A stretch of 64,000 nt of DNA from Acinetobacter sp. WU_MDCI_Axc73 (GTDB lineage: Bacteria; Pseudomonadota; Gammaproteobacteria; Pseudomonadales; Moraxellaceae): NCBI RefSeq assembly GCF_025562455.1, contig NZ_JAHPRO010000003.1, forward strand, positions 1 through 64,000. The letters are read 5' to 3'. A program made the translations under genes and the position numbers. Below the pieces are notes generated by a model, which made no database searches, was not told where the DNA came from, and worked only from the letters and a program-made list of their open reading frames with translations. Numbering within the stretch: the first letter of the stretch is position 1; each line of letters opens with the position of its first letter. Below, one piece after another: positions 1-64,000 of the stretch.

Positions 1-57
1 GGTGAAGGGGCGAAAGCATCCCTATCAGCGTTTGATTATATTATTCGTAATAGTTAA
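1..57 (+). CDS. ahpF: Alkyl hydroperoxide reductase subunit F, C-terminal end (partial)
   Basis: The window opens inside a gene. Frame 1 reads GEGAKASLSAFDYIIRNS and stops at TAA 55-57. The GEGAKASLSAFDY tail is the conserved C-terminus of AhpF, the FAD flavoprotein that passes electrons from NADH to the peroxiredoxin AhpC for peroxide reduction in the cytoplasm. Only 18 codons are visible, so the start and the catalytic cysteines lie upstream of the window. The call rests on this tail alone, which is distinctive. Confidence 0.8.
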   Translation, partial: GEGAKASLSAFDYIIRNS

Positions 58-188
58 AACGTGTTGTAAAAATCAGAGTAAGCAAAGCAGTTTCGACAGC
101 TTTACTTACTCATTTAACAGCTTTTAAATTTAAAGATATTTATATTTAAATGCTTTCAGATTTAGATTTATTCTAAAATTCATTTTAT

Positions 189-226
189 AGGAACTTGATC
201 CTCTAACAGTCAAGTTCCTTTTTTTA
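189..226 (+). terminator. Rho-independent terminator after ahpF
   Basis: The arms GGAACTTGA (190-198) and TCAAGTTCC (210-218) pair perfectly over 9 bp and are followed by seven Ts. It lies about 130 bases after the ahpF stop. There is no A run on the left side, so it should work on the plus strand only. Confidence 0.85.
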
Positions 227-325
227 GTTTCTCAATTATTTTGAGACAGTAAGTTTTTTCATTGCCGTTAAGCCTCCTTCTATTTTTCTTCCTAAATGAG
301 ACGTTAAAATCACGTATGAAAGACG

Positions 326-571
326 TTAAATATTGAGTTGTTTAAACTTACTCATTAGCTGTGTTTGATCTTCAATATGTGCGGGATCCACTATAATGCA
401 GTTGATCGGACAAACCGCAATACAAGTGGGTTCAGGATAAAATCCGACACATTCTGTACAGCGACTTGCATCAATTTCGTAGATCTTTTTTCCTTCAAAA
501 ATCGCGGTGTTTGGACATTCTGGCAAACACATATCGCAATTAATGCATTCAGATGTGATCAATAAAGCCAT
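326..571 (-). CDS. YfhL-type 2x[4Fe-4S] ferredoxin
   Basis: This 81-aa cytoplasmic electron carrier has two cysteine motifs. The first is CxxCxxCxxxCP (Cys9, 12, 15, 19). The second has the enlarged spacing CxxC-x8-CxxxCP (Cys38, 41, 50, 54) typical of YfhL and Allochromatium-type ferredoxins with low-potential clusters. The gene starts 2 nt after the trhP stop, so the two are almost certainly co-transcribed. TrhP hydroxylates tRNA, and the related RNA hydroxylase RlhA is, as I recall, reported to depend on iron-sulfur assembly and YfhL. A role as electron donor to TrhP is therefore plausible, but it is inferred from position and family only. Confidence 0.9.
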   Translation of the reverse strand: MALLITSECINCDMCLPECPNTAIFEGKKIYEIDASRCTECVGFYPEPTCIAVCPINCIIVDPAHIEDQTQLMSKFKQLNI

Positions 572-573
572 GG

Positions 574-1941
574 TTACTCCGCAGCGTATGCCAAAGCTGA
601 AGATGAAATTTGCTCTGTAGCATGTGGTAGGTTTCGAATCAGGAGTGCATATGTGATATCAATACTCGGATCTAGTGGAATTTCAACCACATGTCCCGAG
701 CCTTTGGCACTTTCGACTCGCTGGCCTTTACTATCCAAAATTTCATTTAGGATAAAACAGAGGTTTCCTTGTGGAGTCATAAGCTCTAAAGCATCGCCGA
801 CATCAAAACGGTTTTTAACATCAATTTTGATATAATTGCCATTGCGTTCCAGAACTTCACCACAAAATTGTTGATAATCAAAATGTGAAGATCCATCAGC
901 ATAATTTTGATAATCGCTATGCACATGACGACGCAAGAAGCCTTCCGTGTAGCCGCGATTTGCTAAACCTTCGAGTAATCTCATTAAACTTGGATCAAAA
1001 GGTTTGCCTGCTAACGCATCATCCATGGCTTTACGATAAATCTGTGCTGTACGTGCACAGTAAAAATAAGATTTGGTACGACCTTCAATTTTTAAAGAGT
1101 GAATGCCCATCTGACTTAAACGTTCTACATGCTGTACCGCACGTAGATCTTTGGAGTTCATAAAATAAGTGCCATGTTCATCTTCCTCAGCAGCAAACAT
1201 TTCTTCATTATTACGTTGTACCAAAACGGGTGGCGTTAAATGAGTTTGATCGTCTTTTGGACGACAACAACTCTGTGTGGACGCGTGTTGTTGGATAGGA
1301 ATCACATCTCCAGTTTCATTTTCTATAGCATCATGAATTTTATATTCCCAACGACAGGCATTGGTACACGCACCCTGATTGGCATCACGTTTATTCATGT
1401 AGCCAGAAAGCAGACAACGGCCCGAATACGCCATACATAATGCCCCATGTACAAACACTTCAAGTTCAATATCTGGAACATGCTTTTGTATTTCCGCAAT
1501 TTCCTCAATGGAAAGTTCGCGTGACAGAATGACACGAGTAAGACCGTAATCTTTCCAGAATTTTACCGTTGCCCAGTTGATTGCATTGGCTTGTACGGAT
1601 AAATGAATTGGCATTTGTGGAAAATGTTCACGAACCAACATGATTAAACCCGCATCAGACATTATCAATGCATCTGGTTTCATGTTGATAATAGGCGCTA
1701 AGTCGGTGATAAAATTTTTGAGTTTACTATTGTGTGGCTGAATATTCACGACCACATAAAACTTTTTGCCTAATGCATGTGCTTCATGAATTCCAATAGC
1801 TAAGTTTTCATGATCAAATTCATTATTACGAACACGTAAACTATAGCGTGGTTGACCTGCGTAAACTGCATCTGCCCCATAGGCAAAAGCATAACGCATA
1901 TTTTTTAGTGATCCAGCAGGAGAGAGCAACTCAATTTTCAT
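574..1941 (-). CDS. trhP: tRNA uridine-34 hydroxylation protein TrhP (peptidase U32 family, YegQ)
   Basis: This is a U32-family protein of 455 aa. It is closely similar to E. coli YegQ/TrhP, which makes 5-hydroxyuridine at the tRNA wobble position with prephenate as a required metabolite. The start MKIELLSPAGSLKNMRYAF matches the E. coli N-terminus, so I chose ATG 1941 over an upstream start at 2004 that would add 21 unmatched residues. The U32 signature is visible as YSGRCLLSGYMNKRDANQG followed by ACTNACRWEY. Conserved cysteines in this part are thought to bind a cluster. HGTYFMNSKDLRAVQHVERL and the SLKIEGRTKS segment also match. Its operon partner is the ferredoxin immediately downstream. 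Confidence 0.92.
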   Translation of the reverse strand: MKIELLSPAGSLKNMRYAFAYGADAVYAGQPRYSLRVRNNEFDHENLAIGIHEAHALGKKFYVVVNIQPHNSKLKNFITDLAPIINMKPDALIMSDAGLIMLVREHFPQMPIHLSVQANAINWATVKFWKDYGLTRVILSRELSIEEIAEIQKHVPDIELEVFVHGALCMAYSGRCLLSGYMNKRDANQGACTNACRWEYKIHDAIENETGDVIPIQQHASTQSCCRPKDDQTHLTPPVLVQRNNEEMFAAEEDEHGTYFMNSKDLRAVQHVERLSQMGIHSLKIEGRTKSYFYCARTAQIYRKAMDDALAGKPFDPSLMRLLEGLANRGYTEGFLRRHVHSDYQNYADGSSHFDYQQFCGEVLERNGNYIKIDVKNRFDVGDALELMTPQGNLCFILNEILDSKGQRVESAKGSGHVVEIPLDPSIDITYALLIRNLPHATEQISSSALAYAAE

Positions 1942-2131
1942 GGTAATTGAAAAGGCATAGTAAATATAGGTGATTATTTTAAAATTACTCAGTGTTTTGC
2001 TCAACCTAGCAAATTAGTCAGGATTTAACGTTCTAAAAATGCATCCGATTGTTCTGTTTTTATTATTGTTGTTGCATTGGTAAGCTTATTAAATATTAGA
2101 TAATGATTGAATAAAACCTGAGGGAATATCC

Positions 2132-2953
2132 ATGAAGATTGCAAATCATCGACAGCCTGTATTTTTTATCTCGCACGGTGGTGGACCATGGCCGTGGATG
2201 CCTGAGTATTTAAATACAGTTTATGCCAATTTAGCCCAATCTTTGGCAAGTCTACTCGATTCTTTGGTCGTCCGACCAAAAGCGATTTTGATGATTTCGG
2301 CACACTGGGAAGCGCCAGAATTTACCGTTCAGACGGCATCGCAACCCGATATGATTTATGATTATGGTGGTTTTCCTGCACATACCTATCAGGTACATTA
2401 TGAATCATCTGGATCACCAGAACTGGCTGCACGTGTTGTGGAGTTGCTAGAACAAGCGAATATTCCAGTGGCGACTGAGACACAACGTGGCTATGATCAC
2501 GGCATGTTTTCGCCAATGCAGATCATCAATCCTGCAGCGGATATTCCAGTGGTACAGTTGTCTTTGAAAAAAGGGCTAAATCCGCAACAACATATCGAGA
2601 TGGGACATGCTTTAGCACAGTTGCGTGATGAAAATGTATTGATTGTGGCGAGTGGACTTAGCTATCACAACTTGCGAATGTTCAATGCTCATGCGGCAGA
2701 GCCTTCACGTATTTTTGATCAATGGCTATTCGAAACGGTGGTTGAGCATTCAGGTCAGGAACGTAATCAACGGCTGAATGACTGGGAGCTTGCGCCATCT
2801 GCACGAATCGCTCATCCACGTGAAGAACATTTGTTGCCGCTGATGGTTGCTGTAGGTGCGGCTGAAAATGAACAAGGCATTCGCAATTACCATGAAGCTG
2901 AGTTTATGGGCGGTTTGTCGGTTTCCAATTTTGCTTTTGGTGAACTAAAATAG
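2132..2953 (+). CDS. DODA-type extradiol aromatic ring-opening dioxygenase (LigB superfamily, YgiD-like)
   Basis: This 273-aa class III extradiol dioxygenase is similar to E. coli YgiD, a 4,5-DOPA dioxygenase. The LigB fold signature is present: SHGGGP with His15, SAHWEAP with His58, YDHGMFSP with His123 and GLSYHN with His179. These are the candidate metal ligands and acid-base residue. The start ATG follows TGAGGGAATATCC, a good Shine-Dalgarno. It stands alone, divergent from trhP. The true substrate cannot be read from sequence. No aromatic catabolism genes lie nearby, so a housekeeping or detoxifying role is as likely as a pathway step. Confidence 0.85.
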   Translation: MKIANHRQPVFFISHGGGPWPWMPEYLNTVYANLAQSLASLLDSLVVRPKAILMISAHWEAPEFTVQTASQPDMIYDYGGFPAHTYQVHYESSGSPELAARVVELLEQANIPVATETQRGYDHGMFSPMQIINPAADIPVVQLSLKKGLNPQQHIEMGHALAQLRDENVLIVASGLSYHNLRMFNAHAAEPSRIFDQWLFETVVEHSGQERNQRLNDWELAPSARIAHPREEHLLPLMVAVGAAENEQGIRNYHEAEFMGGLSVSNFAFGELK

Positions 2954-2978
2954 TTGATGCTGAAAAGAGATAATGCAT

Positions 2979-3010
2979 AAAAAAACTGGATAATTAATCC
3001 AGTTTTTTTA
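2979..3010. terminator. Bidirectional terminator between the dioxygenase gene and gcd
   Basis: CTGGAT and ATCCAG form a stem around AATTA. A run of six As precedes it and seven Ts follow, so it can end both convergent transcripts. Confidence 0.85.
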
Positions 3011-3023
3011 TTTGAAGCACAAT

Positions 3024-5438
3024 TTATTTTCGGTCAGGTAAAGTATAGGCAATAATATAATCGCCGACATCTTTAGAATGACTTGCGCCTCCAGCCGAGA
3101 TCACGACATATTGTTTACCTGTTTTAGGTGACTTATAAATCAGTGGAGCAGCTACGGCTGCAACAGGTAGTTTTGCTTTCCAGACCTCTTTACCCGTTTT
3201 TGAGTCAAGTGCGCGGAGATAATAATCCTGCGTTCCAGCAAAGAATACCAGTCCAGATGCTGTTGAAGTCGGGCCACCAAGTGTTGGCATTCCAAGAGGC
3301 ATAGGCATATGTGATTTAATGCCTAAAGGACCGAGCTGTTCGGCTGTACCCATAGGGACTTCCCACACTACTTTCTTGGTTTTAAGATCAATCGCGGTCA
3401 TCGTTCCAAAAGGTGGCTTATTACATGGCACGCCCAGAGCAGATTGCATAATATCAATTTTTATACCTGCATATGGACCTGCAAATTGGGGACGTACCGT
3501 TCCCATAAATCCAGGTACTTCATCAGTTGATATTTTGTACTTGCTCATATCTTTTTTACGAACCAGAGACATACGAATCGGCATGCGCATATCATTGACG
3601 AAAAGCAAATCACGAGATTCATCAATAGAAATACCGCCCCAGTTAAAACCACCCAACAGACTTGGCCACTCGATATACGGTTTTTCACCCGGTGGAGTAA
3701 ACAGACCATGATATACAGAATCTTTATAGTCGATACGGCAATTTAACTGATCAAAAGTAGAAATACCCCACATGTCTTTTTCACGAAGTGTTTCATTTCC
3801 AATTTGAGGCATGCCTACAGAAAATGGCTGAGTTTTTGAAAGTTTTTCGCCTTCTGCACCACCTGTTACAGTGACTGGACGTTCTTCAACTTTGGTTATA
3901 GGTTGACCTGTTCGACGGTCAAGTACGAAAATTTGTCCTGTTTTTGTGGTTTGAATCAGTGCAGGAACTTTCACCCCTTGATCATTAGTTACGTCGTACA
4001 GAACAGGTTGCGATGGAAGGTCATAGTCCCAGACATCATGATGAACGGTTTGAAATACCCATTGGGTTTTACCAGTAGAAGCATCAACCGCGACAATAGA
4101 TGAACCAAATTTTTCTTTGGTTGCATTACGATCACCACCCCAGTAATCAGGAGGGCCATTTCCTGTTGGTAAATAAACCAGATTTAAAGCTTTGTCATAG
4201 GTTGGAATGGTCCACATGTTTGGGGTCTCAAGGGTAAAGCCATTTTTGGGTTCACCCACTAATTCTGGATTCCCTACATCCCAAGACCATGCGAGTTTTC
4301 CTGTACGAACGTCATAGGCACGTACCACACCCGAAGGTTCACCATGTACGATGTCACGCACCCATCCTCCTAAAATCGCGACATGACCTGCAATTAAAGG
4401 CGTAGAAGTTGGATGATAACGTTTACTTTTTTCAGTTGGCCCCATATCGTGTAAAAGATCAACTTGACCTTTTAAACCAAACTCAGGACACAGTTGTCCA
4501 GTTTTTGCATTTAATGCAATCAGACGACCATCGACAGTTGACGTTAAAATTCGTTGAGGACAAGATTGGATAGAAGGGGAAGATAACTCATTTGCTGTTA
4601 GGTTTTTGTCCAAACTGGCATCATAATAGCCCACACCACGACAAGTAATGTGTTCTGCGGTTTTGGCTTTAGGGTCATATTTCCAAAGAGCCTTACCTGT
4701 CTCGCCATCTATAGCATTAATAATATTGGTGGGTGTACATGAATACAAAGTGCTGCCAATCTGGATGGGAGTATTTTCATCGACACCTACACCTTTTACA
4801 CGGCCTGTATGATACGTCCATGCGACCTGAAGATCTTTTACATTTTCTGGCGTAATTTCAGTATAGGGAGCAAAGCGTGTACCGTTTCCATTACGACCAA
4901 AATATTCCCAATTATCTGGATTTTCAGTAGTTGGTTTGGTTAATTCTGGATTTTGTACAATTTCAACGGGGTTCAGTATTTTTCCGTGCGGGAAAAATGT
5001 TGCGATGAGTGCAGCAATACAGGCTACAAACCCAGCAATACCCATTCTATTTGCTATTTTAATCTGTCCAGATTTGAGACTAATCAGACTATGACTTGCC
5101 CAAAGGCTTAAAACAAAGAGAATTGTCGGAACGACCAAACGTGGAATATATTGCCAAAAATCAAATGATTGAACTTCAATGGTGGCCCATATTAGAGTAG
5201 CAATAAACGTGATAATGGATAGCCAAAATCCCAGTGTTTTTCGAAGTATATATAAAATAGCAATTGCGAGATAAGCAAAACCAGCAATTACATAATAACT
5301 GGAGCCGCCAAGGCTTAAAAGTTTAAACCCTTGAATAATTAGAAATGCAGCAGTAAGAAGAGTGAGAAGAATGAAAAAATAACGATATATTTTCGATCCT
5401 GTTGACTCTACGGAAGGAGGGAGGTCGGTTGTATTCAT
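3024..5438 (-). CDS. gcd: Membrane-bound PQQ-dependent glucose dehydrogenase
   Basis: This 804-aa quinoprotein oxidises D-glucose to gluconolactone in the periplasm and feeds electrons to ubiquinone. The first 150 residues or so contain five predicted membrane helices. The rest is an eight-bladed PQQ beta-propeller containing DENTPIQIGSTLYSCTPTN, NGPPDYWGGDRNATKEKFG, HHDVWDYDLPSQP and the C-terminal VISAGGASHSKDVGDYI. Length matches the Acinetobacter and E. coli enzymes at about 800 aa. No pqq biosynthesis genes lie in the window, so the cofactor must come from elsewhere. It is monocistronic, with its own long upstream region and a bidirectional terminator behind it. Confidence 0.95.
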   Translation of the reverse strand: MNTTDLPPSVESTGSKIYRYFFILLTLLTAAFLIIQGFKLLSLGGSSYYVIAGFAYLAIAILYILRKTLGFWLSIITFIATLIWATIEVQSFDFWQYIPRLVVPTILFVLSLWASHSLISLKSGQIKIANRMGIAGFVACIAALIATFFPHGKILNPVEIVQNPELTKPTTENPDNWEYFGRNGNGTRFAPYTEITPENVKDLQVAWTYHTGRVKGVGVDENTPIQIGSTLYSCTPTNIINAIDGETGKALWKYDPKAKTAEHITCRGVGYYDASLDKNLTANELSSPSIQSCPQRILTSTVDGRLIALNAKTGQLCPEFGLKGQVDLLHDMGPTEKSKRYHPTSTPLIAGHVAILGGWVRDIVHGEPSGVVRAYDVRTGKLAWSWDVGNPELVGEPKNGFTLETPNMWTIPTYDKALNLVYLPTGNGPPDYWGGDRNATKEKFGSSIVAVDASTGKTQWVFQTVHHDVWDYDLPSQPVLYDVTNDQGVKVPALIQTTKTGQIFVLDRRTGQPITKVEERPVTVTGGAEGEKLSKTQPFSVGMPQIGNETLREKDMWGISTFDQLNCRIDYKDSVYHGLFTPPGEKPYIEWPSLLGGFNWGGISIDESRDLLFVNDMRMPIRMSLVRKKDMSKYKISTDEVPGFMGTVRPQFAGPYAGIKIDIMQSALGVPCNKPPFGTMTAIDLKTKKVVWEVPMGTAEQLGPLGIKSHMPMPLGMPTLGGPTSTASGLVFFAGTQDYYLRALDSKTGKEVWKAKLPVAAVAAPLIYKSPKTGKQYVVISAGGASHSKDVGDYIIAYTLPDRK

Positions 5439-5830
5439 ACTTTGCCTATTTTAAATTTCGGCTTAGTTACACAAGCGTACGACTTGAAGCAATCAATTGC
5501 ATCCATTGAATATGCTTATGCAACAAAGTCATGAGATGAAGAGAGGTGTTATTACCAAATTAATTTGTAAGAAAATTAATATTGATTTTATTAGTGTTAA
5601 ATATTCTATCATTAAATCGCAATTAGATAAAAGAACATTCATATTTGTCACATAATTCTCTAATTTTGATAATAGTTAATTTTTCAATATAAAAATATTA
5701 TTGAACACTTTATGAAATAAAATTTACAATCAACCATATGAATATTTAATGATTTTTTTTGGTTTTAAAAAAAAGGCGCCCCAAGTAAGGCACCTTTTTT
5801 ATTTGTCGTACAGATCAATTGTCGTGTTAA
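5439..5830. other. Intergenic region upstream of gcd
   Basis: These 392 bases separate the gcd start from the fpr end, both on the minus strand. They are very AT-rich, particularly 5560-5760. They must hold the gcd promoter, but I see no clear operator. At the left end lies the fpr terminator. No ORF with a usable ribosome binding site was found. Confidence 0.6.
5771..5801 (-). terminator. Terminator after fpr
   Basis: AAAAGGCGCC (5771-5780) pairs with GGCACCTTTT (5789-5798), with one internal mismatch. A runs on one side and Ts on the other allow termination in both directions, mainly for fpr on the minus strand. Confidence 0.75.
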
Positions 5831-6610
5831 TTATTTTTCAACAAATGCACGTTCAATCACGTAATCGCCCAGAACGCCCATACGTGGAGATTCTTTAAGA
5901 CCAGCTTTATCTAAAAGTGCAGCTACATCAGTTAAGAAATGTGGGCTACCGCAAAGCATTGCGCGGTCAGTTTCTGGATTAAATGGCGGTAAACCAATTT
6001 TTTCAAACAATGCACCAGTTTCGATGGCAGTCGTAACACGACCTTCATTTTCAAAGGGTTCGCGTGTCACAGTTGGGTAGTAGATCAATTTGTTTTTGAT
6101 ATCGAGTTCTTCAAACCATTCGTTATTTGGCAATTCATTTAAAATTAAATCTTGATAAGCTAATTCACTAATCCAGCGTGTACCATGAACCAAAATTACT
6201 TTTTCAAATTTTTCGTAAGTTTCAGGATCACGAATCAAAGATAAAAATGGCGCAAGACCTGTACCTGAAGAGAGGAAATACAGGTTTTTACCAGGATTAA
6301 TATCGTCATGTACCAAAGTACCTGTCGGCTTTTTAGAAATCAAAATTTCATCGCCCACTTGTACTTTTTGTAAAATCGAAGTGAGTGGACCGTCTTGAAC
6401 CTTAATTGAGAAAAACTCAAGTTCTTCTTCGTAATTAGCGCTGGCAATTGAGTAGGCACGCATTAATGGTTTGCCATTGACCTCAAGCCCGATCATGACG
6501 AACTGACCGTTTTTAAAACGCAGTGCGGTGTCGCGTGTGGTTTTAAAACTAAAAAGAGTGTCATTCCAGTGGTGAACATGGGTGATGCGTTCAACGTTAA
6601 AAGCAGCCAT
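5831..6610 (-). CDS. fpr: Ferredoxin-NADP(+) reductase
   Basis: This FAD enzyme moves electrons between NADPH and ferredoxin or flavodoxin in the cytoplasm, usually for redox balance and Fe-S cluster upkeep. The 259-aa protein has the FAD-binding motif RAYSIAS and the NADP-binding GTGLAPFLSL. Its C-terminus, GVLGDYVIERAFVEK, is typical of the bacterial subclass found in Pseudomonas and Azotobacter. I chose ATG 6610 (MAAFNVERI), which fits the family N-terminus. A TTG at 6622 would add only four residues. The ferredoxin at 326-571 is a possible partner, but the genes are 5 kb apart and not linked. Confidence 0.93.
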   Translation of the reverse strand: MAAFNVERITHVHHWNDTLFSFKTTRDTALRFKNGQFVMIGLEVNGKPLMRAYSIASANYEEELEFFSIKVQDGPLTSILQKVQVGDEILISKKPTGTLVHDDINPGKNLYFLSSGTGLAPFLSLIRDPETYEKFEKVILVHGTRWISELAYQDLILNELPNNEWFEELDIKNKLIYYPTVTREPFENEGRVTTAIETGALFEKIGLPPFNPETDRAMLCGSPHFLTDVAALLDKAGLKESPRMGVLGDYVIERAFVEK

Positions 6611-6711
6611 TAAAGGTCTCAATCACGATCAAAAGAAAACAGGTTGCTATTCTAATCTAAAATCATTCTCGATAAACTGAATATATTTAATTGTGTTTAT
6701 AAGAAAAAGTG

Positions 6712-7443
6712 ATGATGAACTCTGTAAATTTGCCAATCATCGGCAGCATGCATTCACCTTACCGTGAAAAGTTTGGTATCCCACGTCAACCTAATCTGGT
6801 GCAGGTCGAATCGTATATTGAAATGTATGAACCCTTTAATGACTCATTGGCATTTGAAGGGATCGAGGAATTTAGCCATTTATGGTTGATCTGGCAGTTT
6901 CATGACAATAAACATCAACAGGAGCTTGAAAAATTTCGTCCACAAGTACGCCCACCACGTTTGGGCGGTAATAAAAAAATCGGCGTTTTTGCCACTCGTA
7001 GTATGTATCGACCTGCGCCCATTGGGTTATCCGTGGTGCAATTTAAATCAATTGAAAAAATAGGCAAAGCACTTCGCATTTATATCACAGGCAGTGATTT
7101 ACTGGATGGAACACCTATTTTAGATATTAAACCTTATATCCAATATTCTGACGCCATTGAAAATGCGCAAAGTAGTTATGCACAGCAGGAACCCGCGCGA
7201 AAAAAAGTCGTGTGGACAAAGAACGCCTATGAGCAACGACAAACTTATTTAGATGAGAAAAAACTTACTGCTCAGATTGTGGATGAGCTTGAGCAAGTTT
7301 TGTCTTTAGATCCACGCCCTGCGTATCAGGATGATCCTGATCGGGTTTATAAAATGAAATTTGCTCAGTTTGATATTAGTTTTAAAGTAGGGGATCAGGA
7401 CATTGAAATCATTGAATGTGCCCCATTGCTAGCATCGTTTTAG
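6712..7443 (+). CDS. trmO: tRNA (N6-threonylcarbamoyladenosine(37)-N6)-methyltransferase TrmO
   Basis: This protein of about 243 aa belongs to the TsaA/YaeB family. It uses SAM to N6-methylate t6A at position 37 of certain threonine tRNAs. Family motifs are the N-terminal HSPYREKFGIPRQPNLV, the EFSHLWLIWQFH segment, and GVFATRSMYRPAPIGLSVV, followed by the ITGSDLLDGTPILDIKPY loop. A C-terminal part of about 70 aa contains DPRPAYQ. GTG 6709, ATG 6712 and ATG 6715 are all possible starts, and no Shine-Dalgarno decides between them. Its last 4 bases overlap the end of the convergent diguanylate cyclase gene, with no separate terminator visible. Confidence 0.92.
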   Translation: MMNSVNLPIIGSMHSPYREKFGIPRQPNLVQVESYIEMYEPFNDSLAFEGIEEFSHLWLIWQFHDNKHQQELEKFRPQVRPPRLGGNKKIGVFATRSMYRPAPIGLSVVQFKSIEKIGKALRIYITGSDLLDGTPILDIKPYIQYSDAIENAQSSYAQQEPARKKVVWTKNAYEQRQTYLDEKKLTAQIVDELEQVLSLDPRPAYQDDPDRVYKMKFAQFDISFKVGDQDIEIIECAPLLASF

Positions 7444-8378
7444 TGTGCTTTACACTGTTGCTTATGGATATACATTTGTTGATCGGCGTATTTACATGCG
7501 TTTTCCAGCCCCTGACTTGGATGACGCATGGCATAGCCTATGGCGGCACTGATTTTGGCATCAGCCAAATGCTCAAGCAGGCGTTGTTTTAATTGTTCCA
7601 GATGCTCTTGATCATGGCCGAGTATCAAGATTCCAAATTCATCGCCGCCTAAACGGGCAAGTAAATCTTCCTGACGTAGTGAATTTCTTAAAATGAAAGC
7701 AGCTTGTTCGATAAAACGATCGCCCTCAGCATGCCCCTGTTGATCGTTAATTGCCTTTAAGCCGTTTAAATCAATCATGAAAACAGCAGCAGGATGTCCA
7801 TAAGTTTTACAACGTTCTTCTTCTGTACAAATGAATTGATTCCAGCCGCGGCGGTTATAGACCCCCGTCATGGCATCAATGACCGCTTCGTTTTGCAGAC
7901 GTTCGTGTAAACGAATTTGTTCATTTTCACGGATTTCACGCTGTAAAATATGGCTCAGTAAGTTTCCAAATAATTCAACTAATCCACCATCTTCTATAAT
8001 TGCTTCAGATTTTGGTTCTGGATCAATTGCACATAAGGTACCAAATAGACTGCCATCTTCTTTAATCAGAGGTTGTCCGATATACGCTTTAATATTGACT
8101 TGTTGAGCAATGGGGGCAGAAGCGTAAAGTGGAACGTCTTCGGAACGTGGCGCAATTCGTGGGGCATGACCTTGTACCATATGTGAGCAGAATGAATCTG
8201 CCCAGTTAAAAACGCGGCCAGGTTTGACATCATACCCATGATCTTCAGCCTGTAATACGATCCAATCATTGCCCTCTACACGCGTAATCATCCATAAATC
8301 AAAGCCAAATTTTTGACGTAAAAAATGCAGTACTGCTTGTCCTGCGTCATGAAAGTTTTTAAATGCAATCGAACTCAT
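7440..8378 (-). CDS. GAF-GGDEF diguanylate cyclase
   Basis: This 312-aa soluble protein has an N-terminal GAF sensor domain (about residues 10-150) and a C-terminal GGDEF domain that makes cyclic di-GMP from two GTP. The GGDEF motif is intact at 244-248. An RQED inhibitory I-site lies exactly five residues before it (235-238), which predicts product feedback. There is no membrane segment, so the signal is probably an intracellular small molecule or redox state. The GAF ligand cannot be predicted. It stands alone, and no phosphodiesterase gene lies in the window. Confidence 0.92.
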   Translation of the reverse strand: MSSIAFKNFHDAGQAVLHFLRQKFGFDLWMITRVEGNDWIVLQAEDHGYDVKPGRVFNWADSFCSHMVQGHAPRIAPRSEDVPLYASAPIAQQVNIKAYIGQPLIKEDGSLFGTLCAIDPEPKSEAIIEDGGLVELFGNLLSHILQREIRENEQIRLHERLQNEAVIDAMTGVYNRRGWNQFICTEEERCKTYGHPAAVFMIDLNGLKAINDQQGHAEGDRFIEQAAFILRNSLRQEDLLARLGGDEFGILILGHDQEHLEQLKQRLLEHLADAKISAAIGYAMRHPSQGLENACKYADQQMYIHKQQCKAH

Positions 8379-8524
8379 TTAGCCGCCTATGATCTGGATA
8401 TTTTATTGGTGCTTTTTATGGCACTTTAAAACAATTTTGGGCGGCTGCATATCCTTAATTTAAAGACTAAAAATACATTGCAAATGATCTCTGCTATATT
8501 GTCTAGAGTGTTCGGGGTATAACA

Positions 8525-10282
8525 ATGAAGTTTAATTTTGAAATAGATACGATTTGGTGTTTAGAACAATTATTAAAAGATGGGCGCATTACAGAGCGTG
8601 ATAAATTATTGATTCAAACCACACATCGCCAAAAGGATCAGTTGAAATGGCACCCGATTCAATGGATTGCCCAATTCAATCTTAAAGACCAACAATCACT
8701 AGATAAAGTATTAAACAGCACGCGTTTAAGTCAATGGCTAGCTGAAAAATCAGAACTGACATTTTATGTGATTGATCCACTAAAAGCAGATGTAGGTAAA
8801 TTGACCTCGGTGATGTCACAAGAGTTTGCCTTACGCAATAAAATTTTGGCCGTTGGCATTACAGCAGATTCAATTTTAATCGGGACAGACCAACCGTTTA
8901 TGACTGACTGGTTGGTGAATCTTGAGCGGAGCTTAAGTCCGAAAAAAATCGAACGGGTGATTTTAAATCCTGAACAATTACATCGCTATCTGGTTGAATA
9001 TTATCAAGTCAGTCGCGCGGTCAATTCATCGCAAAATTCAGGTCATTATGATCGGGAAAACAAAGGCGTAGAAGCTCTTTTACAGTTAGGAGATACGCAA
9101 ACGCCTGATGCCAATGATCAACACATCGTCAAACTCGTCGATTGGGTATTGCAGTTTGCTTTTGAACAGGGTGCCAGTGATATCCACCTTGAACCACGTA
9201 AAGATACGGGTAAGGTTCGTTTCCGTATTGATGGCGTTTTGCACACTATTTATAACATGCCAGCAAATACTTTAACCGCAGTGATCGCACGTATTAAAAT
9301 CTTGGGTCGGCTTAATGTTGCGGAAAAACGTAAACCACAGGATGGGCGCTTAAAAACCCGAACACCTAAAGGTCAGGAAACAGAGCTACGTCTATCGACT
9401 TTGCCGACCGCATTTGGTGAAAAAATGGTGATGCGTATTTTTGATCCCGATGTCTTGGTGCGCAGTTTTCAGCAATTGGGTTTCGAAGGACGTTTGCTCA
9501 ATGACTGGAATACGCTGACACAGCATAGTCATGGCATCATTTTGGTCACAGGTCCAACAGGTTCAGGTAAAACCACCACGCTCTATTCTTCTTTAAAGCA
9601 ACTTGCGACCGAACAGGTCAATGTGTGTACGATTGAAGATCCGATTGAAATGCTGGAGCCTAGTTTTAATCAGATGCAAGTCAACCCAGCCATTGAGTTG
9701 GGTTTTGCCGATGGTGTTCGTGCTTTGATGCGTCAGGATCCAGACATTATTATGGTGGGTGAGGTGCGTGATCAGGATACGGCCAATATGGCAATACAAG
9801 CCGCATTAACAGGTCATCTGGTGCTTTCTACTTTACATACCAATGATGCACCATCAAGTTTGACGCGTTTACATGATTTGGGCGTTCAACCATTTTTGAC
9901 GGCTGCCACCATCTTAGGGGTATTGGCACAACGTTTAGTACGAAAGTTATGCCCGCATTGTAAACAGCAAACTCAGATTAATGAACAGGAATGGGAGCAC
10001 CTGACGTTTGATTACATGATGGATATGCCTGAAACTGTTTATCGTGCAGTAGGTTGTGAAGCATGTCGTCACACGGGTTACAAAGGGCGTATTGGTATTT
10101 ATGAATTTATGCCTGTAAGTACGGAAGTGAAGCATTTGATTAGTACCCATGCGACTTTGAATGAATTACGTGCCCAAACAAAAAAAGAGGGTGTCGAACC
10201 ATTGCGGATTGCAGGGGCGCGTAAAGTGATTGAAGGTGTTACTACGTTAGAAGAGGTTTTGCGTGTTGTTCCACTCAACTAA
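8525..10282 (+). CDS. GspE/PulE/PilB-family secretion ATPase (lone gene)
   Basis: This 585-aa hexameric ATPase powers type II secretion or type IV pilus assembly from the cytoplasmic face. The N-terminal 160 residues resemble a divergent T2SSE N-domain. The core has GPTGSGKTT (Walker A, 343-351), the Asp box TIEDPIE, and Walker B DPDIIMVGEVRDQDTA. A zinc-binding tetracysteine follows: CPHC (Cys476, 479) and CEAC (Cys511, 514). No gsp or pil genes surround it. In Acinetobacter the type II secretion genes are scattered, so GspE is the best guess, but sequence alone does not exclude a pilus ATPase. Confidence 0.85.
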   Translation: MKFNFEIDTIWCLEQLLKDGRITERDKLLIQTTHRQKDQLKWHPIQWIAQFNLKDQQSLDKVLNSTRLSQWLAEKSELTFYVIDPLKADVGKLTSVMSQEFALRNKILAVGITADSILIGTDQPFMTDWLVNLERSLSPKKIERVILNPEQLHRYLVEYYQVSRAVNSSQNSGHYDRENKGVEALLQLGDTQTPDANDQHIVKLVDWVLQFAFEQGASDIHLEPRKDTGKVRFRIDGVLHTIYNMPANTLTAVIARIKILGRLNVAEKRKPQDGRLKTRTPKGQETELRLSTLPTAFGEKMVMRIFDPDVLVRSFQQLGFEGRLLNDWNTLTQHSHGIILVTGPTGSGKTTTLYSSLKQLATEQVNVCTIEDPIEMLEPSFNQMQVNPAIELGFADGVRALMRQDPDIIMVGEVRDQDTANMAIQAALTGHLVLSTLHTNDAPSSLTRLHDLGVQPFLTAATILGVLAQRLVRKLCPHCKQQTQINEQEWEHLTFDYMMDMPETVYRAVGCEACRHTGYKGRIGIYEFMPVSTEVKHLISTHATLNELRAQTKKEGVEPLRIAGARKVIEGVTTLEEVLRVVPLN

Positions 10283-10368
10283 ATAGCCTAAGCACAAAAT
10301 TTCCTGAGATTGACTTTATCTTATTTGGCTAAATTATTGATCGCAAATAAACAACCAAGGGGATTAAC

Positions 10369-10428
10369 ATGATGTGTAATATCCAAATGGCAGTAGCTTT
10401 AATCAAAATGGGTCATGTATCTGCTTAA
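10369..10428 (+). CDS. Candidate 19-aa small protein or leader peptide
   Basis: ATG ATG TGT AAT begins a 19-codon ORF, MMCNIQMAVALIKMGHVSA, ending with TAA. A strong Shine-Dalgarno, AAGGGGA (10357-10363), sits 5 bases before the start. A -35-like TTGACT lies at 10310-10315 with an AT-rich -10 area about 17 bases on. The peptide is hydrophobic in the middle and has one cysteine. I do not recognise it. It lies 87 bases after the ATPase gene. It may be a real small protein, a leader peptide, or the translated part of a small RNA. The evidence is the ribosome binding site and position only. Confidence 0.4.
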   Translation: MMCNIQMAVALIKMGHVSA

Positions 10429-10520
10429 GTGTGTGTAAATCAATCTGCTTTAGCAGCTTGATAGAAGTAAGTGATGTTTTAAAAAGCATTGAGTGAGTCA
10501 TATTTGGAATGTTCATAAAG

Positions 10521-10555
10521 AAAAAAACAGTATGGCTCAAGCCATACTGTTTATA
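10521..10555 (-). terminator. Strong terminator after hemP
   Basis: AAACAGTATGGC and GCCATACTGTTT form a perfect 12-bp stem with a TCAA loop (10525-10552). The A run at 10521-10527 becomes the U tract on the minus strand, so it serves hemP. It may also stop plus-strand transcripts from the 10369 ORF. Confidence 0.88.
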
Positions 10556-10601
10556 TATTTTATTTGCCCACGAGTGTTATTATTTTAGACGGTTTTTTTA
10601 A

Positions 10602-10772
10602 TTATTTGGTTAGAATCAAACGATTGTTACGGGTTAAGCGTAAACGGTATTCTACACCTGCATGCATAATGCGAATTTCACGACCTAGGGCAAATAGATT
10701 GTTTGAATGCAACATTGGCAAAGATTGAGCTGTTTCGTTGCTACGAGTAAATAGGTTAAAAGGTGCGTTCAT
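10602..10772 (-). CDS. hemP: Hemin uptake protein HemP
   Basis: The minus strand encodes 56 aa ending LRLTRNNRLILTK. The segment LFALGREIRIMHAGVEYRL is the core of the HemP/HmuP family, small cytoplasmic proteins linked to haem-iron uptake. In some species HmuP activates the haem receptor gene. A GGAG Shine-Dalgarno precedes ATG 10772, and a near-consensus Fur box lies 33 bases upstream. Expression should therefore rise in iron starvation. There is no haem receptor or hmu operon next to it, so it acts on distant genes or is an isolated member of the Fur regulon. Confidence 0.88.
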   Translation of the reverse strand: MNAPFNLFTRSNETAQSLPMLHSNNLFALGREIRIMHAGVEYRLRLTRNNRLILTK

Positions 10773-10804
10773 TTGTTGTGCTCCGTGGTGTTTTAGCTAA
10801 CGAT

Positions 10805-10823
10805 TTAAATGATAATCATTATC
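10805..10823. promoter_or_regulatory. Fur box upstream of hemP
   Basis: The 19 bases match 16 of 19 positions of the Fur consensus GATAATGATAATCATTATC. The core GATAATCATTATC (10811-10823) is a perfect 6-1-6 inverted repeat. It lies 33 bases before the hemP start on the minus strand and 89 bases before the divergent mutT-like gene, so hemP is the obvious target. Confidence 0.85.
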
Positions 10824-10911
10824 GAATAGACCTGTCAATCAAAAAAATGAATATTTTATAAAAAATAAAATTTGCTTACACTTGGGTAAAATTGAGGAAG
10901 ATCTAAACGCT

Positions 10912-11808
10912 ATGTCAAAACCTGTGATCGATATTGCTATAGGGATATTATTACATCGCGGAAAAGTATTGGTAGGCTGGCGCCAAGCAACGCAACATCA
11001 GGGCAATAAATATGAATTTCCTGGCGGTAAGATTGAATCGGGAGAAAGCCCTGAAGAGGCGTGTCGCCGTGAGATTTATGAGGAAGTGGGTATTGGATTA
11101 TCCCAATGGTATGCGTTTGATCGTATCCAGCATGAATATGACGATATTGTAGTCAATCTTCATCTGTTTTATGCCTATGTCCCTGACTACTTAATACAGC
11201 TGATTCAGCAGCCATGGACATGGTATAGTCGTGACCAACTCATGCGACTCAATTTTCCCAAAGCCAATGATTCGATTATTCAGCGTTTATTTTGGCCGCA
11301 TTCCATTAAAATTAGTCATCAATTATCCAACTTTCAACCAGAGGCAAATTCACTTTTTTACTGGAGAGCAGAATCAGACCAGTTTTTAACTGAAGATTTG
11401 TATCGATACTCATCAGAAGATTTACAAAAACTGATCATCAATATTGAGCATTTTCAAAAAATCTCCAGCGATTTAGAACCCTCGATAAAGACTTTGCATC
11501 TTAAACAGTATCAATTGATGCAACTGCGAAAAGGGGATTTGCAACAAAGTAAGCGTTATATCGCTGCCTGTCATGATCTGGTCGCCTTACAGCATGCTGA
11601 GCAAATTGGCTGCGATGCGGTATTAATCAGTCCGATCCTGAACACACAAACTCATCCAGAACGCCAAGCTTTAGGATGGGAAACTTTAACGCAATGGACG
11701 AAACACACTCATATTATAGTTTTTGCACTAGGCGGGTTGCATCCTGATGATCTTATCAAAGCACAGCAACATGGTGCTTATGGAATTGCAGGCATTCGTA
11801 ATTTTTAA
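10912..11808 (+). CDS. mutT: MutT-type Nudix hydrolase fused to a ThiE-like domain
   Basis: The protein has about 298 aa. Residues 1-130 are a Nudix domain with the full box G-x5-E-x7-REU-x-EE-x-GU, seen as GKIESGE then REIYEEVGI. This is the MutT pattern for hydrolysing 8-oxo-dGTP so that it is not built into DNA. The last 120 residues or so resemble thiamine-phosphate synthase (ThiE/TenI) with DAVLISPILNTQTHP and a final ALGGLHPDDLIKAQQHGAYGIAGIRNF. This fusion is known in gammaproteobacteria, and the role of the second domain is unsettled. I chose ATG 10912 (MSKPVIDIAIG), because a TTG at 10882 adds ten residues unlike the family. Confidence 0.88.
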   Translation: MSKPVIDIAIGILLHRGKVLVGWRQATQHQGNKYEFPGGKIESGESPEEACRREIYEEVGIGLSQWYAFDRIQHEYDDIVVNLHLFYAYVPDYLIQLIQQPWTWYSRDQLMRLNFPKANDSIIQRLFWPHSIKISHQLSNFQPEANSLFYWRAESDQFLTEDLYRYSSEDLQKLIINIEHFQKISSDLEPSIKTLHLKQYQLMQLRKGDLQQSKRYIAACHDLVALQHAEQIGCDAVLISPILNTQTHPERQALGWETLTQWTKHTHIIVFALGGLHPDDLIKAQQHGAYGIAGIRNF

Positions 11809-11849
11809 ATTGGATGCAATGTATAACGTTATATCGAGCAACAGAAGCC

Positions 11850-12437
11850 TTAAAGTGAATTTAAGGCTTGTTGAGCTTGTTGTACCGTTTGTGCATGATT
11901 TTGCTTTTGTCCAGCGACTAAAATAGCCTGCCAAAGTTGTTTTTTCATGGGTGCAGATTGCGCATAACTTAAACCACGTCGTGCCAGTGATTCTGCCGAA
12001 CTGTATTGCCCTTTTTGATTGGCGACCAAAGCCAGATACATAAAGGTTTCTGCCGCTTGTGGCGCTAAACGTTGAGCCTGTAAAGCAAAACGTTCAGCTT
12101 CGTCCCATTTTTGCTGACTATATGCCGTTTGAGTCTGTTGTATCAGATTTTTAAAAGCAGGAAGAGATCGTCCGTCATTAAACTGCTGTTTTGCTTTTTG
12201 TTCAGGAACGACAACACGTACTGGTTTACGTTTGATTTCTTCCTGTTCATAGGGCGTGATTTTAACGCCATCAGGTGTTTCTACCGTTTTCTTGGTAGGT
12301 TCAGCAGGCTTTTGTGGTGCTTTTTTCTGTTCTTCATGTAAAGGGAATGTCGAACATCCCACAAAAGCAGTCATTGTTAATGCTAAAAAACCTTGCTTCC
12401 ACATACGCTTTAAATCTCTTTTACCAACCTTGATCAT
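11850..12437 (-). CDS. lpoP: Outer-membrane TPR lipoprotein LpoP, PBP1b activator
   Basis: This is a lipoprotein with lipobox FVGC (Cys28 from ATG 12437, Cys17 from ATG 12404). A proline- and lysine-rich linker follows, then a C-terminal tetratricopeptide region of about 100 aa (KWDEAERFALQAQRLAP, GQYSSAESLARRGLSYA). In Pseudomonas and Acinetobacter the PBP1b activator LpoP is an outer-membrane TPR lipoprotein encoded just after the PBP1b gene, exactly as here. The ATG at 12437 overlaps the ponB stop as TAATG, pointing to translational coupling. ATG 12404 would give a more typical short signal peptide, and both starts remain possible. No LpoB-like gene was seen. Confidence 0.82.
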   Translation of the reverse strand: MIKVGKRDLKRMWKQGFLALTMTAFVGCSTFPLHEEQKKAPQKPAEPTKKTVETPDGVKITPYEQEEIKRKPVRVVVPEQKAKQQFNDGRSLPAFKNLIQQTQTAYSQQKWDEAERFALQAQRLAPQAAETFMYLALVANQKGQYSSAESLARRGLSYAQSAPMKKQLWQAILVAGQKQNHAQTVQQAQQALNSL

Positions 12438-14833
12438 TAGTTTGAATAACTACCACTGGAAATGACGCGATTATTAGACAGATCATTTTGCATTTGATTT
12501 TCACTGTCACGAATATAGTTGTCCATGCTATCGTTCGCAGGGGCACTTGTATCACCGTTTTCCGTATCAGAATTGTAAGTCGGCTCAACCTGATAATGTG
12601 GTAAGCCACACACAGTTGCCTGACGTGGCACGTTGTTCCGCATGAGTGGGATGTACATCGCACCTTCGCAACCCTGAGCAGATAAATGACCTGTTGCAGA
12701 GTCAATCCATTGCCATTGCACATCATCTGTTTGACGTAAGTTAACTGGCTGTTGACGCAATTGTTTCATGACATTGGTCCAGACAGGTAATGCGCCCGAC
12801 GAACCTGTTAATCCTGTAATTTTATTGTCATCCAGACCAAGCCATACGACAGCTAGATAATTACCAGAATAACCCGCAAACCATGAATCACGTGTATCGT
12901 TAGTCGTTCCTGATTTACCTGCAAGATTCAGATCAGGAGATAAAGTATTGTAAGCAGCTCTACCTGTACCAGAACGCATGACTTGTTGCAAACCATAATT
13001 CAAAATGTAGGCAGCAGATGGATCGATCGTTTGTTGAACATTTAAACCAAAACGTTCTAATACATGACCATTGGCATCAACCACAGAGCGAATCGCACGA
13101 GTCGGGTATTTAAAACCGCCTGTTGCAAAGTTTCCATAGATACTGAGCATTTCCATAGGCGACATATTCACCGCACCTAAAAATGCAGATGGATAGTTTG
13201 GAATATTTGAAGTAACGCCAAACTTTTTCAGGTTATTGCTAAAAGTGGATAAACCAAATTCCTGACCTAAACGCACGGCTGAAAGGTTATAAGAATGCGC
13301 CAATGCTTGCTGCAATGTAACGACACCATGTTCACCGCCGCTATAGTTCTTCGGTGTCCAGCTCTTATCACCGCCTACTGGGATATTTACCGCTGCATCT
13401 TGAATTTGACTAGCCCAGTTATAACGTCCAGACTCAATTGCACTTAAATAAATGACAGGTTTAAGCAATGAACCAACTTGACGTTTAGCATCTACTGTAC
13501 GATTAAATCCTGTAAAATCCTGAGTCGAACCCACAGCAGCAATCAATTCTCCATTTTCTGGATGTTGAATCAATACAGCACCCTGTAAATCTTTAAGACG
13601 AGCAGGATTACGGTTTGAAATTTGTTCGACAGTCGATTTAAAAGCATTTTGAATACGTGTTTGAGCAATTGGATCAAGTGTTGTGAAAATACGCAATCCT
13701 TGATTAGTTAAGTCATTTTCCTGATATTCAGAGCGCAGTTGGCGACGAACAATGTCCAGAAAATCTGGAAACTTCGCTGGTCCAAGACTTGGTTTAGCCA
13801 CCACGCCTAAAGGACGTGCACTTTCTTTATCGTATTGTTCTTGAGTTAAGTAGCCCATTACTAACATATTATTTAGCACGATATTACGACGTTTAAGTGC
13901 TGCTTCAGGATTACGCCACGGATTATATAACGAAGGTCCTTGTACCAAACCAACCAGATAAGCTTGCTGTGCGATGTTTAATTCACGCAGAGGCAGACCA
14001 AAATAAAACTGTGAAGCCAAACCATATCCATTAATGGAATAGCTACCATTTTGCCCGAGATTCACTTCGTTTAAGTAGGCTTCCAGAATCTCATCCTTAC
14101 TATAATGTAGCTCTAGCAACATGGCCATAAACGCTTCATTGGCTTTACGTTTGAGTGTGCGTTCTGGACTTAAATAGAAGTTTTTGACTAATTGCTGTGT
14201 CAAGGTCGAACCACCTTGACGTCTGCCACCTGTGACATTACTCACCAATGCTCGTGCAGTTCCGCGTACAGAAATACCATGATGGCTATAAAAGTTACGA
14301 TCTTCTGTGGCGACAAGTGCTTCAATCAACGTTTTTGGAACTTTGTCGAGTTTAATCAGGACGCGGTCTTCATTGTGCTGCGGATAGATGCCGCCAATCA
14401 ATAGCGGTTCAAGTCTTGCAATGCCTGTTGAAGAAGGCTTGGTGGCGCGAATATCTGAAATTTGATCATTGGCAAAAGACACCTGTAAGACTTGCTCGGG
14501 TTCAGAGCTATCACCAAAATCGAAACCACGTGTATGTACATACATGGTATTGCCCTGAACCACGTAATTTCCAGATTTTGTGTAATTTTGAGCGCTTTTA
14601 TAGCCAAGCAGTCCTAGCTCCTGACTGAGGTCGGTCTGAGTTACAGGTGCATTGGTATAAAGTTCAAGCGGTCGTGCAAAAACTTTTGCGGGGATGTCCC
14701 AGCGTTTACCTTCAAATTTCTCACGAATAATATTATCCAGTCGAATTAAATAAATACTAAATGCAAGAAAACCGCCAATAATGATCACTGAAAAAATAAG
14801 CGCAAAAAAGCCAATGCCACGTTCAAACTTCAT
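12437..14833 (-). CDS. mrcB: Penicillin-binding protein 1B (bifunctional peptidoglycan synthase)
   Basis: This 798-aa inner-membrane protein polymerises and cross-links peptidoglycan. A membrane anchor lies at about 8-30 and a UB2H-like regulatory domain at about 60-150. The glycosyltransferase-51 domain has ATEDRNFYSHHG with catalytic Glu177, GGSTLTQQLVKNF and KDEILEAYLNEVNLGQNG. The transpeptidase domain has the active serine in SLLK (455-458), SYN (514-516) and KSGTT (640-644). All catalytic motifs are intact, and the length is normal for PBP1b. Its stop overlaps the start of the lpoP gene, its likely activator. Also called ponB. Confidence 0.95.
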   Translation of the reverse strand: MKFERGIGFFALIFSVIIIGGFLAFSIYLIRLDNIIREKFEGKRWDIPAKVFARPLELYTNAPVTQTDLSQELGLLGYKSAQNYTKSGNYVVQGNTMYVHTRGFDFGDSSEPEQVLQVSFANDQISDIRATKPSSTGIARLEPLLIGGIYPQHNEDRVLIKLDKVPKTLIEALVATEDRNFYSHHGISVRGTARALVSNVTGGRRQGGSTLTQQLVKNFYLSPERTLKRKANEAFMAMLLELHYSKDEILEAYLNEVNLGQNGSYSINGYGLASQFYFGLPLRELNIAQQAYLVGLVQGPSLYNPWRNPEAALKRRNIVLNNMLVMGYLTQEQYDKESARPLGVVAKPSLGPAKFPDFLDIVRRQLRSEYQENDLTNQGLRIFTTLDPIAQTRIQNAFKSTVEQISNRNPARLKDLQGAVLIQHPENGELIAAVGSTQDFTGFNRTVDAKRQVGSLLKPVIYLSAIESGRYNWASQIQDAAVNIPVGGDKSWTPKNYSGGEHGVVTLQQALAHSYNLSAVRLGQEFGLSTFSNNLKKFGVTSNIPNYPSAFLGAVNMSPMEMLSIYGNFATGGFKYPTRAIRSVVDANGHVLERFGLNVQQTIDPSAAYILNYGLQQVMRSGTGRAAYNTLSPDLNLAGKSGTTNDTRDSWFAGYSGNYLAVVWLGLDDNKITGLTGSSGALPVWTNVMKQLRQQPVNLRQTDDVQWQWIDSATGHLSAQGCEGAMYIPLMRNNVPRQATVCGLPHYQVEPTYNSDTENGDTSAPANDSMDNYIRDSENQMQNDLSNNRVISSGSYSN

Positions 14834-15166
14834 AAATCTGTCATAAAAGCCAACAAAGTGTGCTAATCATGCGATAGCTTTTATATCTTTTGCAATGATA
14901 AATCTGTGAACAAGCTAAAAAATCCAGTTTTTCTGCTCAAGCTTCAAATTCTTTAGATGTTATTTATTGATAATCAACATCTTTATAGAGATAGATGAGG
15001 TAGATTGATTCGACACGATTTTAGCGTTACTGTGTTATATTAGTCGCACAAATCGCATATGATATGTTGATCTTAGGGTTCATCGTGATTTTTCGGTGGA
15101 TGAGCTTCATGTATATATGATGCTTCACAGACCATCCCTATACTGGTTTTAACTTATAGGCATCCA
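14834..15166. other. Divergent intergenic region between mrcB and nadK
   Basis: These 333 bases must carry both promoters. An extended -10 element TGTTATATT at 15033-15041 would start the nadK transcript near 15048, giving a leader of about 120 bases. A 7-bp inverted repeat, AGATGTT/AACATCT, lies at 14955-14982. No ORF with a ribosome binding site was seen. Confidence 0.5.
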
Positions 15167-16087
15167 ATGCAGTCTGCAAATCTTTCAGCCAAATCTTTTC
15201 GTAATATTGGTTTAATCGGCCGTCCTGATAAATCATCGGTTGTTGAAACTTTAAGTCTGATTCACGACCATCTTTTGCATTTGGGATTACATCCTGTTTT
15301 TGATCAGGAAACGGCAGCACTTGTGCCTGATAATAACACGCAAAGCGTAAGCCGTAGTTTATTGGGTGAAGTGGTCGATCTCGTGATTGTGGTGGGCGGT
15401 GATGGTTCACTGTTACATGCTGCACGTGCATTGGTTCGACATAACACACCTGTAATCGGGGTCAACCGTGGTCGCTTGGGTTTTTTAACCGACATTAAAC
15501 CGTCTGAGGTGATCTTTAAACTCGATCAGGTATTACAGGGACATTTCCAGTTAGATCGACGTTTTTTACTCGAAATGGAAGTTCGTTCCAAAGGTGAAAC
15601 CATTTATGATGCCATTGCGCTCAATGATGTGGTGTTACACTCAGGACGTTCTGTACATATGATTGATTTTGAGTTGAATATTGATGGTCAGTATGTTTAT
15701 CGTCAGCACAGTGATGGCTTGATTGTATCGACACCAACAGGTTCAACCGCTTATGCACTGTCAGGCGGTGGTCCTATTTTACATCCGAGTATGGATGCGA
15801 TTGCACTGGTTCCGATGCATCCGCATACTTTATCTTCACGTCCAATTGTAGTGAGTGGACACAGTGAAATTAAATTGACCATTCGCGAAAATCGTGTTCT
15901 CCCTATGGTGAGTGCTGATGGACAAAACAGCATTTCCTTGAATGTTGGGGATACAGTGCATATCAGAAAACATCCATTTAAGTTAAACTTATTACATCCA
16001 CCCGGTTATGACTTTTATATGGCTTGCCGTACAAAGCTTGGCTGGAATCAGGATTTTGACTCATTTCAACAGCAGGATGACGCATGA
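15167..16087 (+). CDS. nadK: NAD kinase
   Basis: This 306-aa cytoplasmic enzyme phosphorylates NAD to NADP using ATP. It has the GGDG motif at 77-80 with the following SLLHAAR, the NRGRLGFLTD segment, an LNDVVLH motif, and the conserved substrate loop DGLIVSTPTGSTAYALSGGG. Length is typical. Its last four bases, ATGA, overlap the start of the next gene, so the pair is co-translated. The start follows a weak AGGC-type ribosome site after a fairly long leader. Confidence 0.96.
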   Translation: MQSANLSAKSFRNIGLIGRPDKSSVVETLSLIHDHLLHLGLHPVFDQETAALVPDNNTQSVSRSLLGEVVDLVIVVGGDGSLLHAARALVRHNTPVIGVNRGRLGFLTDIKPSEVIFKLDQVLQGHFQLDRRFLLEMEVRSKGETIYDAIALNDVVLHSGRSVHMIDFELNIDGQYVYRQHSDGLIVSTPTGSTAYALSGGGPILHPSMDAIALVPMHPHTLSSRPIVVSGHSEIKLTIRENRVLPMVSADGQNSISLNVGDTVHIRKHPFKLNLLHPPGYDFYMACRTKLGWNQDFDSFQQQDDA

Positions 16088-16356
16088 ATATTGAACAAAT
16101 GCTTGCCGTTTTAGATCCAGATATCGTGGAGCGTTTAAAAACGGCAGTGGAAATTGGCAAATGGCCAAATGGTATCGCATTAACTCAAGAACAACGCCAA
16201 ATTTGTATGCAAGCGATCATTGCGTGGGAGCATCAGAATGTCCCTGAAAAAGAGCGTACAGGGTATATTGATAAAGGTAAAAAAGAAGAAGGAGACGAGT
16301 GCGATTCGCATGAGCCTCAACATGACACGGAATTTAAACCAATCCGATTTATTTAA
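16084..16356 (+). CDS. DUF1315 (YeaC-like) protein
   Basis: This 90-aa cytoplasmic protein belongs to the DUF1315 family. MNIEQMLAVLDPDIVERLKTA and the following IGKWPNGIALTQEQ closely follow the E. coli YeaC N-terminus. The second half is acidic, rich in Glu, Asp and His, and probably disordered. Its function is unknown. It overlaps nadK by 4 bases, which suggests a link to that operon. Its transcript ends at a terminator that lies within the neighbouring convergent gene. Confidence 0.8.
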   Translation: MNIEQMLAVLDPDIVERLKTAVEIGKWPNGIALTQEQRQICMQAIIAWEHQNVPEKERTGYIDKGKKEEGDECDSHEPQHDTEFKPIRFI

Positions 16357-16377
16357 AACAGACTGGGTTAAATGTCC

Positions 16378-17385
16378 TTAAAGAGCTTTGTCGAATCTGG
16401 TATTCCAAAGCTCTTTTGCTTTTTGCATCGCTTGAGCATAATCATCAACGACATTCATGGTATATAGTGCGATACCTATCGTTTCAATAATTGCCATTTC
16501 ACCATATTCATGATTCATATGACCCAACCACACTTGTTTAAATGTGGCTAAATCAAGCTCATCTTCAGTTAGGCTACGTTCTGGGGTCAATTTGGGTAAT
16601 TCGTATTCGTATAACTCGCCTTGTTTAATTCCACAAATAAGGGTTTTAGCATCAGGATTGCGCTCAAATTCACCGCCTTCTCCTTTTATCACCGCACTAT
16701 TTTTATAGCCTAGATGATAAGCAGCTTGTTGGTGTGAATGACGATAAGCAGGGTGAAAAATGGCTTGCAAGGTGGCTTTAGCATTAAATGGATTAATTAA
16801 ACGTGCTAAAGTATGAACGGGTGAACGAAGCCCCATGACATTGCGTAAATCGATCATATTACTCAGGACAGGAGAAATTATCTCCAAAGGCAAATAAGCA
16901 AAATGCTGTTGCTGTAACTGCTGCTGAACATCTTGTTCAGATCGACAAATTGGATAATCCAAATATTGTAAGACTTGTTCAGTATAAACACGATTAATGG
17001 TATGACCCGCTGCACCATGCATGACAATGTTATAGCCATGTTTTGCTAACGTGATTGCAGATAATAAAAACCACGGATAATGTTTACGTTTACCTGCATA
17101 GGATGACCAGTCCAGATCGACATCTAGTGGCTCAAAGTTCAGTTGATCTTTGGTGGCTTGTACAAACCCCGTAAGTTCTTCAACAGATTCTTCTTTCACC
17201 CGTAGCAACATTAAAAAGGCACCTAACTGAACCTCTAAGACTTCTCCTTTTAAAATCATGGAAAAAGCAGCATAAGCTTCTTCATAACTTAATGATCGCG
17301 AACCTGTTTTTCCTTTGCCGAGTATTCGTACATATTGGGCAAAGGGATGTTCACTGTCTTTATAGAGATTCTTTTTGGTGTTCAT
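16378..17385 (-). CDS. TrpD2-like (YbiB) nucleic-acid-binding glycosyltransferase-family protein
   Basis: This 335-aa protein has the anthranilate phosphoribosyltransferase fold. It has the helical N-domain pattern (SYEEAYAAFSMILKGEVLE, QLGAFLMLLRVKEESVEELTG) but lacks the glycine-rich substrate loop of true TrpD. This is the TrpD2/YbiB group, which in E. coli binds DNA and is part of the LexA regulon. A tryptophan role is unlikely, as no trp genes are near. It stands alone on the minus strand. Its final codons contain the inverted repeat that ends the opposite nadK transcript. Confidence 0.82.
   Translation of the reverse strand: MNTKKNLYKDSEHPFAQYVRILGKGKTGSRSLSYEEAYAAFSMILKGEVLEVQLGAFLMLLRVKEESVEELTGFVQATKDQLNFEPLDVDLDWSSYAGKRKHYPWFLLSAITLAKHGYNIVMHGAAGHTINRVYTEQVLQYLDYPICRSEQDVQQQLQQQHFAYLPLEIISPVLSNMIDLRNVMGLRSPVHTLARLINPFNAKATLQAIFHPAYRHSHQQAAYHLGYKNSAVIKGEGGEFERNPDAKTLICGIKQGELYEYELPKLTPERSLTEDELDLATFKQVWLGHMNHEYGEMAIIETIGIALYTMNVVDDYAQAMQKAKELWNTRFDKAL
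16380..16424 (+). terminator. Terminator for nadK-DUF1315, inside the trpD2 coding end
   Basis: AAAGAGCTTTG (16380-16390) and CAAAGCTCTTT (16406-16416) pair perfectly over 11 bp, with TGCTTTTTGC following. It lies within the last codons of the convergent gene, so the same bases encode protein on one strand and terminate transcription on the other. Confidence 0.7.
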
Positions 17386-17830
17386 ATGCAGTTAATATTT
17401 CGTGGAAAAATGAATGTTATCACTATGACATAAAAATAAAATGAATGAATCAACCTTAAACATATTAGACTAATGTCTATACTATTTTTGATTAAAAAAT
17501 AACCAAAAAGAGGATTTTGTAACCGATGGAAAGAGGAATTGCAGTACACTCTCGACGTTTTAAAACTGTTTAATTTTTATTAACGATTTATTCGCTTACT
17601 CCCGTTTTTCTTTGAACAGATTAAATTCCAGTTTAATCGGAACATTTTAAATCGTGCGACTATTTTTTTGGAAAACAGATTGTTTTTCATCTTTCAAGAA
17701 GTTCTCTTTGAAGAAAACTTCTACCATGTGTTGTTTAGATACGTGGACTAAAGGGCTGTCTATAAATGATTTATAGATATTTTTATAGATATATTTCTAA
17801 GGGCTTAGAAATATTTGTTGACGTAAAGTT
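17386..17830. other. Divergent intergenic region and dctA leader
   Basis: These 445 bases lie between trpD2 and dctA. Just before dctA, ATATTTCTAA (17791-17800) and TTAGAAATAT (17805-17814) form a perfect 10-bp hairpin that ends 16 bases before the start codon. It follows two direct copies of TTATAGATAT. AGAAGTT/AACTTCT near 17698-17723 is a second inverted repeat. The hairpin could affect ribosome access or be the end of an upstream transcript. No convincing ORF was found. Confidence 0.5.
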
Positions 17831-19162
17831 ATGGCTAAAAAACCGATTTATAAATCACTTTATTTTCAAGTGATCATTGCCATTATCGCAGGTGTTTTGG
17901 TTGGACATTTTTATCCGAGCACGACCCAAATCGTAGATGGTGTCAAAGAAAATATTCCGGGGTTAGGAGAGCAACTCAAACCTTTGGGGGATGCATTTAT
18001 TCGTCTAATTAAGATGATTATTGCACCTGTCATTTTCTGTACGGTGGTCAGTGGTATCGCGGGTATGGAGAGTATGAAATCTGTCGGCAAGACTGGCGGA
18101 ATTGCATTACTTTACTTTGAGATTGTTTCAACCATCGCACTTATTGTAGGTCTTTTGGTAATTAATATTGCCAAACCAGGTGTGGGGATGAATGTCGATC
18201 CAGCGACACTTGATACAGCAGGGATTGCGAAATACGTTTCATCTGGACAGTCCCAGTCTACCATCGATTTTTTGATGCATATCATTCCTGAAACTGTGGT
18301 AGGTGCCTTTGCCAATGGTGAAATTTTACAAGTTTTACTGTTTGCTATCCTATTTGGTTTTGCACTGCATAAGTTAGGTGATACAGGTAAACCTGTTTTG
18401 AAACTGATTGATCAAATTTCACATGTATTTTTTAACATCGTGAATATGATCATGAAGCTTGCTCCGATCGGTGCTTTTGGAGCAATGGCTTTTACCATTG
18501 GTAAATATGGTGTCGGCTCTTTAGTACAACTTGGGCAACTTATCTTGTGCTTCTATGCTACTTGTTTGTTGTTTATCTTTATTGTATTAGGCACCATCAG
18601 CCGTGTTTGTGGTTTCAGCATTTTCAAAATGTTACGCCTAATCCGTGAAGAATTATTGATTGTATTGGGAACATCTTCATCAGAATCTGTGTTACCACGG
18701 ATGCTGAAAAAACTCGAAATCGCAGGTTGCGAAAAGTCAGTGGTTGGTTTGGTTATTCCGACAGGTTATTCATTTAACTTGGATGGTACTTCCATTTACC
18801 TGACCATGGCTGCAATTTTTATTGCTCAGGCCACCAACACGCAACTAGATATTCAACATCAAATTACGTTGCTAATTGTGTTATTGATTTCATCGAAAGG
18901 TGCAGCAGGAGTCACAGGTTCTGGATTTATTGTCATGGCTGCGACCTTGTCAGCGGTGGGTCATATTCCAGTTGCGGGACTTGCCTTGATTTTAGGTATT
19001 GATCGCTTTATGTCTGAAGCACGTGCGTTGACGAATTTAACAGGTAACAGTGTAGCAACGATTGTCGTTGCGAAATGGGTCGGTGCTTTGGATATGCAAA
19101 AACTCCAAGATGCGTTGAATCATCCTGAAGAAATTGATCGTAAAATGCTTGAAGAAAAATGA
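17831..19162 (+). CDS. dctA: C4-dicarboxylate:cation symporter DctA
   Basis: This 443-aa inner-membrane carrier imports succinate, fumarate and malate with protons or sodium. It follows E. coli DctA closely. SLYFQV begins the first helix, and [21 protein letters not shown], the serine-rich [28 protein letters not shown], and [20 protein letters not shown] are all present, with eight helices and two re-entrant hairpins expected. Acinetobacter depends on organic acids, so it is probably a main carbon uptake route. No dctB/dctD two-component genes are adjacent. The close match favours DctA over the glutamate carrier GltP. Confidence 0.92.
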
Positions 19163-19195
19163 GTGTTCAGTTGCTTAACTAAACAATCAAAGTAG

Positions 19196-19227
19196 AAAAA
19201 GGGATGATATTGATCATCCCTTTTTTT
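19196..19227 (+). terminator. Terminator after dctA
   Basis: GGGATGAT (19201-19208) and ATCATCCC (19213-19220) form an 8-bp stem with an ATTG loop. Flanking As extend it and seven Ts follow. Confidence 0.9.
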
Positions 19228-19400
19228 ATTGGAACTTTTGGGAATGAGAAATGGTTTATTGCTGATGCTTCATGTCCTAACATGATATTTGTTTTGTAAT
19301 TCTTAAAGATTTAGTGGAATTTTCAACTTTAAATTTATCATTATTAAAATCATCTTAATTATATGTATCTAAAACAATCAATTTGTATGAAAATATTAAT

Positions 19401-19419
19401 GCAAATGAGAATATTTTTT
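19401..19419. promoter_or_regulatory. Possible Fur box before the TonB-dependent receptor
   Basis: GCAAATGAGAATATTTTTT matches 12 of 19 positions of the Fur consensus. It lies 58 bases before the receptor start, where an operator would be expected. The match is moderate in AT-rich DNA and could be chance. Confidence 0.4.
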
Positions 19420-19476
19420 ATTAGTATTCACGTGTTTTGATTTTACTAAATATTTTACGTCTGAGTAATTTTTCTA

Positions 19477-21714
19477 ATGAATCATTTAAATTTAAAAATG
19501 AAGCAAGTCGGGGCTTTTAAACTGAGTTTGTTGGCTATGATGATTATACAAAGTCACGTCGTTTTTGCCAAAGATCTTCAAGAATCATCACATTCACAAA
19601 TACGAGAAATGACTAAGGCTGTATTACCGACGATTAAGATCGAAGCAATGAGCGAGCTTGATCCTATCAAAAGTTATATTGACTATGACGAAGCAAATGT
19701 CACGCGTAATGGGCTAAAAAAGAAGGATATTCCGCAAACTATAGATACCATTGATGTGCAAAAATATAAAATATATGGTGCCAATGATCTGAGTATTATG
19801 CTGCAAGGTACGCCAGGCGTCTCAACAAGTTACGATACTCGCGGTGATGGTATTTATTTACGTGGCTTTGCGGCAGATGCGGGTGATATTTATCGTGATG
19901 GTGTGCGTGAAAGTGGGCAATTACGCCGTAGTACTGCAAATGTTGAACGAATCGAGATATTAAAAGGCCCTGCTTCTGTTCTCTATGGGCGAAGTCAGGG
20001 TGGGGGCGTGATCAATATGGTCACAAAATTTGCCAATTTTGATTCGAAAAGTACGCTGGGGCTATATACAGGGTCTTACAACAATGTAGGTGCAACTGTA
20101 GATATCAATCGAGTTTTAAATGATCACTGGGCAGTCCGTTTAACAGGTGAAAAGGCTGATAGCAATAGTTTCCGTAAAGGAATTGGTTCGCAAATAGAGA
20201 TGCTTTCACCGAGTATTAGCTATCGTAATGATGATCAAACTTTGTTGTGGACGACACAATATACCTACGATAAATTGGAGCGTACCCCTGACCGTGGGCC
20301 AAGTTATGAAAACTTGCCAAAAGATGTCTCATTAAGAACAGGTTTTGCGCGTCCAACTGATTATATAGAAGATGAACTTCAAACTATTCGTACCGATCTC
20401 AAATATGAATTTGCACCTGAGTGGACATTCCACTGGGCGGCTAGTTATCGTCAAGCCTATCAAAATTTTGATAATTTTTTTGGAGGAACATGGTGTGATT
20501 TGAACGGCAAACAAATCACAGGGACAGCGTGTAGCTGGAAGGGCTATTTGCGCCAAAGTTATGCATGGCAAGAAACCATGAATAAAACATTGCTTAATAC
20601 TTTTGATATTACAGGCAAATTCAATACAGGTCGTCTTGAACATCAAATCATGTTTGGTAGTGATTGGACACATGAGGATAGAGATCCAAAGCTTGGTAAT
20701 TATTCAAGCGGTAGTCAAAGTTATTATGGTTATATCAATCCTTATAATCCTTCAGATTATTATGATGATTTGCCTGTAAATGCCCATAAAGCAACCACGA
20801 CCATTAACCATCATGATGCCGAAAATCTAGCATTTTTCTTACAGGATTTAGTGACACTTACTCCAACTTTAAAAATGATGCTCGGTATTCGATACGATAC
20901 ATTTGAGTTTAAAACACAGGCACAGGTTGCAAATAGTAAACCCGTAAATATAGCAAAAAGCTATGATGGCGAAAGCTTAAGCCCAAATATTGGCTTCGTC
21001 TGGCAACCCACAGATCAGCATAGTTTTTATACCTCATACAGTAAAAGTTTCGCGCCTTATGGCGGACGAGGCATGATCAGTATTGATCCTAACGTGAATA
21101 ATACCAGTGTCTATGATGCAAAACCTCAATACAATGAACAATATGAAGTCGGGGTTAAAAGCGATTGGTTCGCGCAGCGTTTAAATACACAGTTCTCGAT
21201 TTTTGATATTACCAAGAATAATATTCGCTATCGCCCTGATCCAACAAATCAACCTAATCAATGGCAAGTTGGGCAGCAACAACAGTCAAAGGGTATTGAG
21301 TTCAGCTTTATTGGTCGTGTCTTAGATAATGTCTTTGTACGCGGTGGATATGGCTATATCGATGCCAAATGGAAAAAAGATACACGTGCAACAGTGGCAG
21401 AAACTAGCCGCTTAAAAGGTAATCGTCTTGCCAATATTTCTGAAAATACAGGTAATTTGTTTATACGTTATTTACCCGTTGAAAGTGTTTATGCTGAAAT
21501 TGGTGGCACCTATGTAGGATCATTTTATACCGCAGATAGTAATTTGAATAAGATTGATGGCTGGACACGCCTAGATGCAGCTCTTGGTTATAAAGATGAG
21601 CATTGGGGGATTACTTTCGCGGTCAATAATCTTACCGATAAAGAATACTGGCGTTCTAACGCTATGCCAGGTGCGCCACGAAATTATTTGGTTCGCCTTA
21701 ATTATCAGTTCTAA
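19477..21714 (+). CDS. TonB-dependent siderophore receptor
   Basis: This 745-aa outer-membrane receptor belongs to the FhuA/FiuA/FhuE-like siderophore class. An N-terminal signal sequence ends near VVFAKD. The plug domain is clear (DIPQTIDTIDV, DLSIMLQGTPGVS, GDGIYLRGF, RIEILKGPASVLYGRSQGGG). The beta-barrel follows, with C-terminal NNLTDKEYWRSNAMPGAPRNY and a final Phe, as required for barrel assembly. A TonB-box candidate is LPTIKIEAM. The ligand cannot be named. No siderophore synthesis or ABC import genes are near, so it probably takes up a foreign ferric siderophore. A possible Fur site precedes it. Confidence 0.9.
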   Translation: MNHLNLKMKQVGAFKLSLLAMMIIQSHVVFAKDLQESSHSQIREMTKAVLPTIKIEAMSELDPIKSYIDYDEANVTRNGLKKKDIPQTIDTIDVQKYKIYGANDLSIMLQGTPGVSTSYDTRGDGIYLRGFAADAGDIYRDGVRESGQLRRSTANVERIEILKGPASVLYGRSQGGGVINMVTKFANFDSKSTLGLYTGSYNNVGATVDINRVLNDHWAVRLTGEKADSNSFRKGIGSQIEMLSPSISYRNDDQTLLWTTQYTYDKLERTPDRGPSYENLPKDVSLRTGFARPTDYIEDELQTIRTDLKYEFAPEWTFHWAASYRQAYQNFDNFFGGTWCDLNGKQITGTACSWKGYLRQSYAWQETMNKTLLNTFDITGKFNTGRLEHQIMFGSDWTHEDRDPKLGNYSSGSQSYYGYINPYNPSDYYDDLPVNAHKATTTINHHDAENLAFFLQDLVTLTPTLKMMLGIRYDTFEFKTQAQVANSKPVNIAKSYDGESLSPNIGFVWQPTDQHSFYTSYSKSFAPYGGRGMISIDPNVNNTSVYDAKPQYNEQYEVGVKSDWFAQRLNTQFSIFDITKNNIRYRPDPTNQPNQWQVGQQQQSKGIEFSFIGRVLDNVFVRGGYGYIDAKWKKDTRATVAETSRLKGNRLANISENTGNLFIRYLPVESVYAEIGGTYVGSFYTADSNLNKIDGWTRLDAALGYKDEHWGITFAVNNLTDKEYWRSNAMPGAPRNYLVRLNYQF

Positions 21715-21748
21715 AATTTTAGTTTGAGATCTCAAATAAGTTTTTAAT

Positions 21749-21782
21749 AAAAAACCGTGAAAATGGCTTTCACGGTTTTTTT
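21749..21782. terminator. Bidirectional terminator between the receptor and SulP genes
   Basis: CCGTGAAA (21755-21762) and TTTCACGG (21768-21775) pair over 8 bp. A and T runs on both sides fit termination of both convergent genes. Confidence 0.9.
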
Positions 21783-21803
21783 ATCTTTAAGAATGAGCGT
21801 GTT

Positions 21804-23258
21804 TTAAATTCTGGCGTGTTTACCATATTTATCAATCATAATCGAACTTGCTTCATTGAGACCTTTTACAGTGACTTGTATATTATTTTTCTGAAACTTT
21901 TCAATAATACTATCGAGTGAAGCTACTGTTGTCACATCCCAAATGTGAGAATGAGTTAAATCAATAATGACTTGTTTGACATTTTCTTCAAAATCAAAAG
22001 CGCGAGAAAAACGTTCTGATGAGCTAAAAAATAACTGACCACGTACATCATAAATACGTGTATCGCCATGACGGGAAGTCTCGATATATACATCATTTTC
22101 AAGTTTTTGTGCCAAAAATAATGCAGAAAGAAGAACCCCAACCAAAACCCCAATTGCCAAATTATGAGTTGCAACTACCACGATGACAGTTGCAATCATC
22201 ACAATATTGCTACTTTTAGGATTATGTTTAAAGTTTTTAATCGATCCCCAATCAAAAGTGCTGATAGAAACCATAATCATCACTGCAACCAATGCTGCCA
22301 TGGGGATGACCCGCAACCAATCGCTGATAAATACAACAAGAATGAGGAGAAAAACACCAGCAACTAAAGTTGAAAGACGTTTACGCGCACCAGATTTTAC
22401 ATTAATCATGGACTGGCCAATCATGGCACAACCTGCCATACCGCCCATAAAACCCGTGATAATATTGGCAAAACCCTGACCTTTACATTCACGATGTTTA
22501 TCACTTGAGCTATCAGTCAGTTCATCCACAATCGTCGCGGTCATCATCGATTCTAATAATCCTACTGCTGCCAATGCACAAGAATAAGGCAAGATAATCC
22601 ATAAAGTCTCAAGATTCCATGGAATATCAGGAAGAAAGAAATGCGGTAGGCTATTGGGTAAATTGCCCATATCACCTACAGTCCTAACATGTGAATTTAA
22701 CAATAAAGCTAAGAATGTAATGACAATAATACAGACCATCGGTGAGGGAATTAATTTGCCAATCTTGGGCACATAAGGAAATAAATAAATAATCGCTAGA
22801 CCCAAAATCACAAATATATAAACCTGATAAGAAACATGTAGTAATTCAGGAAGTTGTGCCATAAAAATTAAAATAGCTAAAGCATTTACAAAACCAACCA
22901 CAACAGATTTGGAGACAAAGCGCATCAATTTAGCGAGTTTAAGTTGTCCAGCTATAATTTGAATAATTCCTGTCAAAATTGTCGCTGCAAGAAGGTAGTT
23001 TAGCCCGTATTCTTTGACTAGACTGACCATCAATAATGCCATAGCCCCTGTAGCTGCAGAAATCATGGCAGGTCGACCGCCCATAAAAGCAATTACAACC
23101 GCCATGGAAAATGAGGCATATAAGCCAACTTGAGGATCAACACCTGCGATAATGGAAAATGCAATAGCTTCTGGAATAAGAGCAAGTCCAACGACTAAGC
23201 CTGCAAGAACATCCCCACGAATATTGGAGAACCATTCTTGACGAATTTGCTGAAACAT
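21804..23258 (-). CDS. SulP-family inorganic anion transporter with STAS domain
   Basis: This 484-aa inner-membrane protein has about ten helices between residues 15 and 390. They include the family segment [31 protein letters not shown] (spanning residues 17-47). A short C-terminal STAS domain follows ([20 protein letters not shown]). SulP proteins carry sulfate, bicarbonate or other anions, and sequence does not decide which. No sulfate assimilation or carbonic anhydrase gene is adjacent. The upstream region contains a striking 11-bp inverted repeat. The downstream end shares a terminator with the TonB receptor. Confidence 0.9.
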
Positions 23259-24087
23259 AAATAGCCTATAAGAATATTTGTATATGATTAAAGGCTAGTG
23301 ATGTGATATTTACACACACGACTACACCACATCACTAGACAGTGATGAATTGATAAATAAAAAGATCAATTAAGGTGGCGTGATTTGCATAAAATAAAAA
23401 GAGATTTTGAAATGAGCAGCTAGTGTAGCACTATTAGGCATAATAACCAAAGAGAGCAGATGAATCACTTTGTGACTGGTAAACTTGAATTTACAAAAAG
23501 TTATGAATAAAAAAATGTATGCGCTAACAAAAAAAGTCACTTTATGCCAATATGAATCATCCTAGAACTATCATGTTAACAGGTGAAAGATTAATTATTA
23601 AAACGGAAAAAATAACGACTTGTTCACTATTTTGTCACGATAATACAATAATTTATTAGTTGCGATATTATAGGGCTCACGCTGAATATATTTTTATTCT
23701 CAAGCTTAAGTCATAATAACTTAATACCTAAAGCTCATTTATTAATCTTTTAGAGGTTTAAAAATGATAGTTTTGATGCTTAATTAACCAAACTTATACG
23801 ATTAGAATGAATAGTGTAATAACGAAAAAATCTTAAATTTTGTCAAGGAGTTTAAGAATATAATTGATGTTGATGTGATGGTTATAATAAATAGTTTCTA
23901 ATCTATTTAAATAATAATTTTTAAATCAAATGTTTAACAATAAATGAGTGGTCTTAAGGCTTTATTGCCCAGATTAGATCATCACACACAGAGGGCTAAA
24001 AATTTCAAAAATTAAGCACACATAAAGTAACATTAGAATGTTTTGTGTGTCACTTTTTGTTTATTTTTGGTAAAATAAATCACAATT
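23259..24087. other. Long 829-base intergenic region
   Basis: This is the longest non-coding stretch in the window and is very AT-rich. It holds the sulP promoter area with an 11-bp inverted repeat at 23295-23338, the palindrome TCACTTTGTGA near 23466-23476, and a hairpin AACATT-AG-AATGTT with outer ACACA/TGTGT near 24016-24060. A few short ORFs lack good ribosome sites. I see no recognisable gene remnant. It may hold a small RNA or be AT-rich DNA bound by a silencer. Confidence 0.5.
23295..23338. repeat. 11-bp inverted repeat upstream of sulP
   Basis: CTAGTGATGTG (23295-23305) and CACATCACTAG (23328-23338) are perfect complements 22 bases apart. The left arm begins 37 bases upstream of the sulP start. 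It could be an operator or a leader hairpin. There is no U tract, so it is not a typical terminator. Confidence 0.75.
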
Positions 24088-24111
24088 ATGTGGATAACAA
24101 GAATATCGCTT

Positions 24112-24318
24112 ATGAGAAATATACTTATTTTGATTTTTGCGAGCTTAGTGATTTTGCTTGGTTATAGTATTTATCTGGATTCTAAGGTAAAGAAAAGAGA
24201 ACAAGTGAGTCGAGTGATCACAGAAGCAGAGCATAGTCTTAAGACACTTGAAGCGAATCCAAATTACAATCAGCATTCGTCGCTTTATGGTGTTTATCAT
24301 CAAGATTTAATCCAATAG
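24112..24318 (+). CDS. Small single-pass membrane protein, unknown function
   Basis: The protein has 68 aa from ATG 24112, or 76 from ATG 24088. One hydrophobic helix (NILILIFASLVILLGYSIYL) is followed by a basic KVKKREQ and a polar tail of about 40 residues. Positive charge after the helix suggests the tail stays in the cytoplasm. I chose 24112 because AAGAA lies about 8 bases upstream and the helix then starts near the N-terminus, as is usual in such proteins. I do not recognise a family. It is isolated between two long gaps. Confidence 0.6.
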   Translation: MRNILILIFASLVILLGYSIYLDSKVKKREQVSRVITEAEHSLKTLEANPNYNQHSSLYGVYHQDLIQ

Positions 24319-24409
24319 TTTTAAGGTTTTGATTTTAAACCAATGATTTTAAATAAAATTTATAGAGGAATCTGATGGGGTTCCTAAAACAAAAATATAA
24401 ATAATATGA

Positions 24410-24513
24410 TATAATCTTGTTTGGGAAAGGCATTAAAGATATCAATTTATATTTTTAACATCATATTCCTTCAATTATATGTGAAGCTGCATAAACCTAT
24501 GCGGCTTTTTTAT
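24410..24513 (+). ncRNA. Candidate intergenic small RNA with its own promoter
   Basis: An extended -10 element TGATATAAT (24407-24415) would start RNA near 24422. A perfect intrinsic terminator ends it near 24511, giving a transcript of about 90 nt with no ORF. The 5' part is AT-rich and could pair with other RNAs. No family was recognised. The terminator alone could instead belong to the small gene ending at 24318. Confidence 0.4.
24484..24513 (+). terminator. Intrinsic terminator in the 24.4 kb intergenic region
   Basis: AAGCTGCATA (24484-24493) pairs with TATGCGGCTT (24498-24507) over 10 bp including one G-U, with an AACC loop and six Ts. Confidence 0.88.
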
Positions 24514-24727
24514 GTTTGGTCAGATGATTAAAGCTTATACTTTGTTACTAATAGTGCGTATTTGGAAATAGTGAATTGCTTTTTAATATTGAGCAAGTGG
24601 CATATTGATTGCTTAGTACATTATACAATCGCAATGCGTCTTAAAAGTTTATTCAAATAAATATTTCCTTTAAGACCATATACATATAGCAACACAGTAT
24701 GCTCAAACTTTTTGTAGGGACTATGTT

Positions 24728-27108
<2,381 letters not shown>

Positions 27109-27130
27109 ACAGCATTCATATTGGAACAAA

Positions 27131-27160
27131 AAAACGCATCTTGAATAGATGCGTTTTTTA
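27131..27160. terminator. Bidirectional terminator between adenine deaminase and cytochrome b561
   Basis: AAAACGCATCT (27131-27141) and AGATGCGTTTT (27147-27157) pair over 11 bp, with As before and Ts after, serving both convergent genes. Confidence 0.9.
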
Positions 27161-27168
27161 TGAAACAT

Positions 27169-27723
27169 TTATTTAGGTTGTCTGGTCATGCTGGTTAAGA
27201 CATGATCTTTATCAATAAAGTGATGTTTCAGGGCCGCTAAAATATGTCCGACCACCAGTAAGCCTGCAAACCATGAGAGATAGATGTGCATAGGTTTGAC
27301 TACTGCTGTGACTGCTGGGTTCTCACCAATCAGTTGGGGAATATTGAAAAGATATAACACGGGCGCGGGGTGACCAGCACTCCAGCTAAACAAGCAACCG
27401 GTAATTGGTAGCGCCAATAAAATAAAATACAGCGCTAAATGTCCTGCATGTGCCAGTTTTTTCATCAAAGGAGACATACTGTCTGGAAGTTGTGGGGCAG
27501 GATGGGTGTACCGCCAAAAAAGTCGAATCATGACAAGGAAAATAATGGTTGTTGCAATATTTTTGTGAAGAGTAATGACATCACCTTTAAAACTACCGTC
27601 AGTTTGATAGCTTAAAAAATTACCGCTATAGAAACCAATGATCCACGCCGTAATAAAGATAATAGCCATAATCCAGTGTAAATATTGTGCCGTTCTGGTG
27701 TAGTACTGGCTAGAATTAGACAT
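27169..27723 (-). CDS. Cytochrome b561-family protein
   Basis: This 184-aa inner-membrane dihaem protein is of the CybB type. Four helices are evident, with candidate haem-ligand histidines in TAQYLHWIM, ITLHKNIATTI and VVGHILAALKHHF. Such proteins exchange electrons between ubiquinone and other acceptors; E. coli CybB oxidises superoxide. It starts MSNSSQYYTRTAQYLHW, the usual family N-terminus, and is monocistronic. The physiological partner is unknown. Confidence 0.88.
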   Translation of the reverse strand: MSNSSQYYTRTAQYLHWIMAIIFITAWIIGFYSGNFLSYQTDGSFKGDVITLHKNIATTIIFLVMIRLFWRYTHPAPQLPDSMSPLMKKLAHAGHLALYFILLALPITGCLFSWSAGHPAPVLYLFNIPQLIGENPAVTAVVKPMHIYLSWFAGLLVVGHILAALKHHFIDKDHVLTSMTRQPK

Positions 27724-27949
27724 GAAATGATGCTCTTTTTTAATTGAGAATTATCACGCGAGAATAGATGAGAAGGCACATTGGAAAAATGGGGCTACTG
27801 TAACGAAGCGTTTTTTTAATGAAACGATCAAAATCGCCATACATACTGAGCTAGTAATGATTGAGTTAATTTAGCGCTTTTCTACAAATTAGCTCTTTCA
27901 TCGTGGCCAGGCTTTAGGCAAAATAGCTAAAATTTTTGTGGAAACAGCG

Positions 27950-28339
27950 ATGAAAAAATCATTATTTGGTTTGACTGCACTTGCCTTATTTTTAACAGGC
28001 TGTGCAACAGATGGCTCTATGAACACAGCTACCAATACTACTGAACAGTTAGGCATGACTGCGTTAAAAATTGCAGTAAATAACAAATGTATGAATGAAA
28101 TTAATACTATTCCTGCTTGGCAAACGGCTTCTAAACTAATGACGGTTGATCAAAAACAGGATATTCAAACTGAAATTTGTGGTTGTGTGAGTGAAAAAGC
28201 ACCTTATAGCGTTACCGCTGCAGATTTGGCAAATGCAACCTTTGATCCAAATGCAAGAGCTGCAGTCGTGGGTCAAGTGGTTTCTACAACTGTGACAGCC
28301 TGTGTAAATGAAACGTTCCAACAAACTTTGACGAAATAA
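27950..28339 (+). CDS. Small putative lipoprotein, unknown function
   Basis: This 129-aa exported protein has a signal MKKSLFGLTALALFLTGC with lipobox LTGC and Cys18 as the lipidation site. The mature part has four further cysteines, two of them in CGC, which could form disulfides. I chose ATG 27950 because it places the charged KK at the start of the signal; a GTG at 27938 only adds META. I do not recognise a family. The rnhB gene begins 3 bases after its stop, so the two are co-transcribed without obvious functional link. Confidence 0.8.
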   Translation: MKKSLFGLTALALFLTGCATDGSMNTATNTTEQLGMTALKIAVNNKCMNEINTIPAWQTASKLMTVDQKQDIQTEICGCVSEKAPYSVTAADLANATFDPNARAAVVGQVVSTTVTACVNETFQQTLTK

Positions 28340-28342
28340 ATC

Positions 28343-28918
28343 ATGATGATTATTGCTGGTGTAGATGAAGCAGGGCGAGGGCCGTTAGTGGGGTCGGTGG
28401 TTGCTGCAGCGGTTATTTTAGACCCGAATAACCCGATTCAAGGCTTAAATGATTCTAAAAAACTGACTGAAAAAAAACGTGAAAAACTGTTTGTTGAGAT
28501 ACAGGAAAAAGCGCTGGCTTGGTCAATTGCGGAAGCAACGCATACAGAAATTGATGAGCTGAATATTTTACAGGCAACTTTTCTCGCGATGAATCGTGCT
28601 GTAAATAACTTGAAAACTCAACCAAGTAAAGTCATTGTGGATGGTAATCAAATTCCAAAGGGAATGAATATCAGTTGTGAGGCGATTGTCGGCGGTGACG
28701 CAAGCCATGCTGAAATTAGTGCAGCCAGTATTTTAGCCAAAGTTGCGCGAGATCGACAAATGAAGGCATTGGATGAGAAATACCCTGTATTTGGTTTTGC
28801 TAAACATAAGGGATATCCAACCAAGGCTCATTTTGAAGCGATCACCGAGCATGGGGTGATTGATGAACATCGTCGTAGCTATGCCCCTGTAAAGAAAGCA
28901 CTTGCACTGGATATTTGA
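28343..28918 (+). CDS. rnhB: Ribonuclease HII
   Basis: This 191-aa enzyme nicks RNA-DNA hybrids and starts removal of single ribonucleotides from DNA. The catalytic [19 protein letters not shown], the [13 protein letters not shown] segment and [21 protein letters not shown] carry the acidic residues that bind magnesium. The start is ATG 28343 or 28346. In many gammaproteobacteria rnhB sits after lpxB; here it follows a small lipoprotein instead. A perfect bidirectional terminator separates it from csrA. Confidence 0.95.
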
Positions 28919-28940
28919 TCATTTAGTACGATAGAAATAT

Positions 28941-28966
28941 TTAAAGCGGCTTGTAAGCCGCTTTAA
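28941..28966. terminator. Bidirectional terminator between rnhB and csrA
   Basis: AAAGCGGCTT (28943-28952) and AAGCCGCTTT (28955-28964) form a perfect inverted repeat that serves either strand. The T tract after it is short. Confidence 0.78.
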
Positions 28967-28986
28967 TCATCAACAACAATATATTC

Positions 28987-29241
28987 TTAACGATTAAAAT
29001 TGTTTTGAGAGAAATTATCATCTTCAAATGAAGGCTGATAGTCTTGATCAAGATGCTGAAGGTGTTCATGCATGGCGCGTTCGTGTTGAATACGTTGGTA
29101 GATTTCTTCACGGTGCACAGAAACTTCTTTAGGTGCGTTAACACCAATACGCACTTGATTACCTTTAACACCAAGCACAGTTACACTGACTTGATCCCCA
29201 ATCATTAATGTTTCTCCGACACGACGGGTCAGAATCAGCAT
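28987..29241 (-). CDS. csrA: Carbon storage regulator CsrA
   Basis: This dimeric RNA-binding protein blocks or promotes translation by binding GGA motifs near ribosome sites. The canonical 60-residue core, [15 protein letters not shown] to [10 protein letters not shown], is intact, including the RNA-contact residues Arg6 and Arg7 and the VHREEI segment. A tail of about 20 aa, [20 protein letters not shown], extends it to 84 aa; this acidic, Gln/Asn-rich tail is absent in E. coli CsrA. A strong AAGGAG precedes the start. It follows lysC on the same strand, as in Pseudomonas (alaS-lysC-csrA). Confidence 0.95.
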
Positions 29242-29399
29242 GTTTATCTCCTTGCTAAAACGCTAAACCTGCGATAGTGGTTTAAGAAACCAAAATTACA
29301 ACCTCAGAATTTGAGAAATATTTAACAGAATCAATAAAAAAAGATGTTGTATTTAGTGATGCTGCTTAATTTTTCAAAATACATGAGTATTAATATAAC

Positions 29400-29439
29400 A
29401 GAGCCACTATAAAAAAAACTACAGTGGCTCTATTTTTTT
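29400..29439 (+). terminator. Orphan plus-strand terminator between csrA and lysC
   Basis: AGAGCCACT (29400-29408) and AGTGGCTCT (29423-29431) form a perfect 9-bp stem with a 14-base loop, followed by ATTTTTTT. The U tract is on the plus strand, yet both neighbouring genes are on the minus strand. It could still act weakly for lysC. Confidence 0.7.
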
Positions 29440-29489
29440 GACACAAATTGTTGAAAAGTGATCTATTTCACAATTTGTTTGATCAAAGT

Positions 29490-30770
29490 TTATGCGCGTG
29501 CGCTACTTTCACCATGTTCACGATCCAGACCAAATGCGGTGTGTAGTGTACGCACTGCAAGTTCTAAATAGTTTTCTTCAATCAAGACAGAAATTTTGAT
29601 TTCTGAAGTTGAAATCATCAGTATATTGATACTTTCGTCTGCAAGAGCGATAAACATTTTACTCGCAACACCTGCATGGGAACGCATACCGACACCGACG
29701 ATCGATACTTTGACAATATCATCACGTGTGGCAACTTCACGTGCTCCAATATTTGCTGCAGTTTCTTTTAGAATTTTTTCAGCTTTGGCAAGATCACCAC
29801 GATTAACAGTAAATGTGAAATCAGTCGTACCATCTTCTTCGACATTTTGGATGATCATGTCGACTTCAATATTAGCAGCACTGATTGGAGCCAAAATTTT
29901 TGCAGCAACACCTGGCTCATTGGCTACGCCTAGAATGGTCAGCTTAGCTTCATCACGGTTAAATGCAATACCTGAGATAATCGGTTGTTCCATATCGTCT
30001 TCTGCCTCAGTGGTAATTAATGTACCTACGTTTTGTTTAAAGTCTTCATCAAATGCACCATCGTCGTCATTGTCAAAACTAGACAAAACACGCAGTGGCA
30101 CTTGATATTTACCTGCAAATTCAACTGAACGAATCTGAAGGACTTTAGAGCCTAAAGAGGCCATTTCCAGCATTTCTTCAAAAGAAATACGATCCACTTT
30201 TTTGGCTTTTGGTGCAACGCGTGGGTCAGTGGTATAAACACCATCCACATCGGTATAAATCTGGCATTCATCTGCTTTTAAAGCGGCTGCAAGTGCAACG
30301 CCAGTGGTGTCAGAACCACCACGACCTAATGTCGTGGTATTACCTTCATCATCGACACCCTGAAAACCTGCGACAACCAGAACACGACCGACATCAAGAT
30401 CAGCCGTCATGACATCAGTATCAATCGCCTCAATACGTGCCTTGTTATACGCGCTGTCAGTTCTAATTCCAACCTGACGACCTGTATAGGATTTAGCTTC
30501 TACACCAATTGAATTAAGTGCCATTGCTAACATGGAAATCGTCACCTGTTCACCTGTAGACACCATTTGGTCTAATTCACGTGGATCAGGTGTTTCAGTA
30601 ATGGCTTTGGCAAGTGCAAGTAAGCGGTTGGTTTCACCACTCATTGCAGAAACCACCACTACCACTTTGTGGCCGTGATCATGCCAACGCTTCACACGAC
30701 GAGCAACATTTAAAATGCGCTCAGGAGTCCCCATTGAGGTCCCGCCATATTTCTGTACGATTAATGCCAT
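29490..30770 (-). CDS. lysC: Aspartate kinase
   Basis: This 426-aa monofunctional aspartokinase makes aspartyl phosphate, the first step to lysine, threonine, methionine and diaminopimelate. The N-terminal kinase domain has VQKYGGTSMG, SAMSGETNRLLAL and the FQGVDDEGNTTTLGRGGSDTT stretch (about 135-160). Two C-terminal ACT domains (ILGVANEPGVAAKILAPI, VSIVGVGMRSHAGVASKMF) should give feedback control by lysine or threonine. An internal start for a beta subunit, as in some homologues, cannot be excluded. It lies between alaS and csrA on the same strand; a hairpin precedes it. Confidence 0.95.
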   Translation of the reverse strand: MALIVQKYGGTSMGTPERILNVARRVKRWHDHGHKVVVVVSAMSGETNRLLALAKAITETPDPRELDQMVSTGEQVTISMLAMALNSIGVEAKSYTGRQVGIRTDSAYNKARIEAIDTDVMTADLDVGRVLVVAGFQGVDDEGNTTTLGRGGSDTTGVALAAALKADECQIYTDVDGVYTTDPRVAPKAKKVDRISFEEMLEMASLGSKVLQIRSVEFAGKYQVPLRVLSSFDNDDDGAFDEDFKQNVGTLITTEAEDDMEQPIISGIAFNRDEAKLTILGVANEPGVAAKILAPISAANIEVDMIIQNVEEDGTTDFTFTVNRGDLAKAEKILKETAANIGAREVATRDDIVKVSIVGVGMRSHAGVASKMFIALADESINILMISTSEIKISVLIEENYLELAVRTLHTAFGLDREHGESSARA

Positions 30771-30789
30771 AGTTGTTCCATATAAGCCA

Positions 30790-30817
30790 TGACTCTGAGA
30801 GGCTTAATTCAGAGTCA
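30790..30817. repeat. 9-bp inverted repeat in the lysC leader
   Basis: TGACTCTGA (30790-30798) and TCAGAGTCA (30809-30817) are perfect complements 10 bases apart, 20 bases upstream of the lysC start. There is no U tract, so it is a leader hairpin or a protein site rather than an alaS terminator. Confidence 0.6.
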
Positions 30818-30836
30818 GTTACACAAAAGTGAAGTC

Positions 30837-33473
30837 TTAGTGCTGTTCAAACCAGACAGGAAGAGCTGTCATGACGTGTTCAAACTTCTCGTTTAGTGGC
30901 GCGCCACCTTGTGCTAAGTCAGGTTTACCACCACCTTTACCACCCAGTTCAGTGGCAAGGTGTTTAATGATATCGCCTGCTTTTAGATGTGCTGTATATT
31001 GTTTAGCAACCGATGCAATTAGACTAACTTTGTCATCTTCGACACCTGCCAATACAATCACAGCATCCTCTAATTTTGATTTCACACTGTCGTGCAGGTT
31101 ACGAAGTGATTTCGCATCCATGTTTTGAACAGTGGTGATCAGTGTAGAACGACCCGCAACGGTTTGAACTTGGCTTAAAAGTTCAGTCGCCTGAAAGTTT
31201 GCTAACTTTTGGTTAAGCTGTTCAATTTGCTTTTGCAATGCTGAGGTATGTTCTACCGCAGCATGAACACGTTCTACTGTTTGATCTTTTTGTGCTTTTA
31301 ATAAGCTATTGATTTGTTGAATATCACTATCATTTTTTTGCACAACTTCAAGTGCTTTACTACCTGTCACCGCCTCAATACGACGGATACCCGCAGCAAC
31401 ACCACCTTCAGAGGTGATCTTGAATAAACCGATATCGCCTGTACGTTGTACGTGAATACCACCACAAAGTTCAATCGAGAAGTTACGCTCGTCAATGACT
31501 GACCCCATGGAAAGTACACGAACTTCATCACCATACTTTTCACCAAATAGCATCATTGCGCCTTTGGCTTTGGCCGATTCAATATCCAGTACTTCTACAC
31601 CTACAGGCGTATTAGCAATCACTTCACGATTGACCAATTGTTCCACTTGTTGTAATTGCTCAAAGCTCACGGGTTGGTCATTGGCAAAGTCAAAACGTAA
31701 AACGTCGCTAGCAACCAATGAACCTTTTTGTTGAACATGTGTGCCTAAAATTTGACGAAGTGCAGCATGCAAAAGGTGAGTAGCGGAATGGTTGCGTGCT
31801 GTTGCCGCACGAATATCCGCTTTAACAATTGCTTCAACTTGTTGGGAGGCTTTTAAGCTACCCATGGTGACGATACCCTGATGTACAAATGCTCCACCAG
31901 ACTTTTTGGTATCTTGTACTTCAAAAATCCCTGTATCGTTTTTGAATAAACCTGTATCGCCAATCTGACCACCACTTTCAGCGTAGAAAGGGGTCTGATT
32001 TAAAACGATTAAGGCTTCCTCACCTTCAACGACTTCCTCAACTTGCTCACCATCTTTATAAATAGCTACTATCTGACCTTGACCGGCAGTCGCATGATAG
32101 CCATCGAATTGAGTTTCGCCTTCGACTTTGACAATGCTGTTATAGTCGACTGCAAATTTACCTGCATCGCGTGCACGGCGACGCTGTGCTTCCATTTCAC
32201 GCTCAAAACCAATTTCGTCGATTTCTAAATCGCGCTCGCGTGCAATGTCTGCGGTTAAGTCAGTTGGGAAGCCGTAAGTATCGTAAAGTTTAAAGACTGT
32301 TTCACCAGGAATAATCTTGCCAGTAAGTTGAGTAAGTTCACCCTCAAGCAGTTTTAAACCTTGCTCAAGTGTTTTGGCAAACTGTTCTTCTTCTTTAATT
32401 AAAGTTGCTTCGATACGTGCCTGATCATTTTTAAGTTCAGGGTAAGCTTCGCCCATCACATCAATCAATGGTTGAAGCATTTTGTAGAAGAACGTACCTG
32501 TTGCGCCGAGCTTATTACCATGACGTACAGCACGACGAATAATACGGCGCAGCACATAACCGCGGCCTTCATTGGAAGGATTTACGCCGTCTGCAATTAA
32601 GAAGCTACAAGAGCGGGCATGGTCAGCAAGAACACGCAGTGAAGGTTGTCCTTGATCTTGAACGCCAATAATTTCACAAGCCGATTTGATCAAATGTTGG
32701 AACAGATCAATATCGTAGTTTGAATTCACATGTTGTAATACCGCACTAATACGCTCCAAGCCCATACCAGTATCGACTGATGGTGCTGGAAGAGGGTGCA
32801 ATACTCCGTCAGCAGTACGGTTAAACTGCATAAAGACGTTATTCCAAATTTCAATGAAACGGTCGCCATCTTCTTCTGGTGTGCCCGGCAAACCACCCCA
32901 AATATGTTCGCCATGGTCAAAGAAAATTTCAGAACATGGACCACACGGCCCAGTATCACCCATAGCCCAGAAGTTATCTGATGCGTATTTTTCGCCTTTA
33001 TTATCCCCAATACGAATGATACGTTCAGGCGCTAAACCAATTTCTTTATTCCAGATGTCATAAGCTTCATCATCGGTATGATAAACCGTGACATAAAGCT
33101 TATCTTTGGGTAAGCCTAACCATTGTTCGCTGGTTAAAAAATCCCATGCAAATTTAAGTGCATTTTCTTTGAAGTAATCACCAAAAGAGAAGTTACCCAG
33201 CATTTCAAAGAAAGTATGGTGACGAGCAGTATAACCAACATTATCCAAATCGTTGTGTTTACCACCTGCACGCACACATTTTTGTGATGAAACAGCGCGC
33301 ACGTAATCTCTTTTTTCCAGACCTAAGAAACAGTCTTTAAACTGATTCATGCCCGCATTGGTAAACAATAAGGTTGGGTCGTTGGCAGGTACAAGTGAAC
33401 TCGACGCGACACGTGTATGGCCTTGCGATTCAAAATAACGCAGAAAAGCTTCACGAATTTCAGCTGATGTCAT
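30837..33473 (-). CDS. alaS: Alanyl-tRNA synthetase
   Basis: This 878-aa enzyme charges tRNA-Ala and clears mischarged Ser and Gly. The start [22 protein letters not shown] at 33473 matches the family; an upstream start at 33512 would add 13 unmatched residues. Motifs are [15 protein letters not shown] and the [18 protein letters not shown] stretch in the class II core. The editing domain has the zinc-type HSATHLLH and ELCGGIH, and the C-terminal DHHA1-type domain ends [14 protein letters not shown]. It is the first gene of the alaS-lysC-csrA series. Confidence 0.97.
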
Positions 33474-33896
33474 AAAACGAGTACTCACAACCAAGTCACT
33501 CCATAAATTCAAATAGGCTATATGCAGACAGCGTATCGTTCAAACAAAAACGAATAAGGATGAATGCGTGGTGTAGATTTCAAAAGTGCCAAATTATAAC
33601 GGAAAAACCTTGTTCAACCAATGATTTTACCGAGAAATGATGACAATTCTATGCAATCGTATGATCGAGAGTTGTCAGCATATGTGATCAAAAAAGCAGT
33701 AAATTTCCAGAATCCCTAATATTTGTTAAGACAATTCAGCTTAATTCATACATCATAGGTAAACCAAATGATCGTTAATCATGATTTCTGATTGGTTAAA
33801 AAATAACAAATTCGTCTAAACTCTCGATTCAATTGTATCATCGTGATAATCAATGTTTTAACATAGAGTCTGATCGCTTATACAAAAGGATAAATC
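33474..33896. other. Divergent intergenic region between alaS and the GAPDH gene
   Basis: These 423 bases include the 39-base upstream extension of the alaS frame. AT content is high. Both promoters must lie here, but I cannot place them with confidence, and no ORF or strong hairpin was seen. Confidence 0.4.
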
Positions 33897-34919
33897 ATGC
33901 AACGTATCGCCATTAATGGGTTTGGTCGAATTGGCCGAAATGTATTACGTGCATGGTTTGAAAATCCTAAACAATTTAATTTTGATATTGTGGCGATTAA
34001 CGATATTGCGGATGTTGAAACACTAGTTCATTTATTTAAATATGACACTACTCATGGTCGTTTTCAGGGTCAGGTTAAGATCCAGATTGAAGATGAAAAA
34101 ATCATTTTACATATACAAGCCTTGGGTCGTGAATTAAAGCTACAGGTGCTGCGTGAAGAGGCGCCTGAAAATTTACCATGGACAACTTTAGTGGTAGATG
34201 TTGTCCTTGAATGCACTGGATTATTTCGTTCACATGCCGATGCGATTCGGCATTTAAGGGCAGGAGCAAAACGGGTTATTATTGGCGCTGCACCCTTTGA
34301 TGAAGTAGATGCTGCCATTGTCTACGGAATCAATCAATCTGAAGTCAAAGCCACAGATCGTATTATTTCTAGTGTGTCTTGCACTACGCAAGCGCTCGTA
34401 CCATTGGTGAAAATTATTGATGATGCCTTTGGGATCGAAACGGCATTGATGACTGAAATTCATGCAGTGACGGCTGATCAGTCTGTTCTCGATCACGCAC
34501 ATCGTGATTTACGTCGTGCTCGTGCATCGGGACAAAACATTATTCCAACAACATCAAGTGCTTTAAATGCTCTAAAAAGAGTGATGCCCAAAATGGAAAA
34601 TCGGATTGATGGTTATTCAATTCGCGTTCCAACTATTAATGTTGCTGCTATTGATCTCAGTTTTGTGTCGCAAAATCCAGTTAATGTTCATCATCTAAAT
34701 GAAGTATTAATAAACGCAGCAAAAAATGACTATGCTGACATTATGTCTGTGACAGATGAAGCACTTGTTTCGAGTGATTTTAATCATTCACCTTATTCAT
34801 TGATTGTCGACTTAAATCAAACTATGGTGGTGGGTCGCCAAGCGAAGGTTTTTGCGTGGTATGACAATGAGTGGGGCTATGCAAACCGATTGCTGGATTT
34901 ATGTGAATCATTTAATTAA
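33897..34919 (+). CDS. GAPDH / erythrose-4-phosphate dehydrogenase family protein
   Basis: This 340-aa NAD-dependent phosphorylating dehydrogenase has the N-terminal Rossmann motif INGFGRIGRNVLRAW, the catalytic Cys162 in SVSCTTQ and His189 in EIHAVTADQ. SIRVPTINVAAIDL and WYDNEWGYANR are also conserved. The DLRRARASGQNIIPT segment resembles Epd and GapB proteins more than glycolytic GapA. In nearly all GAPDHs the catalytic loop reads SCTTN; here Asn is Gln (residue 165). The substrate, glyceraldehyde 3-phosphate or erythrose 4-phosphate, is uncertain. AAAGGA precedes the start. It is not next to pgk or fba. Confidence 0.82.
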   Translation: MQRIAINGFGRIGRNVLRAWFENPKQFNFDIVAINDIADVETLVHLFKYDTTHGRFQGQVKIQIEDEKIILHIQALGRELKLQVLREEAPENLPWTTLVVDVVLECTGLFRSHADAIRHLRAGAKRVIIGAAPFDEVDAAIVYGINQSEVKATDRIISSVSCTTQALVPLVKIIDDAFGIETALMTEIHAVTADQSVLDHAHRDLRRARASGQNIIPTTSSALNALKRVMPKMENRIDGYSIRVPTINVAAIDLSFVSQNPVNVHHLNEVLINAAKNDYADIMSVTDEALVSSDFNHSPYSLIVDLNQTMVVGRQAKVFAWYDNEWGYANRLLDLCESFN

Positions 34920-35132
34920 GCTAAGTTAAATAGGTCGCTTTTATATTTCAAGTTTTAAAGCTTTTATGATTTAAATTAAATCAATACTGATATTTTGAGA
35001 TATCTTTAATAGACTTTTTTCATCATGGTTTAAACTCTCGTGATTTTTCTTCCATAGGAAGAAACAAAAGGGACTTATAAAGGAAACCTCATAAACATAA
35101 TTTGAATAATGCAAGAAATTCAGGGGGAAATA

Positions 35133-35474
35133 ATGCTTATCTGGCTATTTATTATCATTTTAATGATCGCGGTTCTGATTTTAATTGTAATGCAATTTCG
35201 CAAAGAGCAAGATTCACTGACTGACGAAACTCAGCATCAGAAGCTTGAAGAAAAAGTGATGATGCTTGAAAGTAATCTGAAAAAGACTCTAGAGATTATG
35301 CAGGATCTTGCGAAAAGTGTTCAGATTGATCGAGAATTGCTCAATCAAACCGTGCAAAAATCGAAACTTTTAGAGTTGCAAAATGCAGAATTAATTGCCT
35401 TGATCACTCAATATGTGGGGCATGCAGAAGATTTTAAGCGCTTCAATGAGTCTGATAAAGATGACCTGAAATAA
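35133..35474 (+). CDS. Small membrane-anchored coiled-coil protein, unknown function
   Basis: This 113-aa protein has an N-terminal helix (LIWLFIIILMIAVLILIVM) and then about 85 residues of heptad-like, charged sequence that probably forms a cytoplasmic coiled coil (QKLEEKVMMLESNLKKTLEIM). I chose ATG 35133 because AGGGGGA stands just before it. An upstream ATG at 35109 lacks a ribosome site and would bury the helix. I do not recognise a family; the layout recalls small envelope or division proteins, but this is only resemblance. A strong terminator follows. Confidence 0.7.
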   Translation: MLIWLFIIILMIAVLILIVMQFRKEQDSLTDETQHQKLEEKVMMLESNLKKTLEIMQDLAKSVQIDRELLNQTVQKSKLLELQNAELIALITQYVGHAEDFKRFNESDKDDLK

Positions 35475-35556
35475 TCATCAAATCAAAAGCCAAGCTCTAA
35501 ATTTAATTTTCCTAAAATTCTCAGGTGCATGGCAACTACGAACGTGTTAGACTAGG

Positions 35557-35585
35557 AGAAATCGGGTGTGTTCCCGATTTTTTTA
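35557..35585 (+). terminator. Terminator before hisZ
   Basis: AAATCGGG (35559-35566) and CCCGATTT (35573-35580) form an 8-bp stem with a TGTGTT loop and a T run. It isolates hisZ from the upstream small gene and lies about 45 bases before the hisZ start. Confidence 0.88.
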
Positions 35586-35626
35586 TGCGGATCGATTCCG
35601 CCTTGAGCAAAATTTAGGTTTGAAAC

Positions 35627-36793
35627 ATGCCGATTTCAGAGACATGGTTGTTACCTGATGGGGTAGCAGATGTATTACCAGAACAAGCGCAAGTCGTAGA
35701 AACTTTGCGTCGACATGCGCTCGATTTTCTTGCATCTCGTGGTTATCAGTTGGTGTATACACCATTTATCGAATACATCGAATCGTTGTCTTTATTATCT
35801 GAATCAAATCATGATTTGGATTTAGTCACCTTTAAAGTGATAGATCAACTTTCTGGGCGCTTATTAGGCGTTCGTGCGGATATGACACCTCAAGTTGCCC
35901 GTATTGATGCTCATGTTCGTTCTATCGAAGGTGTAGCGCGCTATTGTTATGCGGGTACAGTTCTTCATACCAAACCACAAAATTTTAATTCTTCACGCGC
36001 GCCTTTGCAGTTGGGCGCAGAGCTTTATGGTCATGACAGCATCGAAGCTGATGTCGAAATGATCGATGTGATGTTGGGTTTAATTCAAGCAGCCAAAGCT
36101 TTAGACAGTGTCCATCTGGATTTGGGACATGTTGGATTGTTCCGTAGTCTGGTGGAACGTGCTGGGTTAAATAAACAGACAGAACGAGATTTATCTGATC
36201 TGTATCAACGTAAAGCACTTCCAGAGTTAGAAGAATTTACACAAGATTTAGCTTTTGGATCAGACTTTTATGCCCTTGGGCGTTATGCCAGTGATCTTGA
36301 TGCGCTTGAGCGCCATTTAAGTGATGAAGTACTGAATGATGTTGCTTTCCAAGATGCATTAAACGCACTTAAATCGACACTGATCCAAATTCAGTCACGC
36401 TGGCCAGCTTTGCAAATTGGTATCGATGTGGTTGAACTTCGTAGTTATCATTACCACACAGGTCTGATGTATGCCGTTTACGCCCCTAATCGTGCTGCGC
36501 CACTGGCACAGGGTGGTCGTTATGATGGTATTGGTGAGCATTTTGGTCGCGCACGTCCTGCAACTGGCTTTAGTTGTGACTTGTACGCGCTTTGTGCAGG
36601 GCAATTTAAACAGATTGAAACGATTGTCGCACCAAATAGTCAGGATCAAAGTTTGTTAGACGCTATAGCCGCTGCTCGCCAACAGGGCGTTGCTGTGATT
36701 CAGTTATTAGGCGAAGATGATTTAAGCTCAGTGCCTTATGCAACGCATCAGTTGCTACATGTAAACGGTACATGGCAGATCGCAAAGATTTAA
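35627..36793 (+). CDS. hisZ: ATP phosphoribosyltransferase regulatory subunit HisZ
   Basis: This 388-aa histidyl-tRNA synthetase paralogue is required with short-form HisG for the first step of histidine synthesis. Class II motifs are recognisable (GVRADMTPQVARIDAH, LAQGGRYDGIGEHFGRARPA), but there is no C-terminal anticodon-binding domain, as expected for HisZ. It is followed by purA 69 bases on, the same order as in Pseudomonas, which ties histidine and purine synthesis, two pathways sharing ATP and AICAR. hisG is not in this window. Confidence 0.93.
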   Translation: MPISETWLLPDGVADVLPEQAQVVETLRRHALDFLASRGYQLVYTPFIEYIESLSLLSESNHDLDLVTFKVIDQLSGRLLGVRADMTPQVARIDAHVRSIEGVARYCYAGTVLHTKPQNFNSSRAPLQLGAELYGHDSIEADVEMIDVMLGLIQAAKALDSVHLDLGHVGLFRSLVERAGLNKQTERDLSDLYQRKALPELEEFTQDLAFGSDFYALGRYASDLDALERHLSDEVLNDVAFQDALNALKSTLIQIQSRWPALQIGIDVVELRSYHYHTGLMYAVYAPNRAAPLAQGGRYDGIGEHFGRARPATGFSCDLYALCAGQFKQIETIVAPNSQDQSLLDAIAAARQQGVAVIQLLGEDDLSSVPYATHQLLHVNGTWQIAKI

Positions 36794-36847
36794 GGGTTTA
36801 TTTGTCAGACATGCGCAGCAAATAAACGTTCAATTTTAACAGCATGA

Positions 36848-38182
<1,335 letters not shown>

Positions 38183-38200
38183 CACGTTCTTACGACTAAA

Positions 38201-38232
38201 GAGAGCACCTAACTAGGTGCTTTTCTTTTATG
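38201..38232 (+). terminator. Terminator after purA
   Basis: AGAGCACCT (38202-38210) pairs with AGGTGCTTT (38215-38223) around AACT and is followed by a T-rich tract. Confidence 0.85.
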
Positions 38233-38274
38233 ATAAAACTGATTTTTATATAAAAATGGGAAAATAACGTCGGC

Positions 38275-38586
38275 ATGAAGCTACAACCACAGATTGCACA
38301 AACGATTTTTTATTCGCTGTTATTTGCAATTGGTGGTGCGCCCACGATTGCTATGTGGATTATTTCTTTACAGACCAATGATCCAAACTTATTTATGGCA
38401 GCTTTTATGGGCTTAACCGTCATTATTGCTTGTGTAATTTTGCCTATAATTTTATTACAAAATACATATTTGCTTTTTAAGCGAAACGATTTAAATCTTG
38501 AAGATAAAATTAAGCCACTATTGAGATTTTATTTTGTTGTGAATGTGATTTGTTTAATTTCATGGATTTTATTTATTTTTCAATAG
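38275..38586 (+). CDS. Small multi-pass membrane protein, unknown function
   Basis: This 103-aa protein has three likely membrane helices: about 10-30 (IFYSLLFAIGGAPTIAMWII), 40-65 (FMAAFMGLTVIIACVILPII) and 83-102 (FYFVVNVICLISWILFIF). A short charged loop KRNDLNLEDKIK separates the second and third. I recognise no family. The start has no strong Shine-Dalgarno. It lies between purA and the M48 lipoprotein gene on the same strand, but the purA terminator makes it a separate unit. Confidence 0.6.
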   Translation: MKLQPQIAQTIFYSLLFAIGGAPTIAMWIISLQTNDPNLFMAAFMGLTVIIACVILPIILLQNTYLLFKRNDLNLEDKIKPLLRFYFVVNVICLISWILFIFQ

Positions 38587-38693
38587 AATTACATAAGTCT
38601 AATGATATTCCTCTCATTTATTTCAAACATTTATCTATAATGCACGTCAAAACAGCAAGTTAAATAGTTTTGTCTTGTAAGGAGATGCTTTTA

Positions 38694-39476
38694 ATGAATA
38701 AAAAAATAGTATTTAGTTTTTTGACTGCTACGATGATGACGCTTGGTGGTTGTGCAACCTTTGCGGATATGGCAGGTGCAGACTCTGCAACTCTCAATGC
38801 GACAGCAGCGCAGGGCTTTAGTAAAATGACAGCTGAAGCACGACAAAAGGGTGAGTTAGATACCTCTTCGGTGACTTATCGTCGTATTAATACGGTCATG
38901 CAACGTTTGATTCCTTATGCAAATCAGATGAATCAAACGGGTCAGCCATTTCAATGGCAACTTGCTGTGATAAAGTCAGATACGGTCAATGCTTATGTCG
39001 CGCCTGGCGGTAAAGTTGTGTTCTATACTGGTATTGTGAATAAACTGAACCTGACGGATGCTGAAATTGCAGCAGTAATGGGACATGAGATGACACATGC
39101 ATTAGAAGAACATTCAAAAAGTAAAATTGGGGCTGAAGCTCTGACTGGCTTAGCACTCAATATTGGTAAAGCTTATGCAGGTGATGGGATTGGTCAGTTG
39201 GGTTCTGCTGCACTTGATTTAGGAAGTCAGGTGGGAGTCGGTTTACCTTATTCGCGTAATTTAGAGAGCCGTGCAGATTTTGGTGGATTAATGCTGATGG
39301 CGAAAGCGGGTTATAATCCTCAAGCTGCGATTAGCTTGTGGGAAAAAATGAACAAACTTGATGGTGCAGGTGCAGGGCCATCATTCTTGTCAACACATCC
39401 TTCAAATACACAGCGTATTAATGATATGCGTAAAAATTTACCCGCAGCGATGGCTGTTTATAATAATCGTCGTTAA
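38694..39476 (+). CDS. M48-family metallopeptidase lipoprotein (LoiP/YcaL-like)
   Basis: This 260-aa exported zinc protease has the signal MNKKIVFSFLTATMMTLGGC, lipobox LGGC and Cys20. The catalytic motif HEMTH is at 131-135 and the third ligand in NLESRADFGGLMLM. I chose ATG 38694 because AGGAGA precedes it, and the upstream ATG would spoil the signal peptide. E. coli relatives LoiP and YcaL act in outer-membrane protein quality control. A similar envelope role is inferred. It shares a terminator with the convergent reductase gene. Confidence 0.88.
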   Translation: MNKKIVFSFLTATMMTLGGCATFADMAGADSATLNATAAQGFSKMTAEARQKGELDTSSVTYRRINTVMQRLIPYANQMNQTGQPFQWQLAVIKSDTVNAYVAPGGKVVFYTGIVNKLNLTDAEIAAVMGHEMTHALEEHSKSKIGAEALTGLALNIGKAYAGDGIGQLGSAALDLGSQVGVGLPYSRNLESRADFGGLMLMAKAGYNPQAAISLWEKMNKLDGAGAGPSFLSTHPSNTQRINDMRKNLPAAMAVYNNRR

Positions 39477-39498
39477 TTTTTTTAATATCATAATCAGA

Positions 39499-39531
39499 GA
39501 AAAGGATGCTATTAAGCATCCTTTTTTATTC
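39499..39531. terminator. Bidirectional terminator between the M48 and tas genes
   Basis: AAAGGATGCT (39501-39510) and AGCATCCTTT (39515-39524) form a 10-bp stem with an ATTA loop, As before and Ts after. Confidence 0.9.
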
Positions 39532-40578
39532 TTAAGGTGCAGGATTAGGTTGTTGGGTGTGAATATCTTCAATACCTTTTAATACCGCCTCATCCAGTGT
39601 AATGTCGAAAGCTTGAATATTTTCTTTTAACTGATCCAGACTGGTAGCGCCAATAATAGTGCTAGTTACAAAGAATTGTTGTTTGATAAAAGCCAATGCC
39701 ATTTGGGTTAAGCTGAGACCATGTTTTTCAGCCAATTGGGCATATTGCTCGGTTGCCCATTCACTTTGTGGATTACTGTAGCGCGTAAAACGTGAAAATA
39801 AAGTCACGCGAGCATTAGCAGGGCGAGCACCGTGGCGGAATTTGCCAGTTAAATAACCAAAAGCCAATGGTGAATAGGCAAGGAGTCCTATGCCTTCAAA
39901 TTTGGCAATTTCAGACATACCAATTTCGTAGGTTCGGTTTAATAGACTATAAGGGTTTTGTACACTGACGAATTTACTCACACCTAGCTTTTCTGCAAGT
40001 TGTAGAAACTTCATGATTCCCCAAGGTGTTTCATTGGATAAACCAATATGACGAATGCGCCCACGTTTAATTTCTTTTTGGAGGGCCAATAGCGTGTGTT
40101 GCATGGCTTCGATTTCATAGTGAGTCGCAGCCTCTGCATTGGCGAAGCCTAGACCTCCAAAGAAGTTAGTATGGCGCTCTGGCCAGTGAAGTTGATACAG
40201 ATCAATATAATCGGTCTGTAAACGCTTTAATGAGCCATCTAGCGCTTGTTCGATATGTTTGCCAAACTGGGTATGTCCTTCACGAATATGGCTGCCACCG
40301 AAACCAGGTCCTGCAATTTTAGATGCTAGAAACACCTTTTCGCGTTGGGCATGCTGTGCAAACCAGTTTCCAATAATCGTTTCGGTCGCACCATAGGTTT
40401 CAGGTTTGGGTGGAACAGAATACATCTCTGCGGTATCCCAGAAATATAAGCCATTTTCCAGCGCATAATTTAATTGATCAAAAGCTTCGGGTTGGGAGTT
40501 CTGTTCTCCAAAGGTCATGGTGCCTAAACAAATTTCAGGTACTTGAATGCCTGAATCACCCAATGCATGATATTGCAT
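39532..40578 (-). CDS. NADP(H)-dependent aldo/keto reductase, Tas type
   Basis: This 348-aa cytoplasmic reductase follows E. coli Tas. It starts MQYHALGDSGIQVPEICLG, with GTMTFGEQNS, DTAEMYSVPPKPETYG (catalytic Tyr), SLKRLQTDYIDLYQLHWPER (catalytic His), IGLSNETPWGIMKFL and NPYSLLNR. I chose ATG 40578, with AGGATCGG before it; the frame extends 58 residues upstream with no family match. The substrate is unknown, and Tas-type enzymes are broad carbonyl reductases. It follows crp on the same strand, but a terminator separates them. Confidence 0.9.
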   Translation of the reverse strand: MQYHALGDSGIQVPEICLGTMTFGEQNSQPEAFDQLNYALENGLYFWDTAEMYSVPPKPETYGATETIIGNWFAQHAQREKVFLASKIAGPGFGGSHIREGHTQFGKHIEQALDGSLKRLQTDYIDLYQLHWPERHTNFFGGLGFANAEAATHYEIEAMQHTLLALQKEIKRGRIRHIGLSNETPWGIMKFLQLAEKLGVSKFVSVQNPYSLLNRTYEIGMSEIAKFEGIGLLAYSPLAFGYLTGKFRHGARPANARVTLFSRFTRYSNPQSEWATEQYAQLAEKHGLSLTQMALAFIKQQFFVTSTIIGATSLDQLKENIQAFDITLDEAVLKGIEDIHTQQPNPAP

Positions 40579-40673
40579 AACCCGATCCTTAAATTTCATT
40601 GAAAGTTGACATTTTGAACTTAAATGATTTGTTGTAAGTTGTATGTATGTTTTTGTATCTTTTATATTTTTCA

Positions 40674-40706
40674 TAAAAAAAGCAAACGATAAAGTTTGCT
40701 TTTTTA
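40674..40706 (-). terminator. Terminator after crp
   Basis: AAAAGCAAAC and GTTTGCTTTT pair around GATAAA (40680-40702), with A and T runs outside. It ends crp on the minus strand and could act in both directions. Confidence 0.85.
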
Positions 40707-40723
40707 TCTGATAAAACGAAATT

Positions 40724-41431
40724 CTATTCTTCGTCATCAAAATCAGTATCATCCAGAGACTTCTCTTCTAATGATGCATCAAAAATGAGAATTGCTTTAC
40801 CATCGGTTTCAATCATGCCTTGCTCTTCAAGTGTTTTAAGAACACGACCGACCATTTCGCGTGAACAACCCACGATACGACCAATCTCTTGACGAGTGAT
40901 ACGGATTTGACGACCATTTGGTAAAATCATGGCTTCTGGCTGAGCAGATAAATCAATCAAACAGCGTGCAATACGACCAGAAACATCAATAAATGCTAAA
41001 TCTGTGACTTTACGGGTCGTATTTTTTAGACGACGTACTAATTGGGCAAATACGGCATAGCTTAAATCTGGATATTGCTTACTAAGTTCGTGGAAATTTT
41101 CATATGAAATTTCAGCAATTTCACAGACATCACGTGTACGAACCTCTGCTGTACGCTGTGGATTTGATTCAAAGAGACCCATTTCCCCAAAAAAGTCCCC
41201 AGGATTTAAATAAGCAACTACGATTTCACGTTCGTCATCTTCACGTAAAATAATTGAAACGGAGCCTTTCAAAATCAAATAGAGCGATTTTGATTCAGTA
41301 CCAGCGTCAACAATCGTCGTGCGTTTTGGATAGCGATTAATATGAGCACGTTTTAAAAGCGCCTTGACTGACTCCGGTAATTGACCTGGAGACAAAGCAT
41401 CGGTGCTGAGTTGTGAAAAGTTTGACGTCAT
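40724..41431 (-). CDS. crp: cAMP receptor protein family regulator (Crp/Vfr)
   Basis: This 235-aa transcription factor has an N-terminal cyclic-nucleotide domain with the phosphate-binding cassette GEMGLFESNPQRTAEV, close to E. coli Crp. A long dimer helix follows (YAVFAQLVRRLKNTTRKVTDLAFIDVSGRIA), and the helix-turn-helix is ITRQEIGRIVGCSREMVGRV. The C-terminus carries an extra acidic tail, EEKSLDDTDFDDEE. It is nearest to Vfr and Crp rather than Fnr, with no N-terminal cysteine cluster. The divergent osmC-family gene recalls the crp-yhfA arrangement of E. coli. Confidence 0.92.
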   Translation of the reverse strand: MTSNFSQLSTDALSPGQLPESVKALLKRAHINRYPKRTTIVDAGTESKSLYLILKGSVSIILREDDEREIVVAYLNPGDFFGEMGLFESNPQRTAEVRTRDVCEIAEISYENFHELSKQYPDLSYAVFAQLVRRLKNTTRKVTDLAFIDVSGRIARCLIDLSAQPEAMILPNGRQIRITRQEIGRIVGCSREMVGRVLKTLEEQGMIETDGKAILIFDASLEEKSLDDTDFDDEE

Positions 41432-41580
41432 GCTTAAGTTTTCCGATTAGGATATATAAAAAAGATCGCACAAGACCTAAATGAGCGTATTCACACACAA
41501 GAGATGAAATTCCTTATCAACTCATTTTATGCTAGTGTACAAGAACTATGTAAATTTATAATTTTTTTTGGGTAGTTGCA

Positions 41581-42003
41581 ATGCAAACAAGTGTTCATTG
41601 GCTAGAGAATGTTGCTTTTGAAGCGAAATCTGAAAGTGGTCATCAAGTAGTGATGGATGGCTCTGCTGAGTATGGTGGTGAAAACCGTGGCCCACGTCCT
41701 ATGGAGCTTATCTTAATGGGACTTGGTGGTTGTGCTTCGTTTGATATTGTGACTATTTTAAAGAAAGCTCGCCAAGATGTGACCAATGTCGTATGTGAGT
41801 TAAAAGCAGAACGTGCTGATACTATTCCAGCAGTTTTTACTGACATCCATTTACACTTTGTGGTGACAGGAAAAGCAGTGAAAGAAAAACAGGTGGCAAA
41901 AGCAGTTGAGCTTTCAGCAGAAAAATACTGTTCAGCCAGTAAAATGCTGTCTGATGGTGGTGTAAAAATCACGCATGATTTTGAAATTATTGAAGCTGAA
42001 TAG
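41581..42003 (+). CDS. OsmC-family protein (YhfA-like)
   Basis: This 140-aa protein has the OsmC/Ohr fold. The conserved first cysteine lies in GLGGCASFDIVTILKKARQDV and the second in SAEKYCSASKML. Such proteins reduce organic peroxides through a cysteine pair, but the YhfA subgroup has no proven substrate. It is divergent from crp, as E. coli yhfA is, so the pairing is ancient and may reflect shared regulation in the 149-base gap. A terminator follows closely. Confidence 0.9.
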   Translation: MQTSVHWLENVAFEAKSESGHQVVMDGSAEYGGENRGPRPMELILMGLGGCASFDIVTILKKARQDVTNVVCELKAERADTIPAVFTDIHLHFVVTGKAVKEKQVAKAVELSAEKYCSASKMLSDGGVKITHDFEIIEAE

Positions 42004-42044
42004 TTCAAGGTTTCAAATCATTTGAATCGCGCTGTCAATATTAG

Positions 42045-42076
42045 AAAAAAGCTGACGAAGAGTCGGCTTTTTTTAA
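42045..42076 (+). terminator. Terminator after the osmC-family gene
   Basis: AAAGCTGAC pairs with GTCGGCTTT (one G-U) around GAAGA, with As before and seven Ts after. Confidence 0.85.
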
Positions 42077-42103
42077 ACTTAAAAAGCGAACAAGGAATTT
42101 AAA

Positions 42104-42547
42104 ATGCTCAAAATACGTGAAGCGATGCTTGAGGATGCGCAAGCGTTACAGGCACTTATCGCTCAATTGGGTTATATACAATCTGTAGCATTAATTCAGG
42201 CTAAGCTCACTCAATTTTTCGAGGATGCTGACCAGTATGTTTTGATTGCTCAGATTGAGGCTGAAATTGCTGGTTTTTTGTCTTTGAGTATTATTCCACA
42301 AATTGCTACAGAAGGAGATTTTGCACGAGTCGCTTATCTCTGCGTGAATGAGCAATTTAGAGGACAGAAAATTGGTCAGGCACTGTTAGCCTCGGCCGAA
42401 GATATTGCACGAAAGCGTGGCTGTGATCGGATGGAATTACATTCAAGTGATCATCGAAAACAGGCACATCTGTTTTATCTTGCCCAAGGCTATGAAAATG
42501 CACCGAAATATTTTCGCAAATTTCTTGATGCATCAATGAAGAAATAA
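42104..42547 (+). CDS. GNAT-family N-acetyltransferase
   Basis: This 147-aa acetyl-CoA-dependent transferase has the acetyl-CoA loop RGQKIGQALLASAEDIARKRG and the preceding strand ARVAYLCVNEQF. The C-terminal part, ELHSSDHRKQAHLFYLAQGYE, matches the family end. The acceptor substrate cannot be predicted. Its final 15 bases overlap the end of the convergent M23 peptidase gene, so transcripts of the two must collide or overlap. Confidence 0.87.
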   Translation: MLKIREAMLEDAQALQALIAQLGYIQSVALIQAKLTQFFEDADQYVLIAQIEAEIAGFLSLSIIPQIATEGDFARVAYLCVNEQFRGQKIGQALLASAEDIARKRGCDRMELHSSDHRKQAHLFYLAQGYENAPKYFRKFLDASMKK

Positions 42548-43333
42548 TTGCGGATCAACCCGCGCATTATTCAAGCTCATGCCCCAATGTAGATGTGGCC
42601 CTGTTACACGCCCCGTTTTTCCAACTAACCCTAAAACTTCACCTTGATGGATACGTTGACCTTGCTTCGCCTCTATTTTACTTAAATGACAAAACATGCT
42701 GATCAAGCCTTGTCCATGATCAATCAGTACAGTTTTTCCATTAAAAAAATAATCACCTGTTTGTACGACAATGCCGTCGGTAGGCGCAACGACTTTTTGT
42801 CCAATCGGTGCAGGAATATCTAGCCCCGAATGTGGTGCGCGCTCTTCACCATTAAAAAAACGTTTACGTCCAAAAGAATTGCTAAATTTACCGGAAGTGG
42901 GGGCTATAAAGTGAGGCATTGATTGCCATGAACTCGTTGTAAATGAACTATAGATATCATTTTGCAATTTGGCTTCTTTAGCATAGCGTGTGAGCTGCGT
43001 CTCTGACGGGTCTACATAATTCTGATTTTGGAGTTTAATTCGTTGTTCAACATACGCATGTGGCTTTATTTCAATTTGAATCGGTTGGGCATTTGTATCT
43101 ACTGTTAAAGTGCCGATCGGCGTATTTAAAGGAATCCCTAAAATTGCATAACGCTGATGATTTTCCTGACTGATTAAAACAGCTTGTTGATGAAAATGAA
43201 CCGTTTGGATATTCTGATCAAGCGGAATAACCGCGATCCCACCTGGACGTCGTGAGTCTTGCGGTAACTCAGCATATAGAGATTGTAAGGAGAGCAGGGA
43301 TAAACCTAGCATAAAACAGCTTTTTTTGAGCAT
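42533..43333 (-). CDS. M23-family (LytM-type) metallopeptidase
   Basis: This 266-aa exported protein has a signal MLKKSCFMLGLSLLSLQSLYA. A beta-rich N-domain is followed by a C-terminal LytM domain with APHSGLDIPAPIGQKVVAPTD (HxxxD, zinc ligands) and TGPHLHWGMSLNNARVDP (HxH). All zinc ligands are present, so it is likely an active endopeptidase cutting peptidoglycan cross-links rather than an activator of amidases. It stands alone on the minus strand upstream of clpB and overlaps the GNAT gene by 15 bases at their 3' ends. Confidence 0.9.
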   Translation of the reverse strand: MLKKSCFMLGLSLLSLQSLYAELPQDSRRPGGIAVIPLDQNIQTVHFHQQAVLISQENHQRYAILGIPLNTPIGTLTVDTNAQPIQIEIKPHAYVEQRIKLQNQNYVDPSETQLTRYAKEAKLQNDIYSSFTTSSWQSMPHFIAPTSGKFSNSFGRKRFFNGEERAPHSGLDIPAPIGQKVVAPTDGIVVQTGDYFFNGKTVLIDHGQGLISMFCHLSKIEAKQGQRIHQGEVLGLVGKTGRVTGPHLHWGMSLNNARVDPQLFLH

Positions 43334-43642
43334 AAGAAAATATCAGTCATAATTTTTTAGATTTTTATCAGATTATTTTGAAAAACTCTGCTGCTTTGCT
43401 GTGAATAACTGAATTTGTTAGTCTAATGGAATGAGTATGTATCTATCAATTAACAAAAACAGCATACAGACTTACTTGAAAATTTGACGTAAAGAACCCA
43501 TATTATAATTGAGTTCTATATTGTTTAATATGAATACAAGTTTATGAAAAATATAATGAAATTATATGAAAATTATTTGAAATTTACAAAAGCGTTCCCA
43601 TGTATTAAGCAAGTAGAAAATTGATGATGAGGAATAACAATA
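43334..43642. other. Intergenic region upstream of clpB
   Basis: These 309 bases carry the promoters of the M23 gene and clpB. The sigma-32-type promoter at 43475-43503 is the only clear element. The clpB leader would be about 130 bases and AT-rich. Confidence 0.6.
43475..43503 (+). promoter_or_regulatory. Sigma-32 (RpoH) type heat-shock promoter of clpB
   Basis: CTTGAAA (43475-43481), a 15-base spacer, then CCCATAT (43497-43503) fits the E. coli sigma-32 pattern CTTGAA plus CCCATnT. It lies upstream of a heat-shock gene on the correct strand. Confidence 0.85.
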
Positions 43643-46222
43643 ATGCGTTTCGAAAAATTTACCAATCGCTTGCAACAAGCTTTGTCAGATGCTCAATCAT
43701 TAGCAACTGGTAAAGACCATACTTCTATTGATGGGATTCATATTCTTGCAGTTTTACTTGAAGAGCCATCCAATTTAAGTCTGTTGCAGCAATCAGGTGC
43801 AAGATTGCCAGAGTTAAAGCAAAAGTTGGAACAAGCGATTCAGGATGCCCCAACCATTGCTAATCCTACAGGTGACGTCAACCTGAACCCAGAAGCCGTG
43901 AAGGTGTTAAATCTGGCAGATCGTCATGCACAAAAAGCAGGTGATGAGTTTTTATCAACCGATTGGGTATTGCTTGCTTTAACCGAAACAGGCAGTACCA
44001 AAAGTTTATTAAATAGCGTGGGCGTCACCACAGATGCACTGCGTAAAGTGATTGAATCTATTCGAGGCGACGATAAAGTCATGAGCAATAATCACGAAGA
44101 TCAACGTGACTCATTAAATAAATATACCATCGATTTAACCGAAAGAGCTTTGGCAGGCAAACTTGACCCTGTAATTGGACGTGATGATGAAATTCGTCGC
44201 ACCATTCAGGTCTTATCACGTCGTACTAAGAATAATCCCGTGTTGATTGGTGAGCCAGGGGTCGGTAAAACCGCCATTGTCGAGGGTTTGGCACAGCGTA
44301 TTGTGAACGGTGAAGTTCCAGAAAGCCTAAAAAATAAACGGGTTTTATCGTTGGATTTAGGTTCATTGCTTGCAGGTGCAAAATATCGTGGTGAGTTCGA
44401 AGAACGCTTAAAAGCGGTACTTAACGATCTGGCTAAACAAGATGGGAACGTAATTTTATTTATTGATGAATTACATACTTTGGTCGGTGCAGGCAAAACC
44501 GATGGCGCGATGGATGCGGGCAATATGCTTAAACCCGCGTTGGCACGTGGTGAGTTGCGCTGTGTAGGTGCGACTACCTTAGATGAGTATCGTCAATATA
44601 TAGAGAAAGATGCCGCCCTTGAGCGTCGTTTCCAAAAAGTATTGGTCGATGAGCCGAGTGTTGAAGACACTATTGCCATTTTACGTGGATTAAAAGAGAA
44701 ATATGCCGCGCATCATGGTGTACAGATTCTCGATTCAGCGATTATTGCAGCTGCAAAAATGTCGCATCGTTATATTACCGACCGTCAATTACCTGATAAA
44801 GCGATTGATTTGATTGATGAAGCGGCATCACGTATTAAAATGGAGATCGATTCTAAACCAGAAGCTTTAGATCGTTTGGAACGTCGTATTATCCAGTTGA
44901 AAATGCAGCTTGAAGCGGTAAAACGTGATGAAGATGCAGGCAGTAAAGCTGAAATTAATCATCTTGAAGAACAAATCTCGACCATTGAGAAAGAATACAA
45001 TGATATGGAAGAGATTTGGAAAGCTGAAAAAACCTTGGTTGAAGGCGATAAAAAGGCACAGATTGAGCTCGATCAAGCACGTATTGCCTTTGATAAAGCG
45101 CAACGTGAAGGTGATTTAGCAGAAGCTGCACGTTTGCAATATGGGGTTATTCCAGAATTGCAAAAACGCCTTGAGCAAGCTGAAGTTGCTGAAGAAAACG
45201 AAGAACCAAAACTGATTCGTACCAAAGTGACTGAAAATGAAATTGCTGAAGTGGTTAGTGCTGCAACAGGTATTCCTGTGGCAAAAATGCTGCAAGGGGA
45301 ACGTGAAAAGCTTCTGCATATGGAAGAATTTTTACATAACCGTGTTGTCGGTCAGGATGAAGCGGTAGTGGCGGTATCGAATGCGGTTCGCCGTTCACGT
45401 GCAGGATTGTCTGATCCAAATCGACCAAGTGGTTCATTTCTATTCCTTGGGCCAACAGGTGTGGGTAAAACAGAGTTGACCAAAGCATTGGCAAATTTCC
45501 TGTTTGATAGTGATGATGCCATGATTCGTATCGATATGAGTGAATTCATGGAAAAACATTCAGTCAGTCGTTTGGTCGGTGCACCTCCTGGTTATGTGGG
45601 TTATGAAGAGGGTGGTGTACTTACTGAAGCGGTACGTCGTAAACCTTATAGTGTGGTCTTGTTCGATGAGGTCGAAAAAGCGCATCCGGATGTGTTTAAT
45701 ATCTTGCTACAAGTTTTGGATGACGGGCGTCTAACTGATTCACAAGGTCGTGTGATTGATTTTAAGAACACCGTGATTGTAATGACCTCGAACCTCGGTT
45801 CACAAGATGTACGTGAGTTAGGGGAAGGTGCGACTGATGATGAAGTACGTAGTGTAGTGATGGCAGCAGTAAGTCAGCATTTCCGTCCAGAGTTTATCAA
45901 TCGTATTGATGAGTTGGTGGTATTCCACTCTCTGAAAAAATCACAGATTCGCGGTATTGCCGATATTCAACTTGATCGTTTACGCTCACGTTTGGCAGAT
46001 CGTGAAATTGGATTGACTGTAGATGATAGTGCCTTTGATATCCTGATTGATGCGGGTTTTGATCCTATTTATGGTGCACGTCCGTTGAAACGTGCAATTC
46101 AGCAACAGGTTGAAAACCCACTCGCTCAAAAAATCCTAGGTGGAGAGTTTCAAGCAGGAGATAACATTATTATCAAAGGGGATCATGGTCATCTCGTGTT
46201 TGATAAATTAAAACTGAGTTAA
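43643..46222 (+). CDS. clpB: Disaggregase chaperone ClpB
   Basis: This 859-aa hexameric AAA+ ATPase pulls proteins out of aggregates together with DnaK. Domains in order: Clp-N repeats (1-150), first AAA module with GEPGVGKTA and the [11 protein letters not shown] loop, the coiled-coil middle domain (about 405-520, [20 protein letters not shown]), and the second AAA module with GPTGVGKTE and [16 protein letters not shown]. There is no ClpP-binding loop, and length is normal. The upstream sigma-32 promoter shows heat-shock control. A terminator follows 28 bases after the stop, so it is monocistronic. Confidence 0.97.
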
Positions 46223-46249
46223 TTTCTAACTGAATTTGAAGCCCTATAG

Positions 46250-46279
46250 AGAGGATGTAGTCAATACATCCTCTTTTTA
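46250..46279 (+). terminator. Terminator after clpB
   Basis: AGAGGATGT (46250-46258) and ACATCCTCT (46266-46274) form a 9-bp stem followed by a T run. Confidence 0.9.
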
Positions 46280-46407
46280 CATCCTGATGGATTAAATATA
46301 AACGACAGGTTATCGGGAAATTTCTTCTAAGCATTGCGGTTTAAATCAAATCTTGTTAGCGTGAAATTAAATAAGAAGAACTGAGTAAATAAAGGAAGAA
46401 TCACGTG

Positions 46408-46851
46408 ATGGAACGTCAAGGATCTGCTCTCTCTATAATGATTGTTTTGCTTGGAAGTTTAGGATACTCAGGCTATACAATTTCTGCGACACCTTTAAAT
46501 GAGAATGTATTGAGAAGTGAAAGCGATTCACTTGAACGTGTAACACCGCCTGTAGTAAAAGCAGTTGAACAAGACGCAAAAAAACCAGTATCTGAGCAAA
46601 AAAATCTAAACCAGAATATTGCAAAAAGACATAGCAAACAATGGACTCAGGATAATCTAGATGCCAGTGTCTTATCTGAACATGAAGAACAGAAGAAAAT
46701 TACAGAACCGACACGAACCAGTATTTTTCTGCAACAGCAAATCCCTGAATTACTACCTTATGAAGAAAAAATTCGTTTGGATAAGCTTAATTTTAGTGGA
46801 CCACAGCTCGGTAATGCCAAAGGTGATGTCACGATTACCATAAATAAATAA
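46408..46851 (+). CDS. Exported or membrane-anchored hypothetical protein
   Basis: This 147-aa protein has a hydrophobic N-terminal segment (ALSIMIVLLGSLGYSGYTI) that is a signal peptide or anchor. A long polar, Lys-, Glu- and Gln-rich region without clear folds follows, and it ends in a more ordered FSGPQLGNAKGDVTITINK. AAGGAAG precedes the start; GTG 46405 and ATG 46408 are equally usable. I do not recognise a family. It stands alone between clpB and rlmKL, with terminators on both sides. Confidence 0.65.
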   Translation: MERQGSALSIMIVLLGSLGYSGYTISATPLNENVLRSESDSLERVTPPVVKAVEQDAKKPVSEQKNLNQNIAKRHSKQWTQDNLDASVLSEHEEQKKITEPTRTSIFLQQQIPELLPYEEKIRLDKLNFSGPQLGNAKGDVTITINK

Positions 46852-46880
46852 AGCCCGTTGAAATTTCAACAGGCTTTAAT
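46850..46880. terminator. Bidirectional terminator before rlmKL
   Basis: AAAGCCCGTTGAAA and TTTCAACAGGCTTT pair over 14 bp with one mismatch, overlapping the stop codon of the gene ending at 46851. It can serve both convergent genes. The loop is tight and the T tract short. Confidence 0.7.
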
Positions 46881-46912
46881 TCTTAAAGCAAGTATATCCT
46901 CGCTACCTGATT

Positions 46913-49114
46913 TTAGTTCTGTAAATGCTGGATTTTCCACGCACGGTGAATTTTATGATTACGTTTAAAATCTGGTCCGATGGTTTCCGATGTGATTTCC
47001 TGAGTATCAAACAGCGCTTCCATTTCCTCATCTAGTTCAAAACCACGATAGTTATTTGAAAAATACAAGGTACCTTCGGAACTTAGTCGATTCATTGCAC
47101 GTTTGAGTAATGATACGTGGTCACGTTGGATATCAAAAGTTCCATAAAACTTTTTCGAGTTGGAGAATGTCGGCGGATCAATAAAGATCAGATCATATTG
47201 CTCATGACCTTCTTTTAACCATTCAAAACAGTCACTGGCAAAGAACATATGTTGTTCATCTGCATGATCGACGGTTAAGCCATTTAAAACAAAGTTTTCT
47301 TTAGACCAATTTAAATAAGTATTGGATAAATCCACACTTGTGGTACTGGCTGCACCACCAAGTGCTGCATGTACACTTGCAGTGGATGTATAACTAAACA
47401 GGTTTAGAAAATGTTTACCTCGTGCTTCTTGCGCAATACGCAAACGCATTTGACGGTGATCCAAAAACAAACCTGTATCCAGATAATCTGTTAAGTTCAC
47501 CAAGATTTTGGCTTGACCTTCTTGCACAATAAAACGTTTAGATGCGGTACTTTGTTTGGTGTACTGGTTTTTACCTTCCTGACGCGCACGAGTTTTAATA
47601 AAAATTGCTTCGCGTGGTAAACCTGTGACTGCACGTATTGCAGCCAAAGCGAGATTAAAGCGCTTTTTGGCTTTTTCAGGGTCAATAGTTTTTGGTGGAG
47701 CATATTCTTGAACATGCAGACGGTCACCATATAAGTCAACTGCGACATTAAAATCAGGCAAATCGGCATCGTATAAACGCAAGCAAAAAACTTGATCTTT
47801 GATTGCCCATTTTTTCAAGGCAGACATATTTTTTTGTAGGCGATTGGCAAAATCTTGTGCGCCTTCAATTTCGACAGGATTGGCATGCCAGTTTGTTAAA
47901 AATGGCTGACTGTTTATAACCGGTTTAATTTGCCCAAAACGAATGTAAATTGGCAACTTACCATTCATTAAACGTAAGGTTTCTGGTTGGTTAAATGCCA
48001 GTACGTCCGCCTGTTCAATTTGTGCAGCAATGACTGCGGCATGTTGATTAGGGAAATGTTGTTGCAATAATGCAGATAAGCCTAAATACAATGCACGGTT
48101 GGAAGATTTTTCACCTAAACGCTCACCATACGGTGGGTTGGTGACCACAAAGGCTTTTTGATTTTCAATATTAAAATATGGCCAGTCTGCAAGAGGACGT
48201 TCTTCAATTTGAATTTGATCCAGAAGTTTTTCAAAGCCTGCGGCAATAATATTTTGACGTGTCGCTTTTACTGCTTCCCAATCCGCATCATAGGCATAAA
48301 ATTTGGGTAATGTTTTTGCTAAAGCTGCTTCATGGCGTTGAGCTGCCTCTGCTTTAATTGCTAACCACAGTTCACGATCATGACTATGCCAGCCATTAAA
48401 GCCAAAACGACGAATCAGACCAGGAGCACGATCAGTCAGAATCATTAAAGATTCGATAATAAAGGTTCCAGAACCACACATTGGGTCAAGGATAAGATCA
48501 GGTTGTAGTTCGATGAGTTTGGCTTTTTGCAAAATTGCCGCAGCAAGGTTTTCTTTGATTGGAGCTTCAGTCATATAGTGACGATAGCCACGTTTATGTA
48601 ATGAGTCTCCTGATAAATCTAGGCAATAGGTGTGTTCAGTTTTACCTGCCAATACAAATAAGGTAATTTCAGGTTGCTTGGTATCAATACTTGGGCGGCG
48701 ACCAACAGCTTCCATAAAGGAGTCAACCACACCATCTTTGGCTCTAAGTGTGGCAAATTGTGTATTCACTTTAATGTCGCGTTCGACATGTAAACGAATG
48801 GCAAAGGTACTTTGTGGTGCAAAAACAAGTGACCAGTCGAAGCTTAAAGCGCCTTCGTAGAGTTCTTCTGCGACATCACGAGCATCATGACTAAATTCGA
48901 TCTCGTAGGTATGAATTGGCTTGAGTACACGGGATGCTAAACGTGACCACATACAAACTAGGTAAGCTTGTTCTAAAGATCCTTGAAAAATGAGACGACC
49001 TGCAAAGCGTTCAGTCTGATCGATGCCTAAACCTTGTAATTCTTGTTGCAATAAGGTTTCCAGTCCATCTGCACAGGTAACCCAATATGTAGAAAGACGT
49101 TGCGGTGAATTCAT
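46913..49114 (-). CDS. rlmL: Bifunctional 23S rRNA methyltransferase RlmKL
   Basis: This 733-aa protein carries two SAM-dependent enzymes that methylate G2445 (N2) and G2069 (N7) of 23S rRNA. The N-terminal THUMP domain (about 50-160) is followed by the RlmL domain with DPMCGSGTFIIESL and the catalytic NPPYGERLG. The C-terminal RlmK domain has FLNLFSYTSTASVHAALGGA and IDPPTFSNSKKF. The fused arrangement is typical of gammaproteobacteria. It is monocistronic. The start is 143 bases from the divergent pyrB. Confidence 0.95.
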   Translation of the reverse strand: MNSPQRLSTYWVTCADGLETLLQQELQGLGIDQTERFAGRLIFQGSLEQAYLVCMWSRLASRVLKPIHTYEIEFSHDARDVAEELYEGALSFDWSLVFAPQSTFAIRLHVERDIKVNTQFATLRAKDGVVDSFMEAVGRRPSIDTKQPEITLFVLAGKTEHTYCLDLSGDSLHKRGYRHYMTEAPIKENLAAAILQKAKLIELQPDLILDPMCGSGTFIIESLMILTDRAPGLIRRFGFNGWHSHDRELWLAIKAEAAQRHEAALAKTLPKFYAYDADWEAVKATRQNIIAAGFEKLLDQIQIEERPLADWPYFNIENQKAFVVTNPPYGERLGEKSSNRALYLGLSALLQQHFPNQHAAVIAAQIEQADVLAFNQPETLRLMNGKLPIYIRFGQIKPVINSQPFLTNWHANPVEIEGAQDFANRLQKNMSALKKWAIKDQVFCLRLYDADLPDFNVAVDLYGDRLHVQEYAPPKTIDPEKAKKRFNLALAAIRAVTGLPREAIFIKTRARQEGKNQYTKQSTASKRFIVQEGQAKILVNLTDYLDTGLFLDHRQMRLRIAQEARGKHFLNLFSYTSTASVHAALGGAASTTSVDLSNTYLNWSKENFVLNGLTVDHADEQHMFFASDCFEWLKEGHEQYDLIFIDPPTFSNSKKFYGTFDIQRDHVSLLKRAMNRLSSEGTLYFSNNYRGFELDEEMEALFDTQEITSETIGPDFKRNHKIHRAWKIQHLQN

Positions 49115-49257
49115 TCAATTTTCCAAGAGCAGCTAAAGCAATCGGTTATTTTAACGTATTTTCAAGGGGAAAACTTGTTCATTTGCCTAAAACTTCAACT
49201 GCCCGATTGAGAAAAATATCTGTATAATACGTTAACTTAACGTCTAAGGAATCTCTC

Positions 49258-50274
49258 ATGCACTTGGCGGCATTGCATACACCGAGTCAGATTCAGCTCA
49301 ATCAGCAGGGCAATTTAAAGCATTTTTTGACCATCGAAGGTCTTTCCAAAGAAACACTGACAAAAATTCTCGATACCGCGCAATCTTTTATAAATGATCA
49401 AAACCAGTTGATCACGACGCCATTACTTGAAGGGCGTACCGTGATGAATTTATTTTTTGAAAATTCTACCCGTACCCGTACTACTTTTGAAGCGGCAGCA
49501 AAACGCTTGTCTGCCAATGTATTGAATATTGATATTGCGCGTTCAAGTACCTCTAAAGGTGAAACCTTGCGAGATACACTCTGGAACTTAGAGGCGATGG
49601 CGGCAGATATTTTTGTGGTGCGTCATTCATCTTCAGGTGCTGCACATTTTATTGCTAAAGATGTTTGTCCAAATGTGGCCATTATCAATGCTGGGGATGG
49701 TCGTCATGCACATCCAACGCAAGCCATGCTAGATATGCTGACCATTCGCCGTGACACAAAAAAATCCTTTGAAGAACTCAGCGTTGCAATTATTGGTGAC
49801 ATTAAGCATTCGCGTGTGGCACGTTCTGATGTGGCGGCATTACAAACATTGGGCTGTAAAGATATTCGTGTCATTGCTCCAAACACTTTATTGCCAGTTG
49901 GTTTTAGTGAATATGGTGATCATGTACGCCTATTTAATAAAATGGATGAAGGCGTCAAAGACTGTGATGTGATTATTGCACTGCGTATTCAAAACGAACG
50001 GATTGATTCACCTGCGCTATCTTCTCAAGCAGAATTTTATCGTATGTATGGGTTAAATCAGGAACGTTTAGCTTTGGCAAAAGCTGACTGTATTGTGATG
50101 CATCCGGGTCCGATGAATCGTGGTGTTGAAATTGACTCAAGCATTGCAGATGGCCCACGTTCAGTGATTTTACATCAAGTCACTAATGGAATTGCAGTGC
50201 GAATGGCTGTACTGGCACTGGCCATGCAAGGTCAACTCCAGAATCAAGGTTTAATTGAAGCAATCGCGGTATAA
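49258..50274 (+). CDS. pyrB: Aspartate carbamoyltransferase catalytic subunit
   Basis: This 338-aa enzyme forms carbamoyl-aspartate, the committed step of pyrimidine synthesis. The carbamoyl-phosphate site [19 protein letters not shown], the [16 protein letters not shown] segment, and [21 protein letters not shown] are intact. It is longer at the N-terminus than E. coli PyrB, as in Pseudomonas, where the extension binds effectors. No pyrI gene follows; instead a degenerate dihydroorotase starts 12 bases on, again as in Pseudomonas. AAGGAA precedes the start. Confidence 0.96.
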
Positions 50275-50286
50275 AGGATCACAATC

Positions 50287-51522
50287 ATGAGTAATATCAA
50301 ACTTGAAAATGTCCGATTACTTGATCCAATAGAAAAGATTGACCGCGTGACGACCATTTATCTACAAGATGGAAAAAGAGTCGAATCTTTAAATCACATT
50401 GATGAAACGATTGATGCGCAGGGTAGATGGTTAATGCCGACGATGGTTGATTTGTGCGCACGAGTGCGTGAGCCGGGTCAGCAGCAACATGGCACTTTGA
50501 AGTCTGAAGGTAAGGCTGCACGTGAAAATGGTATTTTACATGTGATTACGCCGCCAGATTCGAAACCGATTGTGCAGGACAATGGTGCTTTGATTCATGG
50601 CTTGATTGAGAAAGCATGGACAGATGGACAGTTTCATTTACATATTATCGGCGCGCAAACTCAAGGCTTAATGGGTAAACAACCTGCGAATATGGCAGCA
50701 CTCAAAAAGGGTGGCTGTACTGCCGTTTCAAATGCCAATGCTTCTTTTGAAGATGATGATGTAGTCATTCGAACGTTGGAATATGCTGCAGGTTTGGGCT
50801 TAACCGTGGTGTTTTATCCAGAAGAAGCACAAATCGCCAAAGATGGCTGCGTCCATGAAGGTTTTATCGCTTCACGTCAAGGTTTGCCAATGATTCCTGC
50901 AATTGCAGAAACCATTGCGATTGCGAAATACCTCATCATGATTGAAGCCACAGGTGTTCGTGCACATTTTGGTCTTATTTCTTCTGGACAATCCATTGAG
51001 TTGATTGAGGCAGCTAAAGCTAAAGGCTTACCTGTAACTGCTGATGTTGCCATGCATCAGTTACATTTAACTGAATCCTTAATTGATGGTTTTAATTCAT
51101 TGGCTCATGTACGTCCGCCTTTGCGTTCTGAACAAGACAAGCAGCAATTACGTCAAGCTCTAAAAGCTGGGGTGATTGATGCGATTTGTACGCATCATGA
51201 ACCTTTGAGTAGTTCAGCGAAAATGATGCCATTTGCAGAAACATTACCGGGGATTAGTGCTTTTGATACTTATGTGGCTTTGGGTGTTCAATTGGTCAAA
51301 GAAGGATTGTTTGAGCCACTTGAGTGGGTAGAAAAAGTGACTATAGCACCTGCACAAGTGGCTAACATGTTTGAACGTTGGCAGGCTGAAAAAGGCTGGG
51401 TATTAGTTGATCCTGATTTAGAGTGGACAGTGACTAAGCAAAGTATTCTATCGAGTGGTAAAAATACACCTCTTTTAAACCAAACTTTGACTGGAAAAGT
51501 AGTACAAACGTTCTTGCTTTAA
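50287..51522 (+). CDS. Dihydroorotase-like protein PyrC', probably non-catalytic ATCase partner
   Basis: This 411-aa protein has the dihydroorotase fold but lost its active site. The metal-binding HxH of the PGLVDLHVHLREPG motif reads MVDLCARVREPG here (Cys57, Arg59). The catalytic Asp of the ATDHAPH motif is His303 in ICTHHEPL. In Pseudomonas the equivalent inactive PyrC' is needed to assemble a dodecameric aspartate carbamoyltransferase with PyrB. The 12-base gap to pyrB fits that model. Automatic labels as dihydroorotase would be misleading; a catalytic enzyme should be encoded elsewhere. Confidence 0.88.
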   Translation: MSNIKLENVRLLDPIEKIDRVTTIYLQDGKRVESLNHIDETIDAQGRWLMPTMVDLCARVREPGQQQHGTLKSEGKAARENGILHVITPPDSKPIVQDNGALIHGLIEKAWTDGQFHLHIIGAQTQGLMGKQPANMAALKKGGCTAVSNANASFEDDDVVIRTLEYAAGLGLTVVFYPEEAQIAKDGCVHEGFIASRQGLPMIPAIAETIAIAKYLIMIEATGVRAHFGLISSGQSIELIEAAKAKGLPVTADVAMHQLHLTESLIDGFNSLAHVRPPLRSEQDKQQLRQALKAGVIDAICTHHEPLSSSAKMMPFAETLPGISAFDTYVALGVQLVKEGLFEPLEWVEKVTIAPAQVANMFERWQAEKGWVLVDPDLEWTVTKQSILSSGKNTPLLNQTLTGKVVQTFLL

Positions 51523-51540
51523 ATTTTAAACGATCTTAAA

Positions 51541-51572
51541 AAAAACTCGGTAAAATCATAGCCGAGTTTTTT
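51541..51572 (+). terminator. Terminator after pyrB-pyrC'
   Basis: AAAACTCGG (51542-51550) and CCGAGTTTT (51562-51570) form a 9-bp stem with Ts after. Confidence 0.88.
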
Positions 51573-51858
51573 ATTAGATTCCTTGCAAACAACATTTTGA
51601 TCAACTCCGCGTTGTAAGTTTCAGCAATCAGCTTTAGGCGTAACCCATTCGTTTACGCCTATTTCGATCATGTTCATTTAGTATTTTAAATGCCTTTCAT
51701 TTGATATTGATATGTTCAATACAAATGCTTCGTTTTACTATTTCTTGATTGGCGTGTTTCTGTAATAACACAAGTTTCTAGTGCTACAGATAAAGGGCGA
51801 TTGATTCGTCCTTTGTTTATTGGCATGCTTAAGCCTATTGTGATCAATGAGTTGAGAT
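51573..51858. other. Intergenic region with two hairpins
   Basis: The gap between pyrC' and the DUF2520 gene is 336 bases including the terminator. TAGGCGTAA (51635-51643) and TTACGCCTA (51653-51661) pair perfectly and are followed by TTT. AAAGGGCGA (51792-51800) pairs with TCGTCCTTT (51806-51814), one G-U, and is followed by GTTTATT. These could end short RNAs made in the gap. No ORF was seen. Confidence 0.5.
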
Positions 51859-52635
51859 ATGCGGATTAGTTTTGTGGGTTCAGGCAAAGTGGCAACACAT
51901 TTAGCCAAAACATTTGCATCCCAGCATCAAATTGTGCAAATCATGAGTCGTGATCTGTGGCACGCAACAAAGCTTGCCCTTCAGGTTGCAGCACAAGCAA
52001 TAGATGATATAAAACAATTTAATTCTAAAATAGATTTACTCATTCTTGCCGTTAGTGATCAGGCTATTGCATCTGTGATTCATGAGATTCATTTACAGTT
52101 GCCTGACGTTTTAATTGTGCATACTTCAGGAAGTACTGACCTCAGCGTATTATCAGATATCCATACCAATGCAGGGGTCTTTTACCCGTTGCAAACATTT
52201 AGTTTTGAGCGTGAAATTGATTGGGCTGAAACGCCTTTGTTTATAGAGGCAACACAACAACAGGCGCTAGAAATTTTAAATCAATTAGCAAATAGCCTAA
52301 GTAAACAAGTTTATCATTATTCATCATCTCAGCGTTTAAGTTTACATTTGGCTGCGGTATTTGCCTGTAACTTTAGTAATTATTGCTACGATATGGCCAA
52401 GCAAGTTGTAGATCAGCAACAGGTTGATTTTTCATTGCTTTACCCTTTAATGTTGGAAACAGCAAAAAAAGCGACACAGTATGCGCCCGTTCAAGTTCAA
52501 ACAGGGCCTGCGCTTCGAGAAGATCATAATATTTTGCAAATGCATCAACATTTACTCGAACAGGCTAATCGTCCTGATTTGAAAGAAATCTATCAGCTTT
52601 TGAGTCAAGCCATTATCACCAGACATCATGTTTAG
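51859..52635 (+). CDS. Rossmann-like and DUF2520 domain protein
   Basis: This 258-aa cytoplasmic protein has an N-terminal NAD(P)-binding fold (MRISFVGSGKVATHLAKTF, with GxGxxA) similar to ketopantoate and F420-dependent reductases. A helical DUF2520 domain follows (about 125-255, HLAAVFACNFSNYCYDMAKQV, TGPALREDHNILQMH). Function is unproven; relatives are annotated as putative NADP oxidoreductases. It seems to be transcribed alone. Confidence 0.82.
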   Translation: MRISFVGSGKVATHLAKTFASQHQIVQIMSRDLWHATKLALQVAAQAIDDIKQFNSKIDLLILAVSDQAIASVIHEIHLQLPDVLIVHTSGSTDLSVLSDIHTNAGVFYPLQTFSFEREIDWAETPLFIEATQQQALEILNQLANSLSKQVYHYSSSQRLSLHLAAVFACNFSNYCYDMAKQVVDQQQVDFSLLYPLMLETAKKATQYAPVQVQTGPALREDHNILQMHQHLLEQANRPDLKEIYQLLSQAIITRHHV

Positions 52636-52758
52636 CATAGATTAGATTGTTCATAACAGTTTAGATCGTCTTTATCTTCTCTCTCATTGTGAAATAAAAA
52701 TAAAGATGAAGTTAATATGTGTGTAAGTAATTGATATATAAAAAGTGGATAAATAATT

Positions 52759-53433
52759 ATGGCAAAAGATTTTAATTCACAGCAAGTGGTAGAGAGATAC
52801 GATCAACATATTCGTAAATTAATCCCAGGCTATGAGCTGGTTCATCAACAAATACAAGCATTGTTAAAAACTTATTTACCTGAGTCTGCGCATATTTTAG
52901 TAGTCGGTTGTGGAACGGGTTATGAGCTTGGTTATTTATTACAAGCTTTCCCCAATTGGCATTTTACCGCAACTGATTTATCCGCTGCCATGTTAGATAA
53001 AGCGCGCACTTCTCTCCAAGATTTGAATGTTGAACATCGTGTTGATTTCCACTTGGGTGATGTATATGAATTAGAAAATATGCAGAGTTTTGATGCAGCA
53101 CTTTGTATTTTAGTGACGCATTTCGTTGGATTCACTCAAAAGTTGAAATTTTTACAAGCCATTCAAAAGCGGCTTAAAACAGGAGGATTTTTTATTACTT
53201 TTGATTTAACTGAAATATCTTCAGAACACCAACAATGTGCTTTAAAAAATATCTGTGAAAGTAATGGACTGACACAAGCTCAAACCACTGCAATGCTAAA
53301 ACGGCTTACAGATGATTTCTACGCGTTGACGGATGAGCAAACTTTTGAATTACTTGAACAGGCTAAATTTGATCATGTCACACGATTTACTCAAATTCTA
53401 AATTACCAAGGTTTTTTGGCTTTTTCAAAATAA
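52759..53433 (+). CDS. Class I SAM-dependent methyltransferase
   Basis: This 224-aa cytoplasmic methyltransferase has motif I in HILVVGCGTGYELGYLL, motif II acid in FTATDLSAAMLDKA, and a post-motif region RVDFHLGDVYELENM. The substrate is unknown; the sequence resembles small-molecule methyltransferases of the Methyltransf_25 type. It is 123 bases after the DUF2520 gene and 242 before the pqi operon. No terminator is obvious after it. Confidence 0.85.
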   Translation: MAKDFNSQQVVERYDQHIRKLIPGYELVHQQIQALLKTYLPESAHILVVGCGTGYELGYLLQAFPNWHFTATDLSAAMLDKARTSLQDLNVEHRVDFHLGDVYELENMQSFDAALCILVTHFVGFTQKLKFLQAIQKRLKTGGFFITFDLTEISSEHQQCALKNICESNGLTQAQTTAMLKRLTDDFYALTDEQTFELLEQAKFDHVTRFTQILNYQGFLAFSK

Positions 53434-53675
53434 CAAAATTCAATGTAGCCTGAAACAGATCTATAATTGCTTGCGCATTGATGATGATATATAAAATGAG
53501 GATGAGGTCGACTTGTTATACGGTCTTGAGCATTTAAAAATGATCATATCAAAGCTGATTGGCTGCTCTGACTTAGGAAAAAATTGAAGTTTTCTCATCT
53601 GTTGGTACGTGGTTTATTGGTTGAAACACAGTTTTATTATCGAAAAAATTAACAATAAAAGAGTTTTGATACGTT

Positions 53676-54356
53676 ATGAGCCAACCTCCAGCGCGGGATT
53701 CATTTTTGACTGGGTTAGATCAGGGTTGTTCAAATTCATCTCCTGATTTGTCTCGGCGCAACTTATGTTGTTGTGAAGAGTGTGATGCAATTTATCAGAA
53801 AGTAAAACTCGCAAGAGGTGAGCGCGCGTATTGTAGTTGTTGTGGCGCGCAACTTTATCGGCAAGTTAAACCATTTAATACTCTATTGGCGCTGGTGGTG
53901 ACTGCATTAATTATTTTTATCGTCGCCAATAGTTTTCCCATCGTGAGTGTTGAACTCAATGGCAATATTTCGCAAACCACATTGTTGGGTGCAGCCATGA
54001 TGATGTTTCATATTGATCGAGCTTTTGTCGGACTGCTTATTTTAATCACGACATTTATTGTTCCACTTACGGATTTATTGTTACTGGCTTATATCTTTGC
54101 ATCGGTCAGCATTTTTAAAACCAGACCAAAATACTTGATCCCTGCTTTAAGAATAATCTATGTATTTCGAACATGGGGTATGGTCGAAGTTTTTTTAATT
54201 GGTGTACTGGTCACTTTGGTAAAATTAATAGGTATGGTAGTGGTGATTCCAGGGATTGCTTTATGGGGATTTGCAATATTGAGCGTGTTATTGGTCTATA
54301 TAGCTTCCGTTAAAGTCCAAGATATCTGGGATGAAGTTGATCGGTGCCAGCCATGA
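53676..54356 (+). CDS. pqiA: Paraquat-inducible protein A, first half
   Basis: This 226-aa inner-membrane protein has a zinc-ribbon-like cysteine set (CCCEECD, CSCCGAQ) and then about four helices (LALVVTALIIFIVANSFPIV and following). E. coli PqiA is one chain of about 417 aa with two such units; here the units are separate genes, as in other Moraxellaceae. The Pqi system forms a bridge between the membranes for lipid transport or envelope integrity. The gene ends ATGA, overlapping the second pqiA start by 4 bases. Confidence 0.88.
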   Translation: MSQPPARDSFLTGLDQGCSNSSPDLSRRNLCCCEECDAIYQKVKLARGERAYCSCCGAQLYRQVKPFNTLLALVVTALIIFIVANSFPIVSVELNGNISQTTLLGAAMMMFHIDRAFVGLLILITTFIVPLTDLLLLAYIFASVSIFKTRPKYLIPALRIIYVFRTWGMVEVFLIGVLVTLVKLIGMVVVIPGIALWGFAILSVLLVYIASVKVQDIWDEVDRCQP

Positions 54357-55159
54357 AAAAAATTAAACACATTGGGGAACAAGTGTATCGAACAAGCTAT
54401 GTGGCCGATGATGATGCTCGTATTCATCAAATGATTCCAAGAGCGGTCGATCTCGGATTAGTAGCATGTCATTGTTGTGGTCTGGTTAATCCACAAAGTC
54501 ACCACACGGATCAAACTCAATATTGCAGCAGATGTGGTAGTGTCTTGCATATACGCAAAGACCATAGTCAAAGCCGCACTCTGGCATTGGTGATTGCTGC
54601 AACTATTTTATATATTCCAGCAAATGTATTGCCCATGACGATTACCGATTCATTATTGGGACATCAGCAAGATACTATTATGAGTGGAGTAATTTATTTC
54701 TGGCAAAGCGGTGATTACTTTGTGGCAGCCGTGATTTTTACAGCCAGTATTTTTATTCCCATGGTGAAGCTGCTCATTTTATACTTTCTGGTTTTTGTCG
54801 TGCGAATGCAATCTTCTGCGCAATGGACTATATTACCTTCACATTGCAGCGTGTTATACCGTATTGTTGAGTTTGTGGGGCGCTGGTCCATGATTGATGT
54901 ATTTGTTGTGGCTTTACTCACCGCGCTGATACAAATTCAATCATTGGCAACGATTTTGGCAGGACCTGGTGCTGTGGCTTTTGGTGCAGTGGTGGTATTG
55001 ACTATGTTTGCTTCAATGAGTTTTGATCCACGTATTATTTGGGATAATTATTATTTATCCCAACAGCGACTAAATATCTCAACCAACGCTTCAAAAAACA
55101 GCATGATGAATCAGGACAATCATTTGCCATCTAAAAATGATTTTTTTCAGCCTCGTTAA
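54353..55159 (+). CDS. pqiA: Paraquat-inducible protein A, second half
   Basis: This 268-aa inner-membrane protein is the second PqiA unit. It has a cysteine pair motif CHCCGLVNP and CSRCGS, then about four helices (ALVIAATILYIPANVLPMTI, with YIPANVLPM typical of PqiA). I chose ATG 54353 because it overlaps the previous stop as ATGA; the GTG at 54344 adds three residues. The two PqiA proteins probably form one complex with PqiB. A hydrophilic tail of about 30 aa follows the last helix. Confidence 0.88.
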   Translation: MKKIKHIGEQVYRTSYVADDDARIHQMIPRAVDLGLVACHCCGLVNPQSHHTDQTQYCSRCGSVLHIRKDHSQSRTLALVIAATILYIPANVLPMTITDSLLGHQQDTIMSGVIYFWQSGDYFVAAVIFTASIFIPMVKLLILYFLVFVVRMQSSAQWTILPSHCSVLYRIVEFVGRWSMIDVFVVALLTALIQIQSLATILAGPGAVAFGAVVVLTMFASMSFDPRIIWDNYYLSQQRLNISTNASKNSMMNQDNHLPSKNDFFQPR

Positions 55160-55170
55160 AAAGAACATGA

Positions 55171-56838
55171 ATGATGACGGAAAATAATACAACGAATAGC
55201 CCTACAGAAGTTGATCTCAGTCAAACGAATCATCAGACTGAGCCAAGTGTGCCACAGCCTCAGAAAAAGAAGGGCAAGTGGCGACCTGCACTGATTTGGT
55301 TGATTCCGTTTATTGCCTTATTAATTGCGCTTTCTTTGGCAATCAAATCTATTCTTGCAATTGGGCCGACGATTTATGTTTCATTTCGAACGGCTGAAGG
55401 GCTGGTGGCTGGTAAAACGACTGTTAAATATCGGCAAGTAGATATTGGATTGGTTCGTGAAATTGTACTGTCGGATGATCGCTCACGTATTATTGCCAAA
55501 ATCGAACTGCGTAAAGATGCAAGTAATTTTGCAGCAAAAGATTCACGATTTTGGGTAGTTCGCCCTAGAGTAGGAACCAGTGGTATTTCAGGCATAGACA
55601 CCTTGTTTTCTGGCTCATATATTGGAGTCGATGGCGGAAAAGCAAAGGAAAAAAAAGAAGAGTTTAATGGATTGGAAGTCCCACCTGTCGTGACTTCCGA
55701 TGTACCAGGTAAAAAATATTTCTTGAAAGCAAAAGATTTGGGATCGTTAGATATTGGATCTCCTATTTATTACCGACGAATCAATGTTGGTCAAATTACT
55801 GCATATAATTTGGCTAAAGATGGTCAGCATGTTGAGCTACAAACTTTTATTCGTTCACCTTATGACAAATTTGTCACGCAAGATGCACGTTTCTGGCAGG
55901 CAAGTGGAGTTGATGTTAGTTTAAATGCATCTGGATTTAGTCTGGACACACAGTCTTTGGCAAGTATCGTAGCGGGTGGTATTGCATTTGGATACCCAGA
56001 TAATTCTGATGCGCCGATTGCTCAGGATTCCAGTCACTTTAATCTATGGGACTCTAAAACGGAGGCTTTAAAAGATCCTGATGGTAAAGCGATTAATGTT
56101 GTTATGTACTTTGACCAGTCATTACGTGGCTTAAGTACAGGTGCTCCAATTGACTTTATGGGCATTGATGTTGGGGAAATTAAAGCGATTAATGCTGAGT
56201 TTGATCACAATTATACGCATGTGCGTATGCGTGCTGAGGGAGTGGTTTATCCATCTCGTTTAGCGCATGGTCAGGACATGGATCCTAATGCAGATATTTT
56301 TAAACGCTTTGTTCAAAATGGTTGGCGAGCACAAATGCGAACAGGCAATTTAATTACAGGTCAAAATTATATTGCTTTCGATCTGTTCCCTAAAGCCAAG
56401 CCTGCATCCATAAAAGTATTGCCAAGTGGTCGCCTTGAAGTCCCAACCATGCCATCTGAATTAAAAGGATTACAGGCACAGGTTTCTCAGATCGCAGATA
56501 AATTGACTAAATTCCCACTGGTAGAAATTGGTCAGGATATGCGAAAAACACTGGGGAATATGAATAATGCCATTAATTCAACCAATCAACTGGTACAACA
56601 ATTAGATGGCAAAGTGGCACCAGAGCTACAATCTACCTTGAATGATGTACGTGGGACTTTACATTCGGCCCAATCTATTCTTTCAAGCGATGCACCAATG
56701 CAACAAGATGTTCGTCGTGCGTTGCAGCAAATGACTCGTGCAGCAGCATCTCTACAATTGATGTCAGATTATATTGAACAACATCCAGAGTCGTTAATTC
56801 GTGGTAAAACTCCTGAGGTAGATCGAAATGAAAAATAA
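55171..56838 (+). CDS. pqiB: PqiB, MCE-domain envelope transport protein
   Basis: This 555-aa protein is anchored in the inner membrane by one helix at about 38-60 (ALIWLIPFIALLIALSLAI). Three MCE/MlaD domains follow at about 65-155, 180-270 and 305-400 (TIYVSFRTAEGLVAGKTTVKY, VGTSGISGIDTLFSGSYIGV). A helical C-terminal region (440-540) would form the needle-like tunnel known from E. coli PqiB. It spans the periplasm and should meet PqiC at the outer membrane. The start is ATG 55171 or 55174. The gene ends overlapping pqiC by 11 bases. Confidence 0.92.
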   Translation: MMTENNTTNSPTEVDLSQTNHQTEPSVPQPQKKKGKWRPALIWLIPFIALLIALSLAIKSILAIGPTIYVSFRTAEGLVAGKTTVKYRQVDIGLVREIVLSDDRSRIIAKIELRKDASNFAAKDSRFWVVRPRVGTSGISGIDTLFSGSYIGVDGGKAKEKKEEFNGLEVPPVVTSDVPGKKYFLKAKDLGSLDIGSPIYYRRINVGQITAYNLAKDGQHVELQTFIRSPYDKFVTQDARFWQASGVDVSLNASGFSLDTQSLASIVAGGIAFGYPDNSDAPIAQDSSHFNLWDSKTEALKDPDGKAINVVMYFDQSLRGLSTGAPIDFMGIDVGEIKAINAEFDHNYTHVRMRAEGVVYPSRLAHGQDMDPNADIFKRFVQNGWRAQMRTGNLITGQNYIAFDLFPKAKPASIKVLPSGRLEVPTMPSELKGLQAQVSQIADKLTKFPLVEIGQDMRKTLGNMNNAINSTNQLVQQLDGKVAPELQSTLNDVRGTLHSAQSILSSDAPMQQDVRRALQQMTRAAASLQLMSDYIEQHPESLIRGKTPEVDRNEK

Positions 56839-57529
56839 GAATAATTTCAGATTGGGGGGCGTTATCTTGGCAGGAGTGTTTCTGAGCGCCTGCTCAAGCT
56901 CGCCAACACCCAACTATTACACGTTGCAGGCTAAAGGAACTCCGATTATAAATTCGGGGGTGCGAGTCATTGAAGTGATGCCTGTTGGATTGCCTGATCG
57001 CTTAGATCGGGCGTCTATTGTGTTGCAAGATCATCAAGGAAAATCTAAAGTGCTGGACAATGACCGTTGGACCTCGACTTTAAGTACTCAATTAAGAGAT
57101 GGTTTATCGGCAGGATTACAGCAAAAATTGGGTGCGGTCGATCGATATAATAGTGGTATGTCCACTGGTCAGGTGTCGTACCGAATTGCGACTGATTTTT
57201 CAAATTTTGATGTGATTGAGGATTCTGCAAATCATCAACTTACACGTGTGCATGATCACTATATAAATGTCATGGTGACATGGATTATTAAACCAGATAT
57301 TCCGTTGGCCATGGAGACATCTGCTACAACTCAAACTGCTTTACAAAAGCGTTCAATCAGTTGTAGAACTCGTTTTACTGTGCCTATTGAGGGTGAACGT
57401 AGAAATATGAATAACATTGTAGCGGCATCGACTCAATCACTAAATCGAATCATTGGAAATATTGCTGATTCTGTGGTGATGATGAATGCAAAAAAAATAG
57501 TGAGCATCGATGGCGTAACTTGTAGTTAA
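56828..57529 (+). CDS. pqiC: PqiC, outer-membrane lipoprotein (YmbA family)
   Basis: This 233-aa lipoprotein has the signal sequence GVILAGVFLSAC with lipobox LSAC and Cys22. The mature domain has the ABC-type-transport-auxiliary fold (TPNYYTLQAKGTP, RVIEVMPVGLPDRLDRASIVL). It anchors the PqiB tunnel to the outer membrane in E. coli. It is the last gene of the operon; no strong terminator is visible before purL. Confidence 0.9.
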   Translation: MKNKNNFRLGGVILAGVFLSACSSSPTPNYYTLQAKGTPIINSGVRVIEVMPVGLPDRLDRASIVLQDHQGKSKVLDNDRWTSTLSTQLRDGLSAGLQQKLGAVDRYNSGMSTGQVSYRIATDFSNFDVIEDSANHQLTRVHDHYINVMVTWIIKPDIPLAMETSATTQTALQKRSISCRTRFTVPIEGERRNMNNIVAASTQSLNRIIGNIADSVVMMNAKKIVSIDGVTCS

Positions 57530-57891
57530 AACTTCTAATATTCTGTTTTTTAAAGAGTTAAACAATGTTTATTTACAAACCATCTTCAACGGGGCTTGTG
57601 CATAAATTGAGATTTATGTGCTCTGACTGGTGGTAAGTGTCACATTTGGATACATCTAAAAAAACCTATTTCAATGTGCTAAAACGGTTTATTTTTATTC
57701 AGTTTAGTCTTATGTCTGATCTCATCGGATCAAGAACAAAGATATAAATTGGGCTAATTATTGAATAAGCTGAGAGAAATCCGTGCTCTCCATCTAGCTG
57801 ATTTTGCCTTTTCACAGTAGAATATGCGCTCTCTCTAAAAAGTCACATTGCGGCATTGTTCAAAAGACTTGCCCGTGGAGCCAAAATCAAC
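57530..57891. other. Intergenic region between pqiC and purL
   Basis: These 362 bases hold the purL promoter area. A -10-like TAGAAT lies at 57818-57823, but no good -35 pairs with it. GAGAG/CTCTC forms a small hairpin near 57774-57790. A 23-codon ORF at 57564 has no clear ribosome site. I see no PurR-type operator. Confidence 0.45.
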
Positions 57892-60800
57892 ATGTTTATC
57901 GTGGCCGGTGCACCAGCACATTCTTCATTCAAGAAAGCTCAACTATTAACACGTTTATCGTCAATCAGTTCTGTCCAAACCTTTGACAGCCAATGGGTTT
58001 ACCTGTTTGATCAAGCGCTCGACGAGCAGCAGCATCAATCTGCATTGCAACTTTTAAATGACGGTACATCGTTTGAATTGCGCCAAGTGGCCAATGATGA
58101 ACTTCAAGTTTTGGTCACTCCGCGCATAGGAACCATTTCTCCGTGGTCATCTAAAGCGACAGATATTTTTAAAAACTGTAATACGCCTGTGCATCGTCTT
58201 GAACGCGGTATTTTATATACTTTAAAAGGTGTCTCTGAACTGAGTAATGAGGTTAAACAGGCCTTGCATGACCGTATGACTGAAACAGTTTTCAGCCAGA
58301 TCGAAGATGCTCACCGTTTATTTTTAGAAACAGCACCAAAACCCTTAAATTCAATTGATATTTTAGGTGAGGGAAAACAAGCGCTTGTCAAAGCCAATAA
58401 TGAATTTGGTTTTGCCTTATCTGAACAAGAAATTGATTATTTAACTCAAGCCTTTACTGACTTGGGCCGTAATCCAAACGATATCGAACTGATGATGTTT
58501 GCACAGGCAAACTCTGAACATTGTCGTCATAAAATCTTTGGATCAGAATGGACCATTGATGGTGAAAAACAACCCTTATCATTGTTTCAGATGATCAAAA
58601 ATACCTATAAAGAATCACCAAATGAAGTATTGTCGGCATACAAAGACAATGCTTCTGTGATTGTAGGTTATGACACTCAGCGTTTTTATCCAAAAAAAGA
58701 CAATGAAACTGGGCACTTTGTTTATAAGTATAAGAGCCAAGCTGCTCACATTTTAATGAAGGTGGAAACCCATAACCATCCAACAGCAATTTCACCATTT
58801 GCTGGTGCGGCAACCGGTTCAGGCGGTGAGATTCGTGATGAAGGCGCAACAGGTCGTGGTGGTAAACCCAAAGCAGGGTTGACCGGTTTTACCGTTTCCA
58901 ATTTAAATATTCCAGGCTTTGAACAACCTTGGGAAGAAAACTACGGCAAACCTTCACGCATGGCATCACCATTACAAATTATGATTGATGGTCCATTGGG
59001 TGGAGCTGCGTTTAACAACGAATTTGGCCGTCCAAACTTAAATGGTTATTTCCGTACCTTTGAACAAAACGTCAATGGTGAAGTGAAAGGTTTCCACAAG
59101 CCGATTATGATCGCAGGTGGTTATGGGAATATCCGCCCTGACCATGTCGAAAAAGATGCGATTCAACCAGGTGATTTGCTGATTGTGCTGGGTGGCCCAG
59201 CCATGTTGATCGGTTTAGGTGGTGGTGCTGCATCTTCCGTTGATAGCGGTACCATGGGTGAAAATCTGGACTTTGCTTCGGTGCAGCGTGAAAACCCTGA
59301 GATGGAACGCCGTTGTCAGGAAGTGATTGATACTTGCTGGCGCATGGAAGACTTTAACCCAATTGTTTCTGTGCATGATGTTGGGGCAGGTGGTTTATCC
59401 AATGCGATGCCAGAATTGGTGAATGACCATGAATTGGGCGCAATTTTAAATCTGCGTAAAATTCCGTCGCTTGAGCGTGGCATGAGCCCAATGGAAATCT
59501 GGTCAAACGAAGCACAAGAACGTTATGTACTCGCGATTCGTCCAGAATCCTTAGAATTATTTGAAGAAATCTGTGCGCGTGAACGTTGTCCATTTGCCGT
59601 ATTGGGTGAAGCGACTGAAGCACGTCATTTAACGGTTGAAGACCCATTATTTGACAATAAAGCGGTTGATATGCCAATGCAGGTCATGCTTGGTGGCACA
59701 CCACGTATGCAACGTTCATATGAAACAATTGAACGTCAGGGCACTGAGTTTGATACCTCAAAAATTGATCTAAAAGATGCGATTTTCCGTGTTCTGAAGA
59801 ATCCAACTGTAGCCTCTAAATCATTCCTCATCACGATCGGTGACCGTTCAATTACAGGGATGGTGGCTCGTGATCAAATGGTTGGACCTTGGCAGGTTCC
59901 AGTAGCGGATGCTGCGGTGACTACAACCAGCTTGCAAGGTTATACAGGCGAAGCAATGGCAATGGGTGAACGTCCTCCAGTTGCACTTTTAAACCCTGCT
60001 GCTTCTGCTCGTTTGGCTGTTGCTGAGGCATTGACCAACATCGCTTCTGCTAATATTGAACAGTTGGGTGATATCAAGCTTTCTGCAAACTGGATGGCAG
60101 CAGCAGGTCAAAAAGGTGAAGATCAAGCCTTGTTTGAAGGTGTTAAAGCCATTGGTATGGAAATGTGTCCAGCGTTGGATATCGCTATTCCAGTGGGTAA
60201 AGACTCGCTTTCGATGCGTACTACGTGGAATGATGAGGGTATCGAGAAAGCTGTTACTTCGCCAATGTCTGGGGTGATTACGGCATTTGCACCAGTAAGC
60301 GATGTACGTAAAACTTTAACACCTGAGCTTAAAAATATTGATGGTTCTGTACTGGTACGTATTGATTTGTCAAAAGGTCAATTCCGTATTGGTGCATCGA
60401 TTTTGACCCAAGTGTATAAAGCCATTGGTACGATTACGCCAGATGTAGACAGTTTTGAAGATTTAAAAGATTTCTTTAATCTGGTACAAAACTGGAATAA
60501 TCGTGGTTTAGTTCAGGCTTATCATGACATTGGTGATGGTGGTTTGTTGGCGACTGTGGCCGAGATGATGTTTGCATCTCGCTTGGGGGTTGCTTTAGAA
60601 CCACAAAGCATTGAAAGCTTATTTGCAGAAGAAATTGGTGCGGTTTTACAAATTAAAAACACGGATTGGACTGACTTACAAGCTGAAATCGCAAGCTCAA
60701 ATTTAAAAGATGCAATTACCCTTGTTGGTCGTGTCAATGATTCTGACCAACTTAGCGTGAATGATTTAACACTTGAACGTGCTGAATTACAACAGGCTTG

Positions 60801-61728
60801 GGCAGAAGTTTCACATCAAATTCAACGTTTACGTGACAATGTCGAAACAGCAGATCAAGAGTTTGCTTTGATTGCAGATAAAAACCATAAAGGTTTAATC
60901 GCACAAGCAACTTATGATCTCAATGAGCCTGTAGAAGCGCCATTTATTGCAACACGTCGACCAAATATGGTCATTTTACGTGAGCAGGGTGTTAATGGTC
61001 ATGTGGAAATGGCAGCAGCCTTCGACAAAGTTGGTTTTAATACAGTTGACGTTCACATGAGTGATTTACTGGCTGGTCGTGTCAATCTACAAGACTTTGA
61101 AGGTTTGGTCGCTTGCGGTGGATTCTCTTATGGTGATGTGCTTGGTGCAGGTGGTGGCTGGGCAAAATCAGTACTGTTTAATCCAAAATTACGTGATCAG
61201 TTTGAAAACTTCTTTAACCGTGACAATACTTTTAGTTTAGGGATTTGTAATGGTTGTCAAATGTTGTCTCAACTTGCTCCACTTATTCCAGGTGCAGAAA
61301 ATTGGCCGCGTTTCCATCGTAACGTATCAGAAGTTTTTGAAGCACGTGCAGTGAATGTGCGTGTTGAAAAATCGGTTTCTGTATTGCTTCAAGATATGCA
61401 AGGTTCTATTTTGCCAATTGCAGTCGCACATGGTGAAGGACGTGTGGTTGCGAGTAATGAGCATTTGGCGAGCTTAAATAGCAATGATCAAGTGACTTTA
61501 CGTTATGTGGATAGTTTAGGTCAGCCGACGCAACATTACCCATTGAATCCAAATGGTTCACCAGAAGCAATCACGGGTGTTACATCTAGAGATGGTCGTG
61601 CTACGATTATGATGCCGCATCCTGAACGTAATTTCCGTGCTTTACAACACTCATGGAAACCTGAAGACTGGACTGAAGATGGTGCATGGTTACGTATGTT
61701 CCGTAATGCCCGTAAGTTTACTGGTTAA
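57892..61728 (+). CDS. purL: Phosphoribosylformylglycinamidine synthase
   Basis: This 1278-aa single-chain enzyme uses glutamine and ATP to make FGAM in purine synthesis. Domains: PurS-like N-terminal (1-140), linker, two AIRS-type halves ([25 protein letters not shown] spans about 297-321; the second half near GKDSLSM), and a C-terminal glutamine amidotransferase with nucleophile in [25 protein letters not shown] and [12 protein letters not shown] 57892 ([13 protein letters not shown]) is the family start, with GGAG upstream; a TTG at 57856 adds 12 residues. A 14-bp terminator follows. Confidence 0.96.
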
Positions 61729-61747
61729 TATATTTAGCAATTAAACA

Positions 61748-61787
61748 TTACCATCTTTGATTGACTCAATCAAAGATGGTTTTTTTA
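61748..61787 (+). terminator. Strong terminator after purL
   Basis: ACCATCTTTGATTG (61750-61763) and CAATCAAAGATGGT (61767-61780) form a perfect 14-bp stem with a 3-base loop and seven Ts. Confidence 0.92.
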
Positions 61788-61798
61788 TTGGGTCTACC

Positions 61799-61906
61799 AT
61801 GATTAAAAAAGCTGTTCCAATTCTCATAAGACGAAAAGCACAGACCTTAGAAATATTAGCCTTCAAACATCCTCTAGCAGGAATACAATTGATGCACGTT
61901 TTTTAA
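61799..61906 (+). pseudogene. Nudix hydrolase N-terminal relic
   Basis: A 35-codon frame begins MIKKAVPILIRRKAQTLEIL and continues AFKHPLAGIQLMHVF before TAA. The AFKHPLAGIQL part matches the N-terminal strand of a family of Nudix hydrolases, whose proteins continue with a KGTIExGE-like Nudix box. Here that box and the rest are missing. It is therefore probably a truncated remnant, not a functional gene. No Shine-Dalgarno is evident, and it lies 12 bases after the purL terminator. Similarity is from memory of the family pattern. Confidence 0.5.
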
Positions 61907-61924
61907 AATTTAACTGACTCTAAA

Positions 61925-61954
61925 TTGGTATATGTTTTGCTTTTATTTTATACA
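61925..61954 (+). promoter_or_regulatory. Candidate promoter for the 38-aa peptide gene
   Basis: TTGGTA (61925-61930), an 18-base spacer and TATACA (61949-61954) resemble a sigma-70 promoter. Transcription would start near 61961, some 24 bases before the ORF start and its ribosome site. Confidence 0.5.
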
Positions 61955-61984
61955 AGCAAAATTAAATCAGCTTGGAGTATAAAT

Positions 61985-62101
61985 ATGAAAAAAAATAAAC
62001 TAATACTTGCTCGAAAACGTGAAGGTTGGATGTGGTTTGGCGTAGTCATTACTGCTGAATTGCTATGGATTTTAGGAAATTATATTGTTTTACAATCATA
62101 A
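61985..62101 (+). CDS. 38-aa single-helix membrane peptide, unknown function
   Basis: The frame MKKNKLILARKREGWMWFGV continues ITAELLWILGNYIVLQS and stops at TAA 62099-62101. A basic N-terminal part of 13 residues is followed by one membrane helix. GGAG lies 6 bases before ATG 61985, and a sigma-70-like promoter lies just upstream, so this looks like a real small gene. The positive-inside rule puts the N-terminus in the cytoplasm. I do not recognise a family. It is too short for ordinary ORF cut-offs. Confidence 0.6.
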   Translation: MKKNKLILARKREGWMWFGVVITAELLWILGNYIVLQS

Positions 62102-62162
62102 CGATTAATCCTGAAACCAAATCGTTTAAGATAAATCTAATGTGTTCATCTTATATCGGATT

Positions 62163-62477
62163 ATGCTAAAACTTATCTACTATGTGCCTGAATCTCATCT
62201 TGAAGTAACGAAACAAGCTATCTTTGAAGCTGGAGCAGGTGGAATAGGCAACTATGAACACTGTGCATGGCAAGTGAAAGGAGTCGGACAGTTTAAGCCA
62301 GTCTGCGGTGCAAATCCATTTTTAGGAAAATTGCATGAATTGGAACAGCTTGAAGAATGGCGCGTAGAAACCATTGTTTCAGAAGAAAAAGCCAGTACCG
62401 TTGCAACAGCATTAAAAGCAAGCCATCCTTACGAAGAGCCTGCTTTTGAATTTATTCAGATTTTAGATATTCAATAA
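62163..62477 (+). CDS. Stand-alone NIF3/YqfO C-terminal-like domain protein
   Basis: This 104-aa protein has the ferredoxin-like (CutA/PII-like) fold found inserted in YqfO/NIF3 proteins: MLKLIYYVPESHLEVTKQAI, GAGGIGNYEHCAWQVKGVGQF, and ASHPYEEPAFEFIQIL. The HPYEEPA motif is diagnostic. The main NIF3 domain is absent, and related free-standing forms occur in Pseudomonas. Function is unknown. I chose ATG 62163, since a start at 62142 would add seven unmatched residues. Its stop directly abuts the stop of the convergent nitroreductase. Confidence 0.82.
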   Translation: MLKLIYYVPESHLEVTKQAIFEAGAGGIGNYEHCAWQVKGVGQFKPVCGANPFLGKLHELEQLEEWRVETIVSEEKASTVATALKASHPYEEPAFEFIQILDIQ

Positions 62478-63263
62478 TTAAACTTTTTGAATAAATAATT
62501 TACGATCGAAACGATACTGGGGAAAAAATACACCGTCTTGAGCACGTTCGCCTGCACCAATCACCATAATCGGGAATTGCTGATCATTCAGTTTTAAGAT
62601 TTTACGTACCATTGGTTCATCAAAACCTTCCATCATACAACTGTCGAAACCATAAGCACGCAATGCAAGTACTAGATTTTCGCACGCTAGAGCTGTACTT
62701 TTGGTTGCCCAAAGTTTGGCATCGGCAGGATTAAATGCGGTGACAGGAAGTTGCTTATCTAAACTACGTGCTACTTTAAATGCAACTTTTTTAAAGTTGC
62801 CAAGTGCATTGAAATAACCTGTTTTGTAATTATAAGGGATAAAGCGGTAGTACTTTTTAACTGTTTCAGGAGCTTCAGGAAATGGAAACTCAGAAATATT
62901 CTTTTTTGCCATTTCATCAACTCGATCTGTTCTCGCTACACAAACAATGAGTTCAGAAGCTGTTTTTGCAGCCAATTGTCCTAGACAAGCCTTAATCAAC
63001 TGTTTTTTCTTAATAGGATTATGGACGACATAAAATGTCCAAGGTTGTAAGTTGGACGAGTTTGGTGCAAGGAGCGCCAAGTCTAAACAAGCATCGAGTA
63101 CTTCAGAGGGAATAGTTTTATCCGTGAATTTGCGTACGGAACGACGACTTTCGATTACTTTGCGAAAATTTTCAACATCAATATCTTGAGGTGCAGGCTC
63201 AAAATAACGTTTTTTATCTGAAGCTTGCTGAGAACTTTTTGGAAGATTTTCTGAATTTGCCAT
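62478..63263 (-). CDS. Nitroreductase-family flavoprotein
   Basis: This 261-aa FMN-dependent oxidoreductase has the family N-terminal RRSVRKFTDKTIPSEVLD and FMN contacts around APNSSNLQPWTFYVV. KSTALACENLVLALRAYGFDSCMMEGF and VIGAGERAQDG complete the fold. It has about 20 extra hydrophilic residues at the N-terminus. The substrate is unknown; such enzymes reduce nitroaromatics, quinones or similar compounds with NAD(P)H. It is transcribed alone on the minus strand. Confidence 0.88.
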   Translation of the reverse strand: MANSENLPKSSQQASDKKRYFEPAPQDIDVENFRKVIESRRSVRKFTDKTIPSEVLDACLDLALLAPNSSNLQPWTFYVVHNPIKKKQLIKACLGQLAAKTASELIVCVARTDRVDEMAKKNISEFPFPEAPETVKKYYRFIPYNYKTGYFNALGNFKKVAFKVARSLDKQLPVTAFNPADAKLWATKSTALACENLVLALRAYGFDSCMMEGFDEPMVRKILKLNDQQFPIMVIGAGERAQDGVFFPQYRFDRKLFIQKV

Positions 63264-63341
63264 AACTATTCAATTATTTCGTCATGAAGATAAAGAGTGA
63301 GAATAACATTCAATCATTTTATCTAAGTAAAAAAGTGTATT

Positions 63342-63400
63342 CCTGAGATTAATGTGCATTTTAATCATTGGTTTATCAACGTAGACATCTAATCTCAGGG
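63342..63400. repeat. 10-bp inverted repeat with long loop
   Basis: CCTGAGATTA (63342-63351) and TAATCTCAGG (63390-63399) are perfect complements 38 bases apart, followed by GTTTTT on the plus strand. On the minus strand the repeat is followed, after six bases, by a U-rich tract. It may terminate the enoyl-CoA hydratase transcript, or fold a larger RNA. Confidence 0.6.
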
Positions 63401-63417
63401 TTTTTAATGTATTGATT

Positions 63418-64000
63418 TTATCCAAATTGGGAAAAATCAGGTTTACGTTTTTCCATAAAGGCTTGAACGGCCTCTTTCATTTCAGGCGAGCGTACCCGCT
63501 GCATAAAAATCTCGGCTTCATCATCAACACATTGTACAATTTCATCAAGATCATGCTTCATGAGAGCTTTAGATTGTCGGATCGATGCAAGTGGCAACAC
63601 AGCCAATTGCTGGGCAGTTTGTTCAGCTAATCCGTATACATCGTCATTGATTTGATTAACTAGACCTGCTTTTTCTGCAATCGCTGCGTTAAATTTTTTG
63701 GCCGTAAACAAAAGTTCTGCGGCACGGTGATAACCTGCTTGTTTTACTAATAAACGACTTGCAGCCCCTTCTGGTGACAAACCAAGACTGACAAATGGAA
63801 TCTGAAATAAAGCAGTGTTATCTGCATAGACAATATCAGCATGCAGTAAAATCGTGACACCAATCCCAATCGCAACGCCTTTAACAGCAACAATAAGCGG
63901 TTTAGAAAGTTTCGCCGCACATTTAAGCAAAACAAAAGGAGGTTGATCTCCAGCTTTGCCTTGATAAGGTTTTTGAATAAATGACATAAAGTCTTTCATG
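63418..64000 (-). CDS. Enoyl-CoA hydratase/isomerase family protein (5' part cut by window edge)
   Basis: At least 193 aa of a crotonase-fold protein, about 70 short of the usual 260, run off the window. The oxyanion-hole region SKPLIVAVKGVAIGIGVTILLHADIVYA and FQIPFVSLGLSPEGAASRLL is present, with the C-terminal helices (LASIRQSKALMKHDLDEIVQ). The position of the catalytic Glu is taken by GLSPEG, as in isomerase-type members, so delta-enoyl-CoA isomerase is possible. The N-terminal acyl-CoA site is not visible. The ATG at 63999 is internal, not the start. Confidence 0.85.
   Translation of the reverse strand, partial: MKDFMSFIQKPYQGKAGDQPPFVLLKCAAKLSKPLIVAVKGVAIGIGVTILLHADIVYADNTALFQIPFVSLGLSPEGAASRLLVKQAGYHRAAELLFTAKKFNAAIAEKAGLVNQINDDVYGLAEQTAQQLAVLPLASIRQSKALMKHDLDEIVQCVDDEAEIFMQRVRSPEMKEAVQAFMEKRKPDFSQFG

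Follow-up and report, generated by a model that had tools for sequence, protein, structure and literature searches.

A predicted small membrane protein of the KGW family in Acinetobacter, behind a sigma-54-type promoter that is probably activated by NtrC

Three described systems come closest to the locus analysed here. The first is NCBIfam family NF040911, the 'KGW motif small protein', whose model title carries neither function nor regulation; no paper was found on 'KGW motif small protein' or 'KGW motif', and in the Acinetobacter literature on small proteins, RpoN and NtrC the gene appeared in no title or abstract start among the matches listed. The second comprises the nitrogen genes transcribed from NtrC-type sigma-54 promoters, such as glnA, amtB and gltB. 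Transcription from sigma-54 promoters strictly requires an activator, and a fixed distance between their GG and GC is the hallmark of the class. One consensus given for them is TGGCAC-N5-7-TTGCT (PMC12316311); for Acinetobacter, both an RpoN and a PilR have been described from strain AB5075 (PMC5382811), and a study of A. baumannii NtrC cites an earlier ntrC-mutant transcriptome with 253 changed genes, probably in rich medium (PMC12829801). The third is YohP of E. coli, a stress-induced membrane protein of 27 aa whose production is tied to nutrient starvation (PMC12719787).

The window, i.e. the whole stretch of 64,000 nucleotides that was analysed, comes from Acinetobacter sp. WU_MDCI_Axc73 (assembly G000; 3.42 Mb in 86 contigs) and contains an ATG frame at 61985 to 62101 on the forward strand, stop codon included, that encodes the 38-aa protein MKKNKLILARKREGWMWFGVVITAELLWILGNYIVLQS. 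Inspection of the sequence places a GGAG ribosome site at 61974 to 61977 (forward strand), 7 nt 5' of the ATG; by a simple pattern, 106 of the 137 family loci have a similar purine-rich site before a start codon chosen by script. An in-frame TTG at 61925, upstream of the ATG, would give 58 aa, but the alignment of relatives supports the ATG at 61985, which we therefore take as the start. The frame, its GGAG and its basic-then-hydrophobic sequence, all named in the original prediction, are thus borne out. The description of the gene as unannotated is doubtful, since NF040911 names the protein: the frame scores 51.5 bits against this model (E 5.8e-14; curated cut-off 35), or 50.3 bits in a search of the whole genome, and it falls in the same length class, with the G-W and F conserved. 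The small protein is real and already belongs to a named family, rather than being an unknown gene. Comparison among relatives gives good support to the prediction of a translated small membrane protein with a promoter and a ribosome site of its own.

Unlike the motif that gives the family its name, the window copy reads E-G-W, with E as residue 13 (62021 to 62023), and it still counts as a member, since the profile score decides membership and exceeds the cut-off. The residue before G-W is K in 122 of the 136 family loci with a readable G-W and K or R in 130, and K-G-W is present in all four nearest relatives of the window protein. The nearest named records with a relative of the peptide are Acinetobacter ursingii, A. 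guerrae, A. ihumii and Acinetobacter sp. S54.

Conservation of the frame across the genus, proposed as a check on the gene, was found: NF040911 scores above its cut-off in 130 of 175 Acinetobacter genomes and matches at E 0.01 in 137, against 0 of 14 control genomes at E 0.01 (at E 10, weak matches below the cut-off appear in 10 of the 14). With one genome per species, these counts are of species and not of independent events. Stop codons in close relatives, named beforehand as grounds for doubting the gene, are absent from the inside of every match listed in the search of the 175 genomes. For the comparisons between loci we used the 137 family loci matched by our own profile among 171 fetched loci; L032 to L034, from the window's own genome, were dropped before counting, and weaker second matches in G064, G121, G125 and G126 were left out of the fetched loci. 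The 34 other fetched loci consist of 31 post-purL regions of genomes without a match (fetched for 31 of the 38 such genomes), the purL region of each of G013 and G119, and a weak second locus from G119. Over 428 non-independent pairs of family genes the pooled pS is 0.45 and the pooled pN 0.08, and dN/dS between the window gene and its four nearest relatives ranges from 0.12 to 0.32. In an alignment of 13 members M1, G14, W15 and F18 are invariant. Because pN lies far below pS and because of this amino-acid pattern, we conclude that selection acts on the protein. Outside the genus, 4 of 299 genomes in a family-level sample matched, all below the cut-off, two of them inside long frames and one with an internal stop, and these were treated as chance; among plasmid records there were three weak Aeromonas matches.

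The basic N-terminus precedes a hydrophobic stretch whose best 19-residue mean hydropathy is 1.85 (residues 18 to 36), and AlphaFold2, run with 13 sequences, models a single helix from residue 3 to 37 (mean pLDDT 81; residues 21 to 30, pLDDT 94). One predicted helix with basic residues on its N-terminal side suggests a single-pass inner-membrane protein with its N-terminus inside. The likeness to YohP, also a short membrane protein, would extend to production under nutrient starvation, which is predicted on the side of the window protein; at 38 aa the latter is longer.

Upstream of the gene, the block kept in an alignment with seven relatives is TGGTAY...TTTTGC. The window carries it as TGGTAT-ATGTT-TTGCT at 61926 to 61941 on the forward strand (GG at 61927 to 61928, GC at 61939 to 61940), that is, as a -24/-12 element of the sigma-54 kind with conserved spacing, from which transcription may start near 61952. 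The original prediction had instead placed a TTGGTA-18-TATACA promoter here, whose letters are present (61925 to 61930 and 61949 to 61954) but whose -10 box is not part of the conserved block. Across the family, 131 of 137 loci have TGG-N8-TTGC no more than 170 nt from the start and 6 lack it, whereas spacers of 4 to 7 and 9 to 13 occur in 0 to 2 loci each, and spacers of 3 and 14 in 15 and 19; after similar upstream regions were thinned, the core remains in 78 of 83, with spacers of 3 and 14 in 7 and 9. It is this fixed distance from GG to GC that leads us to read the promoter as sigma-54 type and not sigma-70, a reading that we regard as well supported by sequence comparison. The stricter form TGGYAY-N5-TTGC was found in 10 of the 137 upstream regions, where 100 Markov resamplings gave 0.11 on average; the ten are the window, its seven aligned relatives, and loci of G013 and G119 that lie elsewhere in the chromosome. 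The -24 box of 94 of the 131 loci reads TGGTTY, which is weaker than the usual TGGYAY. Between TGG and the start codon there are 50 to 71 nt in some clades and 73 to 152 nt in others. In one locus (L086, from G127) AG replaces the GG of the -24 half while the -12 half is intact, and this promoter may be weak.

An ordinary sigma-70 promoter, with the conservation of TGG-N8-TTGC reflecting something else, would fit the presence of TTGGTA-18-TATACA in the window, and hexamers matching TATAAT in at least 4 of 6 positions are indeed commoner 16 to 18 nt behind TTGGNN (67 of 131 loci) than at random positions in the same regions (379 of 1370), an excess that the T-rich stretch after TTGC may cause. 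However, TATACA as a -10 box is common to only one of the seven aligned relatives (L083), and a consensus scan omitted TTGGTA-18-TATACA altogether, its one promoter-like site being a different one where 3.4 are expected in shuffled sequences. Together with the fixed spacing in the family, these results make a sigma-70 promoter quite improbable.

In some clades (L082, L093, L104 and loci like them) promoter and start codon are parted by a leader of about 100 nt that contains the shared words ATGCACAA and TTCAGTATCAAC and may be a regulatory RNA element. Such leaders could be taken to mean that the conserved transcript is mainly a regulatory RNA and the peptide secondary. We consider this very improbable, given the selection on the protein described above and a leader in the window of only about 33 nt, if the start near 61952 is correct; in addition, Rfam searched at E up to 1 gave three matches, none near the gathering score.

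The gene lies 3' of 57856 to 61728, which we take from its sequence to be purL, and is parted from it by a terminator-like stem at 61750 to 61780 (forward strand; 14 pairs, a loop of 3 and a T-rich tail). Directly downstream, at 62163 to 62477 on the forward strand, is a gene of 104 aa resembling PII and CutA, with weak Pfam matches to both below the cut-off, and a nitroreductase gene (PF00881) on the opposite strand also lies beyond the small gene. Since the start of the PII/CutA-like gene falls within 240 nt of that of the small gene in 53 of 137 loci, the two may share one sigma-54 transcript. The purL gene is inside the 1.5-kb flank in 92 of 137 loci, so that the small gene is not bound to one place. 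In G013 and G119, diverged family members (L168 and L170; 33.5 and 33.8 bits, just below the cut-off) occupy another chromosomal place, between what are presumably SbmA-like and LpxO-like genes, and each lies behind a strict sigma-54 site, TGGCACGGCATTTGC and TGGCATAGCATTTGC, respectively.

Which activator would act on this promoter was approached through the other sigma-54 genes of the same genome. A search of the genome at E 1e-10 finds two sigma-54 activators, NtrC (TIGR01818, 744 bits; equivalog cut-off 558.6) and a response regulator that we take to be PilR-like and that scores above no cut-off; each of their genes adjoins a frame resembling what we take to be a sensor kinase. The genome has 61 strict sites (TGGYAY-N5-TTGCW), and examination of the full set puts 28 of them in an intergenic position before a gene, compared with 4 of 30 examined among 53 sites of a control pattern with one more base in the spacer (Fisher p 0.002 vs strict 28/61). 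'Intergenic before a gene' is a rule applied by script, under which a first run gave 27 sites, including L252, and the complete run 28, without L252 and with L262 and L265; the small gene's own site entered among the 28 through the downstream 104-aa gene, since frames below 80 aa went uncounted.

The genes behind these 28 sites include glnA (glutamine synthetase, recognised from its first 70 residues), gltB (glutamate synthase) and the ammonium transporter gene amtB; the small subunit of xanthine dehydrogenase (xdhA), an OHCU decarboxylase and two xanthine/uracil-type permeases; a NarK-like transporter (301.7 bits, slightly under the cut-off of 311.7); an ANTAR regulator, two gamma-glutamyltranspeptidases, an amidase and a urea-amidolyase-associated protein; and amino-acid oxidase and symporter genes. 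Also among the 28 are an AraC-type regulator, an ATP-grasp protein and a Gcw_chp protein without a clear nitrogen role, and L256, which had no family match; the family scan covered all of the 28 except L262. On the whole, this set resembles an NtrC regulon. The small gene thus has the same promoter form as glnA, amtB and gltB of its own genome, and the glnA site even shares its TGGTAT -24 box; unlike these genes for enzymes and transporters, it encodes a 38-aa membrane peptide. Because the sigma-54 promoter is shared with nitrogen genes, we regard nitrogen limitation as the likely signal and, from the sequence evidence, NtrC as the likely activator. The original prediction that the protein regulates transporters or responds to stress was a guess from its class, and the sigma-54 promoter, which also precedes nitrogen genes, narrows it to nitrogen limitation.

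The PilR-like regulator, with NtrC one of just two sigma-54 activators in this genome, could act at the same promoter, tying the protein to the type IV pilus or to surface behaviour, and PilR was found (at E 1e-120) in 66 of 71 searched genomes, including 32 of the 33 with the KGW gene and 34 of the 38 without it. We nevertheless hold this activator to be unlikely, because the strict sites lie mostly before nitrogen genes, with no pilus gene recognised among the scanned genes behind them, and because the relative G169 combines the KGW gene and a strict site with an NtrC of 99% identity, while PilR gives no match there at E 1e-120. The four other genomes without a PilR match (G009, G080, G129 and G147) have no KGW gene. 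A search for the Pfam pilin in the window's own genome, meant as a control for PilR, gave no match.

NtrC was found in 69 of the 71 searched genomes, that is, in 32 of 33 with the KGW gene and 37 of 38 without it, so that co-occurrence does not prove a link between the two and hardly tells NtrC from PilR; the genomes without an NtrC match are G148, which has no KGW gene, and G152, which has one and is 64% complete. Upstream of the small gene, no NtrC site (GCAC-N7-GTGC or GCAY-N7-RTGC) was found. The same patterns were seen at only 1 of 27 scanned sites, that of gltB, and not before amtB, and the site model may therefore not suit the genus; the upstream regions of amtB in other genomes form a partial sample, since only loci with the gene on the forward strand were read. 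De novo searches for an activator site, one with inverted 4-mers and one with enriched 5- to 7-mers in 67 thinned regions upstream of the promoter, gave no usable shared motif, and the leading words were rejected as activator sites because they resemble terminator stems (GCCACC/GGTGGC) and the last part of purL.

The explanation that we favour as probable is that this KGW-family protein spans the inner membrane with one helix, that its gene is transcribed by sigma-54 RNA polymerase, most likely activated by NtrC, and that it is made on nitrogen limitation. Under this scheme, sigma-54 RNA polymerase would transcribe the gene from TGGTAT-N5-TTGCT, and NtrC would activate the promoter when nitrogen is limiting, alongside glnA, amtB, gltB and the genes for purine, urea and amino-acid scavenging. 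The protein would sit in the membrane with its N-terminus inside and its basic segment, which contains G-W-x-x-F, at the cytoplasmic face, and may act either by binding to a larger protein of the membrane or through a change in the membrane itself. A further step, that throughout the genus an NtrC- and sigma-54-induced protein binds and tunes a nitrogen-uptake system, e.g. AmtB or a permease, under nitrogen limitation, is conceivable but doubtful. If the favoured explanation is right, a named, uncharacterised family of Acinetobacter small proteins would gain a specific, testable condition of expression, and knowing when a small membrane protein is made is often the missing step toward its function.
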